From: Aquimarina sp. MAR_2010_214
GTDB taxonomy: Bacteria; Bacteroidota; Bacteroidia; Flavobacteriales; Flavobacteriaceae
Length of the DNA: 64,000 nt
Direction: 5' to 3'
NCBI RefSeq assembly: GCF_002846555.1
Contig: NZ_PJMS01000001.1
Location: forward strand, 1 to 64,000
Shown: positions 1-64,000 of the stretch, in pieces
How positions within the stretch are numbered: position 1 is the stretch's first letter
Layout of the letters: the number at the start of each line of letters is the position of its first letter
Notes under the pieces: model-generated
Database searches by the model: none
Told to the model about the DNA's origin: nothing
Seen by the model: the letters and a program-made list of their open reading frames with translations, nothing else
Position numbers and translations under genes: made by a program

Positions 1-1384
1 ATCAAAATAATGAGCTGTCCAAAAATGGCTGAATTCATCATTTTTGAAGCTCCAGAAGATGTAATTTCATCTTTAGGTGTTGTTGTTCAACTTTCGAACA
101 AGCGTTAATTTCATCTTTCTTTTGTGTAATTCGAAAGGCAATAAACTCTACTATAATGACGGCACCGTCTATTATGATTCCAAAATCTATAGCTCCTAGA
201 CTCATCAAATTGCATCCACCCCAAAGATGTACATTAAAGATAATGCAAAAAGCAAACACAATGGAATAACCGATGCTACTACTAGTCCAGAGCGAAAATT
301 CCCTAATAGTAAGACAACTACAAAAATTACAATCAAACATCCAAGAATTAAGTTCTCAGAACGGTAAAAGTTGTTTTAGCGATCAGTTCACTTCGATCAA
401 GAAAGGCATTGATATAAACTCCTTCTGGTAATGATTTAGAGATTTCTGCAACCCGCTTTTTTACAGCTTCAATTAACTTTTTTGGAATTTGCATCTTTAA
501 GCATCATAACTTGTCCCAAGACTTTTTCCCCTTCACCATTACCCGTTATTGCTCCAAAGCGAGTAGCGCTTCCGAAACCTACTTTTGCAACATCTTTAAT
601 ATAGACTGGTAAACCATCTTCATTTTTGACAACGATATTATTGATGTCGCTCAAAGAGGAAACAAGACCTTCTCCACGAATAAAAAAATGCTTGATTAAC
701 TTTCTCGATATAACCACCACCTGAAACACTATTATTCATTTCTAATGCCTTAAAAATATCATGCACTGTGATATTCATTGCATTAAGTTTTTCGGTATTA
801 ATAGCAACTTCATATTGTTTTAAGAAACCACCCCAGGTATTAACTTCAACGACACCGGGAATACCAGAGAGTTGCCGTTTTACTATCCAATCTTGTATTG
901 TTCTTAACTCTTCTGCATTGTACTTATCCTTGAACTCTGGTCGTACATCAAGAATGTATTGAAAGATTTCTCCTAATCCTGTGGTAATAGGTCCCATCTC
1001 TGGTGTCCCAAAGTTTTCAGGAATTTTTTCTGATGCAGATTTTATTTTTTCGGCGATAAGTTGTCTTGGCAAAAAGGTTCCCATATCATCTTCAAAAACA
1101 ATGGTCACTACCGATAATCCAAATTTTGAAACAGAACGAATCTCTACAACACCAGGTAAATTTGCCATTTCTAATTCTACAGGATAGGTAATAAATTGCT
1201 CCATGTCTTGTGTAGAAAGATTACGTGATGTTGTAATCACTTGTACCTGATTATTCGTGACATCAGGGACAGCACCAATAGGAATTTGAGATAAGGAGTA
1301 CAATCCAAATCCTATAATAAATGTTGTAAATAAAAGAACAATAAATTTATTCCTAATACTAAAATTGATAATATATGATAACAT
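1..1384 (-). pseudogene. CzcA/CusA-type heavy-metal RND efflux pump, frameshifted and truncated by window edge
   Basis: An intact pump of this family is about 1,000-1,400 residues and exports Cu, Ag, Co, Zn or Cd with a membrane-fusion protein and outer-membrane channel. From 1384 downward the first ~240 codons read as a normal N terminus: first transmembrane helix, then IPIGAVPDVTNNQVQV and YPVELEMANLPGV. Near position 690 the frame shifts at a run of seven T. A second frame carries IRGEGLVSSLSDINNIVV to about 475, and further shifts follow. Around 340-150 a degraded stretch still shows NLMSLGAIDFGIIIDGAV, the helix-4 signature with the acidic proton-relay residue. At least three frame breaks are visible, so no full pump can be made. 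Two breaks lie in homopolymers, so sequencing error should be excluded. The remainder lies left of the window. Confidence 0.88.
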
Positions 1385-1460
1385 AACTCATAATAATATA
1401 AATAAGATTACATCAGCGTATATGCACTGATGTCTAAATAGATAAAACTTATAAAATGAA

Positions 1461-1862
1461 TTATGCTTGCCGTGGTGGCTGAAAGATTCCTGACAGATGA
1501 CAATTATAGTCAGGGGATTGGTAGAAAAAAGTAGTAGAAGAGTTCTTCTGCTCTTCTATTTTATTCTGATCATTCTTATTGTCATTGATGATTAAGGCCA
1601 AAAAAGAATTTGTTGATCCTTGATGTTGAAATGGAAGTTGCTCATGCTCTTCTTTCTCTTCTTGATGCTCCTTATGATGTACTTGTTTTAGCTCTCCATA
1701 ATGCTTAGAAATGAACACAACAAAATTATCACCATACTCATCTGCATGAAATTTGGCATGCTCCATTAACTCATCTAATTGTACAATATCATTTACACCG
1801 ACATTGAAACTTTGAGTTAATACTAAACCCGAGATTACTATAGATATTAACTTTGCGATCAT
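1461..1862 (-). CDS. Small His-rich exported protein upstream of the metal pump
   Basis: A 133-residue protein with an N-terminal hydrophobic segment (residues 1-20), likely a signal or anchor. The middle is rich in His and Glu (HHKEHQEEKEEHEQLPFQH), and the tail ends CHLSGIFQPPRQA. I recognise no named domain. Small secreted His-rich proteins with a Pro-rich end often precede CzcA/CusA operons in flavobacteria, and this one sits 76 bp upstream of the broken pump on the same strand. A role in periplasmic metal binding or sensing is inferred from composition and position only. The gene is intact although the pump is not. Confidence 0.6.
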   Translation of the reverse strand: MIAKLISIVISGLVLTQSFNVGVNDIVQLDELMEHAKFHADEYGDNFVVFISKHYGELKQVHHKEHQEEKEEHEQLPFQHQGSTNSFLALIINDNKNDQNKIEEQKNSSTTFFYQSPDYNCHLSGIFQPPRQA

Positions 1863-2207
1863 CTTGTATATGATAAAGATAACTCATTTTAAGGAAAGTT
1901 AATTGATTTGTAGTTAATTCGAAACTGATCTAAATTAAGAAAGAAAAAATCTCCTCTTTTAGATGAACCAGGATATTTGTATAAATGCAATAATTGAGAT
2001 TGATCTCCATTTTTTTAGAAAAAAAAGCCTCACATTTATATGAATTTTTTCTTTGTGGCGAGAACAGAACTCGAATACTGAATCAACTCTAGCATAGGCT
2101 CTGTGGCCTTCGGGTTATGAGAATGATTCACAGATCACTCAACCAACTACTTATAAGTGTTATACAAATTTTAAAGTCAACAAAACACCACAAATAACAA
2201 TATTTCA
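1863..2207. other. Intergenic region with dispersed repeat and tRNA-like remnant
   Basis: No gene is seen. Positions 1962-2065 hold one copy of a ~100-bp dispersed repeat (other copies near 14802 and 41838). It is followed at about 2055-2150 by a degraded tRNA-like stretch. Read on the minus strand this has a TTCGAGTTC T-loop-like segment and a CTCATAACCCGAAGG anticodon-arm-like segment resembling tRNA-Met(CAT), but the stems do not pair properly. Confidence 0.5.
1962..2065 (+). repeat. Dispersed repeat family A, copy 1
   Basis: Begins AGATGAACCAGGATATTTGT and continues through GATCTCCAT to AAAAAAGCCTCACATTTATA and the segment ending CTTTGTG. The same order of motifs recurs at 14802-14905 with only scattered changes, and a shorter version lies near 41838. 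The AAAAAAGCCTCACATTT part looks like one arm of a former hairpin whose other arm has decayed. Function unknown. Confidence 0.7.
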
Positions 2208-2852
2208 CTATACCTTTATTATCACATCATCATCCACAGTTTCATTAACTCTTTTATCTTTTTTGAAATAATTTAAAAGATTAAAATTTGCATTTTTATT
2301 AACAAGTACCTCTTTTAGTGATTGCTCTTTTTCTTTTTTGATCAAATAAAAATCGTCCTGATGAAACTTATAAATATACTCTTTAGCAACATATTTATAT
2401 GAATTCCATTCTTTTTTATTTTACAGTTATGATTACTCATCGACCACTTTTGAAAATTTGTGCTTTTGAAAAAATGAAATACTGTTGATTCTAAATCATA
2501 ATGATGACGATTAATTCCATGAGTTAATCTCATAGAAACAGTTTGCCATTTCAAAGAAAAATTCAACCACCATAAATAATCAAATAGTGTTATTATTTCA
2601 ATTGGAGATTTCTTGAGTTGAGGTTCTATAAAGTCAATAATTTTACTTGTATATTTATAAGTCCCCAGTTTCTGGTGATAACAAAATCTAAAATTTCAGG
2701 ATATGGACTAAAAGCATCTCCGGTAATAATTGAGTATTTAAGTTTATCGCTTCCAAAAAGTTGATCGCCGTGCTCCCCAGATATAATAATTTCGTCTTGT
2801 GCAATATGATCTATAATAGTGGTCTGAATGATTTCATAATTCAGTTTATCTT

Positions 2853-3904
2853 GGCTAAGTTCTAAAAAGCATATTATTTACTACTATGTTTTTAAATTCC
2901 ATCCAGGCAGTATTGGAAGCAAAGGCTATAGCTGCTACGGTTGCCATTTTACTGGTTGAATTTTTTATTTTTCTAAGACTAAAAACCAATTCAGATAATT
3001 CTGAAGGTATTTTGTTGCCACTCCATTGAAGGGCTCCATAAATTTCCTTAGACGCATATCCATATTATTCACATTTTGTACGTGATATATTTTGTCAACA
3101 GCTCTTTGACCCTTCGAAGCATTAAATTTTTTGTGTGCTACCTTCTTGTCTTTTGCAAATGCAGTATAGCTTCTGTGACTGTCGCTACAAAGGGTTTCTA
3201 CTTTAGCCAACTTCCCTTGTAATATAGTCTCCAAGTCACTTTTACTAATGCGACCTCTGGTAGCTACTTTGAAATCTTTGTTCCCTGATCGGTCACAACT
3301 GGCTATCACAGCTACTTTTTCATTACTGAGACCAGCTTTACTTGCCTTTGCGCCACGTTTTCTAGCAGGACGATCCAAATTTCGATTCCCTTTTTCAGAG
3401 TAAGCAAAGAAAAGATCATCACTCTCTAGGATTCCTTGGAATTCATCCACACTTACGCTCCCAAAGGAGACAAGTAATTTGTGCCTCCAATCAAAAGAAG
3501 TCTGAATAGAAATCCCTGTTTCTTTGGCACTCTTGCGAATACTATATCCAGAGAGTAAACAGAATAAATAACGATTAACTTTGTCTTTCTTCTTGAGGTT
3601 GTACCAGAACTTACCGGTAGTTTCACTAAAGTTTTTATGACAAGTATTACAAACATAGCGCTGTACTCCTTTGAGCTTACCATTAGCCTTAATTTTATTG
3701 CACTTACAATGAGGACAGCTTATGGCTTTACTCTGATTGCTATCAATCAGGGCTGAACCCTCAGTAGAGATCTCCAATAATGTGGAAACAATTTCTGATT
3801 GAACCAAAGCCGATGAACTAATGAAAAAATCTCTAAAATCTTCTGGTATCATTTCTCCGTTTTTATAAAGTAAAGATAAAACATATTCTAATTAGAACTT
3901 AGCC
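2853..3904 (-). mobile_element. IS1595-family-like insertion sequence, complete, 1,052 bp
   Basis: The ends are inverted repeats: GGCTAAGTTCTAA at 2853-2865 and its exact complement at 3892-3904, with weaker similarity further in. The element is flanked by a perfect 8-bp direct repeat TTTATCTT (2845-2852 and 3905-3912), the expected target duplication length for this family. It holds one transposase gene on the minus strand and disrupts the PP-loop gene. Intact ends, target duplication and open transposase suggest a recent, possibly active copy. Confidence 0.93.
2965..3852 (-). CDS. IS1595-like (ISXO2-type) transposase
   Basis: A 295-residue transposase. The N-terminal third has a zinc ribbon, CPHCKCNKIK then RYVCNTCHKNF (residues ~45-75), followed by a helix-turn-helix-like segment (SIRKSAKETGISIQTSF). 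The catalytic part is an ISXO2-like DDE/DDN domain. Candidate acidic residues are in ILESDDLFFAYSEK and ETLCSDSHRSY, and the C-terminal KFMEPFNGVATKYLQNYLNW resembles the family's end region. It is the only gene of the element at 2853-3904. Zinc ribbon plus DDE domain and an 8-bp duplication fit IS1595 better than IS1, which shares the zinc-ribbon arrangement. Confidence 0.88.
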   Translation of the reverse strand: MIPEDFRDFFISSSALVQSEIVSTLLEISTEGSALIDSNQSKAISCPHCKCNKIKANGKLKGVQRYVCNTCHKNFSETTGKFWYNLKKKDKVNRYLFCLLSGYSIRKSAKETGISIQTSFDWRHKLLVSFGSVSVDEFQGILESDDLFFAYSEKGNRNLDRPARKRGAKASKAGLSNEKVAVIASCDRSGNKDFKVATRGRISKSDLETILQGKLAKVETLCSDSHRSYTAFAKDKKVAHKKFNASKGQRAVDKIYHVQNVNNMDMRLRKFMEPFNGVATKYLQNYLNWFLVLEK

Positions 3905-4316
3905 TTTATCTTTTATGATATCATTAAAAAATTTGGGGTATTCAATAATAGATTCTTTAGACAATACTATTTGTAGCCTATCGATATCATCTGTATCCGT
4001 TAATTCTAGGATTAATGAAATTAAAGCAACAGTAGAATCTATTCCACCTGACCACAATACTTTTAATTTGCCTTTTGTAGAACTAGTAATCTTAGTTGCT
4101 CTGATTCTACATACCTCATCAAAAGTTAAATCGGTATTAGACTCATCCGGTATTTTATCTATAATTCTAAAATCAATTCCCGAATCAATAGTTTCTGTAC
4201 GATCTATTAATATTGTTCCAAAAAATTCACAGCTTTTTAAATATACAGGGTTTACTTTTTTTTTCCATAAACGATTGCGAAACAATTGTTTTTTGGACAA
4301 ATAATACACCTGACTA

Positions 4317-4700
4317 TCAAGATTTGGCAAAGACATCTTCAGGTTGTTTTTTACAAATTTCTAAATATTCTTTTAATTGACTTTCAATAAGTGTTATATC
4401 AAAATCTAAAAATGAAGATGTAAACACCCCTGTAAAACGAATCTTATCATTGATACGATTAATTCTTAATAAAGGAAATCTTTTTTTAAAAATCCAAAAA
4501 ACAGTACTAACTCCTTCTATAAGCCACTCATTCTTTTTTCTTCTTATTTGGTGAGTAATGTTATATCTTTTAACTGAAGAACTATGCTCATAGGTAACAA
4601 TTCTTTCTCGTATTAAAAAATCTTTTCTGGTAGTCGTACACATGTGATTGAATTCTTCTAAGAAATCAATAATGATTTTATCTATTTTTTCATTTTCCAT
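4317..4700 (-). CDS. Unknown 127-aa protein in cupin/PP-loop operon
   Basis: I do not recognise this protein. It is soluble-looking, without a signal peptide. It has a basic middle (HQIRRKKNEWLIEGVSTVFWIFKKRFP) and a C terminus LKEYLEICKKQPEDVFAKS. The start is an ATG 3 bp after the stop of the cupin gene, and its own end overlaps the start of the PP-loop gene by 20 bp, so the three are almost certainly co-transcribed and translationally coupled. Size and position suggest an accessory subunit or carrier for the PP-loop enzyme. That is inference. Confidence 0.65.
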   Translation of the reverse strand: MENEKIDKIIIDFLEEFNHMCTTTRKDFLIRERIVTYEHSSSVKRYNITHQIRRKKNEWLIEGVSTVFWIFKKRFPLLRINRINDKIRFTGVFTSSFLDFDITLIESQLKEYLEICKKQPEDVFAKS

Positions 4701-4703
4701 TTG

Positions 4704-5336
4704 TTATATCATTACAGTACCGTTAAACATTGGGTGATTTTTTTCTAACGCACCTACTGAGGAATAAATATGCAAGGGTATTGCTATTAATGGTTTTTCA
4801 GTATCCGTTTCAAAATGATGTGGGCACATTGGTTCTAATATACATACCGAACCCGGTTCTAAATCTGTTACTATATTTCTGTTTTCTATTCCCACAATAC
4901 TTTTTCCTACCCCTTCTACGATTAGAACAACCCGAAAGGTTGAATGAATATGATGCTCTTGTTCTTTGCTAAAAGGAGGCATCTTAAGGTATTGTAATGT
5001 AGGGTCTCCTAACCTTATAGGAGGAAACAATTGTTTCGTAGAACATCCATTAACATAAGGTAGCGTAGTAACTCCTTCTAAAGAAAAACTAGCATTAGGG
5101 TGCATATACCCTCTGATTACAGTTGCTAAATATTTTGAATTTATTGTACAAGGTCCTTTCTGTACTTTTACCTCTTTTAACTCACTATCAAAATAATAAA
5201 CACAATCTCCCTTTTCTACTTTTATTTTTTGCAACCCTATATAGGAAGTAAAAAAATAAAGCTGATTTAGATCACTCTCAAATATTTCTTGATTTTTTAC
5301 ATGAAAATAATGTGCTCCAAATATTTCGTTCGTCAT
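4704..5336 (-). CDS. Cupin-domain protein, first gene of PP-loop operon
   Basis: A 210-residue protein whose C-terminal half is a cupin barrel. EQEHHIHSTFRVVLIVEG (about residues 126-143) gives the clustered His metal ligands of cupin motif 1. LEPGSVCILEPMCPHHFET (about 163-181) is motif 2 with its PG turn and His. The N-terminal ~110 residues match no family I know. Cupins of this layout are often metal-dependent dioxygenases, isomerases or sugar/amine-binding proteins, and the reaction cannot be told here. It leads the operon with the 127-aa protein and the PP-loop ATPase and is divergent from the spermidine synthase gene at 5647. Confidence 0.75.
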   Translation of the reverse strand: MTNEIFGAHYFHVKNQEIFESDLNQLYFFTSYIGLQKIKVEKGDCVYYFDSELKEVKVQKGPCTINSKYLATVIRGYMHPNASFSLEGVTTLPYVNGCSTKQLFPPIRLGDPTLQYLKMPPFSKEQEHHIHSTFRVVLIVEGVGKSIVGIENRNIVTDLEPGSVCILEPMCPHHFETDTEKPLIAIPLHIYSSVGALEKNHPMFNGTVMI

Positions 5337-5646
5337 AGTTTTAAATAAACATAATGTTATTAGGATTAATTCTTTGAGTTTTGATTCGAAACTAAAAAAG
5401 TAAGTTTGAATTAAAATACTTCTCGCTGACCTAACCGATTCCTAGATAATTAATCTATGGGAATTATATATAAGATATAAGTTCAAAACTAAACATTTAA
5501 TTAAATTACTACTATATTATATGCTAAATTTTGTATTCTTTATACTTTAGATAAGTTAATCATAGTAGTCTACTTTCTTTCATTTTTTTCTATGTAATTT
5601 TGAAACGACTATAAGAGCACGATTGTAAATCCTAATAATACATAAA
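5337..5646. other. Divergent intergenic region between cupin operon and polyamine genes
   Basis: About 310 bp of very AT-rich DNA that must hold the promoters of two divergent units. TAATTTTG at 5595-5602 fits the Bacteroidota -7 box (TAnnTTTG) toward 5647, and CAAAACTA at 5484-5491 fits it on the minus strand. No convincing -33 TTG at the right spacing was found for either, so both are weak candidates. No gene is seen. Confidence 0.35.
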
Positions 5647-7188
5647 TTGTCACAAAAAAAGTCTAGAATCCTTAAACTAGCACTATTTGCTACAGGACTG
5701 TCTGGGATTGTTGCAGAATATATCCTATCAACCTTAGCTACTTATTTCCTTGGAGATTCTGTGTTTCAATGGACGATGATACTTTCGATCATGTTATTTT
5801 CTATGGGAGTAGGAAGTAGATTGAGTACATTTTTTACCACTAAAATTTTAGAAAAATTCCTAATTGCAGAACTTTTATTATCATTACTCACTTCTACAGC
5901 TGCTCTCACTACTTATTTCTTAATGGGAATGACAGAAAACATAGGAGTGGTTATATATAGTTTTAGTATTGCTATTGGATTATTAATTGGTGTGGAGATT
6001 CCATTAGTAACTCGTATCAATGAAGAAAATGAAGAATTAAGAACCAATATTGCCGGTGTAATGGAGAATGATTACTATGGTAGCCTTATTGGTGGGTTAT
6101 TTTTTGTCTTTGTAGGACTCCCTTTTTTGGGGTTAACTCATACTCCTTTTATCCTTGGAGGAATTAATTTCCTAGTAGCGATTGCTCTTTTTGTAAGACT
6201 CAACAAATATGTGGATACCTCTTACAAATTATCCTTTAACATTGCAATTCCTGTTATATTATGTACCATTTTGTTTTTAAGTTATAACGCAGATGAAATC
6301 GTATTGTACGGTGAACAAGAAAGATATAACGACAAGGTAGTATTCTCTAAACAAACACGTTATCAAAAAATAACAATTACGCAATGGAAAGAACATTATT
6401 GGTTATATTTAAACTCAAGCAAACAACTTTGTACTTTTGATGAATTTTTATATCATGAACCTTTAGTACATCCGGTAATGAAACTTACTAAAGACCCTCG
6501 TAACGTGTTAATTCTTGGAGCTGGAGATGGTTGTGCTATCAGAGAAGTCTTAAAATATAAAAACGTACAACAAATCACACTAGTCGATATTGATCCTGAA
6601 ATGACAAAAATTGGAAAATCCAATGAGATTTTCACAACGATGAATGATAGTGCATATTATGATCCCAAAGTAAAGGTAATTAATCAAGATGCATTTCAGT
6701 TTTTAGAAAATACTTCTGCATTCTACGATGTCATGATTCTGGATTTCCCAGACCCTAAAAGCATTGATCTAAACAGGGTATACACCAAGGAATTTTATCG
6801 GCTTTGCCATCGTAGATTAAGACCTTTTGGGCATATTATTACACAAGCTGTTAGTCCTTATTATACTACTAAGGCATTTCGATCTATCGAAAAAACAATA
6901 GGTGATTCAGGTTTTAATGCACTTCCAATTCGTAATCATGTGTATTCATTTGGAGAATGGGGCTGGGTAATTGGATCTAAACACGAAAGTAAAAGCAAAC
7001 TCAAAGAACGGCTTTTGGATATGACCTTTGATGATATAGAGGTAGAATGGATCACCAATGAATCCATGAACTTGATGACCTCTTTTGGCAAAGATTTAAT
7101 CAAAATAGATAGCGTAGAGGTAAATACGGTTCGCAATCCTGTACTCTATAAATATTATTTAGATGGCACATGGGCTAAATTTTTATAG
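5647..7188 (+). CDS. Membrane-anchored spermidine synthase-like aminopropyltransferase (copy 1)
   Basis: A 513-residue protein with two parts. Residues ~1-215 form about seven transmembrane helices. Residues ~220-513 form a spermidine-synthase (SpeE-like) Rossmann domain, with nucleotide loop GAGDGCAIREVL (~289), LVDIDPEM (~313) and LDFPDPKS (~364). Known SpeE enzymes transfer an aminopropyl group from decarboxylated AdoMet to putrescine; the acceptor of the membrane forms is unproven. The only sensible start is TTG at 5647, because an in-frame stop lies at 5626-5628 and no ATG intervenes. The N terminus then matches the paralogue at 8717-10255 (FATGLSGIVAEYILSTLA versus FATGVSGLTSEFILSTLA). 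It precedes the FAD oxidoreductase by 9 bp. Confidence 0.87.
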   Translation: MSQKKSRILKLALFATGLSGIVAEYILSTLATYFLGDSVFQWTMILSIMLFSMGVGSRLSTFFTTKILEKFLIAELLLSLLTSTAALTTYFLMGMTENIGVVIYSFSIAIGLLIGVEIPLVTRINEENEELRTNIAGVMENDYYGSLIGGLFFVFVGLPFLGLTHTPFILGGINFLVAIALFVRLNKYVDTSYKLSFNIAIPVILCTILFLSYNADEIVLYGEQERYNDKVVFSKQTRYQKITITQWKEHYWLYLNSSKQLCTFDEFLYHEPLVHPVMKLTKDPRNVLILGAGDGCAIREVLKYKNVQQITLVDIDPEMTKIGKSNEIFTTMNDSAYYDPKVKVINQDAFQFLENTSAFYDVMILDFPDPKSIDLNRVYTKEFYRLCHRRLRPFGHIITQAVSPYYTTKAFRSIEKTIGDSGFNALPIRNHVYSFGEWGWVIGSKHESKSKLKERLLDMTFDDIEVEWITNESMNLMTSFGKDLIKIDSVEVNTVRNPVLYKYYLDGTWAKFL

Positions 7189-7197
7189 GAGACATTC

Positions 7198-8709
7198 ATG
7201 GATAGACGTCAATTTTTATATCTTAGTGGAGGACTGATCACTATCGCATCTTGCAAAAAATCAGATAGAGAGGTCAAATCCAGACCTAATTTCCCTATCC
7301 ATATTGATTCAAACAGTGCTACAGGGCATCTCGTTAAATCTGCAGTTCAGTTACCAGTTACTACAACATTAACCACAGAAACACTAGTTGTAGGAGGAGG
7401 AATATCAGGAATGGCTGCGGCCTGTTCTTTATCATCAAATGATTTTATAGTTTGTGAATTAAACTCAAGCTTAGGAGGCACATCTAGTGCTTTATCTATT
7501 AATAATGTATTTTATTCTCAAGGAGCGCATTACGAACATACCTATTTACATAATTATGGATATGAAGGTTTAGAATTATTAAAAAAATTAGATGTTATAA
7601 AATTCAATTCATATACTAATTTATGGAATTTTGTAGACCAACAGCATCTTGTTCCTTCTCATCAGGAAGAAGCTTGTTATGTTCACGGAGAAATGAAATC
7701 TTCAGTTTTATTAAATTCTGAACTTCGCAAAAACTTTTTTGACTTGATACGAAGTTTTAGAGGCAAACTTCCATTACCAAGTACCCTAATATCTTCAGAA
7801 CTCCATTATCTTGATCAGATTACTTTTTTTGAATACCTTGATAAATACCTACCTATTGATAACACATTTATCAATGCAATAGATTATCAAATGCTAGATG
7901 ATTATGGAGGTACTACTAAACAAATTTCGGCGTTAGCCGGTATTCATTATTACACTTGCAGACCTTATTACACCAACAAAAACATAAAAACATTTTCGCC
8001 TACTGAGGGGAATTACTATTTTATTAATAAAATGAAGAATTACGTTCCTTCTAGTAATATACATTGTAATCATTTGGTCTTTGAACTGAAAAGAGAGAAC
8101 GAAAAATGGCAGGCAGATATATTAGACACCAAAAATGGAGTGCGAAAAAAAGTAGTCTCGAATACTGTAATTTATGCAGGCCAAAAGCATGCTTTACAAT
8201 ATATAAACCCCACATCATTTCATCAGTTTAATGATATTTCGTACACTCCCTGGGTCGTTATTAATATAATGCTTACCGATGATATTGCATTACCTAACAG
8301 TAAATGGCAAAATGATTTTATATCTACAGACACTACATTTTTAGGGTTTTCCGATTCTAAAATCCAAAATCCGAAAAATGATCGAGTTCTAACTGCATAT
8401 TATTGTTTTCCTGATATGCATCATTATAGTGTTCAGAATTTAGAGACTTCTTATGACTCGATTGTTCATGAAACAATCAAAAAAATGTCTGCCTATTACA
8501 AAAAAGATATTAGCCGTGCTGTAAGAGAAGTATTTATTAAGTTACTGGGGCATGCAATGCCAATTCCACAACCTGGTTATCTAACTAAACCTAGAAATCT
8601 ATTGATCGATGATCTAGCTTTTGCAGGCGCAGATACAGGTCGTTTACCTCTCTTATTTGACGCTTTAGATTCTGGAATACAAGCTGCAAAAACGGTTTCG
8701 AATATCTAA
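7198..8709 (+). CDS. FAD-dependent oxidoreductase (amine-oxidase-like), Tat-type lipoprotein
   Basis: A 503-residue protein starting MDRRQFLYLSGG, a twin-arginine-like signal, with a lipobox-like IASC at residue ~19-22, so it may be exported folded and lipidated. The dinucleotide-binding loop is VVGGGISGMAAACSL (~residue 62), with an acidic/GGTSS segment after it (LNSSLGGTSS). The C terminus LAFAGADTGRLPLLFDALDSG is the FAD-binding end motif of flavin amine oxidases and phytoene-desaturase-like proteins. It is co-transcribed with spermidine synthase copy 1 (9-bp gap), so oxidation of a polyamine product is a reasonable guess, not a demonstrated activity. It ends 7 bp from the convergent end of synthase copy 2. 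Confidence 0.8.
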   Translation: MDRRQFLYLSGGLITIASCKKSDREVKSRPNFPIHIDSNSATGHLVKSAVQLPVTTTLTTETLVVGGGISGMAAACSLSSNDFIVCELNSSLGGTSSALSINNVFYSQGAHYEHTYLHNYGYEGLELLKKLDVIKFNSYTNLWNFVDQQHLVPSHQEEACYVHGEMKSSVLLNSELRKNFFDLIRSFRGKLPLPSTLISSELHYLDQITFFEYLDKYLPIDNTFINAIDYQMLDDYGGTTKQISALAGIHYYTCRPYYTNKNIKTFSPTEGNYYFINKMKNYVPSSNIHCNHLVFELKRENEKWQADILDTKNGVRKKVVSNTVIYAGQKHALQYINPTSFHQFNDISYTPWVVINIMLTDDIALPNSKWQNDFISTDTTFLGFSDSKIQNPKNDRVLTAYYCFPDMHHYSVQNLETSYDSIVHETIKKMSAYYKKDISRAVREVFIKLLGHAMPIPQPGYLTKPRNLLIDDLAFAGADTGRLPLLFDALDSGIQAAKTVSNI

Positions 8710-8716
8710 CATTTTT

Positions 8717-10255
8717 TTAATACATATCCCAATTACCATTCAAATAATACTTATAAAGCATGGGAGAGTTAATTGTATTGATTTCGACCTGAGATGTATC
8801 TGTAAGTGGTTTTCCGAAAGAGGTAATTAAATCTATTGCTTCTTTATTGAGCCATTTATTATTAAGATTTTTATATGAAGCTTGCTTTAACCGCTTTATC
8901 ATCTGTTCTTTGGTATGTTTTTTACTACCCAATATCCAACCCCACTCACCTAAAGTCAACACTTGATTATGCATTTGTAAGTTAGTAAAACCAGCTGTTT
9001 TCATTGTTTTATCAATACAATAAAACGCTTTTGTCGCATAATAAGGGCTTCCAGCTTGTGTAATAATATGACCATTAGGTCTCAATGCATGGTGTGCTAA
9101 ACGATAAAACTCTAGTGAGTAGAGCTTATTAATTTCTATGGTTTTAGCATCAGGCAAATCCACTATTATAATATCATAATACGTTTCGTTTTCTTTTAAA
9201 AAAGTAAATCCATCATCATTTACAATGGTTACTTTAGGGTTTTGCAGTGCTGATTCATTGTATTTCACAATCCCTTCAAACTCTTTACCTAGCTTAGTCA
9301 TCGCCGGGTCTAAATCTACAAGTGTAATAGTACTTACTTCTTCGTATTTTAGTAGTTCTTTTACATTAAAACCATCTCCTCCTCCGATGATCAGGATATT
9401 TTTATGTTCAGGAGTTAGTGCCATAATGGGATGCACCATTGGTTCATGATATAAAAATTCATCGAACGTACTTAACTGTTGATTTCCATTAATGTACAAC
9501 CAATAATGCTCTTTCCATTGTGTAACAGTAATATGCTGGTATTTAGATTGTTCTTGATAGACTATTTTATCTTTATACCTTGATTGTTCACCGTATAAAA
9601 TTATTTCTTCTGATGAAACAAACCCAATACTTAAAATAACAGCTAACAAAAATATGCTGATGTTTATCCATTTTTTTTCTGTAATTAACATACTTCTATA
9701 ATTCCAAAATAAAAGTATGGCTACTATAAAATTTAAGGTTCCAAAAACAAATGCAGTATTCGTAATCCCTAATTCTGGAAGACCCCAAAAGGCGAACAAC
9801 AAACCTCCAATAAGACTTCCTATATAGTCCCAAGACATAATATTGGAAATATTTTTATTTAAAGACTCATGAGTTTCATTAAGCCTTGTTGCTAAAGGGA
9901 TTTCAAATCCTATACAAAAACCTACAGACAATGCTAATCCGTATATAATAATATTTATAAATTCTGTTTTTGCAGCGAATACATATACTAATAATGGAGA
10001 AAAGCTAATCAGAATGGATAATGAAAATTCTATAAAAAGAAATGCTAATAATAAACGTTTAGTCACCAATCGACTCATACGACTACCGATTCCCATAGCA
10101 AACAGCATTATAGACAATACAATAGTCCATTGTACTATTAAGTTTCCTATAAAATAAGATGCCAATGTTGACAAAATAAATTCTGAGGTTAACCCAGAAA
10201 CCCCTGTCGCAAAAATGGCAATTTTAAGCCATAAGCTCTTATTTGTTTTTAGCAT
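8717..10255 (-). CDS. Membrane-anchored spermidine synthase-like aminopropyltransferase (copy 2)
   Basis: A 512-residue paralogue of the protein at 5647-7188 with the same design: about seven N-terminal transmembrane helices, then a SpeE-like domain. The motifs are more canonical: IIGGGDGFNVKELLKY (~residue 288), LVDLDPAMTKLG (~315) and IIVDLPDAKT (~365). It is the last gene of the run from PspA/AdoMet decarboxylase through DUF350, 26 bp after DUF350. Decarboxylated AdoMet made by the upstream gene is its expected aminopropyl donor. It converges on the FAD oxidoreductase. Confidence 0.9.
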   Translation of the reverse strand: MLKTNKSLWLKIAIFATGVSGLTSEFILSTLASYFIGNLIVQWTIVLSIMLFAMGIGSRMSRLVTKRLLLAFLFIEFSLSILISFSPLLVYVFAAKTEFINIIIYGLALSVGFCIGFEIPLATRLNETHESLNKNISNIMSWDYIGSLIGGLLFAFWGLPELGITNTAFVFGTLNFIVAILLFWNYRSMLITEKKWINISIFLLAVILSIGFVSSEEIILYGEQSRYKDKIVYQEQSKYQHITVTQWKEHYWLYINGNQQLSTFDEFLYHEPMVHPIMALTPEHKNILIIGGGDGFNVKELLKYEEVSTITLVDLDPAMTKLGKEFEGIVKYNESALQNPKVTIVNDDGFTFLKENETYYDIIIVDLPDAKTIEINKLYSLEFYRLAHHALRPNGHIITQAGSPYYATKAFYCIDKTMKTAGFTNLQMHNQVLTLGEWGWILGSKKHTKEQMIKRLKQASYKNLNNKWLNKEAIDLITSFGKPLTDTSQVEINTINSPMLYKYYLNGNWDMY

Positions 10256-10281
10256 AAATAATTTTAAAAAAAAGCGGAATC

Positions 10282-11151
10282 TTATGCAAAACTTAGACAG
10301 ATAAGTATCGATCCTCCTATATATGAAAAAGCTTCAATGATTGCAGCTCCATTATTTGGTTTTTCTTGATTTACAATTTCATCAGTAAGATTTCTTTTAG
10401 GGAGTAATATTTTATCCGTTAAGACCCTTGCTAAAGGCAGTAATAACAGACCTATTCCTGTTTCCAGCAATAAATTTTCTCCAACTACAATCCAACTATC
10501 CGCTTCCATTTGTGTTCCAAAACGCACCAAATTAGCAACTGCCACTATGGCTCCTGAAAACCCAATTCCTACAGCTACATTATCCTTTTTGATATACTCG
10601 TGGATATCATATGGTGTTATCTTATTATATACAACACTCACTAACGCCAAAACAAACTGTGCAATCAACCAAAGAATAAGTATTTCGAAAAAATTATCTT
10701 GATTTTCTGTAATTACACCATAAATTACTAAACTATTGGCAATGCATATAGCAGCTTCTAAAATACCGACACCGACATTTTGATCCTCTACAATTTCTTT
10801 TTTTATTGAAAACTTTCTTAATATGACTTTGTCGGAAATTAAAATAGATACATTCAGCAAAAAAATGGATAATAAGCCATATATCCCAACTTCTATAAGG
10901 TCATCCACAATATGTCCGATCCCTTCTCCAGAATATACAGCAGATATTACGATCACCATTGCGATATAATAACCAACATTTGCAAATGAAAACGCCAAAT
11001 TATCCTTTTCTACTAATTCTTGATCCATATTAATGCTTCTATGAAACAATTGATATACTTTTTTACCGATTAAGAATAAGACAAAACTGACGATTAAATA
11101 GATTAATGCTGTAATCAAATTATCTATAGTTTCTAAAAAATTAAACTGCAT
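10282..11151 (-). CDS. DUF350 family membrane protein (YjfL-like, duplicated domain)
   Basis: A 289-residue, very hydrophobic protein with about eight transmembrane segments, consistent with two DUF350 domains. FANVGYYIAMVIVISAVYSG and the later GIGFSGAIVAVANLVRFG are related halves. Paired pieces near DLIEVGIYGLLSIFLLN and LLLETGIGLLLLPLARVL support internal duplication. E. coli YjfL is a single-domain member in an operon with a PspA-like protein. The biochemical function is unknown; a channel or membrane-organising role is guessed. Its neighbours are the lipoprotein (34 bp upstream) and spermidine synthase (26 bp downstream). Confidence 0.82.
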   Translation of the reverse strand: MQFNFLETIDNLITALIYLIVSFVLFLIGKKVYQLFHRSINMDQELVEKDNLAFSFANVGYYIAMVIVISAVYSGEGIGHIVDDLIEVGIYGLLSIFLLNVSILISDKVILRKFSIKKEIVEDQNVGVGILEAAICIANSLVIYGVITENQDNFFEILILWLIAQFVLALVSVVYNKITPYDIHEYIKKDNVAVGIGFSGAIVAVANLVRFGTQMEADSWIVVGENLLLETGIGLLLLPLARVLTDKILLPKRNLTDEIVNQEKPNNGAAIIEAFSYIGGSILICLSFA

Positions 11152-11185
11152 ATTCTATTGAATTAATGACTTGTTAATATAAAGA

Positions 11186-11887
11186 TTATTTTCCAAAACC
11201 TGTACTTCTTGATCTACTTCCTGATCTGCTTCTTGAAGAAGACCAACCTGATTTAGAAGCTCTTCGCCTAAAGAAATTAGGCTTTTCTTTTCTGGTTTGT
11301 TGAGAATTCGTGCCATAACGTGAACTACCTCCTTTTTTAGGACCATAGTAGTTTCTTGACCCATAGTATCCGCCTCCGCGATAGGTATCATAGTCGTTTC
11401 TATAGATTGGTCTATTAATCATACCGAACATTTGATTCATGAACATATAACGCCCATAGAACCCCCAAAAAGTACTCCCATTATGAGTTCTCCATTCACC
11501 ATATCTACTATCACCAACATACCCATATCCAGGCGGCGACGCAACTTTAGAAATCTTTCCTTGACCTTTTTTTTCTAAAATAACCATTCCCAGATTATCT
11601 TCATGCTTAGCAAAAAACTTCTTATCTACTTCAATCCAATCAGAAATTTGCTCATATGGCGTATCATCTTCTTTGTGTTTGATGACCCTATATTTATGTG
11701 AATATGTTTTAAAAAAAGTACCATCGACATCCATATCTTCTAAAATCACAGAGAATTGTTTTTCATTACTATTCTCTACAATATAATTATCTAATGGTGT
11801 TTTTTTGAAATTCTTAGTACCACAACCCACAATACTTGTGATGAGAAATCCTGCTACTATTACTTTTATAAAATTTGATTTACTCAT
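11186..11887 (-). CDS. Gly/Tyr/Arg-rich lipoprotein of the PspA-polyamine operon
   Basis: The preferred start is the ATG at 11887, giving MSKSNFIKVIVAGFLITSIVGCGTK, a clear lipoprotein signal with Cys at ~22. An upstream in-frame start at 11926 would overlap the previous gene and hide the signal. Residues ~25-120 are a globular part. The C-terminal half is low-complexity, rich in Gly, Tyr, Ser and Arg (YRGGGYYGSRNYYGPKKGG, then SRSRSGSRSRSTGFGK). In layout this resembles the DUF1190 (YgiB/YjfM) lipoproteins that accompany DUF350 and PspA-like genes in other bacteria, but assignment to that family is tentative. Likely envelope-anchored. Confidence 0.7.
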   Translation of the reverse strand: MSKSNFIKVIVAGFLITSIVGCGTKNFKKTPLDNYIVENSNEKQFSVILEDMDVDGTFFKTYSHKYRVIKHKEDDTPYEQISDWIEVDKKFFAKHEDNLGMVILEKKGQGKISKVASPPGYGYVGDSRYGEWRTHNGSTFWGFYGRYMFMNQMFGMINRPIYRNDYDTYRGGGYYGSRNYYGPKKGGSSRYGTNSQQTRKEKPNFFRRRASKSGWSSSRSRSGSRSRSTGFGK

Positions 11888-11897
11888 TTTTACATTT

Positions 11898-12431
11898 TTA
11901 TCTTGGAAGAATATTAGAAAACTCAAACTCTTTTACATAGTTCCCATGAGCTACTTCAAATTCTTCTTCGCCAACTCTATCGATAGAGATTAACTCTTTA
12001 TTATCACTATTCTGATACGTCCAATTAACCAGTTCATCGTAGCCTTCCTCATCACCTTCTTCCATACAATGACCTAAACTAGAACTAATTTTTACAAAAG
12101 TAGTATTATTATAGTTTATAGAATTAGGTGCTTCATCAGTCGAAGTTATAATTTCTATTAAATTAGGTAAAATATCTAATACGTCGATTTTATTCCAAAT
12201 AGAACAGATTAAATCATCATCTTCTTCTACATAAAGATATAATGATTCATCACCTGAATCCAAGAAATATTCTCTCGAAAAAGAGTTATTCCCCCAATCG
12301 TATACATATACGTTCTTAACTTCCCAAGTTTTTAGAAAATAATCCAGTATATATCCTTTTTTAAGATCATTTACTGTAAAATCAACAATACTTTCTGGTT
12401 TGTCTTTTTTAAAAAAATTAAATATTCCCAT
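11898..12431 (-). CDS. DUF4178-like cytosolic protein
   Basis: A 177-residue acidic protein starting MGIFNFFKKDKPESIVDFTV. The layout is that of DUF4178 proteins: short basic start, then a beta-rich part (GYILDYFLKTWEVKNVYVYDWG, LYLYVEEDDDLICSIWN) and a C-terminal Y-x-NW-x-Y stretch (ELVNWTYQNSDNKELISIDR). As I recall from comparative genomics, DUF4178 occurs beside PspA, AdoMet decarboxylase and spermidine synthase. No enzyme residues are evident. Gaps are 10 bp to the lipoprotein start and 5 bp to the channel gene end. Confidence 0.65.
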   Translation of the reverse strand: MGIFNFFKKDKPESIVDFTVNDLKKGYILDYFLKTWEVKNVYVYDWGNNSFSREYFLDSGDESLYLYVEEDDDLICSIWNKIDVLDILPNLIEIITSTDEAPNSINYNNTTFVKISSSLGHCMEEGDEEGYDELVNWTYQNSDNKELISIDRVGEEEFEVAHGNYVKEFEFSNILPR

Positions 12432-12436
12432 ATAAA

Positions 12437-13237
12437 TTAGTTTATACTCTTACCACAATGTTTACAAGTTGTTTTATCCTTGTCTTTTTCTAATGAACTT
12501 CCAAATCCATTTGCTAAAATACCTGCGGGTAATGCAAATAATCCAACACCCAAAATTGCCATGATCCCTGCCATAAATTTACCTAACCCTGTAATCGGAT
12601 ATACATCACCATAACCCACTGTTGTAAGTGTAGCTACTCCCCACCACATGGTTGCCGGTATACTCGAAAAAGCATCTGGCTGAGCTTCATTTTCAACAAA
12701 ATACATCAGACTTGATGAGACAACCAACAATGTTAATACGGCAAAAAGTGAAATCACTAGTTCTTCTTTTTTAGACAAGAATACATGACGTATGTGACTG
12801 AACGCATTATTATATCTTGATAATTTTAAAATTCTAAATAGTCTAATTAATCGCACTCCTCTAATTACCCTAGCATCTACGGCAACTAACAAAGGAATAT
12901 AAGCCGGCACTAGTGCTAATAAATCAATGATACTAAAAAAAGAAAATAAATATTTTAGTCTTCCCCTAATAGGTCCTGAATATTCTTCTTTCTCTGTAAT
13001 TGACCATATTCTGAATATATATTCAATTGTAAAAACACAAATAGAAAACAGTTCTATGAAATCAAATATATCTTGATAGTCTTTTTTTAACCAATTAACA
13101 GACTCTAAAACAACGGCTAGAATATTGAAAAAAATTAAATAGACAATAAATAAATCCACTCTTCTACTCCATTTATCATCGGCTTCTCCTTTTTCTAGAA
13201 TTTCATAAGATCTTTTTTTAATGCTATTGTAATTCAT
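12437..13237 (-). CDS. Voltage-gated-type potassium channel
   Basis: A 266-residue, six-helix cation channel. An S4-like segment with spaced arginines is visible (VIRGVRLIRLFRILKLSRY, ~residues 124-142). The pore helix and selectivity filter read WGVATLTTVGYGDVYPITG (~residues 199-217), with the canonical K+ filter TVGYGD. The last helix is followed by a short tail with CKHCGKSI, possibly half a metal-binding knuckle. The start abuts the AdoMet decarboxylase stop with no gap. Its presence in a PspA/polyamine operon suggests a link between membrane potential or ion leak and polyamines, since polyamines block many cation channels. That link is inference. Confidence 0.9.
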   Translation of the reverse strand: MNYNSIKKRSYEILEKGEADDKWSRRVDLFIVYLIFFNILAVVLESVNWLKKDYQDIFDFIELFSICVFTIEYIFRIWSITEKEEYSGPIRGRLKYLFSFFSIIDLLALVPAYIPLLVAVDARVIRGVRLIRLFRILKLSRYNNAFSHIRHVFLSKKEELVISLFAVLTLLVVSSSLMYFVENEAQPDAFSSIPATMWWGVATLTTVGYGDVYPITGLGKFMAGIMAILGVGLFALPAGILANGFGSSLEKDKDKTTCKHCGKSIN

Positions 13238-13606
13238 TTAGTTGCTTTCTGCTATATTATTAATCAAACCTCGTTCTACACTTTTGTAAGAATGTCTTTT
13301 AGACTTCAGTTTTTCAGCTAATAATTGATAAGACAAAAGATAATCCATATCTGTATTACAAGTAAAAAAATCTACTGCTGCATATCCATATTCTGGCCAA
13401 GTATGTATTGCTAAGTGACTTTCGGCTATAACGACAACACCTGTCACTCCTTGGGGTGCAAATTGATGAAATACTGATTTTATGATCGTTGCTCCTGCAA
13501 CAGTTGCTGCTTCATCCATTGAAACTTCTAAGATATCTAATTTATCAAGAATATCAACAGAACATTCATGGAACTCCATAAGTATATGCAATCCTAGTCC
13601 ATTCAT
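13238..13606 (-). CDS. speH: S-adenosylmethionine decarboxylase proenzyme (SpeH type)
   Basis: A 122-residue class 1B AdoMet decarboxylase. It makes decarboxylated AdoMet, the aminopropyl donor for spermidine. Self-cleavage gives a pyruvoyl group at Ser63 in VIAESHLAIHTWPEYGY. His68 and Cys83 (DFFTC) occupy the processing and catalytic positions known from Thermotoga SpeH. Length is normal for the family. It directly precedes the K+ channel gene and supplies the two spermidine synthase-like proteins at 5647 and 8717. A 12-bp-stem hairpin at 13662-13690 separates it from pspA. Confidence 0.95.
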   Translation of the reverse strand: MNGLGLHILMEFHECSVDILDKLDILEVSMDEAATVAGATIIKSVFHQFAPQGVTGVVVIAESHLAIHTWPEYGYAAVDFFTCNTDMDYLLSYQLLAEKLKSKRHSYKSVERGLINNIAESN

Positions 13607-13661
13607 TATGATTAGTGGGATCTTTTTTTAAGGTTAGTTACTAGTAATCATCATAATATAA

Positions 13662-13690
13662 AAATCTGTAAACTTTAGGTTTACAGATTT
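13662..13690 (-). terminator. Hairpin between pspA and the polyamine genes
   Basis: Perfect 12-bp stem AAATCTGTAAAC/GTTTACAGATTT with a 5-nt loop. On the minus strand it is followed by TTTTTATATT, so it fits an intrinsic terminator or attenuator just after pspA (stop at 13702) and before the AdoMet decarboxylase gene (start at 13606). The downstream genes may therefore have their own promoter or depend on read-through. Confidence 0.75.
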
Positions 13691-13701
13691 AATTTATCCT
13701 T

Positions 13702-14418
13702 TTAAGCATCCTTTTTATTAGAAGCTATTTTGGCTTTCAGCTCTGCCAAACTATCTGAGATCTTATTTCCAGGATCATCCTTAAGCACATTATCTATCTC
13801 ATCATCTATAGATTTCCCTTTACTAGCAATACTGCCATACGCATCAGATAATGCTTCTTCTTCTGCTACTTTATCTTTCATTTTCTCTAATAAAGAAATA
13901 GTGTTAGAAGAATCAATCTCTGAGATTTGTTTATTTAAATTTTTGGTAGCTGAAGCCACTTTTACTCTAGCCTTTAGTGTTTTCAATTCATTTTCCCAGG
14001 AATTAATATTATTCCTCAATTCCTTAACATTCCCTTCTAATTTACTAACATTTTGACTAAATAAAGCCTGTTCTTTTTTGGCTCTTTCTAAATGTCCTTC
14101 TGACTCTGTTTTCTTCTGTAAGGCTTGGCTTGCTAGACGATCAGCCTCCTCTGAGGTGATTTTCCCATTTGCCGCTTTCTGGAGTAACAAAACTGCCTTT
14201 TTTTCATAATCTAAGGCTCTCTCAGTTTCTGCCGCAATATCATTTTTGGATCTAATTTCTAACGCTTTAACCTCTGCTAAAGCTTTTAAACTATCTTCTA
14301 AATCCTTTTTCATATCTCTAATACCCTGTTCTGTCATTTTTATAGGGTCTTCTAATTTATCTACTACTGCATTTGCCTCCGCTTTTCCGAGGGTAAATAA
14401 TCTCTTGAACAAACTCAT
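13702..14418 (-). CDS. pspA: PspA/IM30 family envelope-stress protein
   Basis: A 238-residue, almost entirely alpha-helical coiled-coil protein of the PspA/Vipp1 (ESCRT-III-like) family, which polymerises on damaged inner membrane. The start MSLFKRLFTLGKAEANAVVD and the following DPIKMTEQGIRDMKKDLE are the family's N terminus, followed by long heptad helices with AEVKALEIRSKNDIAAETE and EGHLERAKKEQALFSQNV. The C terminus (ELKAKIASNKKDA) is the usual short helix. It leads the polyamine/channel/DUF350 run on the minus strand but is separated from it by a hairpin. No pspF or pspBC is seen. Confidence 0.92.
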   Translation of the reverse strand: MSLFKRLFTLGKAEANAVVDKLEDPIKMTEQGIRDMKKDLEDSLKALAEVKALEIRSKNDIAAETERALDYEKKAVLLLQKAANGKITSEEADRLASQALQKKTESEGHLERAKKEQALFSQNVSKLEGNVKELRNNINSWENELKTLKARVKVASATKNLNKQISEIDSSNTISLLEKMKDKVAEEEALSDAYGSIASKGKSIDDEIDNVLKDDPGNKISDSLAELKAKIASNKKDA

Positions 14419-15155
14419 ATTATATATTTTTATTAATCTGTAGTATATACTCTACGTTATTTTACTTTATTTATATGCAAATATAATACATATTTTGTCT
14501 ATTGCTAATATTTTTAGCAAAAAAATATAAAACTCAACTTCTTTAAAAGTTTCTATACTGAAAGATTTATCGACAAATGGGCTTTATAAATACTCAACAA
14601 AACATCCAGAGGCTTCGACCCCTCATCAAAATGCTATTTTTTTTAGCAATTATTGTTTAAAAAATGTAAAATCATTTCTTTTTAGATTTACCAGAGTATT
14701 TATATAACAACAACATCTAGTTTCGATTTCATAATCTTTCAAAACAAAGATAAAAGTTTTTAGAGTATAGTTTAGATGAGTCATAAATATAGAATTCTTC
14801 CCATTTAGATGAACCAGAATATTTACATAAGCGCAACAATTGGTCTTGATCTCCATTTAAAAAAAAGCCTCACATTTATATGAATTTTTTCTTTGTGCCG
14901 GAAACAAGACTCCATCCAATAATGAGGCTAAATCAACCAGAACTTGACTCTCTACATGAAAGTATCTTCTGTATTATTCGTCTTGCAGTTGTCCGTATTC
15001 ACCAACAAAACAGTACTTTTTGATAAAGCCCCGTTTTTTGATATATTAGTCTATTTTGATTCTTTTCTTGGTATACTTAAAATAAAGAGCAAATGCAACA
15101 GTAAAGAATCTTAAGCGTTTTTATTTAACTTAGCCATCTACTGTTACTTAACTAT
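14419..15155. other. Intergenic region carrying repeat family A units
   Basis: No gene is supported. Two related units occur in tandem, one at about 14675-14730 (TTTTTAGATTTACCAGAGTA) and one at 14802-14905, the latter a near copy of 1962-2065. After 14895 a tRNA-like tag (GTGCCGGAAACAAGACTCC) has decayed more than the one near 2060. The last ~200 bp before 15156 should hold the promoter of the sigma factor gene, but no clear -33/-7 pair was found. Confidence 0.5.
14802..14905 (+). repeat. Dispersed repeat family A, copy 2
   Basis: Begins AGATGAACCAGAATATTTAC, runs through TTGATCTCCATTT, and ends AAAAAAGCCTCACATTTATA plus ATGAATTTTTTCTTTGTG, in the same order and spacing as copy 1 at 1962-2065. 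The two copies are direct repeats about 12.8 kb apart and bracket the PP-loop and polyamine blocks. Confidence 0.7.
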
Positions 15156-15674
15156 TTGAATAAAAAAATTACATCGAACTCTATCAAAGAGGCCAAATTC
15201 TCCAATTTGTTTGATAAACACTATAACAGATTGTACAATTATGCCCTCAAAGTTTTAAAAGAAACTGACCTTTCTGAGGAGTTGGTTCAAGAAACATTTA
15301 TCAAACTTTGGGAAAACTTTGAAAACATCAAGAAGTCTGAGCGTTCTATAGAATCATTTTTAATTACAACACTCAAAAATAAAATTATAGATGATTATAG
15401 AAAAAAACAAACTAGAGAAAAGCATACTAATTTATACACATTAAATACCAGTATTGAAACTCAGATTGACAAACAATGGGAATTAGTACAACGTATTGAA
15501 GATATTTATACGACTCTTGAACAAAAAACAACAGATATTTTCAAGCTATCAAGAGATAAAGGTTTGACCTACAAAGAAATTTCTAAACAAAAAGGAGTTT
15601 CTGTAAAAACCGTAGAACTCCATATATCAAAGGCTTTAACAGCATTCAAAAATGGCTTAAAGGACTACTTTTAA
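15156..15674 (+). CDS. ECF RNA polymerase sigma factor (FecI-like)
   Basis: A 172-residue ECF sigma factor. Region 2 is FSNLFDKHYNRLYNYALKVL, then EELVQETFIKLWENF (residues ~17-55). Region 4 is the DNA-binding helix-turn-helix GLTYKEISKQKGVSVKTVE near residue 140. The start is TTG at 15156; the 172-aa length is normal. The next gene is a FecR anti-sigma factor, then a TonB receptor with an N-terminal signalling domain, so this is a cell-surface signalling set. Ligand binding at the receptor should release this sigma factor to transcribe the receptor operon. Confidence 0.92.
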   Translation: MNKKITSNSIKEAKFSNLFDKHYNRLYNYALKVLKETDLSEELVQETFIKLWENFENIKKSERSIESFLITTLKNKIIDDYRKKQTREKHTNLYTLNTSIETQIDKQWELVQRIEDIYTTLEQKTTDIFKLSRDKGLTYKEISKQKGVSVKTVELHISKALTAFKNGLKDYF

Positions 15675-15746
15675 GAAAAGAAGTGGGTTTTCAATAGGGT
15701 AACACTACTTGACAAACGTCTTTTAAGTAGTTAACACCTTTTGGGT

Positions 15747-16703
15747 ATGGAACATTTTAAAATTACAGAAACAGAACTTTGGGAATATATCTCCAAAACT
15801 GCTGACAATATAACGATTCAAAAAGTAGAAAAATGGATGGATTCTGCAGATTTTGATGAAGCCTTATTTATCAAAATAAGGACCATCTATAATCATACTT
15901 CTGAACAAAATCCTTCTGTCGAACACGCTAAAAAACGTTTCTTTAATACGGTCAAACCAAAAACAGTGGTTTGGAAAGACATGCTTAAGTACGCAGCCAT
16001 ATTGATCGTAATAATTTCTGGAACATATTTCTACAATACGATATCCTCGAATAAGAATCAAATAGTTGTCCAGACAACTTTTGGTGAACAAAGGAGCATT
16101 GAACTATCAGATGGCTCCAAAGTCTGGTTAAATGCTTCAAGTAGATTATCCTATGATGTAGAAACCCCAAGAAATTTATACCTAGAAGGAGAAGGTTTTT
16201 TTGAAGTTGCAAAAGATACATTGCACCCTTTTACAGTAACTACACCAGATCATATTACGGTCACAGCTTTAGGTACCAGTTTTAATGTCAAATCGTATAT
16301 AGATAGCTCAATTACAGAAACAAAATTAATTACAGGTAAAGTAAAAGTTACTTCTGATACACAATTTAAAGAAAGCGTAGTCATGATTCCTGATGATAAA
16401 GTAACTTTTTACAAGAATACCAAAAAAGTGGTAAAATCTAAAATGGATTTTAATGAGTCCAAAATTGCTTGGAAAGAAGGAAAAATACAATTCGACAACA
16501 AAACCTTCAGAGAAATAGCCATCGATTTAAAAGCGCATTTTGGTAAACAAATCCGCTTTAAAAATGAAGACATCGCAGCTTCTAAATTTACAGGCTCTTT
16601 TGATAATAATACTCCAATAGATGAGATTTTTGAAATACTTAAAATTTCAAAAGACTTTACATATACACTAAATACAAAAACTAATGAGTGGATAATAAAA
16701 TAA
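15747..16703 (+). CDS. FecR-family anti-sigma factor
   Basis: About 318 residues from the preferred ATG at 15747; a TTG two codons earlier is possible. The N-terminal cytoplasmic part (~1-75) should bind the sigma factor. One transmembrane helix follows (MLKYAAILIVIISGTYFY, ~residues 78-95), then a periplasmic FecR domain with GEQRSIELSDGSKVWLNASS and EGEGFFEVAKD. The C-terminal DUF4974 domain (FDNKTFREIAIDLKAHFGK) should contact the receptor's signalling domain. Lies 72 bp after the sigma gene and 85 bp before the receptor gene. Confidence 0.92.
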   Translation: MEHFKITETELWEYISKTADNITIQKVEKWMDSADFDEALFIKIRTIYNHTSEQNPSVEHAKKRFFNTVKPKTVVWKDMLKYAAILIVIISGTYFYNTISSNKNQIVVQTTFGEQRSIELSDGSKVWLNASSRLSYDVETPRNLYLEGEGFFEVAKDTLHPFTVTTPDHITVTALGTSFNVKSYIDSSITETKLITGKVKVTSDTQFKESVVMIPDDKVTFYKNTKKVVKSKMDFNESKIAWKEGKIQFDNKTFREIAIDLKAHFGKQIRFKNEDIAASKFTGSFDNNTPIDEIFEILKISKDFTYTLNTKTNEWIIK

Positions 16704-16788
16704 AAAGTGGGAAAACTGCCATTTTCCCACTATAAATGTTAAAAAATTCTAATCGCGAAATCAGTATAAATTAACAATATTCAAATTT

Positions 16789-19476
16789 ATGAAAATAAAC
16801 CTTTTTGAGGTCATGACGTGGCCAAAAATTAGTTATGGAAAAACTATTTTTCTAATGAAATTATCTTTCTTTTTTTATTTAGTTTTTTGTTTTCAACTCT
16901 TTGCATTCAATGGATTTTCTCAGAACAGCGTTACGCTAGCCGAAGAAAATAGTCCATTAAAATCAATTATACACAAAATTGAAGAACAGACATCCTACAA
17001 TTTTATTCTAAATAATGATGTGATCGATGTTGATCAAAACTTTAGCATTAAAGTTATAGAAAAAGATCTGACGGAAACAATTGCATTGCTTTTTAAGAAT
17101 TCTACCATTTCTTATAAAATCAAAAAAAATCATATCATCCTTTCTAAAAACAAAAACGATGATTTTACTATTAGTGGGATCGTTACAGACGCAAGTACTG
17201 GCGAAACACTTTTGGGTGCCAGTATTATTGTTAAAAATCTTAGCAAAGGGGTATTTACTAATGAATATGGCTTTTATTCTATAACCTTACCAAAAGGAGA
17301 TTATGTTTTTGAAATTTCGTATTTAGGCTATTTGACTAAAGAGATCAACGTTCAATTACAAAATAATATGAACGTAAAGATAGAACTACAACCATCTTCA
17401 AGTATGTTAGATGAAGTCATCATAGTATCTAATCAGCATACTACAAGTCAGGTAAAATCAATTCTTGGGGGAACTTCGAATCTAACAGCCGAAGGGATAA
17501 AAAAACTACCTTCTCTTTTGGGCGAGCCAGATATTAACAGAGCGATACTAACTCAAACAGGGATTAGCAGCATTGGCGAAGGAACCAGTGGTTTTAATGT
17601 AAGAGGTGGTAATATCGATCAAAATTTAATTCTACTAGACGAAGCCCCTTTGTATAATACCTCTCATTTATTTGGATTGTTTTCTATTTTTAATGCTGAC
17701 GCTGTCAAGATCATAAAACTATATAAAGGCGAAATCCCAGCACGTTTTGGAGGTAGAGCATCATCAGTATTAGAAATTCGACAAAAAAATGGAAACTCAA
17801 AAAGACTTAAGGGAGAAGGAGGGTTAGGATTATTATTTTCTAAACTCACTATAGAAGGGCCTATTCTAAAAGATAAAATAAGCTTCTTAGCTTCTGGCAG
17901 ACGATCTTATTTTGATGTGTTTTTCCCATTGTTTCCAGGTAATGAAGCTGTTGACAAATTCCATTTTTATGACCTGAACACCAAACTAACTTGGAACATC
18001 AATAAAAAAAATAGACTTTATGCCTCAGGGATTTTTGCCGCAGATGTCATACAACTTAATCAAGATGATACAGGAGAAGGGGGATTTGATTCTGATTTAG
18101 ATCTTGGATGGACAGATACTACCGCTACCTTACGATGGAATCACATCTTTTCTAATAAATTATTTACCAATATCACGGGTATTTATAGCAATTATAAGTT
18201 TAATCTAGGAATAAAAGAAGATATTGAAGGTGAAGAAGATATTGAAGAAACCGTTGGTAGATCAATCGAAAATTGGCTTTTTAAGCCTGATTTTACCTAT
18301 TATTCAAATCCTACTACAACAATGAGATTTGGTCTTTCTGGTAATTTATATCAGTTTATTCCCAAACAAAGTTCTGACATAAGAGAAGAGCTTGTTGACA
18401 AAGAAAAAGCACTAGAGCTAGCAGCGTATTATAGCGTTAAAAAACAATGGGATAAATTATCGGTACAGACGGGTTTACGATACTCTTGGTTTGCAAATTT
18501 TGGAGAAGAAAACATTGCTATCTATGACCCTAATCTTCCACAAACACAAAACTCAATTATAGGAAATAAAAATGTTAAGAATAACGAAATATCAAAAAGC
18601 TATTTTGGGCTAGAACCACGTATCTCCTTAAAATATGATCTCAATGATCGAAAAGCTTTCAAAATGGGATACAATAGAATGTTTCAATACATCCATTCCA
18701 TATCCAGCCAAAATATAGCTTTACCTAACGATATCTGGAAACCGTCTGGAGAGCACATTGCACCCTTAGAAGTGAATCAATTTTCTGCTGGATATGCATA
18801 TGACACCAAGGATCAAGGTTATAATTTTTCAATAGAAGGATACTACAAAACATTTGACAACATTGTAGTGTATAAAAATGGAGCCCGATTAGGAGTCCTT
18901 GATAACTTAGAAACAGAATTGGTACCTGCCAAAGGTTTTTCCTATGGATTAGAATTGGCAGTTCATAAAAATAAAGGGAAATTAACTGGAAATATAAACT
19001 ACACCTATTCTGTATCCAAACGGAAAACAAAAAGTGATTTCTATTCAGAACAGATTAATAGCAGTACATATTTTCCTTCGAATTTTGACAGGCCACATAT
19101 ATTTAATAGTACTGTGAATTACAAACTATCTAAAAAGTGGGAAATGGGAGTCTTCTTCACCTTTCAAACAGGAAGACCTATCACGCAGCCAAATGGTAGA
19201 TTTACTTTTGATGGAGATTCATTTATTACATATTCGGATAGAAATGCATTTAGAATTCCAAACACACATAGAGCCGACATTTCGTTTACGTATACCCCCA
19301 CAGATAACCCTAAAACAAACTGGAAAGGAAGTTGGAATTTCGGCGTATACAATGTATACGGACGTAAAAATGCGTTTTCGGTTAATTCTGTTTTTAAGAA
19401 CAATACATTAAAAACGTCCCAGATTTCTTTTATTGCGGCGCCAATTCCATTCATATCTTATAATTTTAAATTTTAG
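16789..19476 (+). CDS. TonB-dependent receptor with signalling (STN) domain, FecA-like
   Basis: An 895-residue outer-membrane receptor with an extended N terminus before the signal peptide (hydrophobic ~25-45). An STN signalling domain follows (ENSPLKSIIHKIEEQTSYNF to ~115), then a CarboxypepD_reg-like domain (SGIVTDASTGETLLGASI to ~195). The plug is at ~220-330 (GEGTSGFNVRGGNIDQNLIL), and the beta-barrel runs to the C-terminal Phe (IPFISYNFKF). STN plus upstream FecI/FecR genes means the receptor transduces ligand binding. The substrate is not evident. SusD is absent; the partner is a DUF4249 lipoprotein. Confidence 0.93.
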   Translation: MKINLFEVMTWPKISYGKTIFLMKLSFFFYLVFCFQLFAFNGFSQNSVTLAEENSPLKSIIHKIEEQTSYNFILNNDVIDVDQNFSIKVIEKDLTETIALLFKNSTISYKIKKNHIILSKNKNDDFTISGIVTDASTGETLLGASIIVKNLSKGVFTNEYGFYSITLPKGDYVFEISYLGYLTKEINVQLQNNMNVKIELQPSSSMLDEVIIVSNQHTTSQVKSILGGTSNLTAEGIKKLPSLLGEPDINRAILTQTGISSIGEGTSGFNVRGGNIDQNLILLDEAPLYNTSHLFGLFSIFNADAVKIIKLYKGEIPARFGGRASSVLEIRQKNGNSKRLKGEGGLGLLFSKLTIEGPILKDKISFLASGRRSYFDVFFPLFPGNEAVDKFHFYDLNTKLTWNINKKNRLYASGIFAADVIQLNQDDTGEGGFDSDLDLGWTDTTATLRWNHIFSNKLFTNITGIYSNYKFNLGIKEDIEGEEDIEETVGRSIENWLFKPDFTYYSNPTTTMRFGLSGNLYQFIPKQSSDIREELVDKEKALELAAYYSVKKQWDKLSVQTGLRYSWFANFGEENIAIYDPNLPQTQNSIIGNKNVKNNEISKSYFGLEPRISLKYDLNDRKAFKMGYNRMFQYIHSISSQNIALPNDIWKPSGEHIAPLEVNQFSAGYAYDTKDQGYNFSIEGYYKTFDNIVVYKNGARLGVLDNLETELVPAKGFSYGLELAVHKNKGKLTGNINYTYSVSKRKTKSDFYSEQINSSTYFPSNFDRPHIFNSTVNYKLSKKWEMGVFFTFQTGRPITQPNGRFTFDGDSFITYSDRNAFRIPNTHRADISFTYTPTDNPKTNWKGSWNFGVYNVYGRKNAFSVNSVFKNNTLKTSQISFIAAPIPFISYNFKF

Positions 19477-19480
19477 ATCC

Positions 19481-20284
19481 ATGAAAAAACTATATATATA
19501 CATCACACTAGTTTTATTAAGTATTCTAACAAGTTGTGTTGAAGATATCAATCCAGATTTTGAGTTTGAAGAACAAGTATTTATTTCTGGATTGCTTACC
19601 AGCGAAGAGGATTATGTTTCGGTTCAAATTCAAAAAACCACTCCTGTAACTGATACCACTTTTAGTGCTATAAATGATGTACAAGTATCATTGTTTACCA
19701 AAAATGTATCCAATACCGCATCACTAGTTTCGGATTCGTTTACCATAGATAATGGAAATTACAGGACTTCAGAGATGATTACTCCCATTATTGGAAACAC
19801 CTATTGGATAGAAGTTATGTTACAAGATCAAACTGTGATTAAATCAGAAGAAGAAATTTTGAAACCGTCTATACCTATTATAGATATGGTAAAAAACGGT
19901 AACACAGTTCGAGTTACTTTTAAAGGCCCAATCGAAGAACAAAATTTCTACCTAATTCGCATAGAAGTTTTTAAAGGCGACATGTCAATTTCTGATGAAT
20001 ATGGCGTATTCAATGATAGAATTGTGAATGAAGTAGAAGAAAAAATTCTTGATATTGGCAATATAAAGACTGGTGAAACAGTACGAGTTAGTCTCCATAA
20101 TATTAACTTTACTACGTTTCAGTTTTATGCCAATGTACTTAGGAACCAAGGTGATGAACCTGGATTCTCCTCTCTATTTCCACCTATAAATATTGTTGGT
20201 AATATTACCAACACAATCACTAATGAATTGATCCTAGGTAATTTTGGTATCGCAGGATTTAGTACCATGACTATGGATTTCTGA
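19481..20284 (+). CDS. DUF4249 family lipoprotein, partner of TonB receptor
   Basis: Starts at the ATG at 19481, 5 bp after the receptor stop; a longer reading from 19433 would overlap the receptor and mask the signal. The N terminus MKKLYIYITLVLLSILTSC is a lipoprotein signal, with Cys then VEDINPDFEFEEQVFISG. The rest is beta-rich, typical of DUF4249 proteins that follow STN-type TonB receptors in Bacteroidota and probably act at the cell surface with them. Ligand unknown. A DUF4249 gene usually closes such operons, as here. Confidence 0.87.
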   Translation: MKKLYIYITLVLLSILTSCVEDINPDFEFEEQVFISGLLTSEEDYVSVQIQKTTPVTDTTFSAINDVQVSLFTKNVSNTASLVSDSFTIDNGNYRTSEMITPIIGNTYWIEVMLQDQTVIKSEEEILKPSIPIIDMVKNGNTVRVTFKGPIEEQNFYLIRIEVFKGDMSISDEYGVFNDRIVNEVEEKILDIGNIKTGETVRVSLHNINFTTFQFYANVLRNQGDEPGFSSLFPPINIVGNITNTITNELILGNFGIAGFSTMTMDF

Positions 20285-20498
20285 ACTAAGGTCTTTTATT
20301 TTTTTCTAAAATGAAAAAATAGCAAACCATACATATGCACTTTTTATAAACTAGTTGAGGTACTAAACTACCCTGACCTTATCCGTTCATTTTTAACAAT
20401 TCGTGAGTTCTGAAATACAACTCACTACTAATAAAGGGATTACTTTGATTGAGGTATAGCCCATTAAATTAATATAAACAATTTAAAATCAAATTATT

Positions 20499-21365
20499 AT
20501 GAAGCATTATCACATGTACACAACAGTTCTTATTTTATCCTTATTTCTTATTGGCTGTAGCTCTGATGATAGTCCCGTTATTAACGAACCTATTGAAATA
20601 TCGAAGGAAATTAAAAGTTTAATTTATTTCAGAGGAGACGAAAAAGCTCCTACAGTTCTAATTAATGCGCAAGCTGGACCTAGTACAGCACTCGATCAAG
20701 AGATAATAGATTTTTTTGTTGATGATTTTAATACCGCCGGTATTTTAACTGTAAATGTACACCAAGCACAAACGTTAACCCCTAGTATAGTTAATGACAA
20801 TGATATAACATTAGAGCAAGCGGTTAATTTTAATGCAGAAAGTATAGAAACACTTGCCAAAGTGATTACTTATTTTAAGGATCAAGGCAGAACAGTTTAT
20901 GTTTTAGGGCTTTCATTTGGTGCGTTTGTAACACAAGGTCTTATTGCCAAAAAAGGAATAGATATTGCTGATAAATATCTAATTATTTCGGGTAGATTAG
21001 ATATGAATGACGTTATGTGGCAAGGGTTAGCTGAAGGAAAGGAAGGATATTTTGAAAACGGGGTTACTCCCATATTAGATTCAGAGCCACTAGCGAATGC
21101 AAAAAATAGAAATCTTCAAAGACTATCTTCTGGATTCGGAAAGAATAGATACACGAAACTTCTTAATACTATTGAGGATTTATCTAGCGTAACTTACATT
21201 TATGGAGCAACAGATATAGCTGTTGGTGGTCTTACCGCCGATGAAGTTTTGTTTTTGGAGTCTAAAAACGCTAATATCCTTGCTGGAGATGGGGGTCATG
21301 ATGAGCCTTTTGTTGGTTTTCTTGAACAAGGTCTTAATGAGGCATTTGGAATACAATTGCAATAA
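20499..21365 (+). CDS. Alpha/beta-hydrolase-fold lipoprotein
   Basis: A 288-residue protein with lipoprotein signal (VLILSLFLIGCSSDD, Cys ~20). The fold is suggested by the nucleophile elbow VYVLGLSFGAFVTQG (GxSxG, Ser ~147), an acidic residue after YIYGATDIAVGG, and a C-terminal His in GDGGHDEPF (~270), giving a plausible Ser-Asp-His triad. The substrate cannot be predicted. It follows the DUF4249 gene by 214 bp and is probably a separate unit. Confidence 0.72.
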   Translation: MKHYHMYTTVLILSLFLIGCSSDDSPVINEPIEISKEIKSLIYFRGDEKAPTVLINAQAGPSTALDQEIIDFFVDDFNTAGILTVNVHQAQTLTPSIVNDNDITLEQAVNFNAESIETLAKVITYFKDQGRTVYVLGLSFGAFVTQGLIAKKGIDIADKYLIISGRLDMNDVMWQGLAEGKEGYFENGVTPILDSEPLANAKNRNLQRLSSGFGKNRYTKLLNTIEDLSSVTYIYGATDIAVGGLTADEVLFLESKNANILAGDGGHDEPFVGFLEQGLNEAFGIQLQ

Positions 21366-21965
21366 CTAATACTGTTAGTATTCAAATCGAAACAAACTAG
21401 CATCGCTTACTGGCTACGCTCATCACAAAATGATACTTTTTTGGTGCTTTTTTATAAAATTGTAGCGTTTTCCAAAAAAATAAAATAGTCCTAGATAAAA
21501 ATAATCTTCTGAAATTCTGAAGGTTATTTTTAGTAGCGTGAACAAGGTTAACTCCTTCACTACTTTTCGTCGTTGGACCTTAAAAGGGGAGTTTGCACAA
21601 AGAAAACCATGATGCAAGGCATCAGATTTTCGGGTATAAAAAAACCAGTTGTTTTCACAACTGGTTTTTTTAGTAGCACCCGAGCGACATCTTATCGAAC
21701 TTTTAGATTATTCATTCTAAATTAATCCTCTCAAAACCAATGGATTTACAAAAATTATGTAAAACAGATTTTTTTGCTTTTTTACTAACAAATTTATTTA
21801 ATCAAATCTTCCAATCCTAAATTGTCCTATCTATTGGGAGGAGGTCACACCTTGATCTAAGGAACAAGAATTTTAGATAACATTCAAAATTAACATTAAA
21901 TTTTCTTATTGCAATATTGTTGCATTAAATGTTTTTTTTTAAATTCGTCCCCTAAATAATCATAA
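21366..21965. other. Intergenic region with hairpin and tRNA-like tag
   Basis: No credible gene; a 64-codon reading on the minus strand has no family signature. A strong hairpin lies at 21641-21668, followed by a short tag AGTAGCACCCGAGCGACAT. The last ~120 bp before 21966 include TGCATTAAATG and long T-runs, and probably hold the receptor promoter, though no clear boxes are seen. Confidence 0.5.
21641..21673 (+). terminator. Strong hairpin with T-run and tRNA-like tag
   Basis: A 12-bp perfect stem AAAACCAGTTGT/ACAACTGGTTTT with a 4-nt loop, followed by further T residues. It is immediately followed by AGTAGCACCCGAGCG. The arrangement hairpin then TAGC-GGG-like tag recurs at 30973 and 41930. 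It may terminate transcription from 20499, but it lies ~275 bp past that gene. Confidence 0.65.
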
Positions 21966-24185
21966 ATGAAGTTACTTTTCTTTACCATTTCACTATTGCT
22001 GCTAAGTAGTTCAATATATGCTCAAGTCCTAATCGGTACTGTGGTAAATCAAAATCAACTAGCAATTAAAGAAGCCAACATCTTAAACAAAACAACAAAT
22101 GAGCACAATCATACGAATGCCCATGGTAGTTTTAGTTTAAAAAATGTCTCCATCGGGGACATTCTAAAGTTTTCACGTTTGGGGTATCAAAGTGAAGAAG
22201 TAATAGTCAAAGATCTAAGCACATCTTTGATTATTGTATTGTATCCACAATCTATCAATCTTGATGAAATAATTATTACTTCAAAAGTCAATACGCTTCA
22301 ATTAATTACAGATGTAGATATACAAACCAACCCAGTAAATTCTTCCCAAGATATTTTGAGAAAAGTTCCTGGATTATTTATAGGACAACATGCGGGAGGG
22401 GGAAAAGCAGAACAAATCTTTTTACGTGGTTTTGATATTGATCATGGTACTGATATTAACCTAACTGTTGATGGACTTCCAGTAAATATGGTATCCCATG
22501 CCCACGGACAAGGATATGCTGATTTACACTTCGTAATTCCTGAAACTATAGATAAAGTAGATTTTGGGAAAGGGGTATATTATGAGGATAAGGGTAACTT
22601 TGCAACCGCTGGTTATGTAGACTTTAAAACCAAAGAAAACCTGAATACGAGTATGATCAAACTAGAGGCAGGGCAGTTTGACACATATCGCTTTTTGGGG
22701 ATGTTTAATATTATGAATACTGCACAACACAATGCTTATGTAGCATCAGAATATTTATCTACTGATAGTTTCTTTGACAGTCCGCAAAACTTTAATCGGA
22801 TTAACATTTTGGGAAAATATACAGGTTTTATTACTGATAGCGATAAGCTTGGTGTTACTGTATCTAACTTTAGCAGTAAATGGGATGCTTCAGGACAAAT
22901 ACCACAGCGAGCAGTCGATAGTGGTTTGATTTCGCGATTTGGCGCTATTGATGATACAGAAGGAGGCAATACGTCAAGGACTAATTTTTTAGTAAACTAT
23001 GATAAGATTATTAATAAAAATTCAACTTTAAAAAATAGTGTTTATTGGAGTGCCTATGATTTTGAACTCTATTCTAACTTTACTTTTTTATTAGAGGATC
23101 CTATCAATGGAGATCAGATTAGACAAAAGGAAGGTAGAACAATTTTTGGATTGAATAGTGAATACCAAAAAGCATTTTCTGGTAATAAAGTGGAAGGAAC
23201 TTGGCAAGCAGGGATTAGTCTTAGGAATGATCAAAGTAAGGACAATCAATTGTCTCGTTCTCGCAACAGAATAGAAACCTTAGAACAGATTCAGTTTGGA
23301 GATATTAACGAAACCAATTTTGGAGCTTACCTTGGGGCAAACATTCACCTGAATAAGTGGACATTCAACCCTTCTATACGGGTGGATTATTTTGATTTTC
23401 AGTATAATAATGCGTTATTAGGACTTTATAAAACTCAGGAAGAGACAGAAGCTGCCATTAGCCCTAAATTGAATATTTTTTATAATGCTTCAAATGAATT
23501 ACAGGTGTACGCAAAAGCCGGAAAAGGCTTTCACTCTAATGATACGAGGGTTGTAGTTGCCCGTGGAGGCGAAACTATATTACCATCAGCTTTAGGAACT
23601 GATATAGGATTTGTTTGGAAGCCCACTTCTAAGATGCTTTTCAATCTTGCTTATTGGTATTTATATTTAGAACAAGAATTTGTTTATGTAGGGGACGCAG
23701 GGATCGTAGAACCCAGTGGTGAAACGAGACGTCAAGGAATCGATCTAAGTTACCGATACCAGATTTTCCCTTGGTTGTTTTGTAATTTAGATGCCAATTA
23801 TACACATGCTAGATCTATTGATGAGCCTTCAGATGCGGATTACATCCCCTTAGCAGCAGATTTTACTTTGATGGGTGGATTTAATGTTCTGCATAAATCA
23901 GGTTTTTTTGGGAGTGTCAATGTTCAGCATCTAAATGATCGTCCTGCCAATGAGGATAATAGTATTGTAGCAGAAGGATATACTATCACAAATTTAAATG
24001 TAGGGTATAAATGGAAAAAAATGAGTTTGAGTATTCAAATACAAAACCTATTTGATCAAGATTGGAACGAAACTCAGTTCGCTACTGAATCGCGTTTGAC
24101 TGGCGAACCTCAATCTGTTGAAGAAATCCATTTTACCCCGGGGACACCTTTCTTTTTGAAAACAACAGTGCAGTATAATTTTTAA
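21966..24185 (+). CDS. TonB-dependent receptor (CarboxypepD_reg N terminus), possible metal uptake
   Basis: A 739-residue outer-membrane receptor: signal peptide (~1-19), CarboxypepD_reg-like domain (~20-100), then the plug with DILRKVPGLFIGQHAGGGKA and QIFLRGFDIDHGTDINLTVD. A His-containing segment VNMVSHAHGQGYADLHFVIP is typical of a subfamily with VSHAHGQGYAD in the plug. The barrel ends FLKTTVQYNF. No STN domain and no sigma/anti-sigma pair, so it is not self-signalling. Nearby HupE/UreJ proteins (26664, 29844) suggest a transition metal such as Ni or Co as cargo, by inference. Confidence 0.88.
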   Translation: MKLLFFTISLLLLSSSIYAQVLIGTVVNQNQLAIKEANILNKTTNEHNHTNAHGSFSLKNVSIGDILKFSRLGYQSEEVIVKDLSTSLIIVLYPQSINLDEIIITSKVNTLQLITDVDIQTNPVNSSQDILRKVPGLFIGQHAGGGKAEQIFLRGFDIDHGTDINLTVDGLPVNMVSHAHGQGYADLHFVIPETIDKVDFGKGVYYEDKGNFATAGYVDFKTKENLNTSMIKLEAGQFDTYRFLGMFNIMNTAQHNAYVASEYLSTDSFFDSPQNFNRINILGKYTGFITDSDKLGVTVSNFSSKWDASGQIPQRAVDSGLISRFGAIDDTEGGNTSRTNFLVNYDKIINKNSTLKNSVYWSAYDFELYSNFTFLLEDPINGDQIRQKEGRTIFGLNSEYQKAFSGNKVEGTWQAGISLRNDQSKDNQLSRSRNRIETLEQIQFGDINETNFGAYLGANIHLNKWTFNPSIRVDYFDFQYNNALLGLYKTQEETEAAISPKLNIFYNASNELQVYAKAGKGFHSNDTRVVVARGGETILPSALGTDIGFVWKPTSKMLFNLAYWYLYLEQEFVYVGDAGIVEPSGETRRQGIDLSYRYQIFPWLFCNLDANYTHARSIDEPSDADYIPLAADFTLMGGFNVLHKSGFFGSVNVQHLNDRPANEDNSIVAEGYTITNLNVGYKWKKMSLSIQIQNLFDQDWNETQFATESRLTGEPQSVEEIHFTPGTPFFLKTTVQYNF

Positions 24186-24428
24186 AAAGAATTCTGAAAC
24201 TGATAAAATGAACTCAATAAAGCCCCTATTTTATAACTATATGTTTTGCTATAGAGAGCGGTTATAAATATAGTATTTAATATGATCCTAACCCTAAGAA
24301 CAAGTTGTATTATTAAACAGTTAAAAGAAACTAGTTTAAGAAAGTTTTCAAGCGAACTGTTAAAATTTCTTAGTTTCAACTATCTAATTAAAACAACTTT
24401 ATTTATAAAATCATAAATAAAACCAAGA

Positions 24429-26597
24429 ATGAAAAAACTTCTTTTTATTATTACACTAGCGCTTTTTAGTGCTTGTAAAACTGAAACAGACAAAACTAAA
24501 ACGGAAGTATCACAAGTATCAGACAACCCATTTTATCAAGAATGGGATACCTCATTTGGGGTACCACCTTTTAATAAAATTAAGGATGAGCATTACATGC
24601 CAGCGTTTAAAAAAGGTATGGAAGAAAACCTTGCCGAGATTGATGTAATCGTAAATAATTCTGAAGCGCCTACGGTTGCCAATACGCTTGAAGAATTAGA
24701 AAGAACTGGAAAGTTATTTACCAAAGTGCAACGTGTTTTTTATAATTTAACAGGTTCAAATACTAACCAAAAATTACAAGAATTACAACGTGAATTAAGT
24801 CCACTAATTTCTGCTCACTACGACAAAATAAAGCTAAATAAAGAGCTTTTCAAAAGAGTTGAAACAATTTATAAAGAGCGTGAGAACCTTAACCTAAGTA
24901 ACGAACAACGTAAACTTTTAGAAAATACACGTAAGTCATTTGTTCGTAGTGGTGCATTGTTGGATAAAGAACAAAAAGCTAAAATTACAGAAATCAATTC
25001 TAAAATTTCTGAGCTCAAAACCGCATTTGGTCAAAATCTATTAGCTGAAACCAATAGTTTTGAACTTATTTTGGACAAAGACCACTTAGATGGCCTATCA
25101 GATGGTATTATAGCGGCGGCGGCAGAAACAGCTACACAAAAAATGGAGAAAGCCAAAACTGACGAAGAGAAAGTAAAATACAAAGACAAATATGTATTTA
25201 CGCCGCATCGTAGCAGTATGTATCCATTCCTAACCGAATCCAACCGACGCGACTTACGTGAGCAATTATACACAGCTTATACACAACGTGGTGATAATGA
25301 TAATCAAACAGATAATAAAAAGGTCGCTGCAAAAATAGCAAAACTGCGTGCAGAGCGTGCTCAACTAATGGGTTACGAAACTCACGCGCATTTTGTGTTA
25401 GAAGAACGTATGCTAAAAACACCAGCAGAAGTTTATGATTTATTAATGCAGTTATGGAAACCTGCATTGGAAAGAGCCAAAGTAGAAGTTGCCGATATGC
25501 AGGCAGTTGTAGATAAAGAAGGCCACGATTTTAAAATAGCGGCTTGGGACTGGTGGCAGTATTCTGAGAAAGTTCGAAAAGCTAAATATGATTTAGATGA
25601 AGCGGCATTGAAACCGTACTTATCATTAGATAATGTGCTTAACGGTGTATTTGCAACCACAAACAAATTATGGGGCTTAACATATACAGAGTTATTCGAT
25701 ATTAATGTTTATCATCCAGATGCACGTGTTTGGGAAGTAAAAGATAAAGATGGTAGCCACCTAGGGATTTTTATTGGTGATTATTTCACTCGTTCTAACA
25801 AACGTGGCGGAGCATGGATGAATAGTTTTAAAGGACAATCAAATCTTGATGGCAAAGAACGCCCAATCGTAGTAAATGTATGTAATTTCCCTGCTCCTGT
25901 TGGCGATGATCCGGCGTTACTCAGTTTTGAAAACGTCACTACCTTATTTCATGAATTTGGTCATGCTATGCATGGTATTTTAACTAATGTTACCTACGGT
26001 AGTATGGCAGGTACATCTGGACCTCGTGATTTTACCGAGTTTCCAGCACAAATTCTTGAACATTGGGCAAGCGAGCCCGAAATCCTGAAATCATTCGCAA
26101 CTCACTATAAAACAGGCGAAGTTATTCCTGACGAGTTAATCGACAAATTACTAAAAACCTCTAAGTTTAATCAAGGTTTTGCAAATACCGAATATCTGGC
26201 AGCATCATTACTGGATATGGATTGGCACACCATTAAAGCAGAGGAAGATGTTAAAGATGCAGATGCTTTTGAAGAAGCTTCTCTAGCTAAAATTGGCTTG
26301 ATTAACGAAATAGCACCTCGTTATCGTAGCACCTACTTTGCACATATCTTTGCAGGTGGATATGCTTCTGGATACTATAGTTATGTTCACTCTGCTGTAC
26401 TTGACTCAGACGGTTTTGAAGCATTTAAAGAAGCAGGAAATGTATTTGACCCAGAACTTGCTGCAAAGTTGAGAACTTATGTTTATCAAAAAGGCTCAAC
26501 TGAAGAAGCAATGGAACTTTATAAACAATTCCGTGGACGTCAACCCAAAATAGACGCCTTACTGAAAGTAAGAGGGTTAGACGGTTCAACTGACTAA
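24429..26597 (+). CDS. dcp: M3-family dipeptidyl carboxypeptidase, lipoprotein
   Basis: A 722-residue zinc metallopeptidase of the M3 (thimet/Dcp) family that removes C-terminal dipeptides. The active site HEFGHAMHGIL is at ~residues 511-521 with the third ligand Glu expected in the FTEFPAQILEHWA region (~538). The signal peptide ends at LFSACKT, a lipobox, so it is probably an envelope lipoprotein. The length matches family members. Arginine is often encoded by CGT here, unlike neighbouring genes that favour AGA, and GC appears higher, hinting at transfer together with the next gene. The symbol is by family resemblance. Confidence 0.92.
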   Translation: MKKLLFIITLALFSACKTETDKTKTEVSQVSDNPFYQEWDTSFGVPPFNKIKDEHYMPAFKKGMEENLAEIDVIVNNSEAPTVANTLEELERTGKLFTKVQRVFYNLTGSNTNQKLQELQRELSPLISAHYDKIKLNKELFKRVETIYKERENLNLSNEQRKLLENTRKSFVRSGALLDKEQKAKITEINSKISELKTAFGQNLLAETNSFELILDKDHLDGLSDGIIAAAAETATQKMEKAKTDEEKVKYKDKYVFTPHRSSMYPFLTESNRRDLREQLYTAYTQRGDNDNQTDNKKVAAKIAKLRAERAQLMGYETHAHFVLEERMLKTPAEVYDLLMQLWKPALERAKVEVADMQAVVDKEGHDFKIAAWDWWQYSEKVRKAKYDLDEAALKPYLSLDNVLNGVFATTNKLWGLTYTELFDINVYHPDARVWEVKDKDGSHLGIFIGDYFTRSNKRGGAWMNSFKGQSNLDGKERPIVVNVCNFPAPVGDDPALLSFENVTTLFHEFGHAMHGILTNVTYGSMAGTSGPRDFTEFPAQILEHWASEPEILKSFATHYKTGEVIPDELIDKLLKTSKFNQGFANTEYLAASLLDMDWHTIKAEEDVKDADAFEEASLAKIGLINEIAPRYRSTYFAHIFAGGYASGYYSYVHSAVLDSDGFEAFKEAGNVFDPELAAKLRTYVYQKGSTEEAMELYKQFRGRQPKIDALLKVRGLDGSTD

Positions 26598-26617
26598 CTC
26601 AGCTAAAACAATTTGAG

Positions 26618-26649
26618 AAGCGGTGCGGAAAACCGAGCCGCTTTTGTTT
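26618..26649 (+). terminator. Terminator-like hairpin after dcp
   Basis: AAGCGGTGCGG/CCGAGCCGCTT stem with a two-base internal mismatch and an AAAA loop, followed by TTGTTT. It lies 21 bp after the dcp stop and ends just before the HupE gene at 26664, so it could terminate or attenuate read-through into it. Confidence 0.6.
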
Positions 26650-26663
26650 AAAATATCCCTGTT

Positions 26664-27422
26664 ATGCTTATGAGATTTCTTAAAACTCTTATTTTCTGCG
26701 CCTTCTTGTGTTCTAGTTCTGTAGTTTTCTCTCACCCTGAAGACGAACTTGTTATATTAGAAATCGAACTGGGGGAACTTGACTTCCTAGATAAGGGAAT
26801 AACTGCCGAATATGAATTAATAGCAGCCATAAAACGTCAGCGTATGCGTAAACTGGAGGCCATGCCTTGGCAAGAAAAATTTTTGTTATTTATTAAGGCA
26901 GGTGTTGAGCACATCATCCCAAAAGGTTTAGATCATATTCTTTTTGTATTAGGGTTATTTTTTTCCAGCCTTATTTTAGGACGCTTGCTTTGGCAGGTAA
27001 CCGCTTTTACCCTTGCTCACACAATCACCTTAGCCCTGGCTGCATTTGGTTTTGTACAGGCTCCAATCGATATAGTCGAACCTCTTATTGCGCTGTCTAT
27101 CGTTTGGGTAGCAGTCGAAAATTGTGTATTTAAACAAACAAACAAATGGAGACCTTTCATCGTATTCAGCTTCGGCTTACTACACGGCTTAGGCTTTGCG
27201 ACTGTGTTAAGTGAATATGGATTACCTAAAAACAATTTTATTCCTTCGTTACTAGCATTCAATATCGGTGTAGAAATTGGTCAGTTGCTGGTATTAGTTA
27301 CCGCTTCCGCATTAGTATGGTTTATTCGACACAAGAGCTGGTATCGTCGGCGGATACAAATTCCAGCATCTCTAATGATTGCCTTGGTTGGCCTATTTTG
27401 GTTTATCGAAAGAGTACTTTAA
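26664..27422 (+). CDS. HupE/UreJ family membrane protein (copy 1)
   Basis: A 252-residue protein with a signal peptide (~1-23) and an exported ~70-residue segment rich in Glu. About six transmembrane helices of the HupE/UreJ_2 family follow: GVEHIIPKGLDHILFVLGLF, FTLAHTITLALAAFG and FSFGLLHGLGFATVL with conserved His residues. Family members act as nickel or cobalt permeases in some organisms, and many in Bacteroidota are untested. It sits 66 bp after dcp and shares its CGT-rich codon use. Start could be ATG 26664 or the ATG 6 bp later. Confidence 0.85.
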   Translation: MLMRFLKTLIFCAFLCSSSVVFSHPEDELVILEIELGELDFLDKGITAEYELIAAIKRQRMRKLEAMPWQEKFLLFIKAGVEHIIPKGLDHILFVLGLFFSSLILGRLLWQVTAFTLAHTITLALAAFGFVQAPIDIVEPLIALSIVWVAVENCVFKQTNKWRPFIVFSFGLLHGLGFATVLSEYGLPKNNFIPSLLAFNIGVEIGQLLVLVTASALVWFIRHKSWYRRRIQIPASLMIALVGLFWFIERVL

Positions 27423-27552
27423 GTGCAAATTTGGAACTTCAGAAACGAATTTATTGTAACTGATTCGCATTTAATTGATTCAAGTTTCCGAAAAATAAGG
27501 GTAAAATGGATTTGTATTTTTAAGGTGCAAACCTTAACAACAGCCCGAAATA

Positions 27553-27650
27553 CGCTAAGACAAAGTTATAGCAATATACTGTTTGGTCGATGACCTACTG
27601 AAAGAAATGAATTATAAAGGGTACAAGAATTATTATTATCCTGATTAGTA
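27553..27650 (+). pseudogene. IS982-family transposase, N-terminal fragment
   Basis: Reads DKVIAIYCLVDDLLKEMNYKG then degenerates to a stop. The same start, DKVISIYCVIDDLLKEMNHK, occurs at 42737, and the pattern is the N terminus of IS982 transposases. Only about 30 codons remain and no end repeats were identified. Confidence 0.7.
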
Positions 27651-27895
27651 AGTAATTGCCACAACTCTGGTTTCTACCTTGTATTTTGGAATAACCAAAC
27701 CTTGGCTCTCAACTATACCGAGTTATATTTTTGATTCAGTGATCCACAATAGCTATAAATATTTAACTATCAAGTCTATATAAAAACAAAAGGAAGTAAT
27801 CTTGTCATTAGATCACTACAGAACTTATTAAACACAGTAAAGATAAAAAGTACGATATCTCAAAAAGATCACCAAAATCAATGTTTTACAACTTA

Positions 27896-27933
27896 AAAAG
27901 CCAAATTGAACTCTAGGGAACGATTTGGCTTTT
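27896..27933 (-). terminator. Terminator of the His-rich lipoprotein gene
   Basis: Stem AAAAGCCAAAT/ATTTGGCTTTT (11 bp) with a 16-nt loop, T-rich on the minus-strand side. It lies 23 bp past the stop at 27956. Confidence 0.7.
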
Positions 27934-27955
27934 CTATAGTTTATAGATGCCTTTT

Positions 27956-28465
27956 TTATTTTTTATCTGAATTTTCTTCAGTTGCTTTCTCTTGATCTTC
28001 TTTCATCATTTTTTGATCTTCTTCAGTAATCCGTTTGTGCTCTCCCGCTATACCTTCATGCTCTTTCTCCATATTTTCGTGCTCTACTTTCATAGATTCA
28101 TGCTCTGAAGTCATTTGTTCCAATGTAAGCTCTCCTGAAGCATGTTTTGTTTCTAACGCTGCATGATTTTCTATCAAAACCTTATGATTTTCAATAAGTT
28201 CGCTATGTTTGGACAATAATGCTAAATGATTTTTTTCGGTTACCATATGAATAGAATCATTCTCGATAGCTTTATGTGCATCTGCCATTTGTTGATGATC
28301 ATCTTTCATACTGTTATGTTCTTGAGCCATTGCTTCATGAGAAGTTTCCATTTCTTTATGTTTTTCTACCATGGCTTTGTGCTCTGGAGCTTCAGCTGGG
28401 TTTTGCTTACAAGAAACAAAGAAAAAGACTACTGCAATTACCGTTAATTTACTAAGTGTTTTCAT
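27956..28465 (-). CDS. His/Glu/Met-rich coiled-coil lipoprotein
   Basis: A 169-residue protein with lipoprotein signal (VVFFFVSCKQN, Cys ~20). It continues as a helical repeat rich in His, Glu and Met: EHKAMVEKHKEMETSHEAM, then HNSMKDDHQQMADAHKAIE and further seven-residue units. The near-heptad spacing with His and Met on recurring positions suggests a coiled coil that could bind copper or nickel. No enzyme motif is present. It lies among metal-related genes (HupE/UreJ, TonB receptor), so a periplasmic metal buffer is plausible but unproven. Confidence 0.7.
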   Translation of the reverse strand: MKTLSKLTVIAVVFFFVSCKQNPAEAPEHKAMVEKHKEMETSHEAMAQEHNSMKDDHQQMADAHKAIENDSIHMVTEKNHLALLSKHSELIENHKVLIENHAALETKHASGELTLEQMTSEHESMKVEHENMEKEHEGIAGEHKRITEEDQKMMKEDQEKATEENSDKK

Positions 28466-28663
28466 GATTAATGTATTTACTATTCAAAGATATTAAACTC
28501 TTTTATTGATAAAATATTTGCTCTAATATTAATTATTTCAATTTCATTTAAAAACATTTCCAATGTTAAACAAATATGTAATTTTCTCTTAATTTTTGCT
28601 GAAAATCACTCCTTGTAAACATATTTAAGATTGGAGTACCGTATTAATTCCTATATTTAAAGC

Positions 28664-28975
28664 GTGAGAACAGATATCTGGAAAAATATTATCTCTTTCT
28701 TTTTTGTCTCCACTTTTCTATTTCTTAGAATTGTTGATGTTCATGCTTTTTCTCACTTCTCTGATGATGATCAAGTACATTGTGAATTATGTGAAATCAT
28801 TACGGCATCTAATAAACTTACGCCTTTTACTGGTAGTGCATTTGTCGAGGTAGAACAAAAATCTATCATAGATTTTCCTGAATACAAAACCAATTTTTGT
28901 TACGAAACATCACAATACAGTATTACACTACCTAAAAGCATCTATAACAAACCTCCACCCACATTTTTAATTTAG
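28664..28975 (+). CDS. Small exported Cys/His protein
   Basis: A 103-residue protein from a GTG start at 28664. It has an N-terminal hydrophobic segment (IISFFFVSTFLFLRIVDVHA) followed by FSHFSDDDQVHCELCEI, a His/Cys/Asp cluster suited to metal binding, and a Pro-rich tail (KSIYNKPPPTFLI). I know no named family. Its layout (signal, metal-ligand cluster, Pro-rich end) resembles the protein at 1461-1862 that precedes a metal pump. Inferred to be a periplasmic metal-related protein. Confidence 0.6.
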   Translation: MRTDIWKNIISFFFVSTFLFLRIVDVHAFSHFSDDDQVHCELCEIITASNKLTPFTGSAFVEVEQKSIIDFPEYKTNFCYETSQYSITLPKSIYNKPPPTFLI

Positions 28976-29301
28976 AGCTGTACTTTTTTATTAGTGTTTT
29001 TACTTTTGTTAGTAAAAAACATAATTTGTATATATGATCATATATAAGCATGTGAAATTGTAGAAAAATACAATTACTCTTTCCTCTATTTTCTAATGCC
29101 ACAAATTTTAATCACTTATAAAAGCTTTCCGAAATTTTCGGATAACGCTTAAGTACATATCAAATAAACCATTTTATAAACAAATTAATTCAAAAAATCT
29201 GTATTTGTTTACACCTTGGAAAAAATAACTCCTTACATACTGGAGACAACTATAAAAAGGTTAGCAAAACAGATACCCTGTAAATAAAAAAATACGCTAA
29301 A
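28976..29301. other. Intergenic region, small dyad only
   Basis: About 325 bp, AT-rich, no gene. A short dyad TCCGAAATTTTCGGA (29128-29142) sits within a longer imperfect AAGC/GCTT frame. It might be an operator for the downstream DUF6702/HupE pair, but nothing else supports this. Confidence 0.35.
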
Positions 29302-29832
29302 ATGAAGCCGGAAATAAAATTATATAAGATATTGTTGCTATTAAGTGTCCTGTTTTTTTCTACATCTTTTAGAAATGCGCATCCCATTAAATTAACCTCA
29401 TCTCTAATTGAATACCATCCTAAAACTACTAGTTTAAGAATAGAATGCAGAGTTTTTATTGATGATTTTACGTATAGTATAAACAATACATTCACCAAAA
29501 ACATTAATCTTTCAAACCTAACAAAAGAAGATAAGAAGGGAATTGAAGATTATTTTGAAAAATACTATTCGATAACCATTAATGATCAAAAATTTCCTCT
29601 AAAATATAAAGATTCTAAGGTTCTGGAAGAGCACAATGTATTTATTCTCAAGTTTTCACAAGATGTTTTACCTATAAAAAAAGGAGATCAATTTTGTATA
29701 GAAAACACGCTATTTTTTGAAGAGTTCACGTTTATGCAAACCAATATGATTACGGTACGCATACCTCCTTTTATTACTGAAAATTACTTTGAAGCGACAT
29801 TTAATGACCATTCTTTACCAATTGATTTATAA
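29302..29832 (+). CDS. DUF6702 family exported protein
   Basis: A 176-residue protein with a signal peptide (LLLLSVLFFSTSFRNAHPIK, cleaved near residue 27). The mature start HPIKLTSSLIEYHPKTTSL and the following beta-rich domain with RIECRVFIDDFTYSIN are typical of DUF6702, whose genes commonly sit just before a HupE/UreJ gene in flavobacteria, as here (11-bp gap). The N-terminal His after cleavage may bind a metal. Function not established. Confidence 0.75.
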   Translation: MKPEIKLYKILLLLSVLFFSTSFRNAHPIKLTSSLIEYHPKTTSLRIECRVFIDDFTYSINNTFTKNINLSNLTKEDKKGIEDYFEKYYSITINDQKFPLKYKDSKVLEEHNVFILKFSQDVLPIKKGDQFCIENTLFFEEFTFMQTNMITVRIPPFITENYFEATFNDHSLPIDL

Positions 29833-29843
29833 AATATATACCA

Positions 29844-30428
29844 ATGAATAATTTAAGTTCTTTTTTTATTAACGGATGGAATCATATCGTGGATATAAAT
29901 GCGTATGATCACCTGTTATTTGTGATGACACTATGTGCAGCTTTTCGATTAACACAATGGAAACAAATACTAGTGATCATTACAGCTTTTACTATAGGAC
30001 ATAGTGGAACTCTTATATTAAGTGCCTTGGACATAATTCCGGCGAATTCTGAAATCATAGATATGCTAATTCCTTTCACAATAATGATTACGGCCGTAGC
30101 AAACATTATTAATTATGACAAGCATAGCAAATTTTCGGATACTAAAATAAAATATGGAATTGCTCTGGCTTTTGGGCTGATTCATGGATTAGCATTTGCT
30201 AGCAATTTTAAATTTATGCTGTTTGGGGATAATATTATTATGCCTTTGTTTGCATTTAACATTGGTATAGAGGTTGGGCAATTGTTTATTGTTCTCCTTT
30301 TTATGATTTTCTTATGGTTCTATACAAAACTCATTAAAGGAGAGCATTTTAAATGGAATTTATTTGTCTCTGGAGCAGGTTTCGGGATTGCAGCTACTAT
30401 TTTAATAAATGCTGTTAATGGTGGTTAA
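29844..30428 (+). CDS. HupE/UreJ family membrane protein (copy 2)
   Basis: A 194-residue, six-helix membrane protein. The family features are GWNHIVDINAYDHLLFVMTL, ITAFTIGHSGTLILSAL and FGLIHGLAFASNFKF with conserved His/Asp residues. It lacks the exported N-terminal segment of copy 1 at 26664. It pairs with the DUF6702 gene. Known relatives move nickel or cobalt, but specificity here is unknown. In flavobacteria the pair is often followed by a peptidase; here a gldM fragment follows instead, suggesting rearrangement just downstream. Confidence 0.82.
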   Translation: MNNLSSFFINGWNHIVDINAYDHLLFVMTLCAAFRLTQWKQILVIITAFTIGHSGTLILSALDIIPANSEIIDMLIPFTIMITAVANIINYDKHSKFSDTKIKYGIALAFGLIHGLAFASNFKFMLFGDNIIMPLFAFNIGIEVGQLFIVLLFMIFLWFYTKLIKGEHFKWNLFVSGAGFGIAATILINAVNGG

Positions 30429-30890
30429 CGAAAAAATAAATGGGTCAGAAGAATATATAATTGATGTTGGAAAAACAAAGGCTCGTAAAATAAATATTAA
30501 AGTAAGCGGTAAACTTGCAAATGGTACTGTAGTAACCGATAAAAAGAAATTTAGGATTAAAGATATTCCTAGCCCCGTAGGAACATTGCGTGCGGAAGAT
30601 GGTAATATAAAGACGTCAAGGAGGGTTATTGAAAATGCGGCAATAGGAGCTATTATTCCGGATTTTGATTTTAACCTTCATGTTGAAGTCAAAGGTTTTA
30701 AATTTAAGGTAGATGAACAGCCGCCAATTAGTGTTACAGGAAATAGACTAAACTCTGAGGCTAAGATTGCATTAGAAAAAGCTAAAAAGGGATCTACTGT
30801 AACAATTTTCGATATAAAAACCATTTTAAAGAGAATCCTCATTATAGATTAAGAAGAACATCTCCTGTTTTTATTGAGGTAACTCATTGA
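30421..30890 (+). pseudogene. gldM: gldM C-terminal fragment (type IX secretion motor)
   Basis: GldM is a ~510-residue inner-membrane motor subunit of the type IX secretion system. Here only the last periplasmic domains remain: INIKVSGKLANGTVVTDKKK, FRIKDIPSPVGTLRAEDG and AIIPDFDFNLHVEVKGFKFK. Near 30825 the frame shifts; the next frame gives HYRLRRTSPVFIEV, the expected GldM C terminus, and stops at 30888-30890. There is no signal or membrane helix and the reading begins inside the stop region of the HupE gene, so this is a truncated leftover. The functional gldKLMN operon must lie elsewhere. Confidence 0.85.
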
Positions 30891-30972
30891 GGTTTTAGAA
30901 TAATTCCAAGTATATATGTAGCTGAAGTTTTGTTTAGCAAAAGTACTATTTGTTTCACATAGGGCATAAAAA

Positions 30973-30998
30973 AAGGGCTTCAATTTATTGAAACCCTT
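30973..30998 (+). terminator. Hairpin preceding tRNA-like tag
   Basis: AAGGGCTTCAA/TTGAAACCCTT, 11-bp stem with one G-T pair and a 4-nt loop, preceded by an A-run. TAGTAGCGGGAGAG follows 10 bp later. Same architecture as 21641 and 41930. Confidence 0.6.
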
Positions 30999-31006
30999 GT
31001 CACTGC

Positions 31007-31155
31007 TAGTAGCGGGAGAGATTGAAATACCTAACCATTCTATTGACAATTTATTTGAATTAGAAGCATTTATAAAAACTCATTCTACATTATTAATAGC
31101 ATAATAAGGGCTACATTCTTATTTGTTTTCATTAATACTAAAATATTATCCTAAA
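31007..31155 (+). repeat. Dispersed repeat family B, copy 1
   Basis: Starts TAGTAGCGGGAGAGATTGAA, continues through CCTAACCATTCTATTGAC and GAATTAGAAGCATTTATAAA, to CATTAATACTAAAATATTAT. About 150 bp recur at 41970-42121 with roughly one change per ten bases. The first bases resemble the 3' end of a tRNA read from the opposite strand. Confidence 0.75.
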
Positions 31156-31179
31156 TACTAGGGGTAATATTTTAGTATT
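31134..31179 (+). repeat. Long inverted repeat
   Basis: AATACTAAAATATTA (31134-31148) pairs with TAATATTTTAGTATT (31165-31179) across a 16-nt loop, followed by TTTTATAT. It could be a bidirectional terminator or cruciform. The left arm falls inside repeat family B, and the right arm is missing from the copy at 42121. Confidence 0.65.
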
Positions 31180-31781
31180 TTTTATATGCTACTCCCAACT
31201 CTCAGGACAGTTTAAAGATATTTTTTATCATAAAATATTTCATCTAAACACTCTTCTATTTACATTCTAAATATTTAATTAAACAGGTTAGAATTTAACC
31301 TATGATTTATGTAACATTCAATTCCTATTGTATAACCTTGCATCGATTAATTATAAAGATCTTTGTAATAAATATTATAAAATGAGAATATAATCGTTTT
31401 CAAAAAATGAATCTTGAACGACCTAGAATTACCAAAATGATAATGCATGCGGAGTATTTGATATATACTACAAAACATTTTCAGGTAAAAAAAGAGGCAG
31501 AAATTCAAAACTCTGCCTTTTTTAATAAAGTTGAGTAAAACCTTACAAAACAAATATTCTTTAGTAAGAAAATATTAAAACAATACACAAATTAATGTTA
31601 TAGATCAATTTTAATATAAATGACGACACATAATTAGTCTAACTCTTAAAGCCATTCGAATAGATTCTTTAAAATCGTCATTTTTCTTGCTGATTCTTTT
31701 CATCCTCAGAGGTTATTTACTTATTAATTAATTCTCTGGGGCAAAAGAAATGAAAAAAATAAACCTCTTCTAATATTAATT

Positions 31782-31964
31782 ATGAAACTGAATAAAAATG
31801 TAATTCTAAAATATGAAGTAGGTGATACGGTATTTACTAAAATAAACCCCAGCATTTCGCTGATAGTAAAGCGATATATTGATGGAATCTACTACTGTGG
31901 ATTTCAAAATGATCCTGATAGATGGGAATTAGGTTTGACGGCAAGAGCATTGATAGGAAGTTAA
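31782..31964 (+). CDS. Small SH3-like beta protein (DUF2158/YodC-like)
   Basis: A 60-residue protein. The core GDTVFTKINPSISLIVKRYI then DGIYYCGFQNDPDRWEL has the short-strand pattern of DUF2158/YodC-like small beta proteins. A paralogue on the other strand at 36621-36788 shares GDTV, NP, LIV and IYYC. Intact, 41 bp before the D-amino-acid operon, same strand. Function unknown; a nucleic-acid or regulatory role is a guess. Confidence 0.62.
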   Translation: MKLNKNVILKYEVGDTVFTKINPSISLIVKRYIDGIYYCGFQNDPDRWELGLTARALIGS

Positions 31965-32005
31965 ATTATTCCGAAATCTTTTTTTTATCTTAAATCACAC
32001 AAATT

Positions 32006-33097
32006 ATGAAAACATCAGCAATTGTCTACTGCGAAAATGAATATGGCAAACTGGATGGTAAAATAGCAAACGGTCTTGTCCGGCATTCTGATAAGTATAA
32101 AATCGTTGGTATTATTGATAGTACAAAATCAGGTCTTGATGCAGGAGAATATTTAGATGGAATCAAAAATGGGATACCAATATTTCAGAATTTTAATCAA
32201 GCTATCGAAATGTTGGATAGTATTCCAGAATATTTTATCTACGGAATTGCTCCTCTACAGCCCTTACTTAATGATGAAGAGAAAAAAATTATTTACACCG
32301 CCATTAAGGCTGGAATACACATTGTAAATGGACTTCCAGAGTTTCTTTCAGAAGATGAAGTTTGTATGAGTCTCGCAAAAAAATACAATGTATCAATATT
32401 TGATGTTAGAAAACCACCATCTAAAGAAAATCTTCAACAATTTACCGGCAAAATAAGAAATGTTCAAACCCCTATCATAACAATATCAGGCACAGATTGT
32501 GCTGTTGGTAAGCGAACTACAGCACTCAAGCTGGTAGAAGCTCTAAAAAATGAGGGGTTAAACGCTATCTTTATAACTACAGGTCAAACAGGGATACTCC
32601 AAGGTTCAAAATATGGTATTGCTATAGATGTTCTAAGTTCTGGTTTTGCGACTGGAGAAGTTGAAAATGCTATTCTGGAAGCACTCAAAGAAAAACCCGA
32701 TATTATTGTAGTAGAGGGACAGGGCGCACTTAGTCATCCAGCATTTACCTCTTCGAGTGCAATCATTCGAGGTGCTATGCCTAAGGCTATTATCCTTCAA
32801 CATCCACCAAAAAGGCGTAACAGATGTGATTTCCCTAAAATTCCCATGCCAACACTTGAAAGTGAAATAAAAATGCTAGAAACTTTCTCTGGTTCCAAAG
32901 TAATAGCAATTACAATCAATCATGAAGAGATGAATGACCAAGAAGTTGAAAGTACAACAAAGACTTATGAAGAAAAGTACCAATTACCTGTCACTGATGT
33001 CTTAAAAAACGACTGTAGTAAGCTGATAGAAAAACTTTATGAAATATTCCCCGATTTAATTCGTGTCAATCCACTACTATGTCAACCCCAAGAATAG
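32006..33097 (+). CDS. DUF1611 protein, DgcN-like D-amino-acid N-acetyltransferase
   Basis: A 363-residue protein with an N-terminal Rossmann-like domain (~1-125) and a P-loop domain with TISGTDCAVGKRTTALKLVE (~residues 159-178). GQTGILQGSKYGIAIDVLSS and VVEGQGALSHPAF are DUF1611 hallmarks. Characterised members (DgcN) N-acetylate D-glutamate or D-glutamine in a catabolic pathway with partner DgcA. Here the partner is instead a racemase-VanX fusion whose gene overlaps this stop by 19 bp, indicating coupled translation. Exact substrate is inferred to be a D-amino acid. Confidence 0.82.
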   Translation: MKTSAIVYCENEYGKLDGKIANGLVRHSDKYKIVGIIDSTKSGLDAGEYLDGIKNGIPIFQNFNQAIEMLDSIPEYFIYGIAPLQPLLNDEEKKIIYTAIKAGIHIVNGLPEFLSEDEVCMSLAKKYNVSIFDVRKPPSKENLQQFTGKIRNVQTPIITISGTDCAVGKRTTALKLVEALKNEGLNAIFITTGQTGILQGSKYGIAIDVLSSGFATGEVENAILEALKEKPDIIVVEGQGALSHPAFTSSSAIIRGAMPKAIILQHPPKRRNRCDFPKIPMPTLESEIKMLETFSGSKVIAITINHEEMNDQEVESTTKTYEEKYQLPVTDVLKNDCSKLIEKLYEIFPDLIRVNPLLCQPQE

Positions 33098-34872
33098 ACA
33101 TTAATCTTGGCAAAATCGCTCATAATGCCAAGGTTCTAAGTTCCCTTTTTCAGTCAAAAGGCATCAATATAATCGTTGTTACCAAAGGAGTTTGTGGGCA
33201 TCCGCATATTGCTAATATTTTGGTAAAGAGCGGGGTAAAAATTCTTGCTGACTCAAGAATAGCAAATATCAAAAAAATGCAAGAGGCTGGTGTAAAAGCT
33301 ACTTTCCTATTGATTAGGACACCTATGATAAGTCAGGCAGAATCTGTAGTATTAGATACCGATATGAGTTTAAATTCAGAGCTATCTGTAATAAAAAAAC
33401 TTTCAGAATTTGCTATCCTACATGGTAAGGTCCATAAAATCATACTTATGGTAGAATTAGGAGATTTGCGCGAAGGTATAGTGCCATCACTATTGGAAAA
33501 TACGATCAAAAAGGTATTAGCTCTAAAAGGTATCAAACTTCAAGGAATAGGTACAAATCTTGCTTGTTTTTCGGGAGTTAAACCCACAACAGAAAAGATG
33601 GACATGCTGTCTACTATTGCTGTTAGTATTGAAAAAAAATTTCATATTAAACTATCCATAATTTCAGGAGGAAATTCGGCTAATTATAATTGGTTCAGCA
33701 CTACAAAAGATGTTGGCAGGATAAATAATTTGAGATTAGGAGAATCTATATTTTTGGGTTATGAACCCTTAACAGGAAAACCGATTCCAAAACTTCATCA
33801 AGACGCTTTTATGCTAGTGGCTGAAGTTATAGAATTGAAAAACAAATCATCCGTACCCAATGGTGAAATAGGTCTGGACTCTTTTGGTAACAAACCAAAA
33901 TTTAAAGACCAAGGCATGATACGACGGGCTATCTTGGCAATGGGTGTACAAGACGTAATGGTGACCGGGCTAACTCCAAAATTAGATATTGAAATCTTGG
34001 GGGCCGGCGGTGATCACATCATCATCAATGCTAAAAAAGAGGACTTAAAAGTGGGTAGTGATGTATCATTTACATTAAAGTATGGCGCATTAGTTACTGC
34101 AATGAATTCATCCTATATTTCTAAAAACATTATCACTCCTATAAGTGCGGCAGCGTATTGCGCCATAATAGAAGAAAAAGACAGGTTGCACAAAAAGAAT
34201 ACGGCTACTATGCCAATTAATGAGGATCACACTCCGTTGATAAGTCTCCAGGATTCGGATTTTAATTTAATATTTGAAAAGTCTATTCAAAAAAACTATC
34301 GCTATTTGGTTAGAAAAGAGGTATATAAAAAAATAGGTCGAATCAGTAAGCTTCTGGATAATCTGGGCAAAAAACTAATTATTAGATCAGCCTGGAGATC
34401 ATTTGAACATCAGCAAAAACTATGGGATCAAAAAGCCAGTTTTATGAAAAAGAAATACCCTAAAAAAACAGCAGAAGAAATTAACGAAATAGTGTCAATG
34501 TTTATTGCTCCAAAAAGGCAATCTACTCATGCAACAGGAGGGGCAGTTGATGCGCTGATTTATGATTTGAGAAAGAAATGCGTAATGGATTTTGGAACCA
34601 ACGATGGACTACACATTGATTTAAATAAAAAATGCTATCCCAAACATCCTGACATTAGCGAAGAAGCAAAGAAAAATCGCAAACTCTTGATAAAACTTTT
34701 CGAGGATGAAGATTTTGTATGTGACCATAAAGAATATTGGCATTTTGACTATGGCAATATTGGCTGGGCGGTAGAAAAGAATAAGGAATACGCTAACTAT
34801 GGTATTTTAAAGGAGTCGTATGTACAATCGGCAACTCTTAATTATCCAGATAAAGTGTTCTTTTATCTTTAG
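33079..34872 (+). CDS. Fusion of PLP amino-acid racemase and VanX-type D-Ala-D-Ala dipeptidase
   Basis: A 597-residue, single-frame fusion. Residues ~1-355 are an alanine/ornithine-racemase-type PLP barrel: Lys36 in IIVVTKGVCGHPHIA is the expected PLP lysine, with SIISGGNSANYNWF and NNLRLGESIFLGYEPLTG as phosphate/cofactor segments. Residues ~395-597 are a VanX-like zinc dipeptidase. IIRSAWRSFEHQQKLWD is the substrate Arg region, STHATGGAVDALIYD (~481) gives the His and Asp ligands, and EYWHFDYGN (~551) gives catalytic Glu and third ligand His. No signal peptide, so cytosolic. The fusion would cleave D-Ala-D-Ala and racemise the product. Activity and amino acid are inferred. Confidence 0.87.
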   Translation: MSTPRIDINLGKIAHNAKVLSSLFQSKGINIIVVTKGVCGHPHIANILVKSGVKILADSRIANIKKMQEAGVKATFLLIRTPMISQAESVVLDTDMSLNSELSVIKKLSEFAILHGKVHKIILMVELGDLREGIVPSLLENTIKKVLALKGIKLQGIGTNLACFSGVKPTTEKMDMLSTIAVSIEKKFHIKLSIISGGNSANYNWFSTTKDVGRINNLRLGESIFLGYEPLTGKPIPKLHQDAFMLVAEVIELKNKSSVPNGEIGLDSFGNKPKFKDQGMIRRAILAMGVQDVMVTGLTPKLDIEILGAGGDHIIINAKKEDLKVGSDVSFTLKYGALVTAMNSSYISKNIITPISAAAYCAIIEEKDRLHKKNTATMPINEDHTPLISLQDSDFNLIFEKSIQKNYRYLVRKEVYKKIGRISKLLDNLGKKLIIRSAWRSFEHQQKLWDQKASFMKKKYPKKTAEEINEIVSMFIAPKRQSTHATGGAVDALIYDLRKKCVMDFGTNDGLHIDLNKKCYPKHPDISEEAKKNRKLLIKLFEDEDFVCDHKEYWHFDYGNIGWAVEKNKEYANYGILKESYVQSATLNYPDKVFFYL

Positions 34873-34993
34873 ACGTGTGGTATTTTATAAAAATGTTTTC
34901 ATTGCGTAATTCAATACTCTTTTCCTTAAGTACACTCAGGTAGTACTTTAACTAAAATATATTTTCTTTTCTAATATGTCTGTTTTAATATTC

Positions 34994-35299
34994 TTATATA
35001 AGTTCTAAAGTAGTAGTTGGTTGAATAATACCAAAGATGTCTGATTCTTTCATAATAAGCGCATCAATACCTCCAATAGTAATTTCGGTTCCAGAATATT
35101 TCCCGTATAATACCGTATCACCAACTTTTACAGTCATGGGTTCATCCTTTTTACCCTTTCCAACGGCCAGTATGATTCCCTTTTGAGGTTTTTCTTTAGC
35201 ATTATCAGGTATGATAATGCCTCCCTTTGATTTTTCTTCTGCTATATCTGCTTTTACTAAGACTCCATCGGCAAGCGGTTGTATTTTGAATTTATGCAT
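34994..35299 (-). CDS. groS: GroES-like co-chaperonin (orphan)
   Basis: A 101-residue GroES-family protein: [20 protein letters not shown], the mobile-loop region [18 protein letters not shown], then [20 protein letters not shown]. Length is close to normal GroES (90-97) with a short extension (PTTTLELI). There is no groEL beside it; the neighbours are a CsbD-like protein (26 bp upstream on the same strand) and stress genes. It is probably a second copy in addition to the chromosomal groESL. Confidence 0.9.
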
Positions 35300-35324
35300 G
35301 ATCTTTTTTATTAATTATTAAAAT

Positions 35325-35519
35325 TCAATAGGTTTGAAGCTCTGCAAAAAGCGATTCTAGCTCTGCTCTGGTTTTCTTAAGTTTAATAGCAAGATTATCA
35401 AGCATTATTTCTTTTTGTTCATCTTTAAAGTCAAAATCTTTATCAGATAAAAAAGTGAATCTCCGTTTGAGCATTACCTTTTGTTCTCTCCAACTTCTTG
35501 TAATATTTGTTTTAGCCAT
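35325..35519 (-). CDS. CsbD-like general stress protein
   Basis: A 64-residue protein: SWREQKVMLKRRFTFLSDKD, then DNLAIKLKKTRAELESLFAEL. It matches the CsbD-like pattern of a W-x(3)-K start, an L-x-D-x-D centre and a paired C-terminal helix (G/A-K-x-E-L). Such proteins are induced by general stress in many bacteria without known activity. It is first in a short minus-strand run ahead of groES. Confidence 0.65.
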   Translation of the reverse strand: MAKTNITRSWREQKVMLKRRFTFLSDKDFDFKDEQKEIMLDNLAIKLKKTRAELESLFAELQTY

Positions 35520-35527
35520 TTTACTAT

Positions 35528-36571
35528 TTATTTACTACCATTAAGTAGTGGTTTTGGTAGTTGAATTGACGGATTTATAATTGTTTCCGGATCTAATAGA
35601 TCACTTTTTTTTGCATCAATAGTAAGCGTTGAAATAAGGTTAAAATCAATACTATTAGAATTATTTGTTATTTGATTTGTGTCTAGAGCTTCCTCCAGAA
35701 TATTCAATATAGATTCATCTACTCTTTCATCGAATTTTCTGGCGAATAAGTTGTCTCCTTGTATTAAGAAGTCGATATCCGCTCTTGTCAAAGTTTTTGG
35801 TTTCAATTTTATATTGCTATCAACTATCCTTACAACAGCTCTCTTATCATCGTTTATGATCGTTTCTTTGAATGAAGTATTCATTAGTGCCGTTTGAAAA
35901 AATGATTTATCGGCAATTAGGATCTTGCGATAGAAATCTTCAAACTTTTTCACTTCAGGACTGTGACAAATAAATTCACAGCATGCTCTGGTCAAAATCA
36001 TCCATTGTCCGCCGACATACCAAGTCACATTTTTCATGAAAGATCTTTTATAGGGTATGCCGGAAAAGCCAATACCTATCTCATGAAAATGGTTTTCAAT
36101 GCGGTTTAGTGTATCAGATTTCTTCTTAATTTGATTGGCTATTTTTATGAAGTTTTTTTCTTTATTCCTTCTCAAAAAATCAAAAATAAAATCTTGAGAT
36201 TTCAAAGGAAAATCCTGATCGCTTAGATTAATAAAAAAATCCCATTTCAGACAACGGTTTAAGAGATATTTCATTCCATTAATTTGAGACTGTACCGTAC
36301 TATATCCTCCCCTCTCTACATTTTCACTTTTTAAAAGATAAACGCTGGAGTAATCTTCTAAAAATGTTTTAACACCTTTTTCAATGTTTATATCAACCTC
36401 TTGATCGATCTGTATTAAGTAGTGGTTTTCTGGATGATAAATGGCTTTAAACAATCGTGTGAACTGTCCAGGAAAACGGTGAACCAATATGAAGTAGGCA
36501 ATCTTAGGCTTCTTTTTTGGAATGTTAAAATGAAAGCTTTGCTTTTTTGTTATGCCTAATTCTTGTGTCAT
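35528..36571 (-). CDS. GT14 (core-2/I-branching-like) N-acetylglucosaminyl/xylosyltransferase
   Basis: A 347-residue glycosyltransferase of family GT14. IAYFILVHRFPGQFTRLFKA (residues ~24-43) is the nucleotide-sugar region. The middle segment with VERGGYSTVQSQINGMKYLL and DFFINLSDQDFPLKSQDFI is the family core, and KNVTWYVGGQWMILTRAC (~185) is the acceptor/catalytic region. No signal peptide or membrane helix, so cytoplasmic and perhaps modifying a wall or surface glycan. The acceptor is unknown. Confidence 0.85.
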   Translation of the reverse strand: MTQELGITKKQSFHFNIPKKKPKIAYFILVHRFPGQFTRLFKAIYHPENHYLIQIDQEVDINIEKGVKTFLEDYSSVYLLKSENVERGGYSTVQSQINGMKYLLNRCLKWDFFINLSDQDFPLKSQDFIFDFLRRNKEKNFIKIANQIKKKSDTLNRIENHFHEIGIGFSGIPYKRSFMKNVTWYVGGQWMILTRACCEFICHSPEVKKFEDFYRKILIADKSFFQTALMNTSFKETIINDDKRAVVRIVDSNIKLKPKTLTRADIDFLIQGDNLFARKFDERVDESILNILEEALDTNQITNNSNSIDFNLISTLTIDAKKSDLLDPETIINPSIQLPKPLLNGSK

Positions 36572-36620
36572 TTTATGTATGTGTTATTTTGTTCTTAACT
36601 TTAGTCATTTTAAGTAATCA

Positions 36621-36788
36621 TTATAAAAGCTCTCTTTCAAAAAACACTACTTCCTTTTTCTTAGGATCTTCTGCAAACGTACAGTAATATATTCGGCGGT
36701 AGTATAATCGTACAATCAATTTAACTTCAGGATTTGCTTTGGCGTAAACAGTATCACCTGGTTTGAATTTACCTTCTTGCCCTTCCAT
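36621..36788 (-). CDS. Small SH3-like beta protein, paralogue of 31782-31964
   Basis: A 55-residue protein, start ATG at 36788. KFKPGDTVYAKANPEVKLIV then YYRRIYYCTFAEDPKKKE matches the 60-residue protein at 31782 in the GDTV-x-K-x-NP, LIV and IYYC positions. The two lie about 5 kb apart on opposite strands and bracket the D-amino-acid and chaperonin genes. Conservation between the two argues that this short frame is real. Confidence 0.65.
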   Translation of the reverse strand: MEGQEGKFKPGDTVYAKANPEVKLIVRLYYRRIYYCTFAEDPKKKEVVFFERELL

Positions 36789-36806
36789 ATACTTTATATT
36801 TAAATT

Positions 36807-37157
36807 CTAAATACTCACATCTTCATAACCACTTTTAATGATGATCGACATCATTTTAAATCGTTTATTAGCCTTTACTACATTTCTTGTATGAGCTGGG
36901 ATAATGATTACGTGACCAGTTTCAATCGTATTTGATTCTTCATTAATAATAATCTCAGCTTCTCCGTCTATAATCTGAATTAGATTGTCAAAAGGAGATA
37001 TTTTAGAGGGCAACGCTTCTCCACTATCAAATGATAATATAGTTACAGTTCCTGTTTTTTTCTTCAGGATTGCTTTCATAACCACAGATCTAGGTACATA
37101 ATCAATAATGTCAACCAAATTAAGTCTAAATGATTTTTCTAATTCTTGATTTTTCAT
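36807..37157 (-). CDS. Single-domain cupin protein
   Basis: A 116-residue protein. The cupin fold is suggested by PFDNLIQIIDGEAEIIINEE then ETGHVIIIPAHTRNVVKANK (residues ~54-100), with PG-like turn and the H in IPAHTRN. The first motif lacks the usual paired His, so metal binding is uncertain. Small cupins of this type often bind small ligands in stress or sugar pathways. It lies 18 bp upstream of the small SH3-like gene on the same strand. Confidence 0.75.
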   Translation of the reverse strand: MKNQELEKSFRLNLVDIIDYVPRSVVMKAILKKKTGTVTILSFDSGEALPSKISPFDNLIQIIDGEAEIIINEESNTIETGHVIIIPAHTRNVVKANKRFKMMSIIIKSGYEDVSI

Positions 37158-37221
37158 GAATAATATGATAGAAGATTAATGCTAAACTAGAATAAGATGA
37201 TCATGATTTTTTACATAACGT

Positions 37222-37338
37222 TCATTCACCACTCCTTTTCTCCTTTCTTTTTGCAGCTTTTGCAGCCCTTTTTTCTTTCAAGCTTTTTGCAGGTGCTTTT
37301 TTACCTGACTTGGATTTACCTTCTTTTTCTTTTGACAT
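37222..37338 (-). CDS. Very small Lys/Ala-rich basic protein
   Basis: A 38-residue frame starting MSKEKEGKSKSGKKAPAKSL and ending KRKEKRSGE. The composition (Lys, Ala, Arg, Glu) and length match short basic proteins I have seen in flavobacterial stress regions. It may bind nucleic acid. Support is compositional only. Confidence 0.5.
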   Translation of the reverse strand: MSKEKEGKSKSGKKAPAKSLKEKRAAKAAKRKEKRSGE

Positions 37339-37588
37339 GATTTTCTGTTTTAATAATATTAGTAGCTCACCTGTTATGGGTAGTTTTAATATGTATACAA
37401 AAATCAGTTAATTAATGATTTAATGCGTTACATTACGCTGAACCTACGTTACATATATCACACTTTTGAATAATATTATTTTGAATATTAAATAACCAAT
37501 ATATCAGAACTACAATTTGTTAGGATATGATTAGATAGTAATTCATCATTTGAGGTTTTTCTGATTAATCATAAACAAAAGGGTCTAA

Positions 37589-38479
37589 TTATAATGAAGA
37601 AGGCATTATATCACTCTTCTTTTTAAAAGGCTTCTTATAAACAACTGTACGGTGTGGATATGGGATTTCAATACTTTCTTTATCAAACCTTTTTTTAATA
37701 GATTGATTAATATCATAGTGCATATCAAAAGCTTTGTATGGATTATCACACCATACTCTAGCTTTCAGGTTTACACTACTCTCACCAAAACCAATAAGAA
37801 AAACCTGGACAATTTCTATATTTCTATTTTTTTCTTTCTTAGATCGGTTATCAATACAAAAAGGGTGTTTTTCTGCCTCCTCTCTCATAATGGTTTTGGC
37901 AATATCAATATTGCTTTCATAACTTATTCCAATCTCAATTGATTGACATATTTTTTCATTTGCAATACTACTATTAATAACTGTTTCACCACTTATTATT
38001 GAGTTTGGGATAATGATCCTTCTATTTTCAAAATTGACAATTACTGTGTGTCTTAAAGTAATATCTTCTACTGTCCCTGTATATTGATTAGCAATTGTGA
38101 TAAAATCACCAACTCTAAATGGCTTGAAAATAACAATAAAAGTTCCACTAACAATATTAGATAAGGCTTGTTGCGCAGCTAACCCAAGAATAGCTAGAAA
38201 AATACCTGCACTTGCAAAAACCGTAAGTGCATAAGCTTTGAGAGGAGGGATTAGGAAAGTAATGGTAGCTAGGGCAATTAGCCAAAATAGAAAAGCAACA
38301 GCATTTTTAAAAAAATGATAATGAGTAGGCGCTATTTGAGAGTTTTTTGAGGTATGCAGAATATACTTATTGATTATCCATAACGATAATTTAATAAGAA
38401 CCATAGTGATGATAATAACAATACCAATAATAAATAGGTAATTGTCACTCCAGCTCGATATAAACTCTATTATTTTCAT
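37589..38479 (-). CDS. MscS-family mechanosensitive channel
   Basis: A 296-residue channel with about four transmembrane helices. The pore helix has the Ala/Gly pattern LAILGLAAQQALSNIVSG (~residues 98-115), followed by FKPFRVGDFITI (about 120-131) of the MscS beta domain. The C-terminal vestibule runs with RIIIPNSIISGETVINSS and IEIPYPHRTVVYK. It protects against osmotic downshock by releasing solutes. Single gene, in a stress-oriented neighbourhood. Confidence 0.92.
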   Translation of the reverse strand: MKIIEFISSWSDNYLFIIGIVIIITMVLIKLSLWIINKYILHTSKNSQIAPTHYHFFKNAVAFLFWLIALATITFLIPPLKAYALTVFASAGIFLAILGLAAQQALSNIVSGTFIVIFKPFRVGDFITIANQYTGTVEDITLRHTVIVNFENRRIIIPNSIISGETVINSSIANEKICQSIEIGISYESNIDIAKTIMREEAEKHPFCIDNRSKKEKNRNIEIVQVFLIGFGESSVNLKARVWCDNPYKAFDMHYDINQSIKKRFDKESIEIPYPHRTVVYKKPFKKKSDIMPSSL

Positions 38480-38687
38480 CCGCTGTTTTTATTATTTTTA
38501 GATTGTCATACTTCGACCTTGCTCAATACGAATATGGAATTTGCCATTAAACATTCTGGTTGATATTAACTTGTTCATACTAAAATGTATAAAAAGGATT
38601 ACTTAAAAATTCTGTTAGACAAATTATGCTTTAATCTAATCATTCGTTTTAAAGAGTACTTACTATAATTTTTAATGACCTTTAATT

Positions 38688-39545
38688 CTATGCTCTTTTT
38701 TGTTTTTTCCTCACATCACTTACACCAATAAATGGGATGGCGCCAGCACCTGTTACTTGTGGTAAAACTCCATTCCATTTTTCTATTGCTTTAAGATTTG
38801 CTTCTATCTTTCTGAGTTCAATTAGATCAGGTGAAATATTCATTTTTTGTAAACGCAACGCCTCTGCTTCAGCTGTTGCAGCAGCAATAGTTTGCTCTGC
38901 CTCGACTTTTATCCTATCCAAATCTCGCTTTGCCTTTAATGCATTTTGTTCTGCAGTTTGTTTTGCTTCAATGGCATCAGTAAAAGTTTGAGAAAAGCTG
39001 AAAGAAATAATAGAGAAAGCATCAACTGATATATTTGATGCAAGCAGTCTTGAGGTAAGTGCCTGTTGCATTTCGGTACTGACGGCTGGTCTTTTGGTAA
39101 TTAATTCTTCTGCAGTATATCTGGCTGAAACAGCTTTCATTACCTCTTGAATGGCTGGATCAATAATACGCTCTTTAAATTCTACTCCAATGGTTTGGTA
39201 AACTAAATTTGCTTTATCAGGTATAATATGATAATTCAAGGCCACTGATAAATCTACATCCTGAAGGTCTGAGGAAGAGGATGCAGCATCAGTCATTGTT
39301 TTTTGGATCTTTACATCCATTAGAATCACTGTTTGCATTATTGGTACTTTAAAGTGAATCCCTTCCTCCAGTACAACATCTTGAACTGCCCCAAAATTTT
39401 GAACAATTCCTCTTTCACCTGCTCCTACTTGAACCCATGGCTTAAATGCTATTAGTAGTATAAATACAAATGCCAAAATGAATAATTTCTTCCATTTGCC
39501 ATTTTTCAATGCATTCTTTATTTGATTTATATCTTGATCATCCAT
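38688..39545 (-). CDS. SPFH/prohibitin-like membrane protein
   Basis: A 285-residue protein: one N-terminal transmembrane helix (KLFILAFVFILLIAFKPWVQ, residues ~20-39), then an SPFH domain beginning VGAGERGIVQNFGAVQDVVL and ILMDVKIQKTMTDAASSSSD. A coiled coil follows (AIEAKQTAEQNALKAKRDLD, residues ~190-230). Prohibitin-type proteins form large rings in the membrane that organise proteases and lipids. No protease gene (FtsH, NfeD) adjoins, so its partner is unknown. Confidence 0.9.
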   Translation of the reverse strand: MDDQDINQIKNALKNGKWKKLFILAFVFILLIAFKPWVQVGAGERGIVQNFGAVQDVVLEEGIHFKVPIMQTVILMDVKIQKTMTDAASSSSDLQDVDLSVALNYHIIPDKANLVYQTIGVEFKERIIDPAIQEVMKAVSARYTAEELITKRPAVSTEMQQALTSRLLASNISVDAFSIISFSFSQTFTDAIEAKQTAEQNALKAKRDLDRIKVEAEQTIAAATAEAEALRLQKMNISPDLIELRKIEANLKAIEKWNGVLPQVTGAGAIPFIGVSDVRKKQKRA

Positions 39546-39687
39546 TTTGCTTTTATTTTACTACAAAAATGGGATAATTAAATATACATTGTGTTATACT
39601 ACACTAAATCCATATTACATATATCACACATTCTCAAATATCAATACAGAAAAAGATTATTTAGTATAGAAATAACTTTCAACAAGC

Positions 39688-39939
39688 ATGGTTTCTGGCA
39701 AAAAACAGGTCACCTTTATGGTTATGAATAAAAAAATAATTTTATCCATGGGTTTACCTATTAGGATAAGAAATGCTACTGGTAAAACAGCAATCATTGA
39801 ACTTAATGAAGGGCATTTTGTGATATGTAAGTATCAAAACAATATATCGGTTTATCTAAATGATGCAAAATTGAAAAAGTGGTATCCTGTAAGTTTGTAT
39901 AAAAGATTGGTTTATATGCTTAAGATCTGGCTAACATGA
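39688..39939 (+). CDS. Unknown 83-aa protein
   Basis: Reads MVSGKKQVTFMVMNKKIIL then IRIRNATGKTAIIELNEGHF. Internal ATGs at 39718 and 39724 are equally plausible starts. It is beta-like in the middle with a hydrophobic/basic C-terminal segment (YKRLVYMLKIWLT). I recognise no family. Isolated between the SPFH and AraC-type genes. Confidence 0.45.
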   Translation: MVSGKKQVTFMVMNKKIILSMGLPIRIRNATGKTAIIELNEGHFVICKYQNNISVYLNDAKLKKWYPVSLYKRLVYMLKIWLT

Positions 39940-39948
39940 TATAATTGG

Positions 39949-40515
39949 TCATAAATCTTCCAGATTTTGTTTACGCTTTTCTTTTAATTGCTTATAAAAT
40001 GTAGGGGTCAATCCTGTCAATTTTTTGAATTGATTGGATAAATGCGCAACACTGCTGTAGTGTAGTTTATGGGAGATCTCGGTGAGATTTAGTTCATCAT
40101 AAATAAGCAATTCTTTAACCCTTTCAATTTTATGGATAATAATAAATTGCTGAATGGTAATTCCTTTCACTTCAGAAAAAATATTTGCTAGATATGTATA
40201 GTTATAGCCAATTTTTTCACTTAAATAATCGGAATAATTGACTTTAGGTAATTCATCTGTATAATGAATCATTTCGATAATGACATTTCTTATTTTTTCA
40301 ATTAGAATACTTTTTTTATTTTCCATTAATTCTAAGCCAGATTTACTTAGATTTTTCTTCAGTTGAATACGTTGCTCTTTAGTTATATCTTCTAAGAGTT
40401 CTATAACACCTAACTCTAAAACGACATAATGCAATCCAAGTTTTTTTAACTCTTCTTTCACCATGAGTTTGCATCGTAAACTGACCATGTATTTTATGAA
40501 TAATTTTGTACTCAT
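39949..40515 (-). CDS. AraC-family transcriptional regulator
   Basis: A 188-residue regulator with a short N-terminal segment and a C-terminal AraC DNA-binding domain. The double helix-turn-helix is seen in SEKIGYNYTYLANIFSEVKG (first) and NLTEISHKLHYSSVAHLSNQ then FKKLTGLTPTFYKQLKEK (second). Targets unknown; the neighbouring cold-shock and small secreted protein genes are candidates. Confidence 0.85.
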   Translation of the reverse strand: MSTKLFIKYMVSLRCKLMVKEELKKLGLHYVVLELGVIELLEDITKEQRIQLKKNLSKSGLELMENKKSILIEKIRNVIIEMIHYTDELPKVNYSDYLSEKIGYNYTYLANIFSEVKGITIQQFIIIHKIERVKELLIYDELNLTEISHKLHYSSVAHLSNQFKKLTGLTPTFYKQLKEKRKQNLEDL

Positions 40516-40566
40516 GCTTATATTTTGACGAGGTATTTGTTTTTTGTTAAGAATTAAGATTTTATA

Positions 40567-40914
40567 TCATTTTCGAAGATGTTGTTCAGGCACAAGCTTC
40601 TGTAAACGTAATATGGTTGTGACTTCTCTATTCTTTTTCCCCTCAATAATTATATCCTTAGTAAACGATATGATAAAATTTTCTCCGACATGTTTATCAA
40701 TATGTAATGGATATTTTTCAAGTATAACGGACAAAACTTCGTTAAAAACCAATATTCTTTCAAATCCAAATGCAGTTTTATAACAAAACGAATAACCACC
40801 CTCAACCTGTCCTTGATAAACCCTCTCTAATTGTCTTATCTGATTTATTTCTTGGGAATGGCAAATGGTAAATGACATCAGCGCTATTAAGAAAAGTTTT
40901 ATCTGTATTGTCAT
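40567..40914 (-). CDS. Small secreted protein of unknown function
   Basis: A 115-residue protein with a signal peptide (KLFLIALMSFTICHSQ, cleaved near residue 20). Mature part EINQIRQLERVYQGQVEGGY continues to a basic end (LQKLVPEQHLRK). No domain known. It sits 51 bp upstream of the AraC-family gene on the same strand. Confidence 0.55.
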   Translation of the reverse strand: MTIQIKLFLIALMSFTICHSQEINQIRQLERVYQGQVEGGYSFCYKTAFGFERILVFNEVLSVILEKYPLHIDKHVGENFIISFTKDIIIEGKKNREVTTILRLQKLVPEQHLRK

Positions 40915-41056
40915 TTTTTGTTTTTTTGTAGGGAGTTTTGCTTTAAGAATATATATTTAAGCTTCCTCGGGCAATCTAAATATCTTAATTATCCTTGAAC
41001 TTGGGTTTTAGATACTCAAAATTTAAGTATATCATCAGCATAGGAAATAAGACATA

Positions 41057-41083
41057 AAAAGCCATCTTCAATAGATGGCTTTT
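41057..41083 (-). terminator. Terminator of the cold-shock gene
   Basis: AAAAGCCATCT/AGATGGCTTTT, 11-bp perfect stem, 5-nt loop, T-run on the minus strand. Located 27 bp past the stop at 41110. Confidence 0.85.
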
Positions 41084-41109
41084 CAACATTTTCAAAGCGA
41101 CAGGACTTG

Positions 41110-41304
41110 TTATTTAATCAATTCAACATTGACTGCGTTCATTCCCTTTTCACCTCTTTCCATTGTAAATTTTACGTTATCATTCTCACGAATTTCATCT
41201 ATAATACCGCTTTGATGTACAAAGACATCCTGATCAGAATCCTTGAGTTTAATAAAGCCAAATCCTTTGGCATTATTGAAAAATTTTACTGTTCCTTCTT
41301 TCAT
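41110..41304 (-). CDS. Cold-shock protein (CspA family)
   Basis: A 64-residue OB-fold RNA/DNA-binding protein: MKEGTVKFFNNAKGFGFIKL with RNP1 (KGFGFI) and then DQDVFVHQSGIIDEIRENDN with RNP2 (VFVH). The start is the ATG at 41304. A longer in-frame reading from 41517 adds ~70 codons with no cold-shock similarity and probably represents the long leader that such mRNAs often have. Confidence 0.93.
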   Translation of the reverse strand: MKEGTVKFFNNAKGFGFIKLKDSDQDVFVHQSGIIDEIRENDNVKFTMERGEKGMNAVNVELIK

Positions 41305-41929
41305 TACTTTGTATTTATTACTTAATATTCTGTTTAATGTTTGTTTGATATAATTATTTACTCTGCTTCTTAGCGTTTTTTTTGAGAAGTTAGAGTTTGT
41401 TCTTTCGGGAAAAACTAGATTTTTGATACTATCGGCCTTTTGTTTTAAGCCTGTCCAAGTATAATTCGAGGACGACGTATAAGCATAAAAGATTGAGAAA
41501 CAAACAGAAATGTTCAATTATGAGGACTTGTTCTACATTGAAAACAGCGTCCAAACTGATCTTGCTATCTTTACATTTAGCCTAAAAATGTTTTTTGCAC
41601 TATTGCCGAGAAAAAAAGAGAGCAAGAAAAGAATATTGAATTTGAAAAAACAAAATTAAATTGAACCTTTACGAATTTTATCATGGTAAAGATACCTTTA
41701 ATTTGATTGCTATTCCCAAATCATATGTTAAATACTGAGATACAGTATTTCGTAATTTAAAACAAACCCATATACCAACTACGCTAACTTCTGGTATAGT
41801 AGTGAGGTTAAAAATATAGAATTCTTCCTCTTTAGATTAACCAAGATATTTGCTTAAACACAACAATTGAACTTGATCCCAATTGATCTTGATTCTTATT
41901 GAATAATCTAGAAAGGCATAATATTGAAA

Positions 41930-41953
41930 AAGCCAGACAAAATTGTCTGGCTT
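41930..41953 (+). terminator. Hairpin preceding tRNA-like tag
   Basis: AAGCCAGACA/TGTCTGGCTT, 10-bp perfect stem with 4-nt loop, followed ~20 bp later by TGTAGCGGGAGAGG at the head of repeat family B. Same design as 21641 and 30973. Confidence 0.6.
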
Positions 41954-41969
41954 GAGGAAAAAAATGTCC

Positions 41970-42121
41970 GATTGTAGCGGGAGAGGTTGAAATATCTAAC
42001 CATTCTATTAACAATTTGTTTGAATTAGAAGCATTTATAAAAACCCATCCTACATTATTAATAGCTTCATAAGGGTTACACTCTTATTTAATTTCATTAA
42101 TACTAAAACCTTATCTTAAAT
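41970..42121 (+). repeat. Dispersed repeat family B, copy 2
   Basis: Starts TTGTAGCGGGAGAGGTTGAA and runs through ATCTAACCATTCTATTAAC and GAATTAGAAGCATTTATAAA, as in 31007-31155. It lacks the right arm of the long dyad seen in copy 1. Confidence 0.75.
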
Positions 42122-42232
42122 ATGATAGTCCCAATCCTTAGGACTCTTTGGGATTTATATTCAAGTAAAAAAACTCCGCTAAAAACGGAAGTTTTGATTT
42201 CCAGATTAGACCCAAAGGATCATAACGCTCAT

Positions 42233-42650
42233 TCATGATGTTCTTGATATTTCACATACCTCTTAATCATATCTTCATCTAGTCCAACTGTACTTACGAA
42301 ATAACCTCTTGACTAAAAATGATTCCCACAATAGGTTTTTTGTTTTAAATTTGGGTATGTCTTGAAAAATTTTATTGCAATTTTACCTTTCAAAACACCC
42401 ATATACTCCTAAATAGATAGTTTTGGTGGAATCGAGCAGATCAAATGAATGTGATCCTTTTGTACATTCATTTCTATTATTTGAACATCCTTTCAAATAC
42501 TAATTACTTGTAAATCATCTCCAACCAATGATTTAATCATACCTTCAAGTATTTGAAATAATCTTTTAGTAGGAACACCTTGGATTATTAACCTCTCAAC
42601 ACCTTGAAATTAGATTGTTTAACAAACCTTAAATAGTTGAAGTTCCAATT
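42233..42650 (-). pseudogene. IS200/IS605 TnpA transposase, decayed
   Basis: Minus-strand reading gives MNVQKDHIHLICSIPPKLSI, then EYMGVLKGKIAIKFFKTYPN, YFVSTVGLDEDMIKRYVKYQ and EHHE, interrupted by stops. The H-x-H in KDHIHL is the HUH metal motif of the single-strand transposase TnpA. In-frame stops follow SIPPKLSI and NHF. No TnpB is seen. Confidence 0.78.
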
Positions 42651-42736
42651 TTTGTATAAATAACCCAAGTTTCCTAAAAAAAAGGAGCGCATAAGTTCAT
42701 TATTTTTGATTGTCAAATTCCAAAAAAGAACTCAAA

Positions 42737-42955
42737 ATGCTCCAAGACAAAGTTATATCAATTTATTGTGTAATAGACGATCTATTGAAAGAAATGAACC
42801 ATAAAGAACATAACCAGATAGTCAAGTGCTGATTACAGCTATATTTTCTGCGCTTTATTTTCGAGGTAATCAAATCTTAGCTTTGTTCTATATCAAGAGC
42901 CATTTCTTTGCAGAAACTATCAACAAGAGCGATTTTAACAAAGAAGTGATTTGAA
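42737..42955 (+). pseudogene. IS982-family transposase, N-terminal part, interrupted
   Basis: Starts ATG at 42737 as MLQDKVISIYCVIDDLLKEM, stops after ~32 codons, then in another frame continues ITAIFSALYFRGNQILALFY and IKSHFFAETINKSDFNK. The rest of the transposase is missing and the sequence runs into a different element at about 42955. Same family as the fragment at 27553. Confidence 0.75.
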
Positions 42956-43760
42956 CTTTCTTTTTGAATTTTATAATTCCTATGACCATAAAGGCTAGAT
43001 AGTTAAATCCTTTCCAGCTTTCTGTAGTGGTATCAAATCTATTGAGTAGTGATCTAAAACTATCCATCCAAGCATTGGTTCTTTCAATAGCGTACCTTTG
43101 ATCGTATAGTTTTTGATCAAAATACTCATCCCTATCAGTATTGCCGTTACGTTTGTTAAAGCAAACATTAGCATTGATTTGTTTTAGACCACAAGCTTTT
43201 CTAAATTCCTTGGAATCAAATCCTGCATCAGCGTTTAAGAATAGTCCTTCTGCTTGTATATCGGCATCTTCAAGAGTTGCTGTAACTATTTCGAACTGTA
43301 CTTCAATATTGTAAAGGTCGGTATGATGTCTGGCTACAGGTTCCGACATAACAAGAGGTAATCCTTGTCTATCAGTAAGATAGAGAGCATTAGTGGTCTT
43401 TCGCTTTTTCCTTCCTTGGTATTCTACATCTTGACCACCTCTGACTGCCGGAGTATGACTTCCATCTAGGTCAACACTAGAAAGATCTAGATGTTTTTTC
43501 TTAATAAGTTCTCCTATCCTATAAGCTTGATTCTTCTTGAACTTCTTTCCCTATTTTACACCTTGTTTTTTATTCCTCAATGCTTTCTTACCTCCAGCTT
43601 TATATATTTTACCCAAATCTTGTTTACTCCCGTCTGGATATGACCGAATATCTCAGCACATTACTTGAGTACCTTTCTTACTTTTTAGGTAATACGCTAC
43701 ACGGTAACGAATCAATTCCTGTGCTTCTTGACTATGTCTTTTCTTTATTTTTGTTTTCAT
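42955..43760 (-). pseudogene. IS4/IS5-like DDE transposase, broken by stop codons
   Basis: An N terminus MKTKIKKRHSQEAQELIRYR from 43760 reads into in-frame TGA and TAG stops. The body continues HLDLSSVDLDGSHTPAVRGG, DRQGLPLVMSEP, LFLNADAGFDSKEFRKACGL and the C-terminal YDQRYAIERTNAWMDSFRSL. D-x-DGSHTP, NADAGFD and YAIERTNAW supply the DDE residues of IS4/IS5-type transposases. The last clean reading is to WKGFNYLAFMVIGIIKFKKK, after which translation enters the IS982 remnant. Confidence 0.75.
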
Positions 43761-43978
43761 CACAATGAAGATAAGACTTATCGAATATAAATAACAACTA
43801 ATTTACCAATTATTAATAACTGAATATCATAATAGCATTCAGAAATATTATGATGCCAAATATCTTCCGTAATTTTTACCATACACAAAAATACGATTTT
43901 CTTGCTACGCACGAAGGCAATTCAGCTTGACGTCAAGAGTGTAGGGTGTTCTTTACAGACTTATAAATATTTCATTTC

Positions 43979-45022
43979 CTAACATAACCAACAAATAATC
44001 AGAGTACTTAACACTATACATATCCAAAAAATAATTTGTAATTTCATTATTATATTATTCTTATGTTTCAGGTTTTTTATGTTCCTGTTTTTAATATAAT
44101 TTAATATTAATTCTCCATACTTTTTTTTAATTCTTTTTTCCATTATGAGTGGATCAAATTCGTTTCCAAAAACAGTTCTCCATTTTTGTCTTGCTAAGCA
44201 ATATTTATTATTCTTTTCTAAATCAATAGCCTTTTTTGAATTGAAATAAGCTAAATTGACTTGATCTTTAAAGTTTTCTGGATTGTAAATTATTTGATGA
44301 CTCCCTAGTACTTCCCATTTTTTTTGAGAACTTGGTAGGTTTTTAAGATATTTAAAAAAATTGTTACACATAATATCATAGCGGTTGTATGAACAATATT
44401 TACCCTCCCATTGAAATAAAAAATTATATGCAAGTGTTTCTAGAAGCTTTTCTTTAATTGGAACACTACAATTTATCCTCCATGCATGTGCCATTTTACA
44501 TAACCTAACAAAGTTTAAACCTGTGGATTTATTCCCTATACTTATGGCATTGATCTCAGAAACTGGGTCTATTACCTTCCAACAACCTTCCAAAGAGATA
44601 TCTGCATACACAAATTTCTCAAAGTTTTTGAATACTGGTATTATATGGATAGTCATATCATCAAAAAAAGACACTTGAATCGTTTGTCTATCCTTATTGA
44701 TTCTCGCATTAGGATAAATTTGGTTAATTGTTTTTTTAACATCTATTAAAAATTCAAGTTGAGGATTACTATTGTGTCTAAAACATTTATTTCTTATAGT
44801 GTCTGGCATTATGTACATGATCTTTATAACTTTATTACCTTTGATAGCTGTTTTTCTTCCAAAAGCACCTATAAACATGCCTCCATAGCCAGATTTCAAA
44901 TTCCAATACTTCATATTCAAAACCTTGCATATACAACTAAATCTTCTATAAATTATTATTTTTTCACTTTCTAAGATCATGAGATTATTACAAAACTCTT
45001 TAAAAACTGATGATACACTCAT
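43979..45022 (-). CDS. CD-NTase (SMODS)-family protein with lost catalytic motif and C-terminal membrane helix
   Basis: A 347-residue protein that follows the CD-NTase (cGAS/DncV-like, SMODS) family along its length: MSVSSVFKEFCNNL, GAFGRKTAI (52-60), SLEGCWKVIDP-like core, RLCKMAHAW, KLLETLAYNFL, FFKYLKNLP and KWRTVFG. Active members make cyclic oligonucleotides in CBASS defence. Here the G-S motif is GA and the paired Asp (normally S-D-x-D before the strand ending P) reads K-V-I-K at 64-67; the third acidic site reads H126 in MTIHIIPVF. It therefore probably cannot make nucleotides. A single membrane helix ends the protein (IIFWICIVLSTLIICWLC). No CBASS effector or Cap gene is nearby. It may be a decaying remnant or a repurposed binding protein. 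Confidence 0.82.
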   Translation of the reverse strand: MSVSSVFKEFCNNLMILESEKIIIYRRFSCICKVLNMKYWNLKSGYGGMFIGAFGRKTAIKGNKVIKIMYIMPDTIRNKCFRHNSNPQLEFLIDVKKTINQIYPNARINKDRQTIQVSFFDDMTIHIIPVFKNFEKFVYADISLEGCWKVIDPVSEINAISIGNKSTGLNFVRLCKMAHAWRINCSVPIKEKLLETLAYNFLFQWEGKYCSYNRYDIMCNNFFKYLKNLPSSQKKWEVLGSHQIIYNPENFKDQVNLAYFNSKKAIDLEKNNKYCLARQKWRTVFGNEFDPLIMEKRIKKKYGELILNYIKNRNIKNLKHKNNIIMKLQIIFWICIVLSTLIICWLC

Positions 45023-46154
45023 AAAACTCTTAATTTATTCAATATTTTTCATATTATATAATCAACTATATAGGGTTTAAGAGAAGATACTCTTGTTTTT
45101 TATATTTATTATATTCTTAGAAATGAGATCCAAATATGGCTTCTGAATTACTATTATCTTTTCCATAATTATTATGAGCTAGCATAAAACACTAATACTA
45201 TAGAAACAGTAGAGAAGTCATTATCACTAGTAAATTTTTTATTTGATTATTAGGATATATTACTTACGGATAGCATATAATGAGAAACTGAATTAGGAGA
45301 AATATTATACATATTACGTTTCCAATCTTCATAACACGGTTATAACACATAATTTGGATTAAAAAACATAGGCAAATTAAAAGTGATTTATGCATTTTTT
45401 TCATATCGTATTATTTTAAAATTAAAAAATAAATTTATCTCTCTTGTTTAAAAAAAAACGAAAAATTCGTTTAAACAAAGAAAAAGAATCGTTGAAATGA
45501 AGGTATGAACAGTTAAATGAAATTCTAATCCAATTAACTTCTATAAAAACAGTATCTATAAACCAATTTAGTGTCAATCTCTGAAAAACTTTATAATACT
45601 CTTACTACATGAAGTTTTTCTCATTAACCTATTGCATTAATATGCATCCACTGTTAGGTTTTCTATAACCTCTATAATTTTTTGGTCATACTTTTTTCAA
45701 GCATATATTCTGTTAAAACACTAGTAGCGATATGGTTATAACCAATTTTACTAGATAAAAACGGTTTGGAGTTATGAATGTAAATCTTATAGTAGTTGTC
45801 CTTTTTTAAAAAGTGGAACTATTATACAAAGCTCGAATCTATCATTTATGGTTTGGTATAAAATTATCCTTTTGATGACTAACAGTAAGAAAGGATTTTC
45901 ATCAAAAGAACCCCAAAAGCACAACTATAACCAGAGTTTATACGCAAATAGGTGTTAAAATATTATTCTAGTAAATTTAAAATTGAATCTTAATACATCA
46001 AAAAGAGAAATAATATTATAAAAATCAATAGGCCGATGAACGATTTGTCTTTCGACAAAAACTATTCGTCGAATTTAACTACACATTCATCGAAATATCC
46101 TAAAACACTTAACACATCGGATTACATTTGAAATGTAAACTTCAAAAAACTACT
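45023..46154. other. Long intergenic region, one palindromic site near its end
   Basis: About 1.1 kb, strongly AT-rich, with no coding frame of interest. Nothing resembling a CBASS effector is present upstream of the CD-NTase. Near its right end lies a nested inverted repeat at 46034-46092. Confidence 0.55.
46034..46092. promoter_or_regulatory. Nested inverted repeat upstream of glycosyltransferase remnant
   Basis: Outer arms CGATGAA (46034-46040) and TTCATCG (46086-46092), inner arms TTCGAC (46051-46056) and GTCGAA (46068-46073). The repeated TTCRTCGA-like cores look like binding sites for a dimeric regulator. It ends ~60 bp before the ATG at 46155. No protein is assigned. Confidence 0.4.
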
Positions 46155-46689
46155 ATGAAAATAGGAATTATCATACCATGTTATAATGAAGAAAAGAGAC
46201 TTAATGTAACTGCTTTCTTAAACTTTATACAAAAAGAAAACGATTTCCACTTGTGTTTTGTAAATGATGGAAGTAAAGACAACACTATAGAAGTATTAAA
46301 GAAGATTCAATCTCATAATCCAGCTAAAGTAAGTGTGATTGATATCAAAAAGAATTCAGGAAAAGCTACTGCTGTAAGAGTTGGTAGGAGATATCTACAT
46401 AGCAGAGGTGATATAGAATCTATTAATTTTATTAATGTTGATCTATCTTCAGATTTTGATGAGTTATTAAAAACTTTAAAAACCAATATAAATTGAGTTT
46501 TTTATTTGGATTCAGAATCAAGGAGATCTCAAACAACATTGGAAAAGATGGTATTAGAGTAATTATTTCAAAATATCTCAATATTCTTATTATACTTAAT
46601 TTTAAGATTGTCCATTCAGGATACACAAGATAGTGCTAAAGTTCTCAAAGCAGATTTGGTCCCAGTAATTTTTAATAAAAGTTTTTAGA
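46155..46689 (+). pseudogene. GT2 (dolichyl-phosphate-mannose-synthase-like) glycosyltransferase, broken
   Basis: The first ~114 codons encode a clear GT2 domain: MKIGIIIPCYNEEKRLNV, FVNDGSKDNTIEVLKKI with the nucleotide-sugar Asp, and KNSGKATAVRVGRRYL. The acidic centre INVDLSSDFDELL is present. After the stop at 46494-46496 other frames carry SFLFGFRIKEISNNIGKDG and AKVLKADLVPVIFNKSF, matching the middle of such enzymes, then end. Full enzymes are ~230-320 residues, so this is a truncated, frameshifted copy. Confidence 0.75.
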
Positions 46690-47135
46690 GATCAGTAGTT
46701 GCATATAGTCTTTTTTTTAGGTTCACTTTTTCTTTTCTAACCATTTTAGGTTCACCTTAAATCAGTTCTTAGCTATATATGAAAAAAAGGAGTTAAAAAA
46801 GTCAAGCACTCGATAGTTTTAATTATACACTTAATGAGATAGTGCTTGATAAATATTGACTTCTTTCAAATACTATTATTCTTCAATTTTTAAGTATTTA
46901 GTTTTTCATCTGTTTATATGTATTTCTTTTTAATGATCAGACATGATGATCAATAATTATTTAAGTTGCATCAACACACATATTCCTAACTCATTATCAA
47001 ACAAGACTTTAATCTTATTAAGAAAACCTCCCATTTCTGGGAACAATAGTGGGAGGTTTTCGGGTAAACAAATTGGCAAAATTTTTATACCATTAATTAG
47101 TTTTTTTGCATTACTTCCTTTTCTCTGTTTTAAAA
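46690..47135. other. Intergenic region before the T9SS operon
   Basis: No gene. Contains a hairpin at 47023-47060 and T-runs; otherwise nothing recognisable. Confidence 0.5.
47023..47060 (-). terminator. Terminator of the T9SS operon
   Basis: AAAACCTCCCA/TGGGAGGTTTT, 11-bp perfect stem with a 16-nt loop, located 76 bp past the stop of the OmpA gene. T-rich on both sides, so it may work in both directions. Confidence 0.8.
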
Positions 47136-49106
47136 TTATTTAAGAATAATAAACTCACTTCTACGGTTGCGCTTATGCTCATCGTCACTACAAGGTACAC
47201 CATCCTTACATTTATTAATCAATCTCCTTTCTCCATAACCTCTCCCTGTAATTCGAGATTTATCGATACCTCCTTTTTCTACAATATATTTAATGGTGTT
47301 CTTTGCTCGTTTTTCACTTAATTTTTTATTATACCAAAAACTAGATCTACTATCCGTATGTGATCGTACATCAATTTTTAAATTAGGGTATTTCTTAAGC
47401 ACCTCAATAATTTTTTGTAATTCTACTTTGGCATCTGGTCTTATAAAAGACTTGTTCACATCAAAATATATGATATCTAAATCCAATAATTTTGCTAAAT
47501 CATCTCCTGGTTTTGCTTCTTTTTCTTCTAATCCTCCTTCGTTAAGTTGTAAGGTCAAATTATGCTCTTTCTCAAATACAGCACTAGTATTAAAAATAAC
47601 TTCTGTAGATCTGTATCCTACCTTTATTGCTCTAACAAGATATGAGACTTTACATTCCAGATCAAATTTATACCTTCCTCTAACATCTGTAGTTGTTCGT
47701 TTTAATTCATCATTATTAATATCCATTAAAATCACTTCTGTGCCTGCCAAAATTTCTTTTGAAGTAGCATCTGTTACTACTCCAGTTACATATTGATTAC
47801 AAGAAGTAATCAAGTCGTCAGTTTGTTTAAAACTATATATATCATCACTTCCTTTTCCTCCTGTACGATTACTAGAAAAATATCCTGTTTTTGTGTTTTC
47901 ATTAATAATAAAAGTAAAATCGTCTTCAGAACTATTCACTGGTTTCCCTACGTTATAGGGAACAGAAAACATCCCAAATTCTTTAGGGATTGCTATAAAT
48001 ATGTCTAATCCTCCTAAACCAATATGTCCATCACTAGCAAAATACAGTTGTCCAGAATCACTTATATAAGGAAAAGTCTCTCTTCCTTCTGTATTAATTT
48101 TATCTCCTAGGTTTCTTGGTTTACCAAAGGTTTTGTCATCATTTATATCAACAACATACAAATCAGAAAGTCCTCTACTATCGGGCATATCACTGGCAAA
48201 ATAAAGTTTTTTACCATCTGCACTTAACGCAGGGTGTGCAATAGAGTATTCATCATCATTAAAAGGTAACTCTTCTATATTTGTCCATTTGTCATTCACG
48301 AGTGTTGCTCTATACAATTTCAGCAATACAGTACCTTCTGTATTCGCCCCTAATTTTCTTTTAGTGTAATTGTTTCGAGTAAAATATACAGTTTGTCCAT
48401 CCCTACTAAATGATGTTGAAGATTCATGAAATCTTGTGTTTATTTTCCCTTTCAGTTTTTTAGGTGACTCCAGAAGTCCTTTATCACTATTAATAGAGGA
48501 TGAAAATAAATCCTGAAATGGCATTTCATCCCATTCATGAATAGTTTTACTCATTCCACTACCTTTGCCTCGAGAAGAAGAAAATATCAATTCTCCTTGA
48601 TTATTAAAACTAGGAGCATAATCTGAATATTTAGAGTTTATACTTAACTTTGATAACTTGAATTTATCCGATTGCATTTCAATAAACTGCAAATAATCTC
48701 TTGTATTCCTAAAAAATTCTGCTCGTTGATCATTTCCCGTAAGATTATTAAATTGTTCCATTACTTCATCTGATTCCTTATACCGTTCCATACTTTTAAG
48801 GCTTTGAGAATATCTAAATAAGTACTCAGGATCTATCCTATTTGGATATGTAGCAACTAACTTTTCATACCAAACAACCGCCCCTTCAAGTTGTCCATTA
48901 AAATAATAACAGTCGCCCAGTTTTTTATATAAATCTGGAGATTCATATCCATTTTCTGCAACTTTAAGGTAAATTTCACGAGCATCAATAAAAGCATAAC
49001 GTCCAAAGTTTTCATCTGCTTTTACCAGACGTTTTTCTTGGGTAAAAGCAACTGCAGATAATAATATGCTTAAAGATACATTTATAAAGTATTTATTCAA
49101 GTTCAT
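47136..49106 (-). CDS. OmpA-family protein with TPR and PD40 repeats (PorE-like)
   Basis: A 656-residue outer-membrane/periplasmic protein. Signal peptide (~1-22), TPR-like helices (~25-150; YKKLGDCYYFNGQLEGAVVW), PD40-type beta-propeller repeats (~165-400; HPALSADGKKLYFASDMPDS), a CarboxypepD_reg-like domain (~430-510; GVVTDATSKEILAGTEV) and a C-terminal OmpA domain (~535-656) with peptidoglycan-binding IDVRSHTDSRSSFWYNKKLS. Related proteins act in type IX secretion and anchoring together with a PorP/SprF protein. It is the last gene of the run. Confidence 0.9.
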   Translation of the reverse strand: MNLNKYFINVSLSILLSAVAFTQEKRLVKADENFGRYAFIDAREIYLKVAENGYESPDLYKKLGDCYYFNGQLEGAVVWYEKLVATYPNRIDPEYLFRYSQSLKSMERYKESDEVMEQFNNLTGNDQRAEFFRNTRDYLQFIEMQSDKFKLSKLSINSKYSDYAPSFNNQGELIFSSSRGKGSGMSKTIHEWDEMPFQDLFSSSINSDKGLLESPKKLKGKINTRFHESSTSFSRDGQTVYFTRNNYTKRKLGANTEGTVLLKLYRATLVNDKWTNIEELPFNDDEYSIAHPALSADGKKLYFASDMPDSRGLSDLYVVDINDDKTFGKPRNLGDKINTEGRETFPYISDSGQLYFASDGHIGLGGLDIFIAIPKEFGMFSVPYNVGKPVNSSEDDFTFIINENTKTGYFSSNRTGGKGSDDIYSFKQTDDLITSCNQYVTGVVTDATSKEILAGTEVILMDINNDELKRTTTDVRGRYKFDLECKVSYLVRAIKVGYRSTEVIFNTSAVFEKEHNLTLQLNEGGLEEKEAKPGDDLAKLLDLDIIYFDVNKSFIRPDAKVELQKIIEVLKKYPNLKIDVRSHTDSRSSFWYNKKLSEKRAKNTIKYIVEKGGIDKSRITGRGYGERRLINKCKDGVPCSDDEHKRNRRSEFIILK

Positions 49107-49288
49107 AATTCTGTCGTTTTTTTAAATCTAAAAACTAATCTTTATTTCAGATTCTCATTTTTGTTTTTCAATATAGTTGTGAATTTTTGTCTTATCATTT
49201 TAAAAACAATAAACCCGTGTATATAATCAATTAACCTACAAGTAGTTGTCAATATTAGGACGTAATTATTTATAGTTATAAGCGTGGC

Positions 49289-49720
49289 TTATTCTATCAA
49301 TTTATATTGTTTTTCTATTTCACGAACTTGATTAAGTAACTCTTTAGGCTCACTTCCTTGTGTCATTTTTACCTTTTTCCCCTTATAGGTAACATAAACA
49401 TAAGTTATATCTCTAATATTTGTTGGACCGTATTCTGTATTATACCTTGAGAAAGGTAACTTTTCAAAACGGCTAATTAAATTGGTATACTCTTTTTTAC
49501 TTAATTTTAATTCCCGTACTCCTTGATTAGGAACATTTTTAACTCCATTGTATTTTAGCGTTTTATTATCATAAATTTCAAAAGTATAAACAGGGCATTT
49601 TCCAAGACAAGGTGTTCGTTCAATTTTTAGTATTATTTGATCATTATTCATTTTTTTTGATGCTACGCAACCTGATATTATTAGTAATAAAAATAAAATC
49701 CCTACAACGTTCTTCTTCAT
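49289..49720 (-). CDS. DUF6438 family lipoprotein
   Basis: A 143-residue lipoprotein (FLLLIISGCVASK, Cys ~18). The motif IERTPCLGKCPVYTFEIYDN (~residues 33-52) is characteristic of DUF6438: a Cys pair in a short beta-hairpin. Function unknown. It sits in the T9SS operon 5 bp after the HEFGH lipoprotein gene, but may be unrelated cargo. Confidence 0.72.
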   Translation of the reverse strand: MKKNVVGILFLLLIISGCVASKKMNNDQIILKIERTPCLGKCPVYTFEIYDNKTLKYNGVKNVPNQGVRELKLSKKEYTNLISRFEKLPFSRYNTEYGPTNIRDITYVYVTYKGKKVKMTQGSEPKELLNQVREIEKQYKLIE

Positions 49721-49725
49721 TTCTC

Positions 49726-50958
49726 TTATTTTGATTGATTAGCGTATCTTTTTTCCATCATAATAGTGGTTCCACAGCCTTTAAACTTGGCTAATTTTTG
49801 CATCATTTTCTTTGAGTGGATAGCCGCATCACCAATACTTGCACGAATAGAAGTACGTATATTCTGTAAAGACAGATACCCGTCTAACTCAATGATTTTT
49901 TTATCTTTTATAAATGTATTGTCTGTAGGTGTAACTGCTAGCACATAAATTCTAAATGTTTCTGCAATATCTTCTCCCAGATTTGTAGCTCCGTATTCAC
50001 TTACAAAATTATTTGGATTAGCGATATAATTTTGTTCTGCAGTATTAGTTTCGGGAATACTTGTCCAATAATTAGTATAAAACTTATAAATATAAGAGTC
50101 ACTTTTAGCACAACCTTCTTGCAAGGAATGAGTAGTGCAGCTAGTTACAGATGGATCTACTTGGTAATTATTAAGAGTAACTATATGTCCAAATTCGTGA
50201 ACAATAGTTCCTTTAAGACCATTTTCGTGATCATCAAAAGAATTTTGATACGATAAATCAATAGCTAATCCAAATTGCCAAGTGGTTAAGTCATTGTTTG
50301 TAGGGACTACATAACCAAGTGTTCCGTATAAGTCTGCAGAAGAATCACTATCGCCTGCAAAAATCATAAATTGATTAATTTTAGAAAGATCTGATTCTGG
50401 AACAATTTTTAATACTTGTTGCCAAAGTTCTTGATGTTTCTGATCGTCGTTTTGAAATGCTTTTAGGTTATCAGGAACAGTGTAATTTATTTTTTTTGTA
50501 ATTGTTTTTCCTGAAACATTATACAAAGTAATCTTATCATTTGAAGCCTCACCAATTTCTACACCTGTATTTTCTGTATACTCAAGAAAGTTTGATTTTA
50601 CAGGATTCCCTTTAGTATTATCGCTTTGAAAAGGGGTTACTTCAAAAGCAATATATTTTCCATCATCATCCGAAGTATAAGTGTATACTTTTTGAGTAGC
50701 ATTAGTAATTGATACTGCATTTGTTCCATTAATATCATCTGCACGATACCATTTAAAGGTACTTGTTCCTTCTGGATCTCCTTCTTTATCAGAATATGTA
50801 TAATTTCCTGTTGCTTGACTTGCTTCAACTTTTATACTAACATTAGTAGCTGTCGGTAATGCATTCAAAGGTGCATCATCATCATTACTACAGCTAATAA
50901 ATATATTGCTAAATAGTATCACTATAAATAGCGTTAAAATAGTTTTAAAAAAATTCAT
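49726..50958 (-). CDS. Lipoprotein with HExxH zinc-peptidase-like domain
   Basis: A 410-residue lipoprotein (NIFISCSNDD, Cys ~23). Residues ~30-130 form an Ig-like region (SIKVEASQATGNYTYSDKEG). The C-terminal half has LKGTIVHEFGHIVTLNNYQ (HEFGH near ~255) and, ~85 residues later, NLGEDIAETFRIYVLA, which may supply the third zinc ligand. This is the gluzincin pattern, but I cannot assign a named peptidase family. Located 48 bp after the PorP/SprF gene. It could process a surface protein. Confidence 0.7.
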   Translation of the reverse strand: MNFFKTILTLFIVILFSNIFISCSNDDDAPLNALPTATNVSIKVEASQATGNYTYSDKEGDPEGTSTFKWYRADDINGTNAVSITNATQKVYTYTSDDDGKYIAFEVTPFQSDNTKGNPVKSNFLEYTENTGVEIGEASNDKITLYNVSGKTITKKINYTVPDNLKAFQNDDQKHQELWQQVLKIVPESDLSKINQFMIFAGDSDSSADLYGTLGYVVPTNNDLTTWQFGLAIDLSYQNSFDDHENGLKGTIVHEFGHIVTLNNYQVDPSVTSCTTHSLQEGCAKSDSYIYKFYTNYWTSIPETNTAEQNYIANPNNFVSEYGATNLGEDIAETFRIYVLAVTPTDNTFIKDKKIIELDGYLSLQNIRTSIRASIGDAAIHSKKMMQKLAKFKGCGTTIMMEKRYANQSK

Positions 50959-51006
50959 TTTGTTTTATTTTAAGTCTTCTTATATTAATAATCATACCCT
51001 CACGTG

Positions 51007-51963
51007 TTAAAAGAAACGAGGGGTTAACATTCTATTGTATTTTTTAAAGAGTTCAAAACGTAACATGAACTCATAACTACCATCATTAAATTGAGTTTGC
51101 CCTAACTCTGTTACCTCTCTATCATAAGCAAAACCGATCATTAAAGAATCTGAAATCTGAAAACCTGCCATTGCACTAATTGCAGCACTCCAACGGTAAG
51201 CAACACCCAATGTTAATCGCTCATATAACAAAAAATTTGCAGAAACATCAACTTGTAATGGTGCTCCAAAAACCAGTTTACCTAATACTGCTGGTTTAAA
51301 TTTTAGTTCATTACTCAGATCAAAAACATGACCCGCTATCAAATAGTAATTAATACGTTCTTCTGCCAAAAAACTAACGGCTGTACTGCTACTTGTCGTT
51401 GTACTCTCATCAAAATGATCTGTCTCTAACAGATTAGGAGCACTTAAACCAAAATAAAACCTGTTGGTATGATAATACAAACCAACTCCAACATTAGGAC
51501 TAAACTTATTGTCAATATTATTCTCAAACAATGCATCATTAGTATTAAACTGGGATAAACGTTGGAAATCAACACTTAACAAATGACCTCCAGCCTTGAT
51601 ACCAAAACTTAATTTTCCCTGTTCTGAGGTCGGGATAGTATATGAAAAATCAATATCGAAATACGTCTCATCAGTAGGGCCTATTTCATCATTAACTATA
51701 GATAACCCTAAACCTAGACGTTCACTTCCTCCTAAAGGAGTATTAAGAGTTAATGTCTGAGTACGGGGAGCACCATCTAACCCAACCCATTGACTACGAT
51801 GAAGCCCCATAATACTCATCACTCCTCGACTACCTGCATAAGCCGGATTAACACTTACTGTATTATACATATACTGAGTATATTGAGCATCTTGTTGTGC
51901 ATAACTGGTATAAAATGCAACGTTTAAAAACATCACCACAACTATTATGTATATATTTCTCAT
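51007..51963 (-). CDS. PorP/SprF family type IX secretion membrane protein
   Basis: A 318-residue predicted outer-membrane beta-barrel with a signal peptide (~1-22). It begins QQDAQYTQYMYNTVSVNPAY then AGSRGVMSIMGLHRSQWVGL, the standard start of PorP/SprF proteins, and ends MLRFELFKKYNRMLTPRFF. SprF-type proteins are needed for secretion or attachment of a specific gliding-type adhesin encoded next door, here the giant protein 71 bp upstream. Confidence 0.92.
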   Translation of the reverse strand: MRNIYIIVVVMFLNVAFYTSYAQQDAQYTQYMYNTVSVNPAYAGSRGVMSIMGLHRSQWVGLDGAPRTQTLTLNTPLGGSERLGLGLSIVNDEIGPTDETYFDIDFSYTIPTSEQGKLSFGIKAGGHLLSVDFQRLSQFNTNDALFENNIDNKFSPNVGVGLYYHTNRFYFGLSAPNLLETDHFDESTTTSSSTAVSFLAEERINYYLIAGHVFDLSNELKFKPAVLGKLVFGAPLQVDVSANFLLYERLTLGVAYRWSAAISAMAGFQISDSLMIGFAYDREVTELGQTQFNDGSYEFMLRFELFKKYNRMLTPRFF

Positions 51964-52034
51964 CTGCTCTTATTTTTTTGTTATATACCCTCCCGTGGCA
52001 ATATTGCCACGGGATAGTAGATTTTGGTTAGTTG

Positions 52035-55000
52035 TTATCTATTAATGTATAAGTATCCTGCTCTATTTTTCTGTTCTCCGGATTCCAGAACATATTCAAG
52101 AACATAATAATAAGTTCCCACAGGTAATTGATCTGTATCTTCTATCGTACTTCTTCCCGTTGAGAATCCTCTGAAGAAGTTATCGTCTCTTCCATAATTT
52201 TTGACTCCGAATACTTTAACACCCCAACGATTATAAATTGATACTCTATTTTCCAGGTTTTCGATTCCACTAATTACAAATACATCATTAATTCCATCTC
52301 CGTTAGGTGATATCCCTGTAAAGATTATAATTCCATCTTCACCCTCTCCTGTAGGTTCATTAGGTTCTAAATAATCCGGTATACCGTTACCATCAGTATC
52401 AATAGCATCATCTGGGTTACCATCGCCATTTGGATCTGCATTTTCTTCTGATGTTGGAATACCATCATCATCATCGTCATCATCCAAAATATCAGGAATA
52501 CCATCACCATCAGTATCATCTGGGCCTTGTCCATCGCCATCAGGATCAATTTCTTCTTCATTAATAACACCATCATTATCACAATCTAAAGCCATCCATT
52601 GTGATGATACTATATTTATATTTTGATTATTCAAATCAAAACTACATCCGTCTTCCGGTGCTGTACCATCCTCTATTTCCTGAGCATTATTTACTCCATC
52701 TCCATCACAATCCATAGTATTCCAATTCTCTGATACATTGGCTAGTATTTGATTTTCTGCATTATAATCACAAACATCTATTGGATTAGTTCCATCTGCA
52801 ATCTCCTGCCCATTAGTAACTCCATCTCCATCAGTATCAATTATACTTATATGCGTACAAGCAGTGCAATCTGGATTTGGATCAAAGGTCGATGATGTCA
52901 CTATTGCTGTATTAATCAATTCTGCGTCTGCAAAATTACTATCTATACTAACTACCACAGTATATACTACAGTTGCTCCATTAGCAAGAATTGGTAAAGT
53001 ATGATTTAAATTTCCTGTACCTGTATCTCCTAAACTATTTTGCCAAGACACAATAGATGTATTAGAAGGCGCTACATCAACCACATTAACATTCTGTGCA
53101 TCAATCGGTCCATCATTTTTAACCGTTATTAGGTATACAACTTGCTCGTTTCCTGTATAATAATTATTAAGTGAAGTTTTTGTCGTTATAATATCTGCTC
53201 CACTTATCATATCTGGTCCATCTGTACAACTCGTACAACTTGGATCTGGATCCGTAGGACTGGTTACCGTAGCGGTATTGCTTAGTGTTCCTGTAAAACT
53301 TGCCGGAACATCCACATTAACCGTATAGGTAACTACCCCGCCATTACTCATATTAGTAAGGGTCTCATTAAGGTCTCCACTACCACTCGCATTAGGAAGG
53401 GTAGCCGTACCACTAGTAACCGCTGCTGTCCAACTACTGATCGTAGTGCCTGCCGGAGCAGTATCGGCAACCGTAACACTTGGTGCCATACTTGGACCGT
53501 TATTGGTCATCGTGATCGTATACGCTACTGTAGTACCTGGTGCAAACGTAGTGCTACCATTGGTTTTTACCGTAACAATATCATTTGATGGCGTATTGGT
53601 ATCAGGGCCATCTGTACAACTGGTACAACTTGGATCTGGATCCGTAGGGCTGGTTACCGTAGCGGTATTGCTTAGTGCTCCTGTAAAACTTGCTGGAACA
53701 TCCACATTCACCGTATAGGTAACTACCCCGCCATTACTCATATTAGTAAGGGTCTCATTAAGGTCTCCACTACCACTCGCATTAGGGAGGGTAGCTGTAC
53801 CACTAGTAACCGCTGCCGTCCAACTACTAATTGTAGTGCCTGCCGGAGCAGTATCGGCAACCGTAACACTTGGTGCCATACTTGGACCGTTATTGGTCAT
53901 CGTGATCGTATAGGCAACTGTAGTACCTGGTGCAAACGTAGTGCTGCCATTGGTTTTTACCGTAACAATATCATTCGATGGTGTATTGGTATCTGGACCA
54001 TCTGTACAACTCGTACAACTTGGATCCGGATCCGTAGGACTGGTTACCGTAGCGGTATTGCTTAGTGTTCCTGTAAAACTTGCTGGAACATCCACATTAA
54101 CCGTATAGGTAACTACTCCGCCATTACTCATATTAGTAAGGGTCTCATTAAGATCTCCACTACCACTTGCATTAGGGAGGGTAGCTGTACCACTAGTAAC
54201 CACTGCCGTCCAACTACTAATTGTAGTCCCTGCCGGAGCAGTATCGGCAACCGTAACACTTGGTGCCATACTTGGACCGTTATTGGTCATCGTGATCGTA
54301 TAGGCAACTGTAGTACCTGGTGCAAACGTAGTGCTGCCATTGGTTTTTACCGTAACAATATCATTCGATGGTGTATTGGTATCTGGACCATCTGTACAAC
54401 TCGTACAACTTGGATCTGGATCCGTAGGACTGGTTACCGTAGCGGTATTGCTTAGTGCTCCTGTAAAACTTGCTGGAACATCCACATTAACCGTATAGGT
54501 AACTACTCCGCCATTACTCATATTAGTAAGGGTCTCATTAAGGTCTCCACTACCACTTGCATTAGGGAGGGTAGCTGTACCACTAGTAACCACTGCCGTC
54601 CAACTACTAATTGTAGTCCCTGCCGGAGCAGTATCGGCAACCGTAACACTTGGTGCCATACTTGGACCGTTATTGGTCATCGTGATCGTATAGGCAACTG
54701 TAGTACCTGGTGCAAACGTAGTGCTGCCATTGGTTTTTACCGTAACAATATCATTCGATGGTGTATTGGTATCTGGACCATCTGTACAACTCGTACAACT
54801 TGGATCCGGATCCGTAGGACTGGTTACCGTAGCGGTATTGCTTAGTGTTCCTGTAAAACTTGCTGGAACATCCACATTGACCGTATAGGTAACTACTCCG
54901 CCATTACTCATATTAGTAACCGTCTCATTAAGGTCTCCACTACCACTCGCATTAGGGAGGGTAGCCGTACCACTAGTAACCGCTGCCGTCCAACTACTAA

Positions 55001-58000
55001 TTGTAGTCCCTGCCGGAGCAGTATCGGCAACCGTAACACTTGGTGCCATACTTGGACCGTTATTGGTCATCGTGATCGTATATGCAACTGTAGTACCTGG
55101 TGCAAACGTAGTGCTGCCATTGGTTTTTACCGTAACAATATCATTCGATGGCGTATTGGTATCAGGGCCATCTGTACAACTCGTACAACTTGGATCCGGA
55201 TCCGTAGGGCTGGTTACCGTAGCGGTATTGCTTAGTGTTCCTGTAAAACTCGCTGGAACATCCACATTCACCGTATAGGTAACTACCCCGCCATTACTCA
55301 TATTAGTAAGGGTCTCATTAAGGTCTCCACTACCACTCGCATTAGGGAGGGTAGCCGTACCACTAGTAACCGCTGCTGTCCAACTACTAATTGTAGTCCC
55401 TGCCGGAGCAGTATCGGCAACCGTAACACTTGGTGCCATACTTGGACCGTTATTGGTCATCGTGATCGTATAGGCAACTGTAGTACCTGGTGCAAACGTA
55501 GTGCTGCCATTGGTTTTTACCGTAACAATATCATTCGATGGTGTATTGGTATCTGGACCATCTGTACAACTCGTACAACTTGGATCTGGATCCGTAGGAC
55601 TGGTTACCGTAGCGGTATTGCTTAGTGCTCCTGTAAAACTTGCTGGAACATCCACATTAACCGTATAGGTAACTACTCCGCCATTACTCATATTAGTAAG
55701 GGTCTCATTAAGGTCTCCACTACCACTTGCATTAGGGAGGGTAGCTGTACCACTAGTAACCACTGCCGTCCAACTACTAATTGTAGTCCCTGCCGGAGCA
55801 GTATCGGCAACCGTAACACTTGGTGCCATACTTGGACCGTTATTGGTCATCGTGATCGTATAGGCAACTGTAGTACCTGGTGCAAACGTAGTGCTGCCAT
55901 TGGTTTTTACCGTAACAATATCATTCGATGGTGTATTGGTATCAGGTCCATCTGTACAACTCGTACAACTTGGATCCGGATCCGTAGGACTGGTTACCGT
56001 AGCGGTATTGCTTAGTGTTCCTGTAAAACTTGCTGGAACATCCACATTGACCGTATAGGTAACTACTCCGCCATTACTCATATTAGTAACCGTCTCATTA
56101 AGGTCTCCACTACCACTCGCATTAGGGAGGGTAGCCGTACCACTAGTAACCGCTGCCGTCCAACTACTAATTGTCGTGCCTGCCGGAGCAGTATCGGCAA
56201 CCGTAACACTTGGTGCCATACTTGGACCGTTATTGGTCATCGTGATCGTATACGCTACTGTAGTACCTGGTGCAAACGTAGTGCTACCATTGGTTTTTAC
56301 CGTAACAATATCATTCGATGGTGTATTGGTATCAGGTCCATCTGTACAACTCGTACAACTTGGATCTGGATCTGTAGGACTGGTTACCGTAGCGGTATTG
56401 CTTAGTGCTCCTGTAAAACTTGCTGGAACATCCACATTAACCGTATAGGTAACTACTCCGCCATTACTCATATTAGTAACCGTCTCATTAAGGTCTCCAC
56501 TACCACTCGCATTAGGGAGGGTAGCTGTACCACTAGTAACCACTGCCGTCCAACTACTAATTGTCGTGCCTGCCGGAGCAGTATCGGCAACCGTAACACT
56601 TGGTGCCATACTTGGACCGTTATTGGTCATCGTGATCGTATAGGCAACTGTAGTACCTGGTGCAAACGTAGTGCTGCCATTGGTTTTTACTGTAACAATA
56701 TCATTCGATGGTGTATTGGTATCAGGTCCATCTGTACAACTCGTACAACTTGGGTCTGGATCTGTAGGACTGGTTACCGTAGCGGTATTGCTTAGTGTTC
56801 CTGTAAAACTTGCTGGAACATCCACATTAACCGTATAGGTAACTACTCCGCCATTACTCATATTAGTAACCGTCTCATTAAGGTCTCCACTACCACTTGC
56901 ATTAGGGAGGGTAGCTGTACCACTAGTAACCACTGCCGTCCAACTACTAATTGTAGTCCCTGCCGGAGCAGTATCGGCAACCGTAACACTTGGTGCCATA
57001 CTTGGACCGTTATTGGTCATCGTGATCGTATAGGCAACTGTAGTACCTGGTGCAAACGTAGTGCTGCCATTGGTTTTTACCGTAACAATATCATTCGATG
57101 GTGTATTGGTATCTGGACCATCTGTACAACTCGTACAACTTGGATCTGGATCCGTAGGACTGGTTACCGTAGCGGTATTGCTTAGTGCTCCTGTAAAACT
57201 TGCTGGAACATCCACATTAACCGTATAGGTAACTACTCCGCCATTACTCATATTAGTAAGGGTCTCATTAAGGTCTCCACTACCACTTGCATTAGGGAGG
57301 GTAGCTGTACCACTAGTAACCACTGCCGTCCAACTACTAATTGTAGTCCCTGCCGGAGCAGTATCGGCAACCGTAACACTTGGTGCCATACTTGGACCGT
57401 TATTGGTCATCGTGATCGTATAGGCAACTGTAGTACCTGGTGCAAACGTAGTGCTGCCATTGGTTTTTACCGTAACAATATCATTCGATGGTGTATTGGT
57501 ATCAGGTCCATCTGTACAACTCGTACAACTTGGATCTGGATCCGTAGGACTGGTTACCGTAGCGGTATTGCTTAGTGCTCCTGTAAAACTTGCTGGAACA
57601 TCCACATTAACCGTATAGGTAACTACTCCGCCATTACTCATATTAGTAAGGGTCTCATTAAGGTCTCCACTACCACTTGCATTAGGGAGGGTAGCTGTAC
57701 CACTAGTAACCACTGCCGTCCAACTACTAATTGTAGTCCCTGCCGGAGCAGTATCGGCAACCGTAACACTTGGTGCCATACTTGGACCGTTATTGGTCAT
57801 CGTGATCGTATAGGCAACTGTAGTACCTGGTGCAAACGTAGTGCTGCCATTGGTTTTTACCGTAACAATATCATTCGATGGTGTATTGGTATCTGGACCA
57901 TCTGTACAACTCGTACAACTTGGATCCGGATCCGTAGGACTGGTTACCGTAGCGGTATTGCTTAGTGTTCCTGTAAAACTTGCTGGAACATCCACATTAA

Positions 58001-61000
58001 CCGTATAGGTAACTACTCCGCCATTACTCATATTAGTAAGGGTCTCATTAAGATCTCCACTACCACTTGCATTAGGGAGGGTAGCTGTACCACTAGTAAC
58101 CACTGCCGTCCAACTACTAATTGTAGTCCCTGCCGGAGCAGTATCGGCAACCGTAACACTTGGTGCCATACTTGGACCGTTATTGGTCATCGTGATCGTA
58201 TAGGCAACTGTAGTACCTGGTGCAAACGTAGTGCTGCCATTGGTTTTTACCGTAACAATATCATTCGATGGTGTATTGGTATCTGGACCATCTGTACAAC
58301 TCGTACAACTTGGATCTGGATCCGTAGGACTGGTTACCGTAGCGGTATTGCTTAGTGCTCCTGTAAAACTTGCTGGAACATCCACATTAACCGTATAGGT
58401 AACTACTCCGCCATTACTCATATTAGTAAGGGTCTCATTAAGGTCTCCACTACCACTTGCATTAGGGAGGGTAGCTGTACCACTAGTAACCACTGCCGTC
58501 CAACTACTAATTGTAGTCCCTGCCGGAGCAGTATCGGCAACCGTAACACTTGGTGCCATACTTGGACCGTTATTGGTCATCGTGATCGTATAGGCAACTG
58601 TAGTACCTGGTGCAAACGTAGTGCTGCCATTGGTTTTTACCGTAACAATATCATTCGATGGTGTATTGGTATCTGGACCATCTGTACAACTCGTACAACT
58701 TGGATCCGGATCCGTAGGACTGGTTACCGTAGCGGTATTGCTTAGTGTTCCTGTAAAACTTGCTGGAACATCCACATTGACCGTATAGGTAACTACTCCG
58801 CCATTACTCATATTAGTAACCGTCTCATTAAGGTCTCCACTACCACTCGCATTAGGGAGGGTAGCCGTACCACTAGTAACCGCTGCCGTCCAACTACTAA
58901 TTGTCGTGCCTGCCGGAGCAGTATCGGCAACCGTAACACTTGGTGCCATACTTGGACCGTTATTGGTCATCGTGATCGTATACGCTACTGTAGTACCTGG
59001 TGCAAACGTAGTGCTACCATTGGTTTTTACCGTAACAATATCATTCGATGGTGTATTGGTATCAGGTCCATCTGTACAACTCGTACAACTTGGATCTGGA
59101 TCTGTAGGACTGGTTACCGTAGCGGTATTGCTTAGTGCTCCTGTAAAACTTGCTGGAACATCCACATTAACCGTATAGGTAACTACTCCGCCATTACTCA
59201 TATTAGTAACCGTCTCATTAAGGTCTCCACTACCACTCGCATTAGGGAGGGTAGCTGTACCACTAGTAACCACTGCCGTCCAACTACTAATTGTCGTGCC
59301 TGCCGGAGCAGTATCGGCAACCGTAACACTTGGTGCCATACTTGGACCGTTATTGGTCATCGTGATCGTATAGGCAACTGTAGTACCTGGTGCAAACGTA
59401 GTGCTGCCATTGGTTTTTACTGTAACAATATCATTCGATGGTGTATTGGTATCAGGTCCATCTGTACAACTCGTACAACTTGGGTCTGGATCTGTAGGAC
59501 TGGTTACCGTAGCGGTATTGCTTAGTGTTCCTGTAAAACTTGCTGGAACATCCACATTAACCGTATAGGTAACTACTCCGCCATTACTCATATTAGTAAC
59601 CGTCTCATTAAGGTCTCCACTACCACTTGCATTAGGGAGGGTAGCTGTACCACTAGTAACCACTGCCGTCCAACTACTAATTGTAGTCCCTGCCGGAGCA
59701 GTATCGGCAACCGTAACACTTGGTGCCATACTTGGACCGTTATTGGTCATCGTGATCGTATAGGCAACTGTAGTACCTGGTGCAAACGTAGTGCTGCCAT
59801 TGGTTTTTACCGTAACAATATCATTCGATGGTGTATTGGTATCAGGTCCATCTGTACAACTCGTACAACTTGGATCTGGATCCGTAGGACTGGTTACCGT
59901 AGCGGTATTGCTTAGTGCTCCTGTAAAACTTGCTGGAACATCCACATTAACCGTATAGGTAACTACTCCGCCATTACTCATATTAGTAAGGGTCTCATTA
60001 AGGTCTCCACTACCACTTGCATTAGGGAGGGTAGCTGTACCACTAGTAACCACTGCCGTCCAACTACTAATTGTAGTCCCTGCCGGAGCAGTATCGGCAA
60101 CCGTAACACTTGGTGCCATACTTGGACCGTTATTGGTCATCGTGATCGTATAGGCAACTGTAGTACCTGGTGCAAACGTAGTGCTGCCATTGGTTTTTAC
60201 CGTAACAATATCATTCGATGGTGTATTGGTATCAGGTCCATCTGTACAACTCGTACAACTTGGATCTGGATCCGTAGGACTGGTTACCGTAGCGGTATTG
60301 CTTAGTGCTCCTGTAAAACTTGCTGGAACATCCACATTAACCGTATAGGTAACTACTCCGCCATTACTCATATTAGTAAGGGTCTCATTAAGGTCTCCAC
60401 TACCACTTGCATTAGGGAGGGTAGCTGTACCACTAGTAACCACTGCCGTCCAACTACTAATTGTAGTCCCTGCCGGAGCAGTATCGGCAACCGTAACACT
60501 TGGTGCCATACTTGGACCGTTATTGGTCATCGTGATCGTATAGGCAACTGTAGTACCTGGTGCAAACGTAGTGCTGCCATTGGTTTTTACCGTAACAATA
60601 TCATTCGATGGTGTATTGGTATCTGGACCATCTGTACAACTCGTACAACTTGGATCTGGATCCGTAGGACTGGTTACCGTAGCGGTATTGCTTAGTGCTC
60701 CTGTAAAACTTGCTGGAACATCCACATTAACCGTATAGGTAACTACTCCGCCATTACTCATATTAGTAAGGGTCTCATTAAGGTCTCCACTACCACTCGC
60801 ATTAGGGAGGATAGCCGTACCACTAGTAACCACTGCCGTCCAACTAGTAATTGTCGTGCCTGCCGGAGCAGTATCGGCAACCGTAACACTTGGTGCCATA
60901 CTTGGACCGTTATTGGTCATCGTGATCGTATACGCTACTGTAGTACCTGGTGCAAACGTAGTGCTGCCATTGGTTTTTACCGTAACAATATCATTCGATG

Positions 61001-64000
61001 GTGTATTGGTATCTGGACCATCTGTACAACTCGTACAACTTGGATCTGGATCTGTAGGACTGGTTACCGTAGCGGTATTGCTTAGTGCTCCTGTAAAACT
61101 TGCTGGAACATCCACATTAACCGTATAGGTAACTACTCCGCCATTACTCATATTAGTAAGGGTCTCATTAAGGTCTCCACTACCACTCGCATTAGGGAGG
61201 GTAGCCGTACCACTAGTAACCACTGCTGTCCAACTACTAATTGTCGTGCCTGCCGGAGCAGTATCGGCAACCGTAACACTTGGTGCCACACTTGGACCGT
61301 TATTGGTCATCGTGATCGTATAGGCAACTGTAGTACCTGGGGTAATCGTACCACTACCATTGGTTTTTACCGTAACAATATCATTCGATGGTGTATTGGT
61401 ATCAGGTCCATCTGTACAACTCGTACAACTTGGGTCTGGATCTGTAGGACTGGTTACCGTAGCGGTATTGCTTAGTGCTCCTGTAAAACTTGCTGGAACA
61501 TCCACATTAACCGTATAGGTAACTACCCCGCCATTACTCATATTAGTAACCGTCTCATTAAGGTCTCCACTACCACTCGCATTAGGGAGTGTAGCAGTAC
61601 CACTGCTAACCGCTACTGTCCAACTACTGATCGTAGTACCTGCCGGAGCAGTATCAGCAACCGTAACACTTGGTGCCATACTTGGCCCACTATTAATCAT
61701 TGTGATCGTATACGCTACTGTAGTACCTGGTGCAAACGTAGTGCTACTATTGGTTTTTACGGTAATAATATCATTCGATGGTGTATTGGTATCAGGTCCA
61801 TCTGTACAACTCGTACAACTTGGATCCGGATCCGTAGGGCTGGTTACCGTAGCAGTATTGCTTAGTGCTCCTGTAAAACTTGCTGGAACATCCACATTAA
61901 CCGTATAGGTAACTACCCCGCCATTACTCATATTAGTAACCGTCTCATTAAGGTCTCCACTACCACTCGCATTAGGGAGTGTAGCAGTACCACTGCTAAC
62001 CGCTGCTGTCCAACTACTGATCGTAGTACCTGCCGGAGCAGTATCAGCAACCGTAACACTTGGTGCCACACTTGGACCGTTATTGGTCATCGTGATCGTA
62101 TAGGCTACTGTAGTACCTGGTGCAAACGTAGTGCTGCCATTGGTTTTTACCGTAACAATATCATTCGATGGCGTATTGGTATCAGGTCCATCTGTACAAC
62201 TCGTACAACTTGGATCTGGATCTGTAGGACTGGTTACCGTAGCGGTATTGCTTAGTGCTCCTGTAAAACTTGCTGGAACATCCACATTAACCGTATAGGT
62301 AACTACTCCGCCATTACTCATATTAGTAAGGGTCTCATTAAGATTTCCACTACCACTCGCATTAGGGAGTGTAGCAGTACCGCTAGTAACCACTGCCGTC
62401 CAACTACTGATCGTAGTGCCTGCCGGAGCAGTATCGGCAACCGTAACACTTGGTGCCACACTTGGACCGTTATTGGTCATCGTGATCGTATACGCTACTG
62501 TAGTACCTGGTGCAAACGTAGTGCTGCCATTGGTTTTTACCGTAACAATATCATTTGATGCGACACAAACATTAGCAGTATTATTGGTCACATTACCCAA
62601 ACGAGTAGCATCGGTAGTATAAGTTAAACCTGTAATCGCACCGTTGGTAGTAACTCCTGCGTTATTTACAACGCCTCCATACGTACCATCACTATTAGAA
62701 TCTGCTGGTGAACTTAGATAATCTGTATAACTTGTATTATACGCTTCATTAGCATCATTACAGCCATCGCCATCACTATCGGTATTTATATAATCTGCCG
62801 GACTTGTTCCTACTGTATTAGTTGGGGTATTTCCTGTTCCTGCTGTACTTGGTACTCCATTAGTTGTTGGTGTAGTACCAACCGCTCCATTTGCCTGTCC
62901 TAAGTTTGTTGCACTTGGAGTTCCTCCTGATTCTACTACATCATAAATCCCATCATTGTCGCTGTCTATATCTAAATAATCTAATATACCATCTTGATCT
63001 GTGTCTTTTGGTATACAATAATTTAAAGAACTAACACCAATTCTCTGACTTCCTGTAGGAACTATACTATCTGAGTAAATTATTTCTATTGTATCCACTA
63101 GAACAGGAAATGTTATTTGAACATTTCCATCTACGGAAGTATTACCAATACCCTCGAATTCATTTAAACCATTATATTGGGTATATGTAGCATTTAAAGT
63201 AAAATCTGAAGCTGTTAGCGTAACCAAACTACCGTTAATATAACCATTAACTGTTATTTTATCAGCCCAACCCGTATTTGCATCAACATCAAGTAATGAA
63301 AATGACACTAACAAGGGCTTTGAAAACCCAATTGTAGCAACGGTATTATCACTTATAGAATTTGGCTCCTGGCTGAAGTTCCAAAAATTTGTAAATCCAG
63401 AATACGTAGAGCTTGTTTCAATATTTGCATCAGTTACACCTGCTCCTGCTGTTGAAGTTCTCGAAAACGTAAATGTCACCCCATTTTCTGTACTTGTACT
63501 TAGCGTAGGGTCTTGTTCATCAGAATAATGTACAGAATAATCAAATGTATTTGGTAAAGTACTACAACCTATTTCATCTGTATCCAAAATACCATCATTA
63601 TCATCATCTAAATCTGCGGTATCTACTATTCCATCACCATCTGAATCTAATTCACAAACACTAACTGTACTATTATTAATCACATTGCTCAAACGGGTAG
63701 CATCGGTAGTATAGGTTAAGCCTGTAATCGCGCCGTTGGTAGTCACCCCTGCGTTATCTACAACGCCTCCATACGTACCATCTGCATTAGAATCGGTTGG
63801 TGAACTTACATAGTTTGCATAGCTTGTATTATACGCCTCATTGGCATCGTTACAGCCATCTCCATCACTATCGGTATTTACATAGTCTTCAGGACTTGTT
63901 CCTATAGTGTTAGTTGGTGTGTTTCCAGTTCCTGCTGTACTTGGTATTCCGTTTGTAGTTGGTGTAGTACCAACTGCTCCGTCTGCTTCTCCTAAATTAG
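52035..64000 (-). CDS. Giant T9SS type B surface protein with 24 near-identical DUF11 repeats (5' end beyond window)
   Basis: At least 3,988 codons in one open frame. It continues past 64000, where NLGEADGAVGTTPTTNG is still in frame, so the start and signal peptide are outside. From the N-terminal side it has Asp-rich thrombospondin/calcium-type segments (DSDGDGCNDANEAYNTSY, DLDDDNDGILDTDE) around an unidentified beta domain. The 24 DUF11 repeats of 130 residues follow (62562 to 53203), then one divergent DUF11 unit (~52850-53200) and Asp-rich DxDGDG segments (~52370-52850). The end is a gliding-motility-associated C-terminal domain (GISPNGDGINDVFVI to LYINR), the type B T9SS sorting signal. 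It should be exported by the T9SS and displayed, aided by the PorP/SprF protein. Repeats each contain paired Cys (CTSC). Confidence 0.9.
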   Translation of the reverse strand, partial: NLGEADGAVGTTPTTNGIPSTAGTGNTPTNTIGTSPEDYVNTDSDGDGCNDANEAYNTSYANYVSSPTDSNADGTYGGVVDNAGVTTNGAITGLTYTTDATRLSNVINNSTVSVCELDSDGDGIVDTADLDDDNDGILDTDEIGCSTLPNTFDYSVHYSDEQDPTLSTSTENGVTFTFSRTSTAGAGVTDANIETSSTYSGFTNFWNFSQEPNSISDNTVATIGFSKPLLVSFSLLDVDANTGWADKITVNGYINGSLVTLTASDFTLNATYTQYNGLNEFEGIGNTSVDGNVQITFPVLVDTIEIIYSDSIVPTGSQRIGVSSLNYCIPKDTDQDGILDYLDIDSDNDGIYDVVESGGTPSATNLGQANGAVGTTPTTNGVPSTAGTGNTPTNTVGTSPADYINTDSDGDGCNDANEAYNTSYTDYLSSPADSNSDGTYGGVVNNAGVTTNGAITGLTYTTDATRLGNVTNNTANVCVASNDIVTVKTNGSTTFAPGTTVAYTITMTNNGPSVAPSVTVADTAPAGTTISSWTAVVTSGTATLPNASGSGNLNETLTNMSNGGVVTYTVNVDVPASFTGALSNTATVTSPTDPDPSCTSCTDGPDTNTPSNDIVTVKTNGSTTFAPGTTVAYTITMTNNGPSVAPSVTVADTAPAGTTISSWTAAVSSGTATLPNASGSGDLNETVTNMSNGGVVTYTVNVDVPASFTGALSNTATVTSPTDPDPSCTSCTDGPDTNTPSNDIITVKTNSSTTFAPGTTVAYTITMINSGPSMAPSVTVADTAPAGTTISSWTVAVSSGTATLPNASGSGDLNETVTNMSNGGVVTYTVNVDVPASFTGALSNTATVTSPTDPDPSCTSCTDGPDTNTPSNDIVTVKTNGSGTITPGTTVAYTITMTNNGPSVAPSVTVADTAPAGTTISSWTAVVTSGTATLPNASGSGDLNETLTNMSNGGVVTYTVNVDVPASFTGALSNTATVTSPTDPDPSCTSCTDGPDTNTPSNDIVTVKTNGSTTFAPGTTVAYTITMTNNGPSMAPSVTVADTAPAGTTITSWTAVVTSGTAILPNASGSGDLNETLTNMSNGGVVTYTVNVDVPASFTGALSNTATVTSPTDPDPSCTSCTDGPDTNTPSNDIVTVKTNGSTTFAPGTTVAYTITMTNNGPSMAPSVTVADTAPAGTTISSWTAVVTSGTATLPNASGSGDLNETLTNMSNGGVVTYTVNVDVPASFTGALSNTATVTSPTDPDPSCTSCTDGPDTNTPSNDIVTVKTNGSTTFAPGTTVAYTITMTNNGPSMAPSVTVADTAPAGTTISSWTAVVTSGTATLPNASGSGDLNETLTNMSNGGVVTYTVNVDVPASFTGALSNTATVTSPTDPDPSCTSCTDGPDTNTPSNDIVTVKTNGSTTFAPGTTVAYTITMTNNGPSMAPSVTVADTAPAGTTISSWTAVVTSGTATLPNASGSGDLNETVTNMSNGGVVTYTVNVDVPASFTGTLSNTATVTSPTDPDPSCTSCTDGPDTNTPSNDIVTVKTNGSTTFAPGTTVAYTITMTNNGPSMAPSVTVADTAPAGTTISSWTAVVTSGTATLPNASGSGDLNETVTNMSNGGVVTYTVNVDVPASFTGALSNTATVTSPTDPDPSCTSCTDGPDTNTPSNDIVTVKTNGSTTFAPGTTVAYTITMTNNGPSMAPSVTVADTAPAGTTISSWTAAVTSGTATLPNASGSGDLNETVTNMSNGGVVTYTVNVDVPASFTGTLSNTATVTSPTDPDPSCTSCTDGPDTNTPSNDIVTVKTNGSTTFAPGTTVAYTITMTNNGPSMAPSVTVADTAPAGTTISSWTAVVTSGTATLPNASGSGDLNETLTNMSNGGVVTYTVNVDVPASFTGALSNTATVTSPTDPDPSCTSCTDGPDTNTPSNDIVTVKTNGSTTFAPGTTVAYTITMTNNGPSMAPSVTVADTAPAGTTISSWTAVVTSGTATLPNASGSGDLNETLTNMSNGGVVTYTVNVDVPASFTGTLSNTATVTSPTDPDPSCTSCTDGPDTNTPSNDIVTVKTNGSTTFAPGTTVAYTITMTNNGPSMAPSVTVADTAPAGTTISSWTAVVTSGTATLPNASGSGDLNETLTNMSNGGVVTYTVNVDVPASFTGALSNTATVTSPTDPDPSCTSCTDGPDTNTPSNDIVTVKTNGSTTFAPGTTVAYTITMTNNGPSMAPSVTVADTAPAGTTISSWTAVVTSGTATLPNASGSGDLNETLTNMSNGGVVTYTVNVDVPASFTGALSNTATVTSPTDPDPSCTSCTDGPDTNTPSNDIVTVKTNGSTTFAPGTTVAYTITMTNNGPSMAPSVTVADTAPAGTTISSWTAVVTSGTATLPNASGSGDLNETVTNMSNGGVVTYTVNVDVPASFTGTLSNTATVTSPTDPDPSCTSCTDGPDTNTPSNDIVTVKTNGSTTFAPGTTVAYTITMTNNGPSMAPSVTVADTAPAGTTISSWTAVVTSGTATLPNASGSGDLNETVTNMSNGGVVTYTVNVDVPASFTGALSNTATVTSPTDPDPSCTSCTDGPDTNTPSNDIVTVKTNGSTTFAPGTTVAYTITMTNNGPSMAPSVTVADTAPAGTTISSWTAAVTSGTATLPNASGSGDLNETVTNMSNGGVVTYTVNVDVPASFTGTLSNTATVTSPTDPDPSCTSCTDGPDTNTPSNDIVTVKTNGSTTFAPGTTVAYTITMTNNGPSMAPSVTVADTAPAGTTISSWTAVVTSGTATLPNASGSGDLNETLTNMSNGGVVTYTVNVDVPASFTGALSNTATVTSPTDPDPSCTSCTDGPDTNTPSNDIVTVKTNGSTTFAPGTTVAYTITMTNNGPSMAPSVTVADTAPAGTTISSWTAAVTSGTATLPNASGSGDLNETLTNMSNGGVVTYTVNVDVPASFTGTLSNTATVTSPTDPDPSCTSCTDGPDTNTPSNDIVTVKTNGSTTFAPGTTVAYTITMTNNGPSMAPSVTVADTAPAGTTISSWTAAVTSGTATLPNASGSGDLNETVTNMSNGGVVTYTVNVDVPASFTGTLSNTATVTSPTDPDPSCTSCTDGPDTNTPSNDIVTVKTNGSTTFAPGTTVAYTITMTNNGPSMAPSVTVADTAPAGTTISSWTAVVTSGTATLPNASGSGDLNETLTNMSNGGVVTYTVNVDVPASFTGALSNTATVTSPTDPDPSCTSCTDGPDTNTPSNDIVTVKTNGSTTFAPGTTVAYTITMTNNGPSMAPSVTVADTAPAGTTISSWTAVVTSGTATLPNASGSGDLNETLTNMSNGGVVTYTVNVDVPASFTGTLSNTATVTSPTDPDPSCTSCTDGPDTNTPSNDIVTVKTNGSTTFAPGTTVAYTITMTNNGPSMAPSVTVADTAPAGTTISSWTAAVTSGTATLPNASGSGDLNETLTNMSNGGVVTYTVNVDVPASFTGALSNTATVTSPTDPDPSCTSCTDGPDTNTPSNDIVTVKTNGSTTFAPGTTVAYTITMTNNGPSMAPSVTVADTAPAGTTISSWTAAVTSGTATLPNASGSGDLNETLTNMSNGGVVTYTVNVDVPASFTGTLSNTATVTSPTDPDPSCTSCTDGPDMISGADIITTKTSLNNYYTGNEQVVYLITVKNDGPIDAQNVNVVDVAPSNTSIVSWQNSLGDTGTGNLNHTLPILANGATVVYTVVVSIDSNFADAELINTAIVTSSTFDPNPDCTACTHISIIDTDGDGVTNGQEIADGTNPIDVCDYNAENQILANVSENWNTMDCDGDGVNNAQEIEDGTAPEDGCSFDLNNQNINIVSSQWMALDCDNDGVINEEEIDPDGDGQGPDDTDGDGIPDILDDDDDDDGIPTSEENADPNGDGNPDDAIDTDGNGIPDYLEPNEPTGEGEDGIIIFTGISPNGDGINDVFVISGIENLENRVSIYNRWGVKVFGVKNYGRDDNFFRGFSTGRSTIEDTDQLPVGTYYYVLEYVLESGEQKNRAGYLYINR
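53203..62562 (-). repeat. Tandem array of 24 DUF11 units, 390 bp each
   Basis: The anchor TCTGTACAACTCGTACAACT (or a close variant) recurs every 390 bp from 53221 to 62191, that is 24 times. Units differ at few positions, mostly recurring alternative bases (ATCTGGACCA/ATCAGGTCCA, GGATCCGGA/GGATCTGGA, TAAGGGTCTC/TAACCGTCTC). Blocks are shared at 2,730 bp (7 units) and 3,900 bp (10 units) offsets. Homogenisation by recombination is likely; copy number may differ in the true genome. Confidence 0.95.
62574..64000 (-). repeat. Duplicated Asp-rich module at the upstream side of the array
   Basis: The segment from ATCGGTAGTATAAGTTAAAC (around 62610) through CGCCTCCATACGTACCATC reappears about 1.09 kb further on (around 63700). 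It encodes GAITGLTYTTDATRL and GDGCNDANEAYNTSY in both places. The second copy is cut by the window end. Confidence 0.75.

Follow-up and report, generated by a model that had tools for sequence, protein, structure and literature searches.

CD-NTases are defined by the making of a messenger, and the gene at 43979..45022 (minus strand, stop included) of the window, by which we mean the whole 64,000-nucleotide stretch of Aquimarina sp. MAR_2010_214 that was analysed, raises the question of what a protein of this fold does once the residues for that chemistry are gone. An initial annotation had described it as an uninterrupted CD-NTase homologue lacking its catalytic acids, ending in a single membrane helix and standing next to no CBASS effector gene. 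It had left two options, a pseudogene or an inactive nucleotide-binding sensor tethered to the membrane, and had suggested structure prediction, a search for homologues sharing the V-x-K motif and their dN/dS as ways to decide. The two options are best divided between two objects, since the family to which the gene belongs is probably under constraint and the window copy itself is most likely decaying. Our reading, which we regard as rather probable, places the window gene, as a shortened and rapidly changing copy, in a fusion family centred on Aquimarina, in whose intact members a catalysis-free domain would serve in cis as a sensor or holder.

The window gene and its fused relatives

The gene encodes a truncated pseudo-CD-NTase-SLATT protein of 347 aa. 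Structure prediction gave a CD-NTase (SMODS) fold, confidently across the domain (residues 1-292, 44147..45022, minus strand), and the motifs of active enzymes are absent from it: GS is replaced by GA, with A53 (44864..44866) at the Ser of active relatives, D-x-D is replaced by V-x-K, with V65 (44828..44830) at the first Asp and K67 (44822..44824) at the second, and H126 (44645..44647) occupies the third site, which is Glu or Asp in active relatives (all minus strand). Residues 293-347 (43982..44146, minus strand) align continuously to fused relatives as the stub of a SLATT_4 effector domain, the remainder of which is absent. Hydropathy places a single hydrophobic helix at residues 323-347 (43982..44056, minus strand), the counterpart of the first of two helices in most relatives, and in the AF2 model these residues lie within one long helix, 291-346. 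The alignment of the protein reaches the beginning of SLATT and breaks off after helix 1, short of a complete domain; the stub alone matches SLATT parts weakly (best E 0.012), and no SLATT_4 (PF18186) match above the Pfam cut-off was found in the protein or its genome, the same search being positive in 19 of the 66 genomes searched in the genus. Among the window ORFs scanned beside the gene there is no CBASS effector gene, and the stub, as the sole SLATT remnant, is all that the gene has of an adjacent or fused effector. The initial description of fold, residues, helix, open frame and missing effector gene was thus borne out.

The window protein belongs to a clade of ~490-aa SMODS + SLATT_4 fusions, mostly from Aquimarina. 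A search of 140 related genomes gave 18 matches, 17 of them in the genus with the window genome counted, and the genus homologues are ~490 aa long with open frames, the single exception being a broken copy. Both SMODS and SLATT_4 exceed their Pfam cut-offs in all six intact fused relatives scanned, SLATT_4 falling under the cut-off in two other fused copies of the genus (G045 and G056). A simple scan found two hydrophobic segments in five of six fused relatives, one in L066 and one (323-347) in the window protein, and the model of the fused protein L024 (pLDDT 84.8) has a long helix at 295-348 followed by another at 352-373. A genome-contig search returned 78 loci, 18 of which are Aquimarina fusions, and in a protein search with the fused profile 15 full-length fusions rank first among the best 120 of 314 matches, these 120 being the proteins used. 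Removal of nine duplicates left 23 distinct full-length fused proteins, 19 of them from Aquimarina records (the other four are P0010, P0015, P0017 and P0018). The fused and unfused sets were drawn from pattern- or word-limited searches, and the 166 unfused rows include near-copies. L037 was omitted from the dN/dS estimates, the ackA comparison and the fused residue alignment, L083 was omitted from the residue alignment, and L098 was unused.

Within the genus the fused copy is patchily present (17 of 66 genomes), and 16 of the 17 Aquimarina genomes that carry it have no other SMODS gene by a PF18144 search, to which cyclases beyond PF18144 would be invisible. One Aquimarina genome, G009, carries a different pair (L117 / L132), in which SLATT lies just upstream of a SMODS cyclase with D-x-D. 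A family-level sample of 397 genomes, with at most three candidates scored per genome, gave eight matches; none outside the genus is fused, and the best two are two-gene pairs.

Such pairs are the usual arrangement among unfused relatives, since a SLATT frame adjoins the cyclase in 43 of 59 unfused genome loci. At 26 of 31 short-type loci and 17 of 28 longer-type loci, no more than 500 bases separate the cyclase end from the start of a SLATT-like frame; among the other five short-type loci, two lie at contig ends, two have a SLATT-like frame ~3 kb upstream and the last lacks one. The SLATT genes of L170 and L171 begin before the cyclase gene has ended, an overlap that may offer a simple route to fusion. 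The two-gene CBASS-type operon, a SMODS nucleotidyltransferase followed by SLATT, shares the SMODS subfamily and a related SLATT effector with the fusions, but consists of two proteins with the catalytic set intact, whereas the fusion family is one protein without it. Likewise CdnD of P. aeruginosa (PDB 6p82) has D-x-D (D62, D64) and was solved as a protein without a fused effector. Carriage of the fusion by a phage or plasmid was considered and rejected, the plasmid and viral relatives examined being unfused: among the best 8 of 149 plasmid records, the six covering at least 80% of the query carry a two-gene annotation, two Listeria phage records match weakly (22% identity), and five viral-contig loci have no frame over 431 aa and all carry GS and D-x-D.

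Loss of catalytic residues and constraint on the family

The complete set of GS, D-x-D and third acid is found in none of the 23 distinct fused proteins and in 163 of 166 unfused relatives, the remaining three being two rows with Gln at the third site and one broken fragment. The possibility allowed for at the outset, that homologues would all keep D-x-D and leave this copy unique, is not what the family presents. V-x-K itself is absent from the other 199 rows, and the homologues have lost the residues in other ways, one common form being GC, E-x-D and N. The first acid position is E, K, D, T, A, S, N or V across the fused clade, with at least 12 changes on the tree. The unfused relatives have 62 columns with conservation of 95% or more, and within this set S53, D65 and D67 stand out in the fused clade for their variability (exact P 0.018). 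A239, S64, S242, R221 and G192, conserved in active relatives, are also lost or variable there, and some of these columns are expected to line the pocket; the glycine loop (G52, G55, R56, T58) is retained. Distance alone does not explain the loss of catalytic residues, since the unfused set has 30 of 166 rows of at least 320 aa, and the eight of these that were aligned share only 29 to 33% identity with the window protein.

In a quick 58-row tree without bootstraps, the fused proteins form one side of a branch with SH-aLRT 100 and a stem of 0.62, next to 292-aa cyclases. The window SMODS falls inside the fused clade, on a branch with P0018 at 93, its row being flagged as too long for sure placement. 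The dN/dS estimates among homologues gave 0.06-0.21 in the seven fused pairs of lowest dS (dS 0.41-1.21), with 0.07-0.17 for the SMODS part and 0.05-0.27 for the SLATT part of the same pairs; the eighth pair by dS (1.24) has 0.38. The pairs, having sequences in common, are not independent. Seventeen of 19 fused loci are open at full length, most of them 33-47% identical to L021; the other two are the truncated window copy and the frame-broken L037. In the latter (8001-9456, Aquimarina sp. 2201CG14-23) the fused frame breaks after 260 codons.

Sixteen of the 19 fused loci lie at one chromosomal site, marked by ackA (acetate kinase), a secreted endonuclease I gene or both, each present at 15 loci; these neighbours were identified by Pfam on L021. 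Over 13 loci the fused gene tree has 8 of 10 splits in common with that of ackA (Mantel r 0.78). At 20 ackA-endonuclease sites without the fused gene, the window genome's included, no relic was found at E<=1e-3, one of these stretches (L161) ending at a contig end; in the window genome's own site there is no fused gene in 15 kb. The concordance with ackA, the fixed site and the relic-free empty sites make the history of the fused gene look like vertical descent with clean losses. Comparison of L149-L168 with L021-L036 marks the position after the secreted endonuclease gene by ackA as a presence/absence site, and in L162 the next conserved gene follows ~160 bases after the endonuclease. A 653-aa protein with an AIM24 match (L028, 9584-11545) follows the fused gene in seven loci; in G022, which has no fused gene, an AIM24-match protein comes directly after the endonuclease. 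As far as sequences can tell, the fused family is probably a constrained pseudoenzyme effector, and the inactive membrane-bound CD-NTase of the initial annotation is recovered in the intact relatives, with their open frames, low dN/dS and lack of a catalytic set.

A possible role for the intact fusions

What has been fused is a CBASS-type cyclase (SMODS domain) and its SLATT_4 membrane effector, with the catalytic residues lost. SLATT proteins are described as predicted pores (PMC12632851, PMC7159879), and a sequence search for PDB relatives of SLATT gave none that was convincing. In the intact members the pseudo-CD-NTase domain would make no messenger and would act as a cis sensor or holding domain for the attached SLATT; a trigger, possibly a phage product, would make the domain change shape or assemble, whereupon the SLATT membrane pore would open, a single protein thereby standing in for cyclase, messenger and receptor. 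This proposal of direct gating draws indirect support from the constraint on both domains, the loss of catalytic residues and the absence of any other SMODS gene in 16 of the 17 genomes. In a tentative extension that may well prove wrong, a CBASS operon would have turned into an immune switch of one protein and no messenger, which gates its pore directly and has since been passed down at a fixed site within one genus rather than travelling from one defence island to another.

Among known systems, DRT10 (reverse transcriptase, SLATT and ncRNA) shares the SLATT element, but its sensor enzyme is unrelated and its SLATT is a separate protein. That SLATT protein is required for phage defence (PMC12632851), and its authors propose that cDNA modulates a pore-like SLATT effector (PMC12632851). 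The DZF domains of NF45 and NF90 in animals likewise have a nucleotidyltransferase fold minus key catalytic residues, but are distant, non-membrane, RNA-binding heterodimers; they have been called pseudoenzymes (PMC11952958), examples that pseudo-nucleotidyltransferases with retained roles exist in animals (PMC11952958), and a DZF structure of this type (4at9_A) was found at rank 36 of our fold search. Among the literature matches listed, no title or abstract opening mentions a catalytically dead SMODS-SLATT fusion, and such fusions may be in print. A clade that keeps fold and effector under constraint without the catalytic residues would, if the reading is true, separate the sensing role from the chemistry and stand as a bacterial counterpart of NF45-NF90 and similar pseudo-nucleotidyltransferases of animals; a testable prediction is that such fused proteins act without added nucleotide signal.

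Other explanations can be weighed against the same residues. An unlikely one, close to the sensor of the initial annotation, is that the pseudo-CD-NTase serves as receptor for a nucleotide which a different enzyme produces: its fold binds nucleotides in other proteins and has its glycine loop in place, but A239, S242, R221 and G192 have been lost or vary, and 16 of 17 genomes offer no second SMODS gene as a source, cyclases beyond PF18144 being possible sources. The nucleotide-binding part of that claim accordingly gained no positive support, since other columns of active relatives vary along with the acids, though the loop is kept. It is quite unlikely that the fused proteins still catalyse, with Glu standing for Asp in the metal site and the messenger acting on the attached SLATT in cis. 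Among the 23 fused proteins, 12 do carry Glu at the first position, L027 is acidic at all three, and L032 retains GS and D-x-D with the third acid alone missing; some residual activity may even persist in fused members, given Asp or Glu at the second position in 21 of 23. Against catalysis, in 22 of the 23 at least one of the three positions is non-acidic even with Glu allowed, L027 being the exception; the first position can also be K, T, A, S or N (V in the window protein); and C, N or A stands in place of the GS serine in 17 of 24 proteins, the window protein counted. That the whole family is decaying in parallel, its apparent constraint a leftover, would fit the patchy presence, the broken L037 and truncated window copy, the 20 sites without a copy and the long stem, yet it is most improbable in view of the full-length open frames at 17 of 19 loci, maintained for the most part at 33-47% identity to L021, and of the low dN/dS in the least diverged pairs.

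The window copy

For the window copy the pseudogene option is the one that fits, on the strength of its truncation, branch length, excess changes and surroundings. It is sited elsewhere than the chromosomal site of the family, among transposase relics: a DDE transposase relic lies beside the truncated end (42888..43550, minus strand; PF13586, PF01609 and PF13359 above cut-offs by 0.2 to 5.1 bits), with no second copy in the window genome, and an IS200-type transposase fragment at 42412..42492 (minus strand; PF01797, 29.1 bits over 27 aa, cut-off 23). Its end branch of 0.89 is the longest on the tree (median 0.21), and its lowest dS to kin is 1.48. In all 11 Tajima relative-rate tests the changes unique to the window copy outnumber those of the relative, 1.2 to 3.3 times as many; eight have P<0.05, the other three giving 0.48, 0.26 and 0.095. 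With P0018 as the relative compared, P is 0.002, 0.001 and 7e-7 for the outgroups L021, P0016 and P0017 and 0.48 and 0.26 for L032 and P0002; against L021, P0016 and P0017, five of six tests are significant and the sixth has P 0.095. Taken together, the missing effector part, the transposase relics and the excess of own changes indicate that the window copy is most likely decaying and heading to a pseudogene. It would probably be unable to form a pore, since the second membrane helix and everything beyond it are absent.

The SMODS part is nevertheless not random, as its frame is open and, of 52 positions that show no variation among 17 relatives, it retains 44, at a mean identity of 36%; for comparison, L032, at 43% identity, breaks 7 of 59 invariant positions. 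These retained positions, together with the open frame and the hydrophobic helix, would suit a functional short membrane-tethered decoy or inhibitor, a reading that we consider very unlikely: the copy is the sole truncated-but-open one among 19 loci, its branch is long with more own changes than its kin, it lies among transposase relics, and its genome has no other SMODS to regulate. Decay remains the preferred reading of this copy, which has little functional interest beyond leading to the family.

Several candidates around the locus did not hold up. For a plain stop codon or frameshift behind the short C-terminus, the SLATT-like matches outside the stub in any window frame are only weak, the best having E 0.023 at 46140-46427 within a glycosyltransferase ORF; an insertion element with other copies at the break is set aside by the 731 bases around the 3' end, which have no second match in the genome; and a partner SMODS cyclase for the window copy was sought, with none in the window genome. 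The glycosyltransferase ORF itself (46128-46496, plus strand, 122 aa, family 2 match) stands in a gene-poor stretch and is probably a truncated gene. Further along, a single open frame of 3903 aa occupies 52035-63746 (minus strand), and weak tblastn hits from ~54.5 to 60.5 kb, spaced by multiples of 390 bases, suggest that it contains a long internal repeat.
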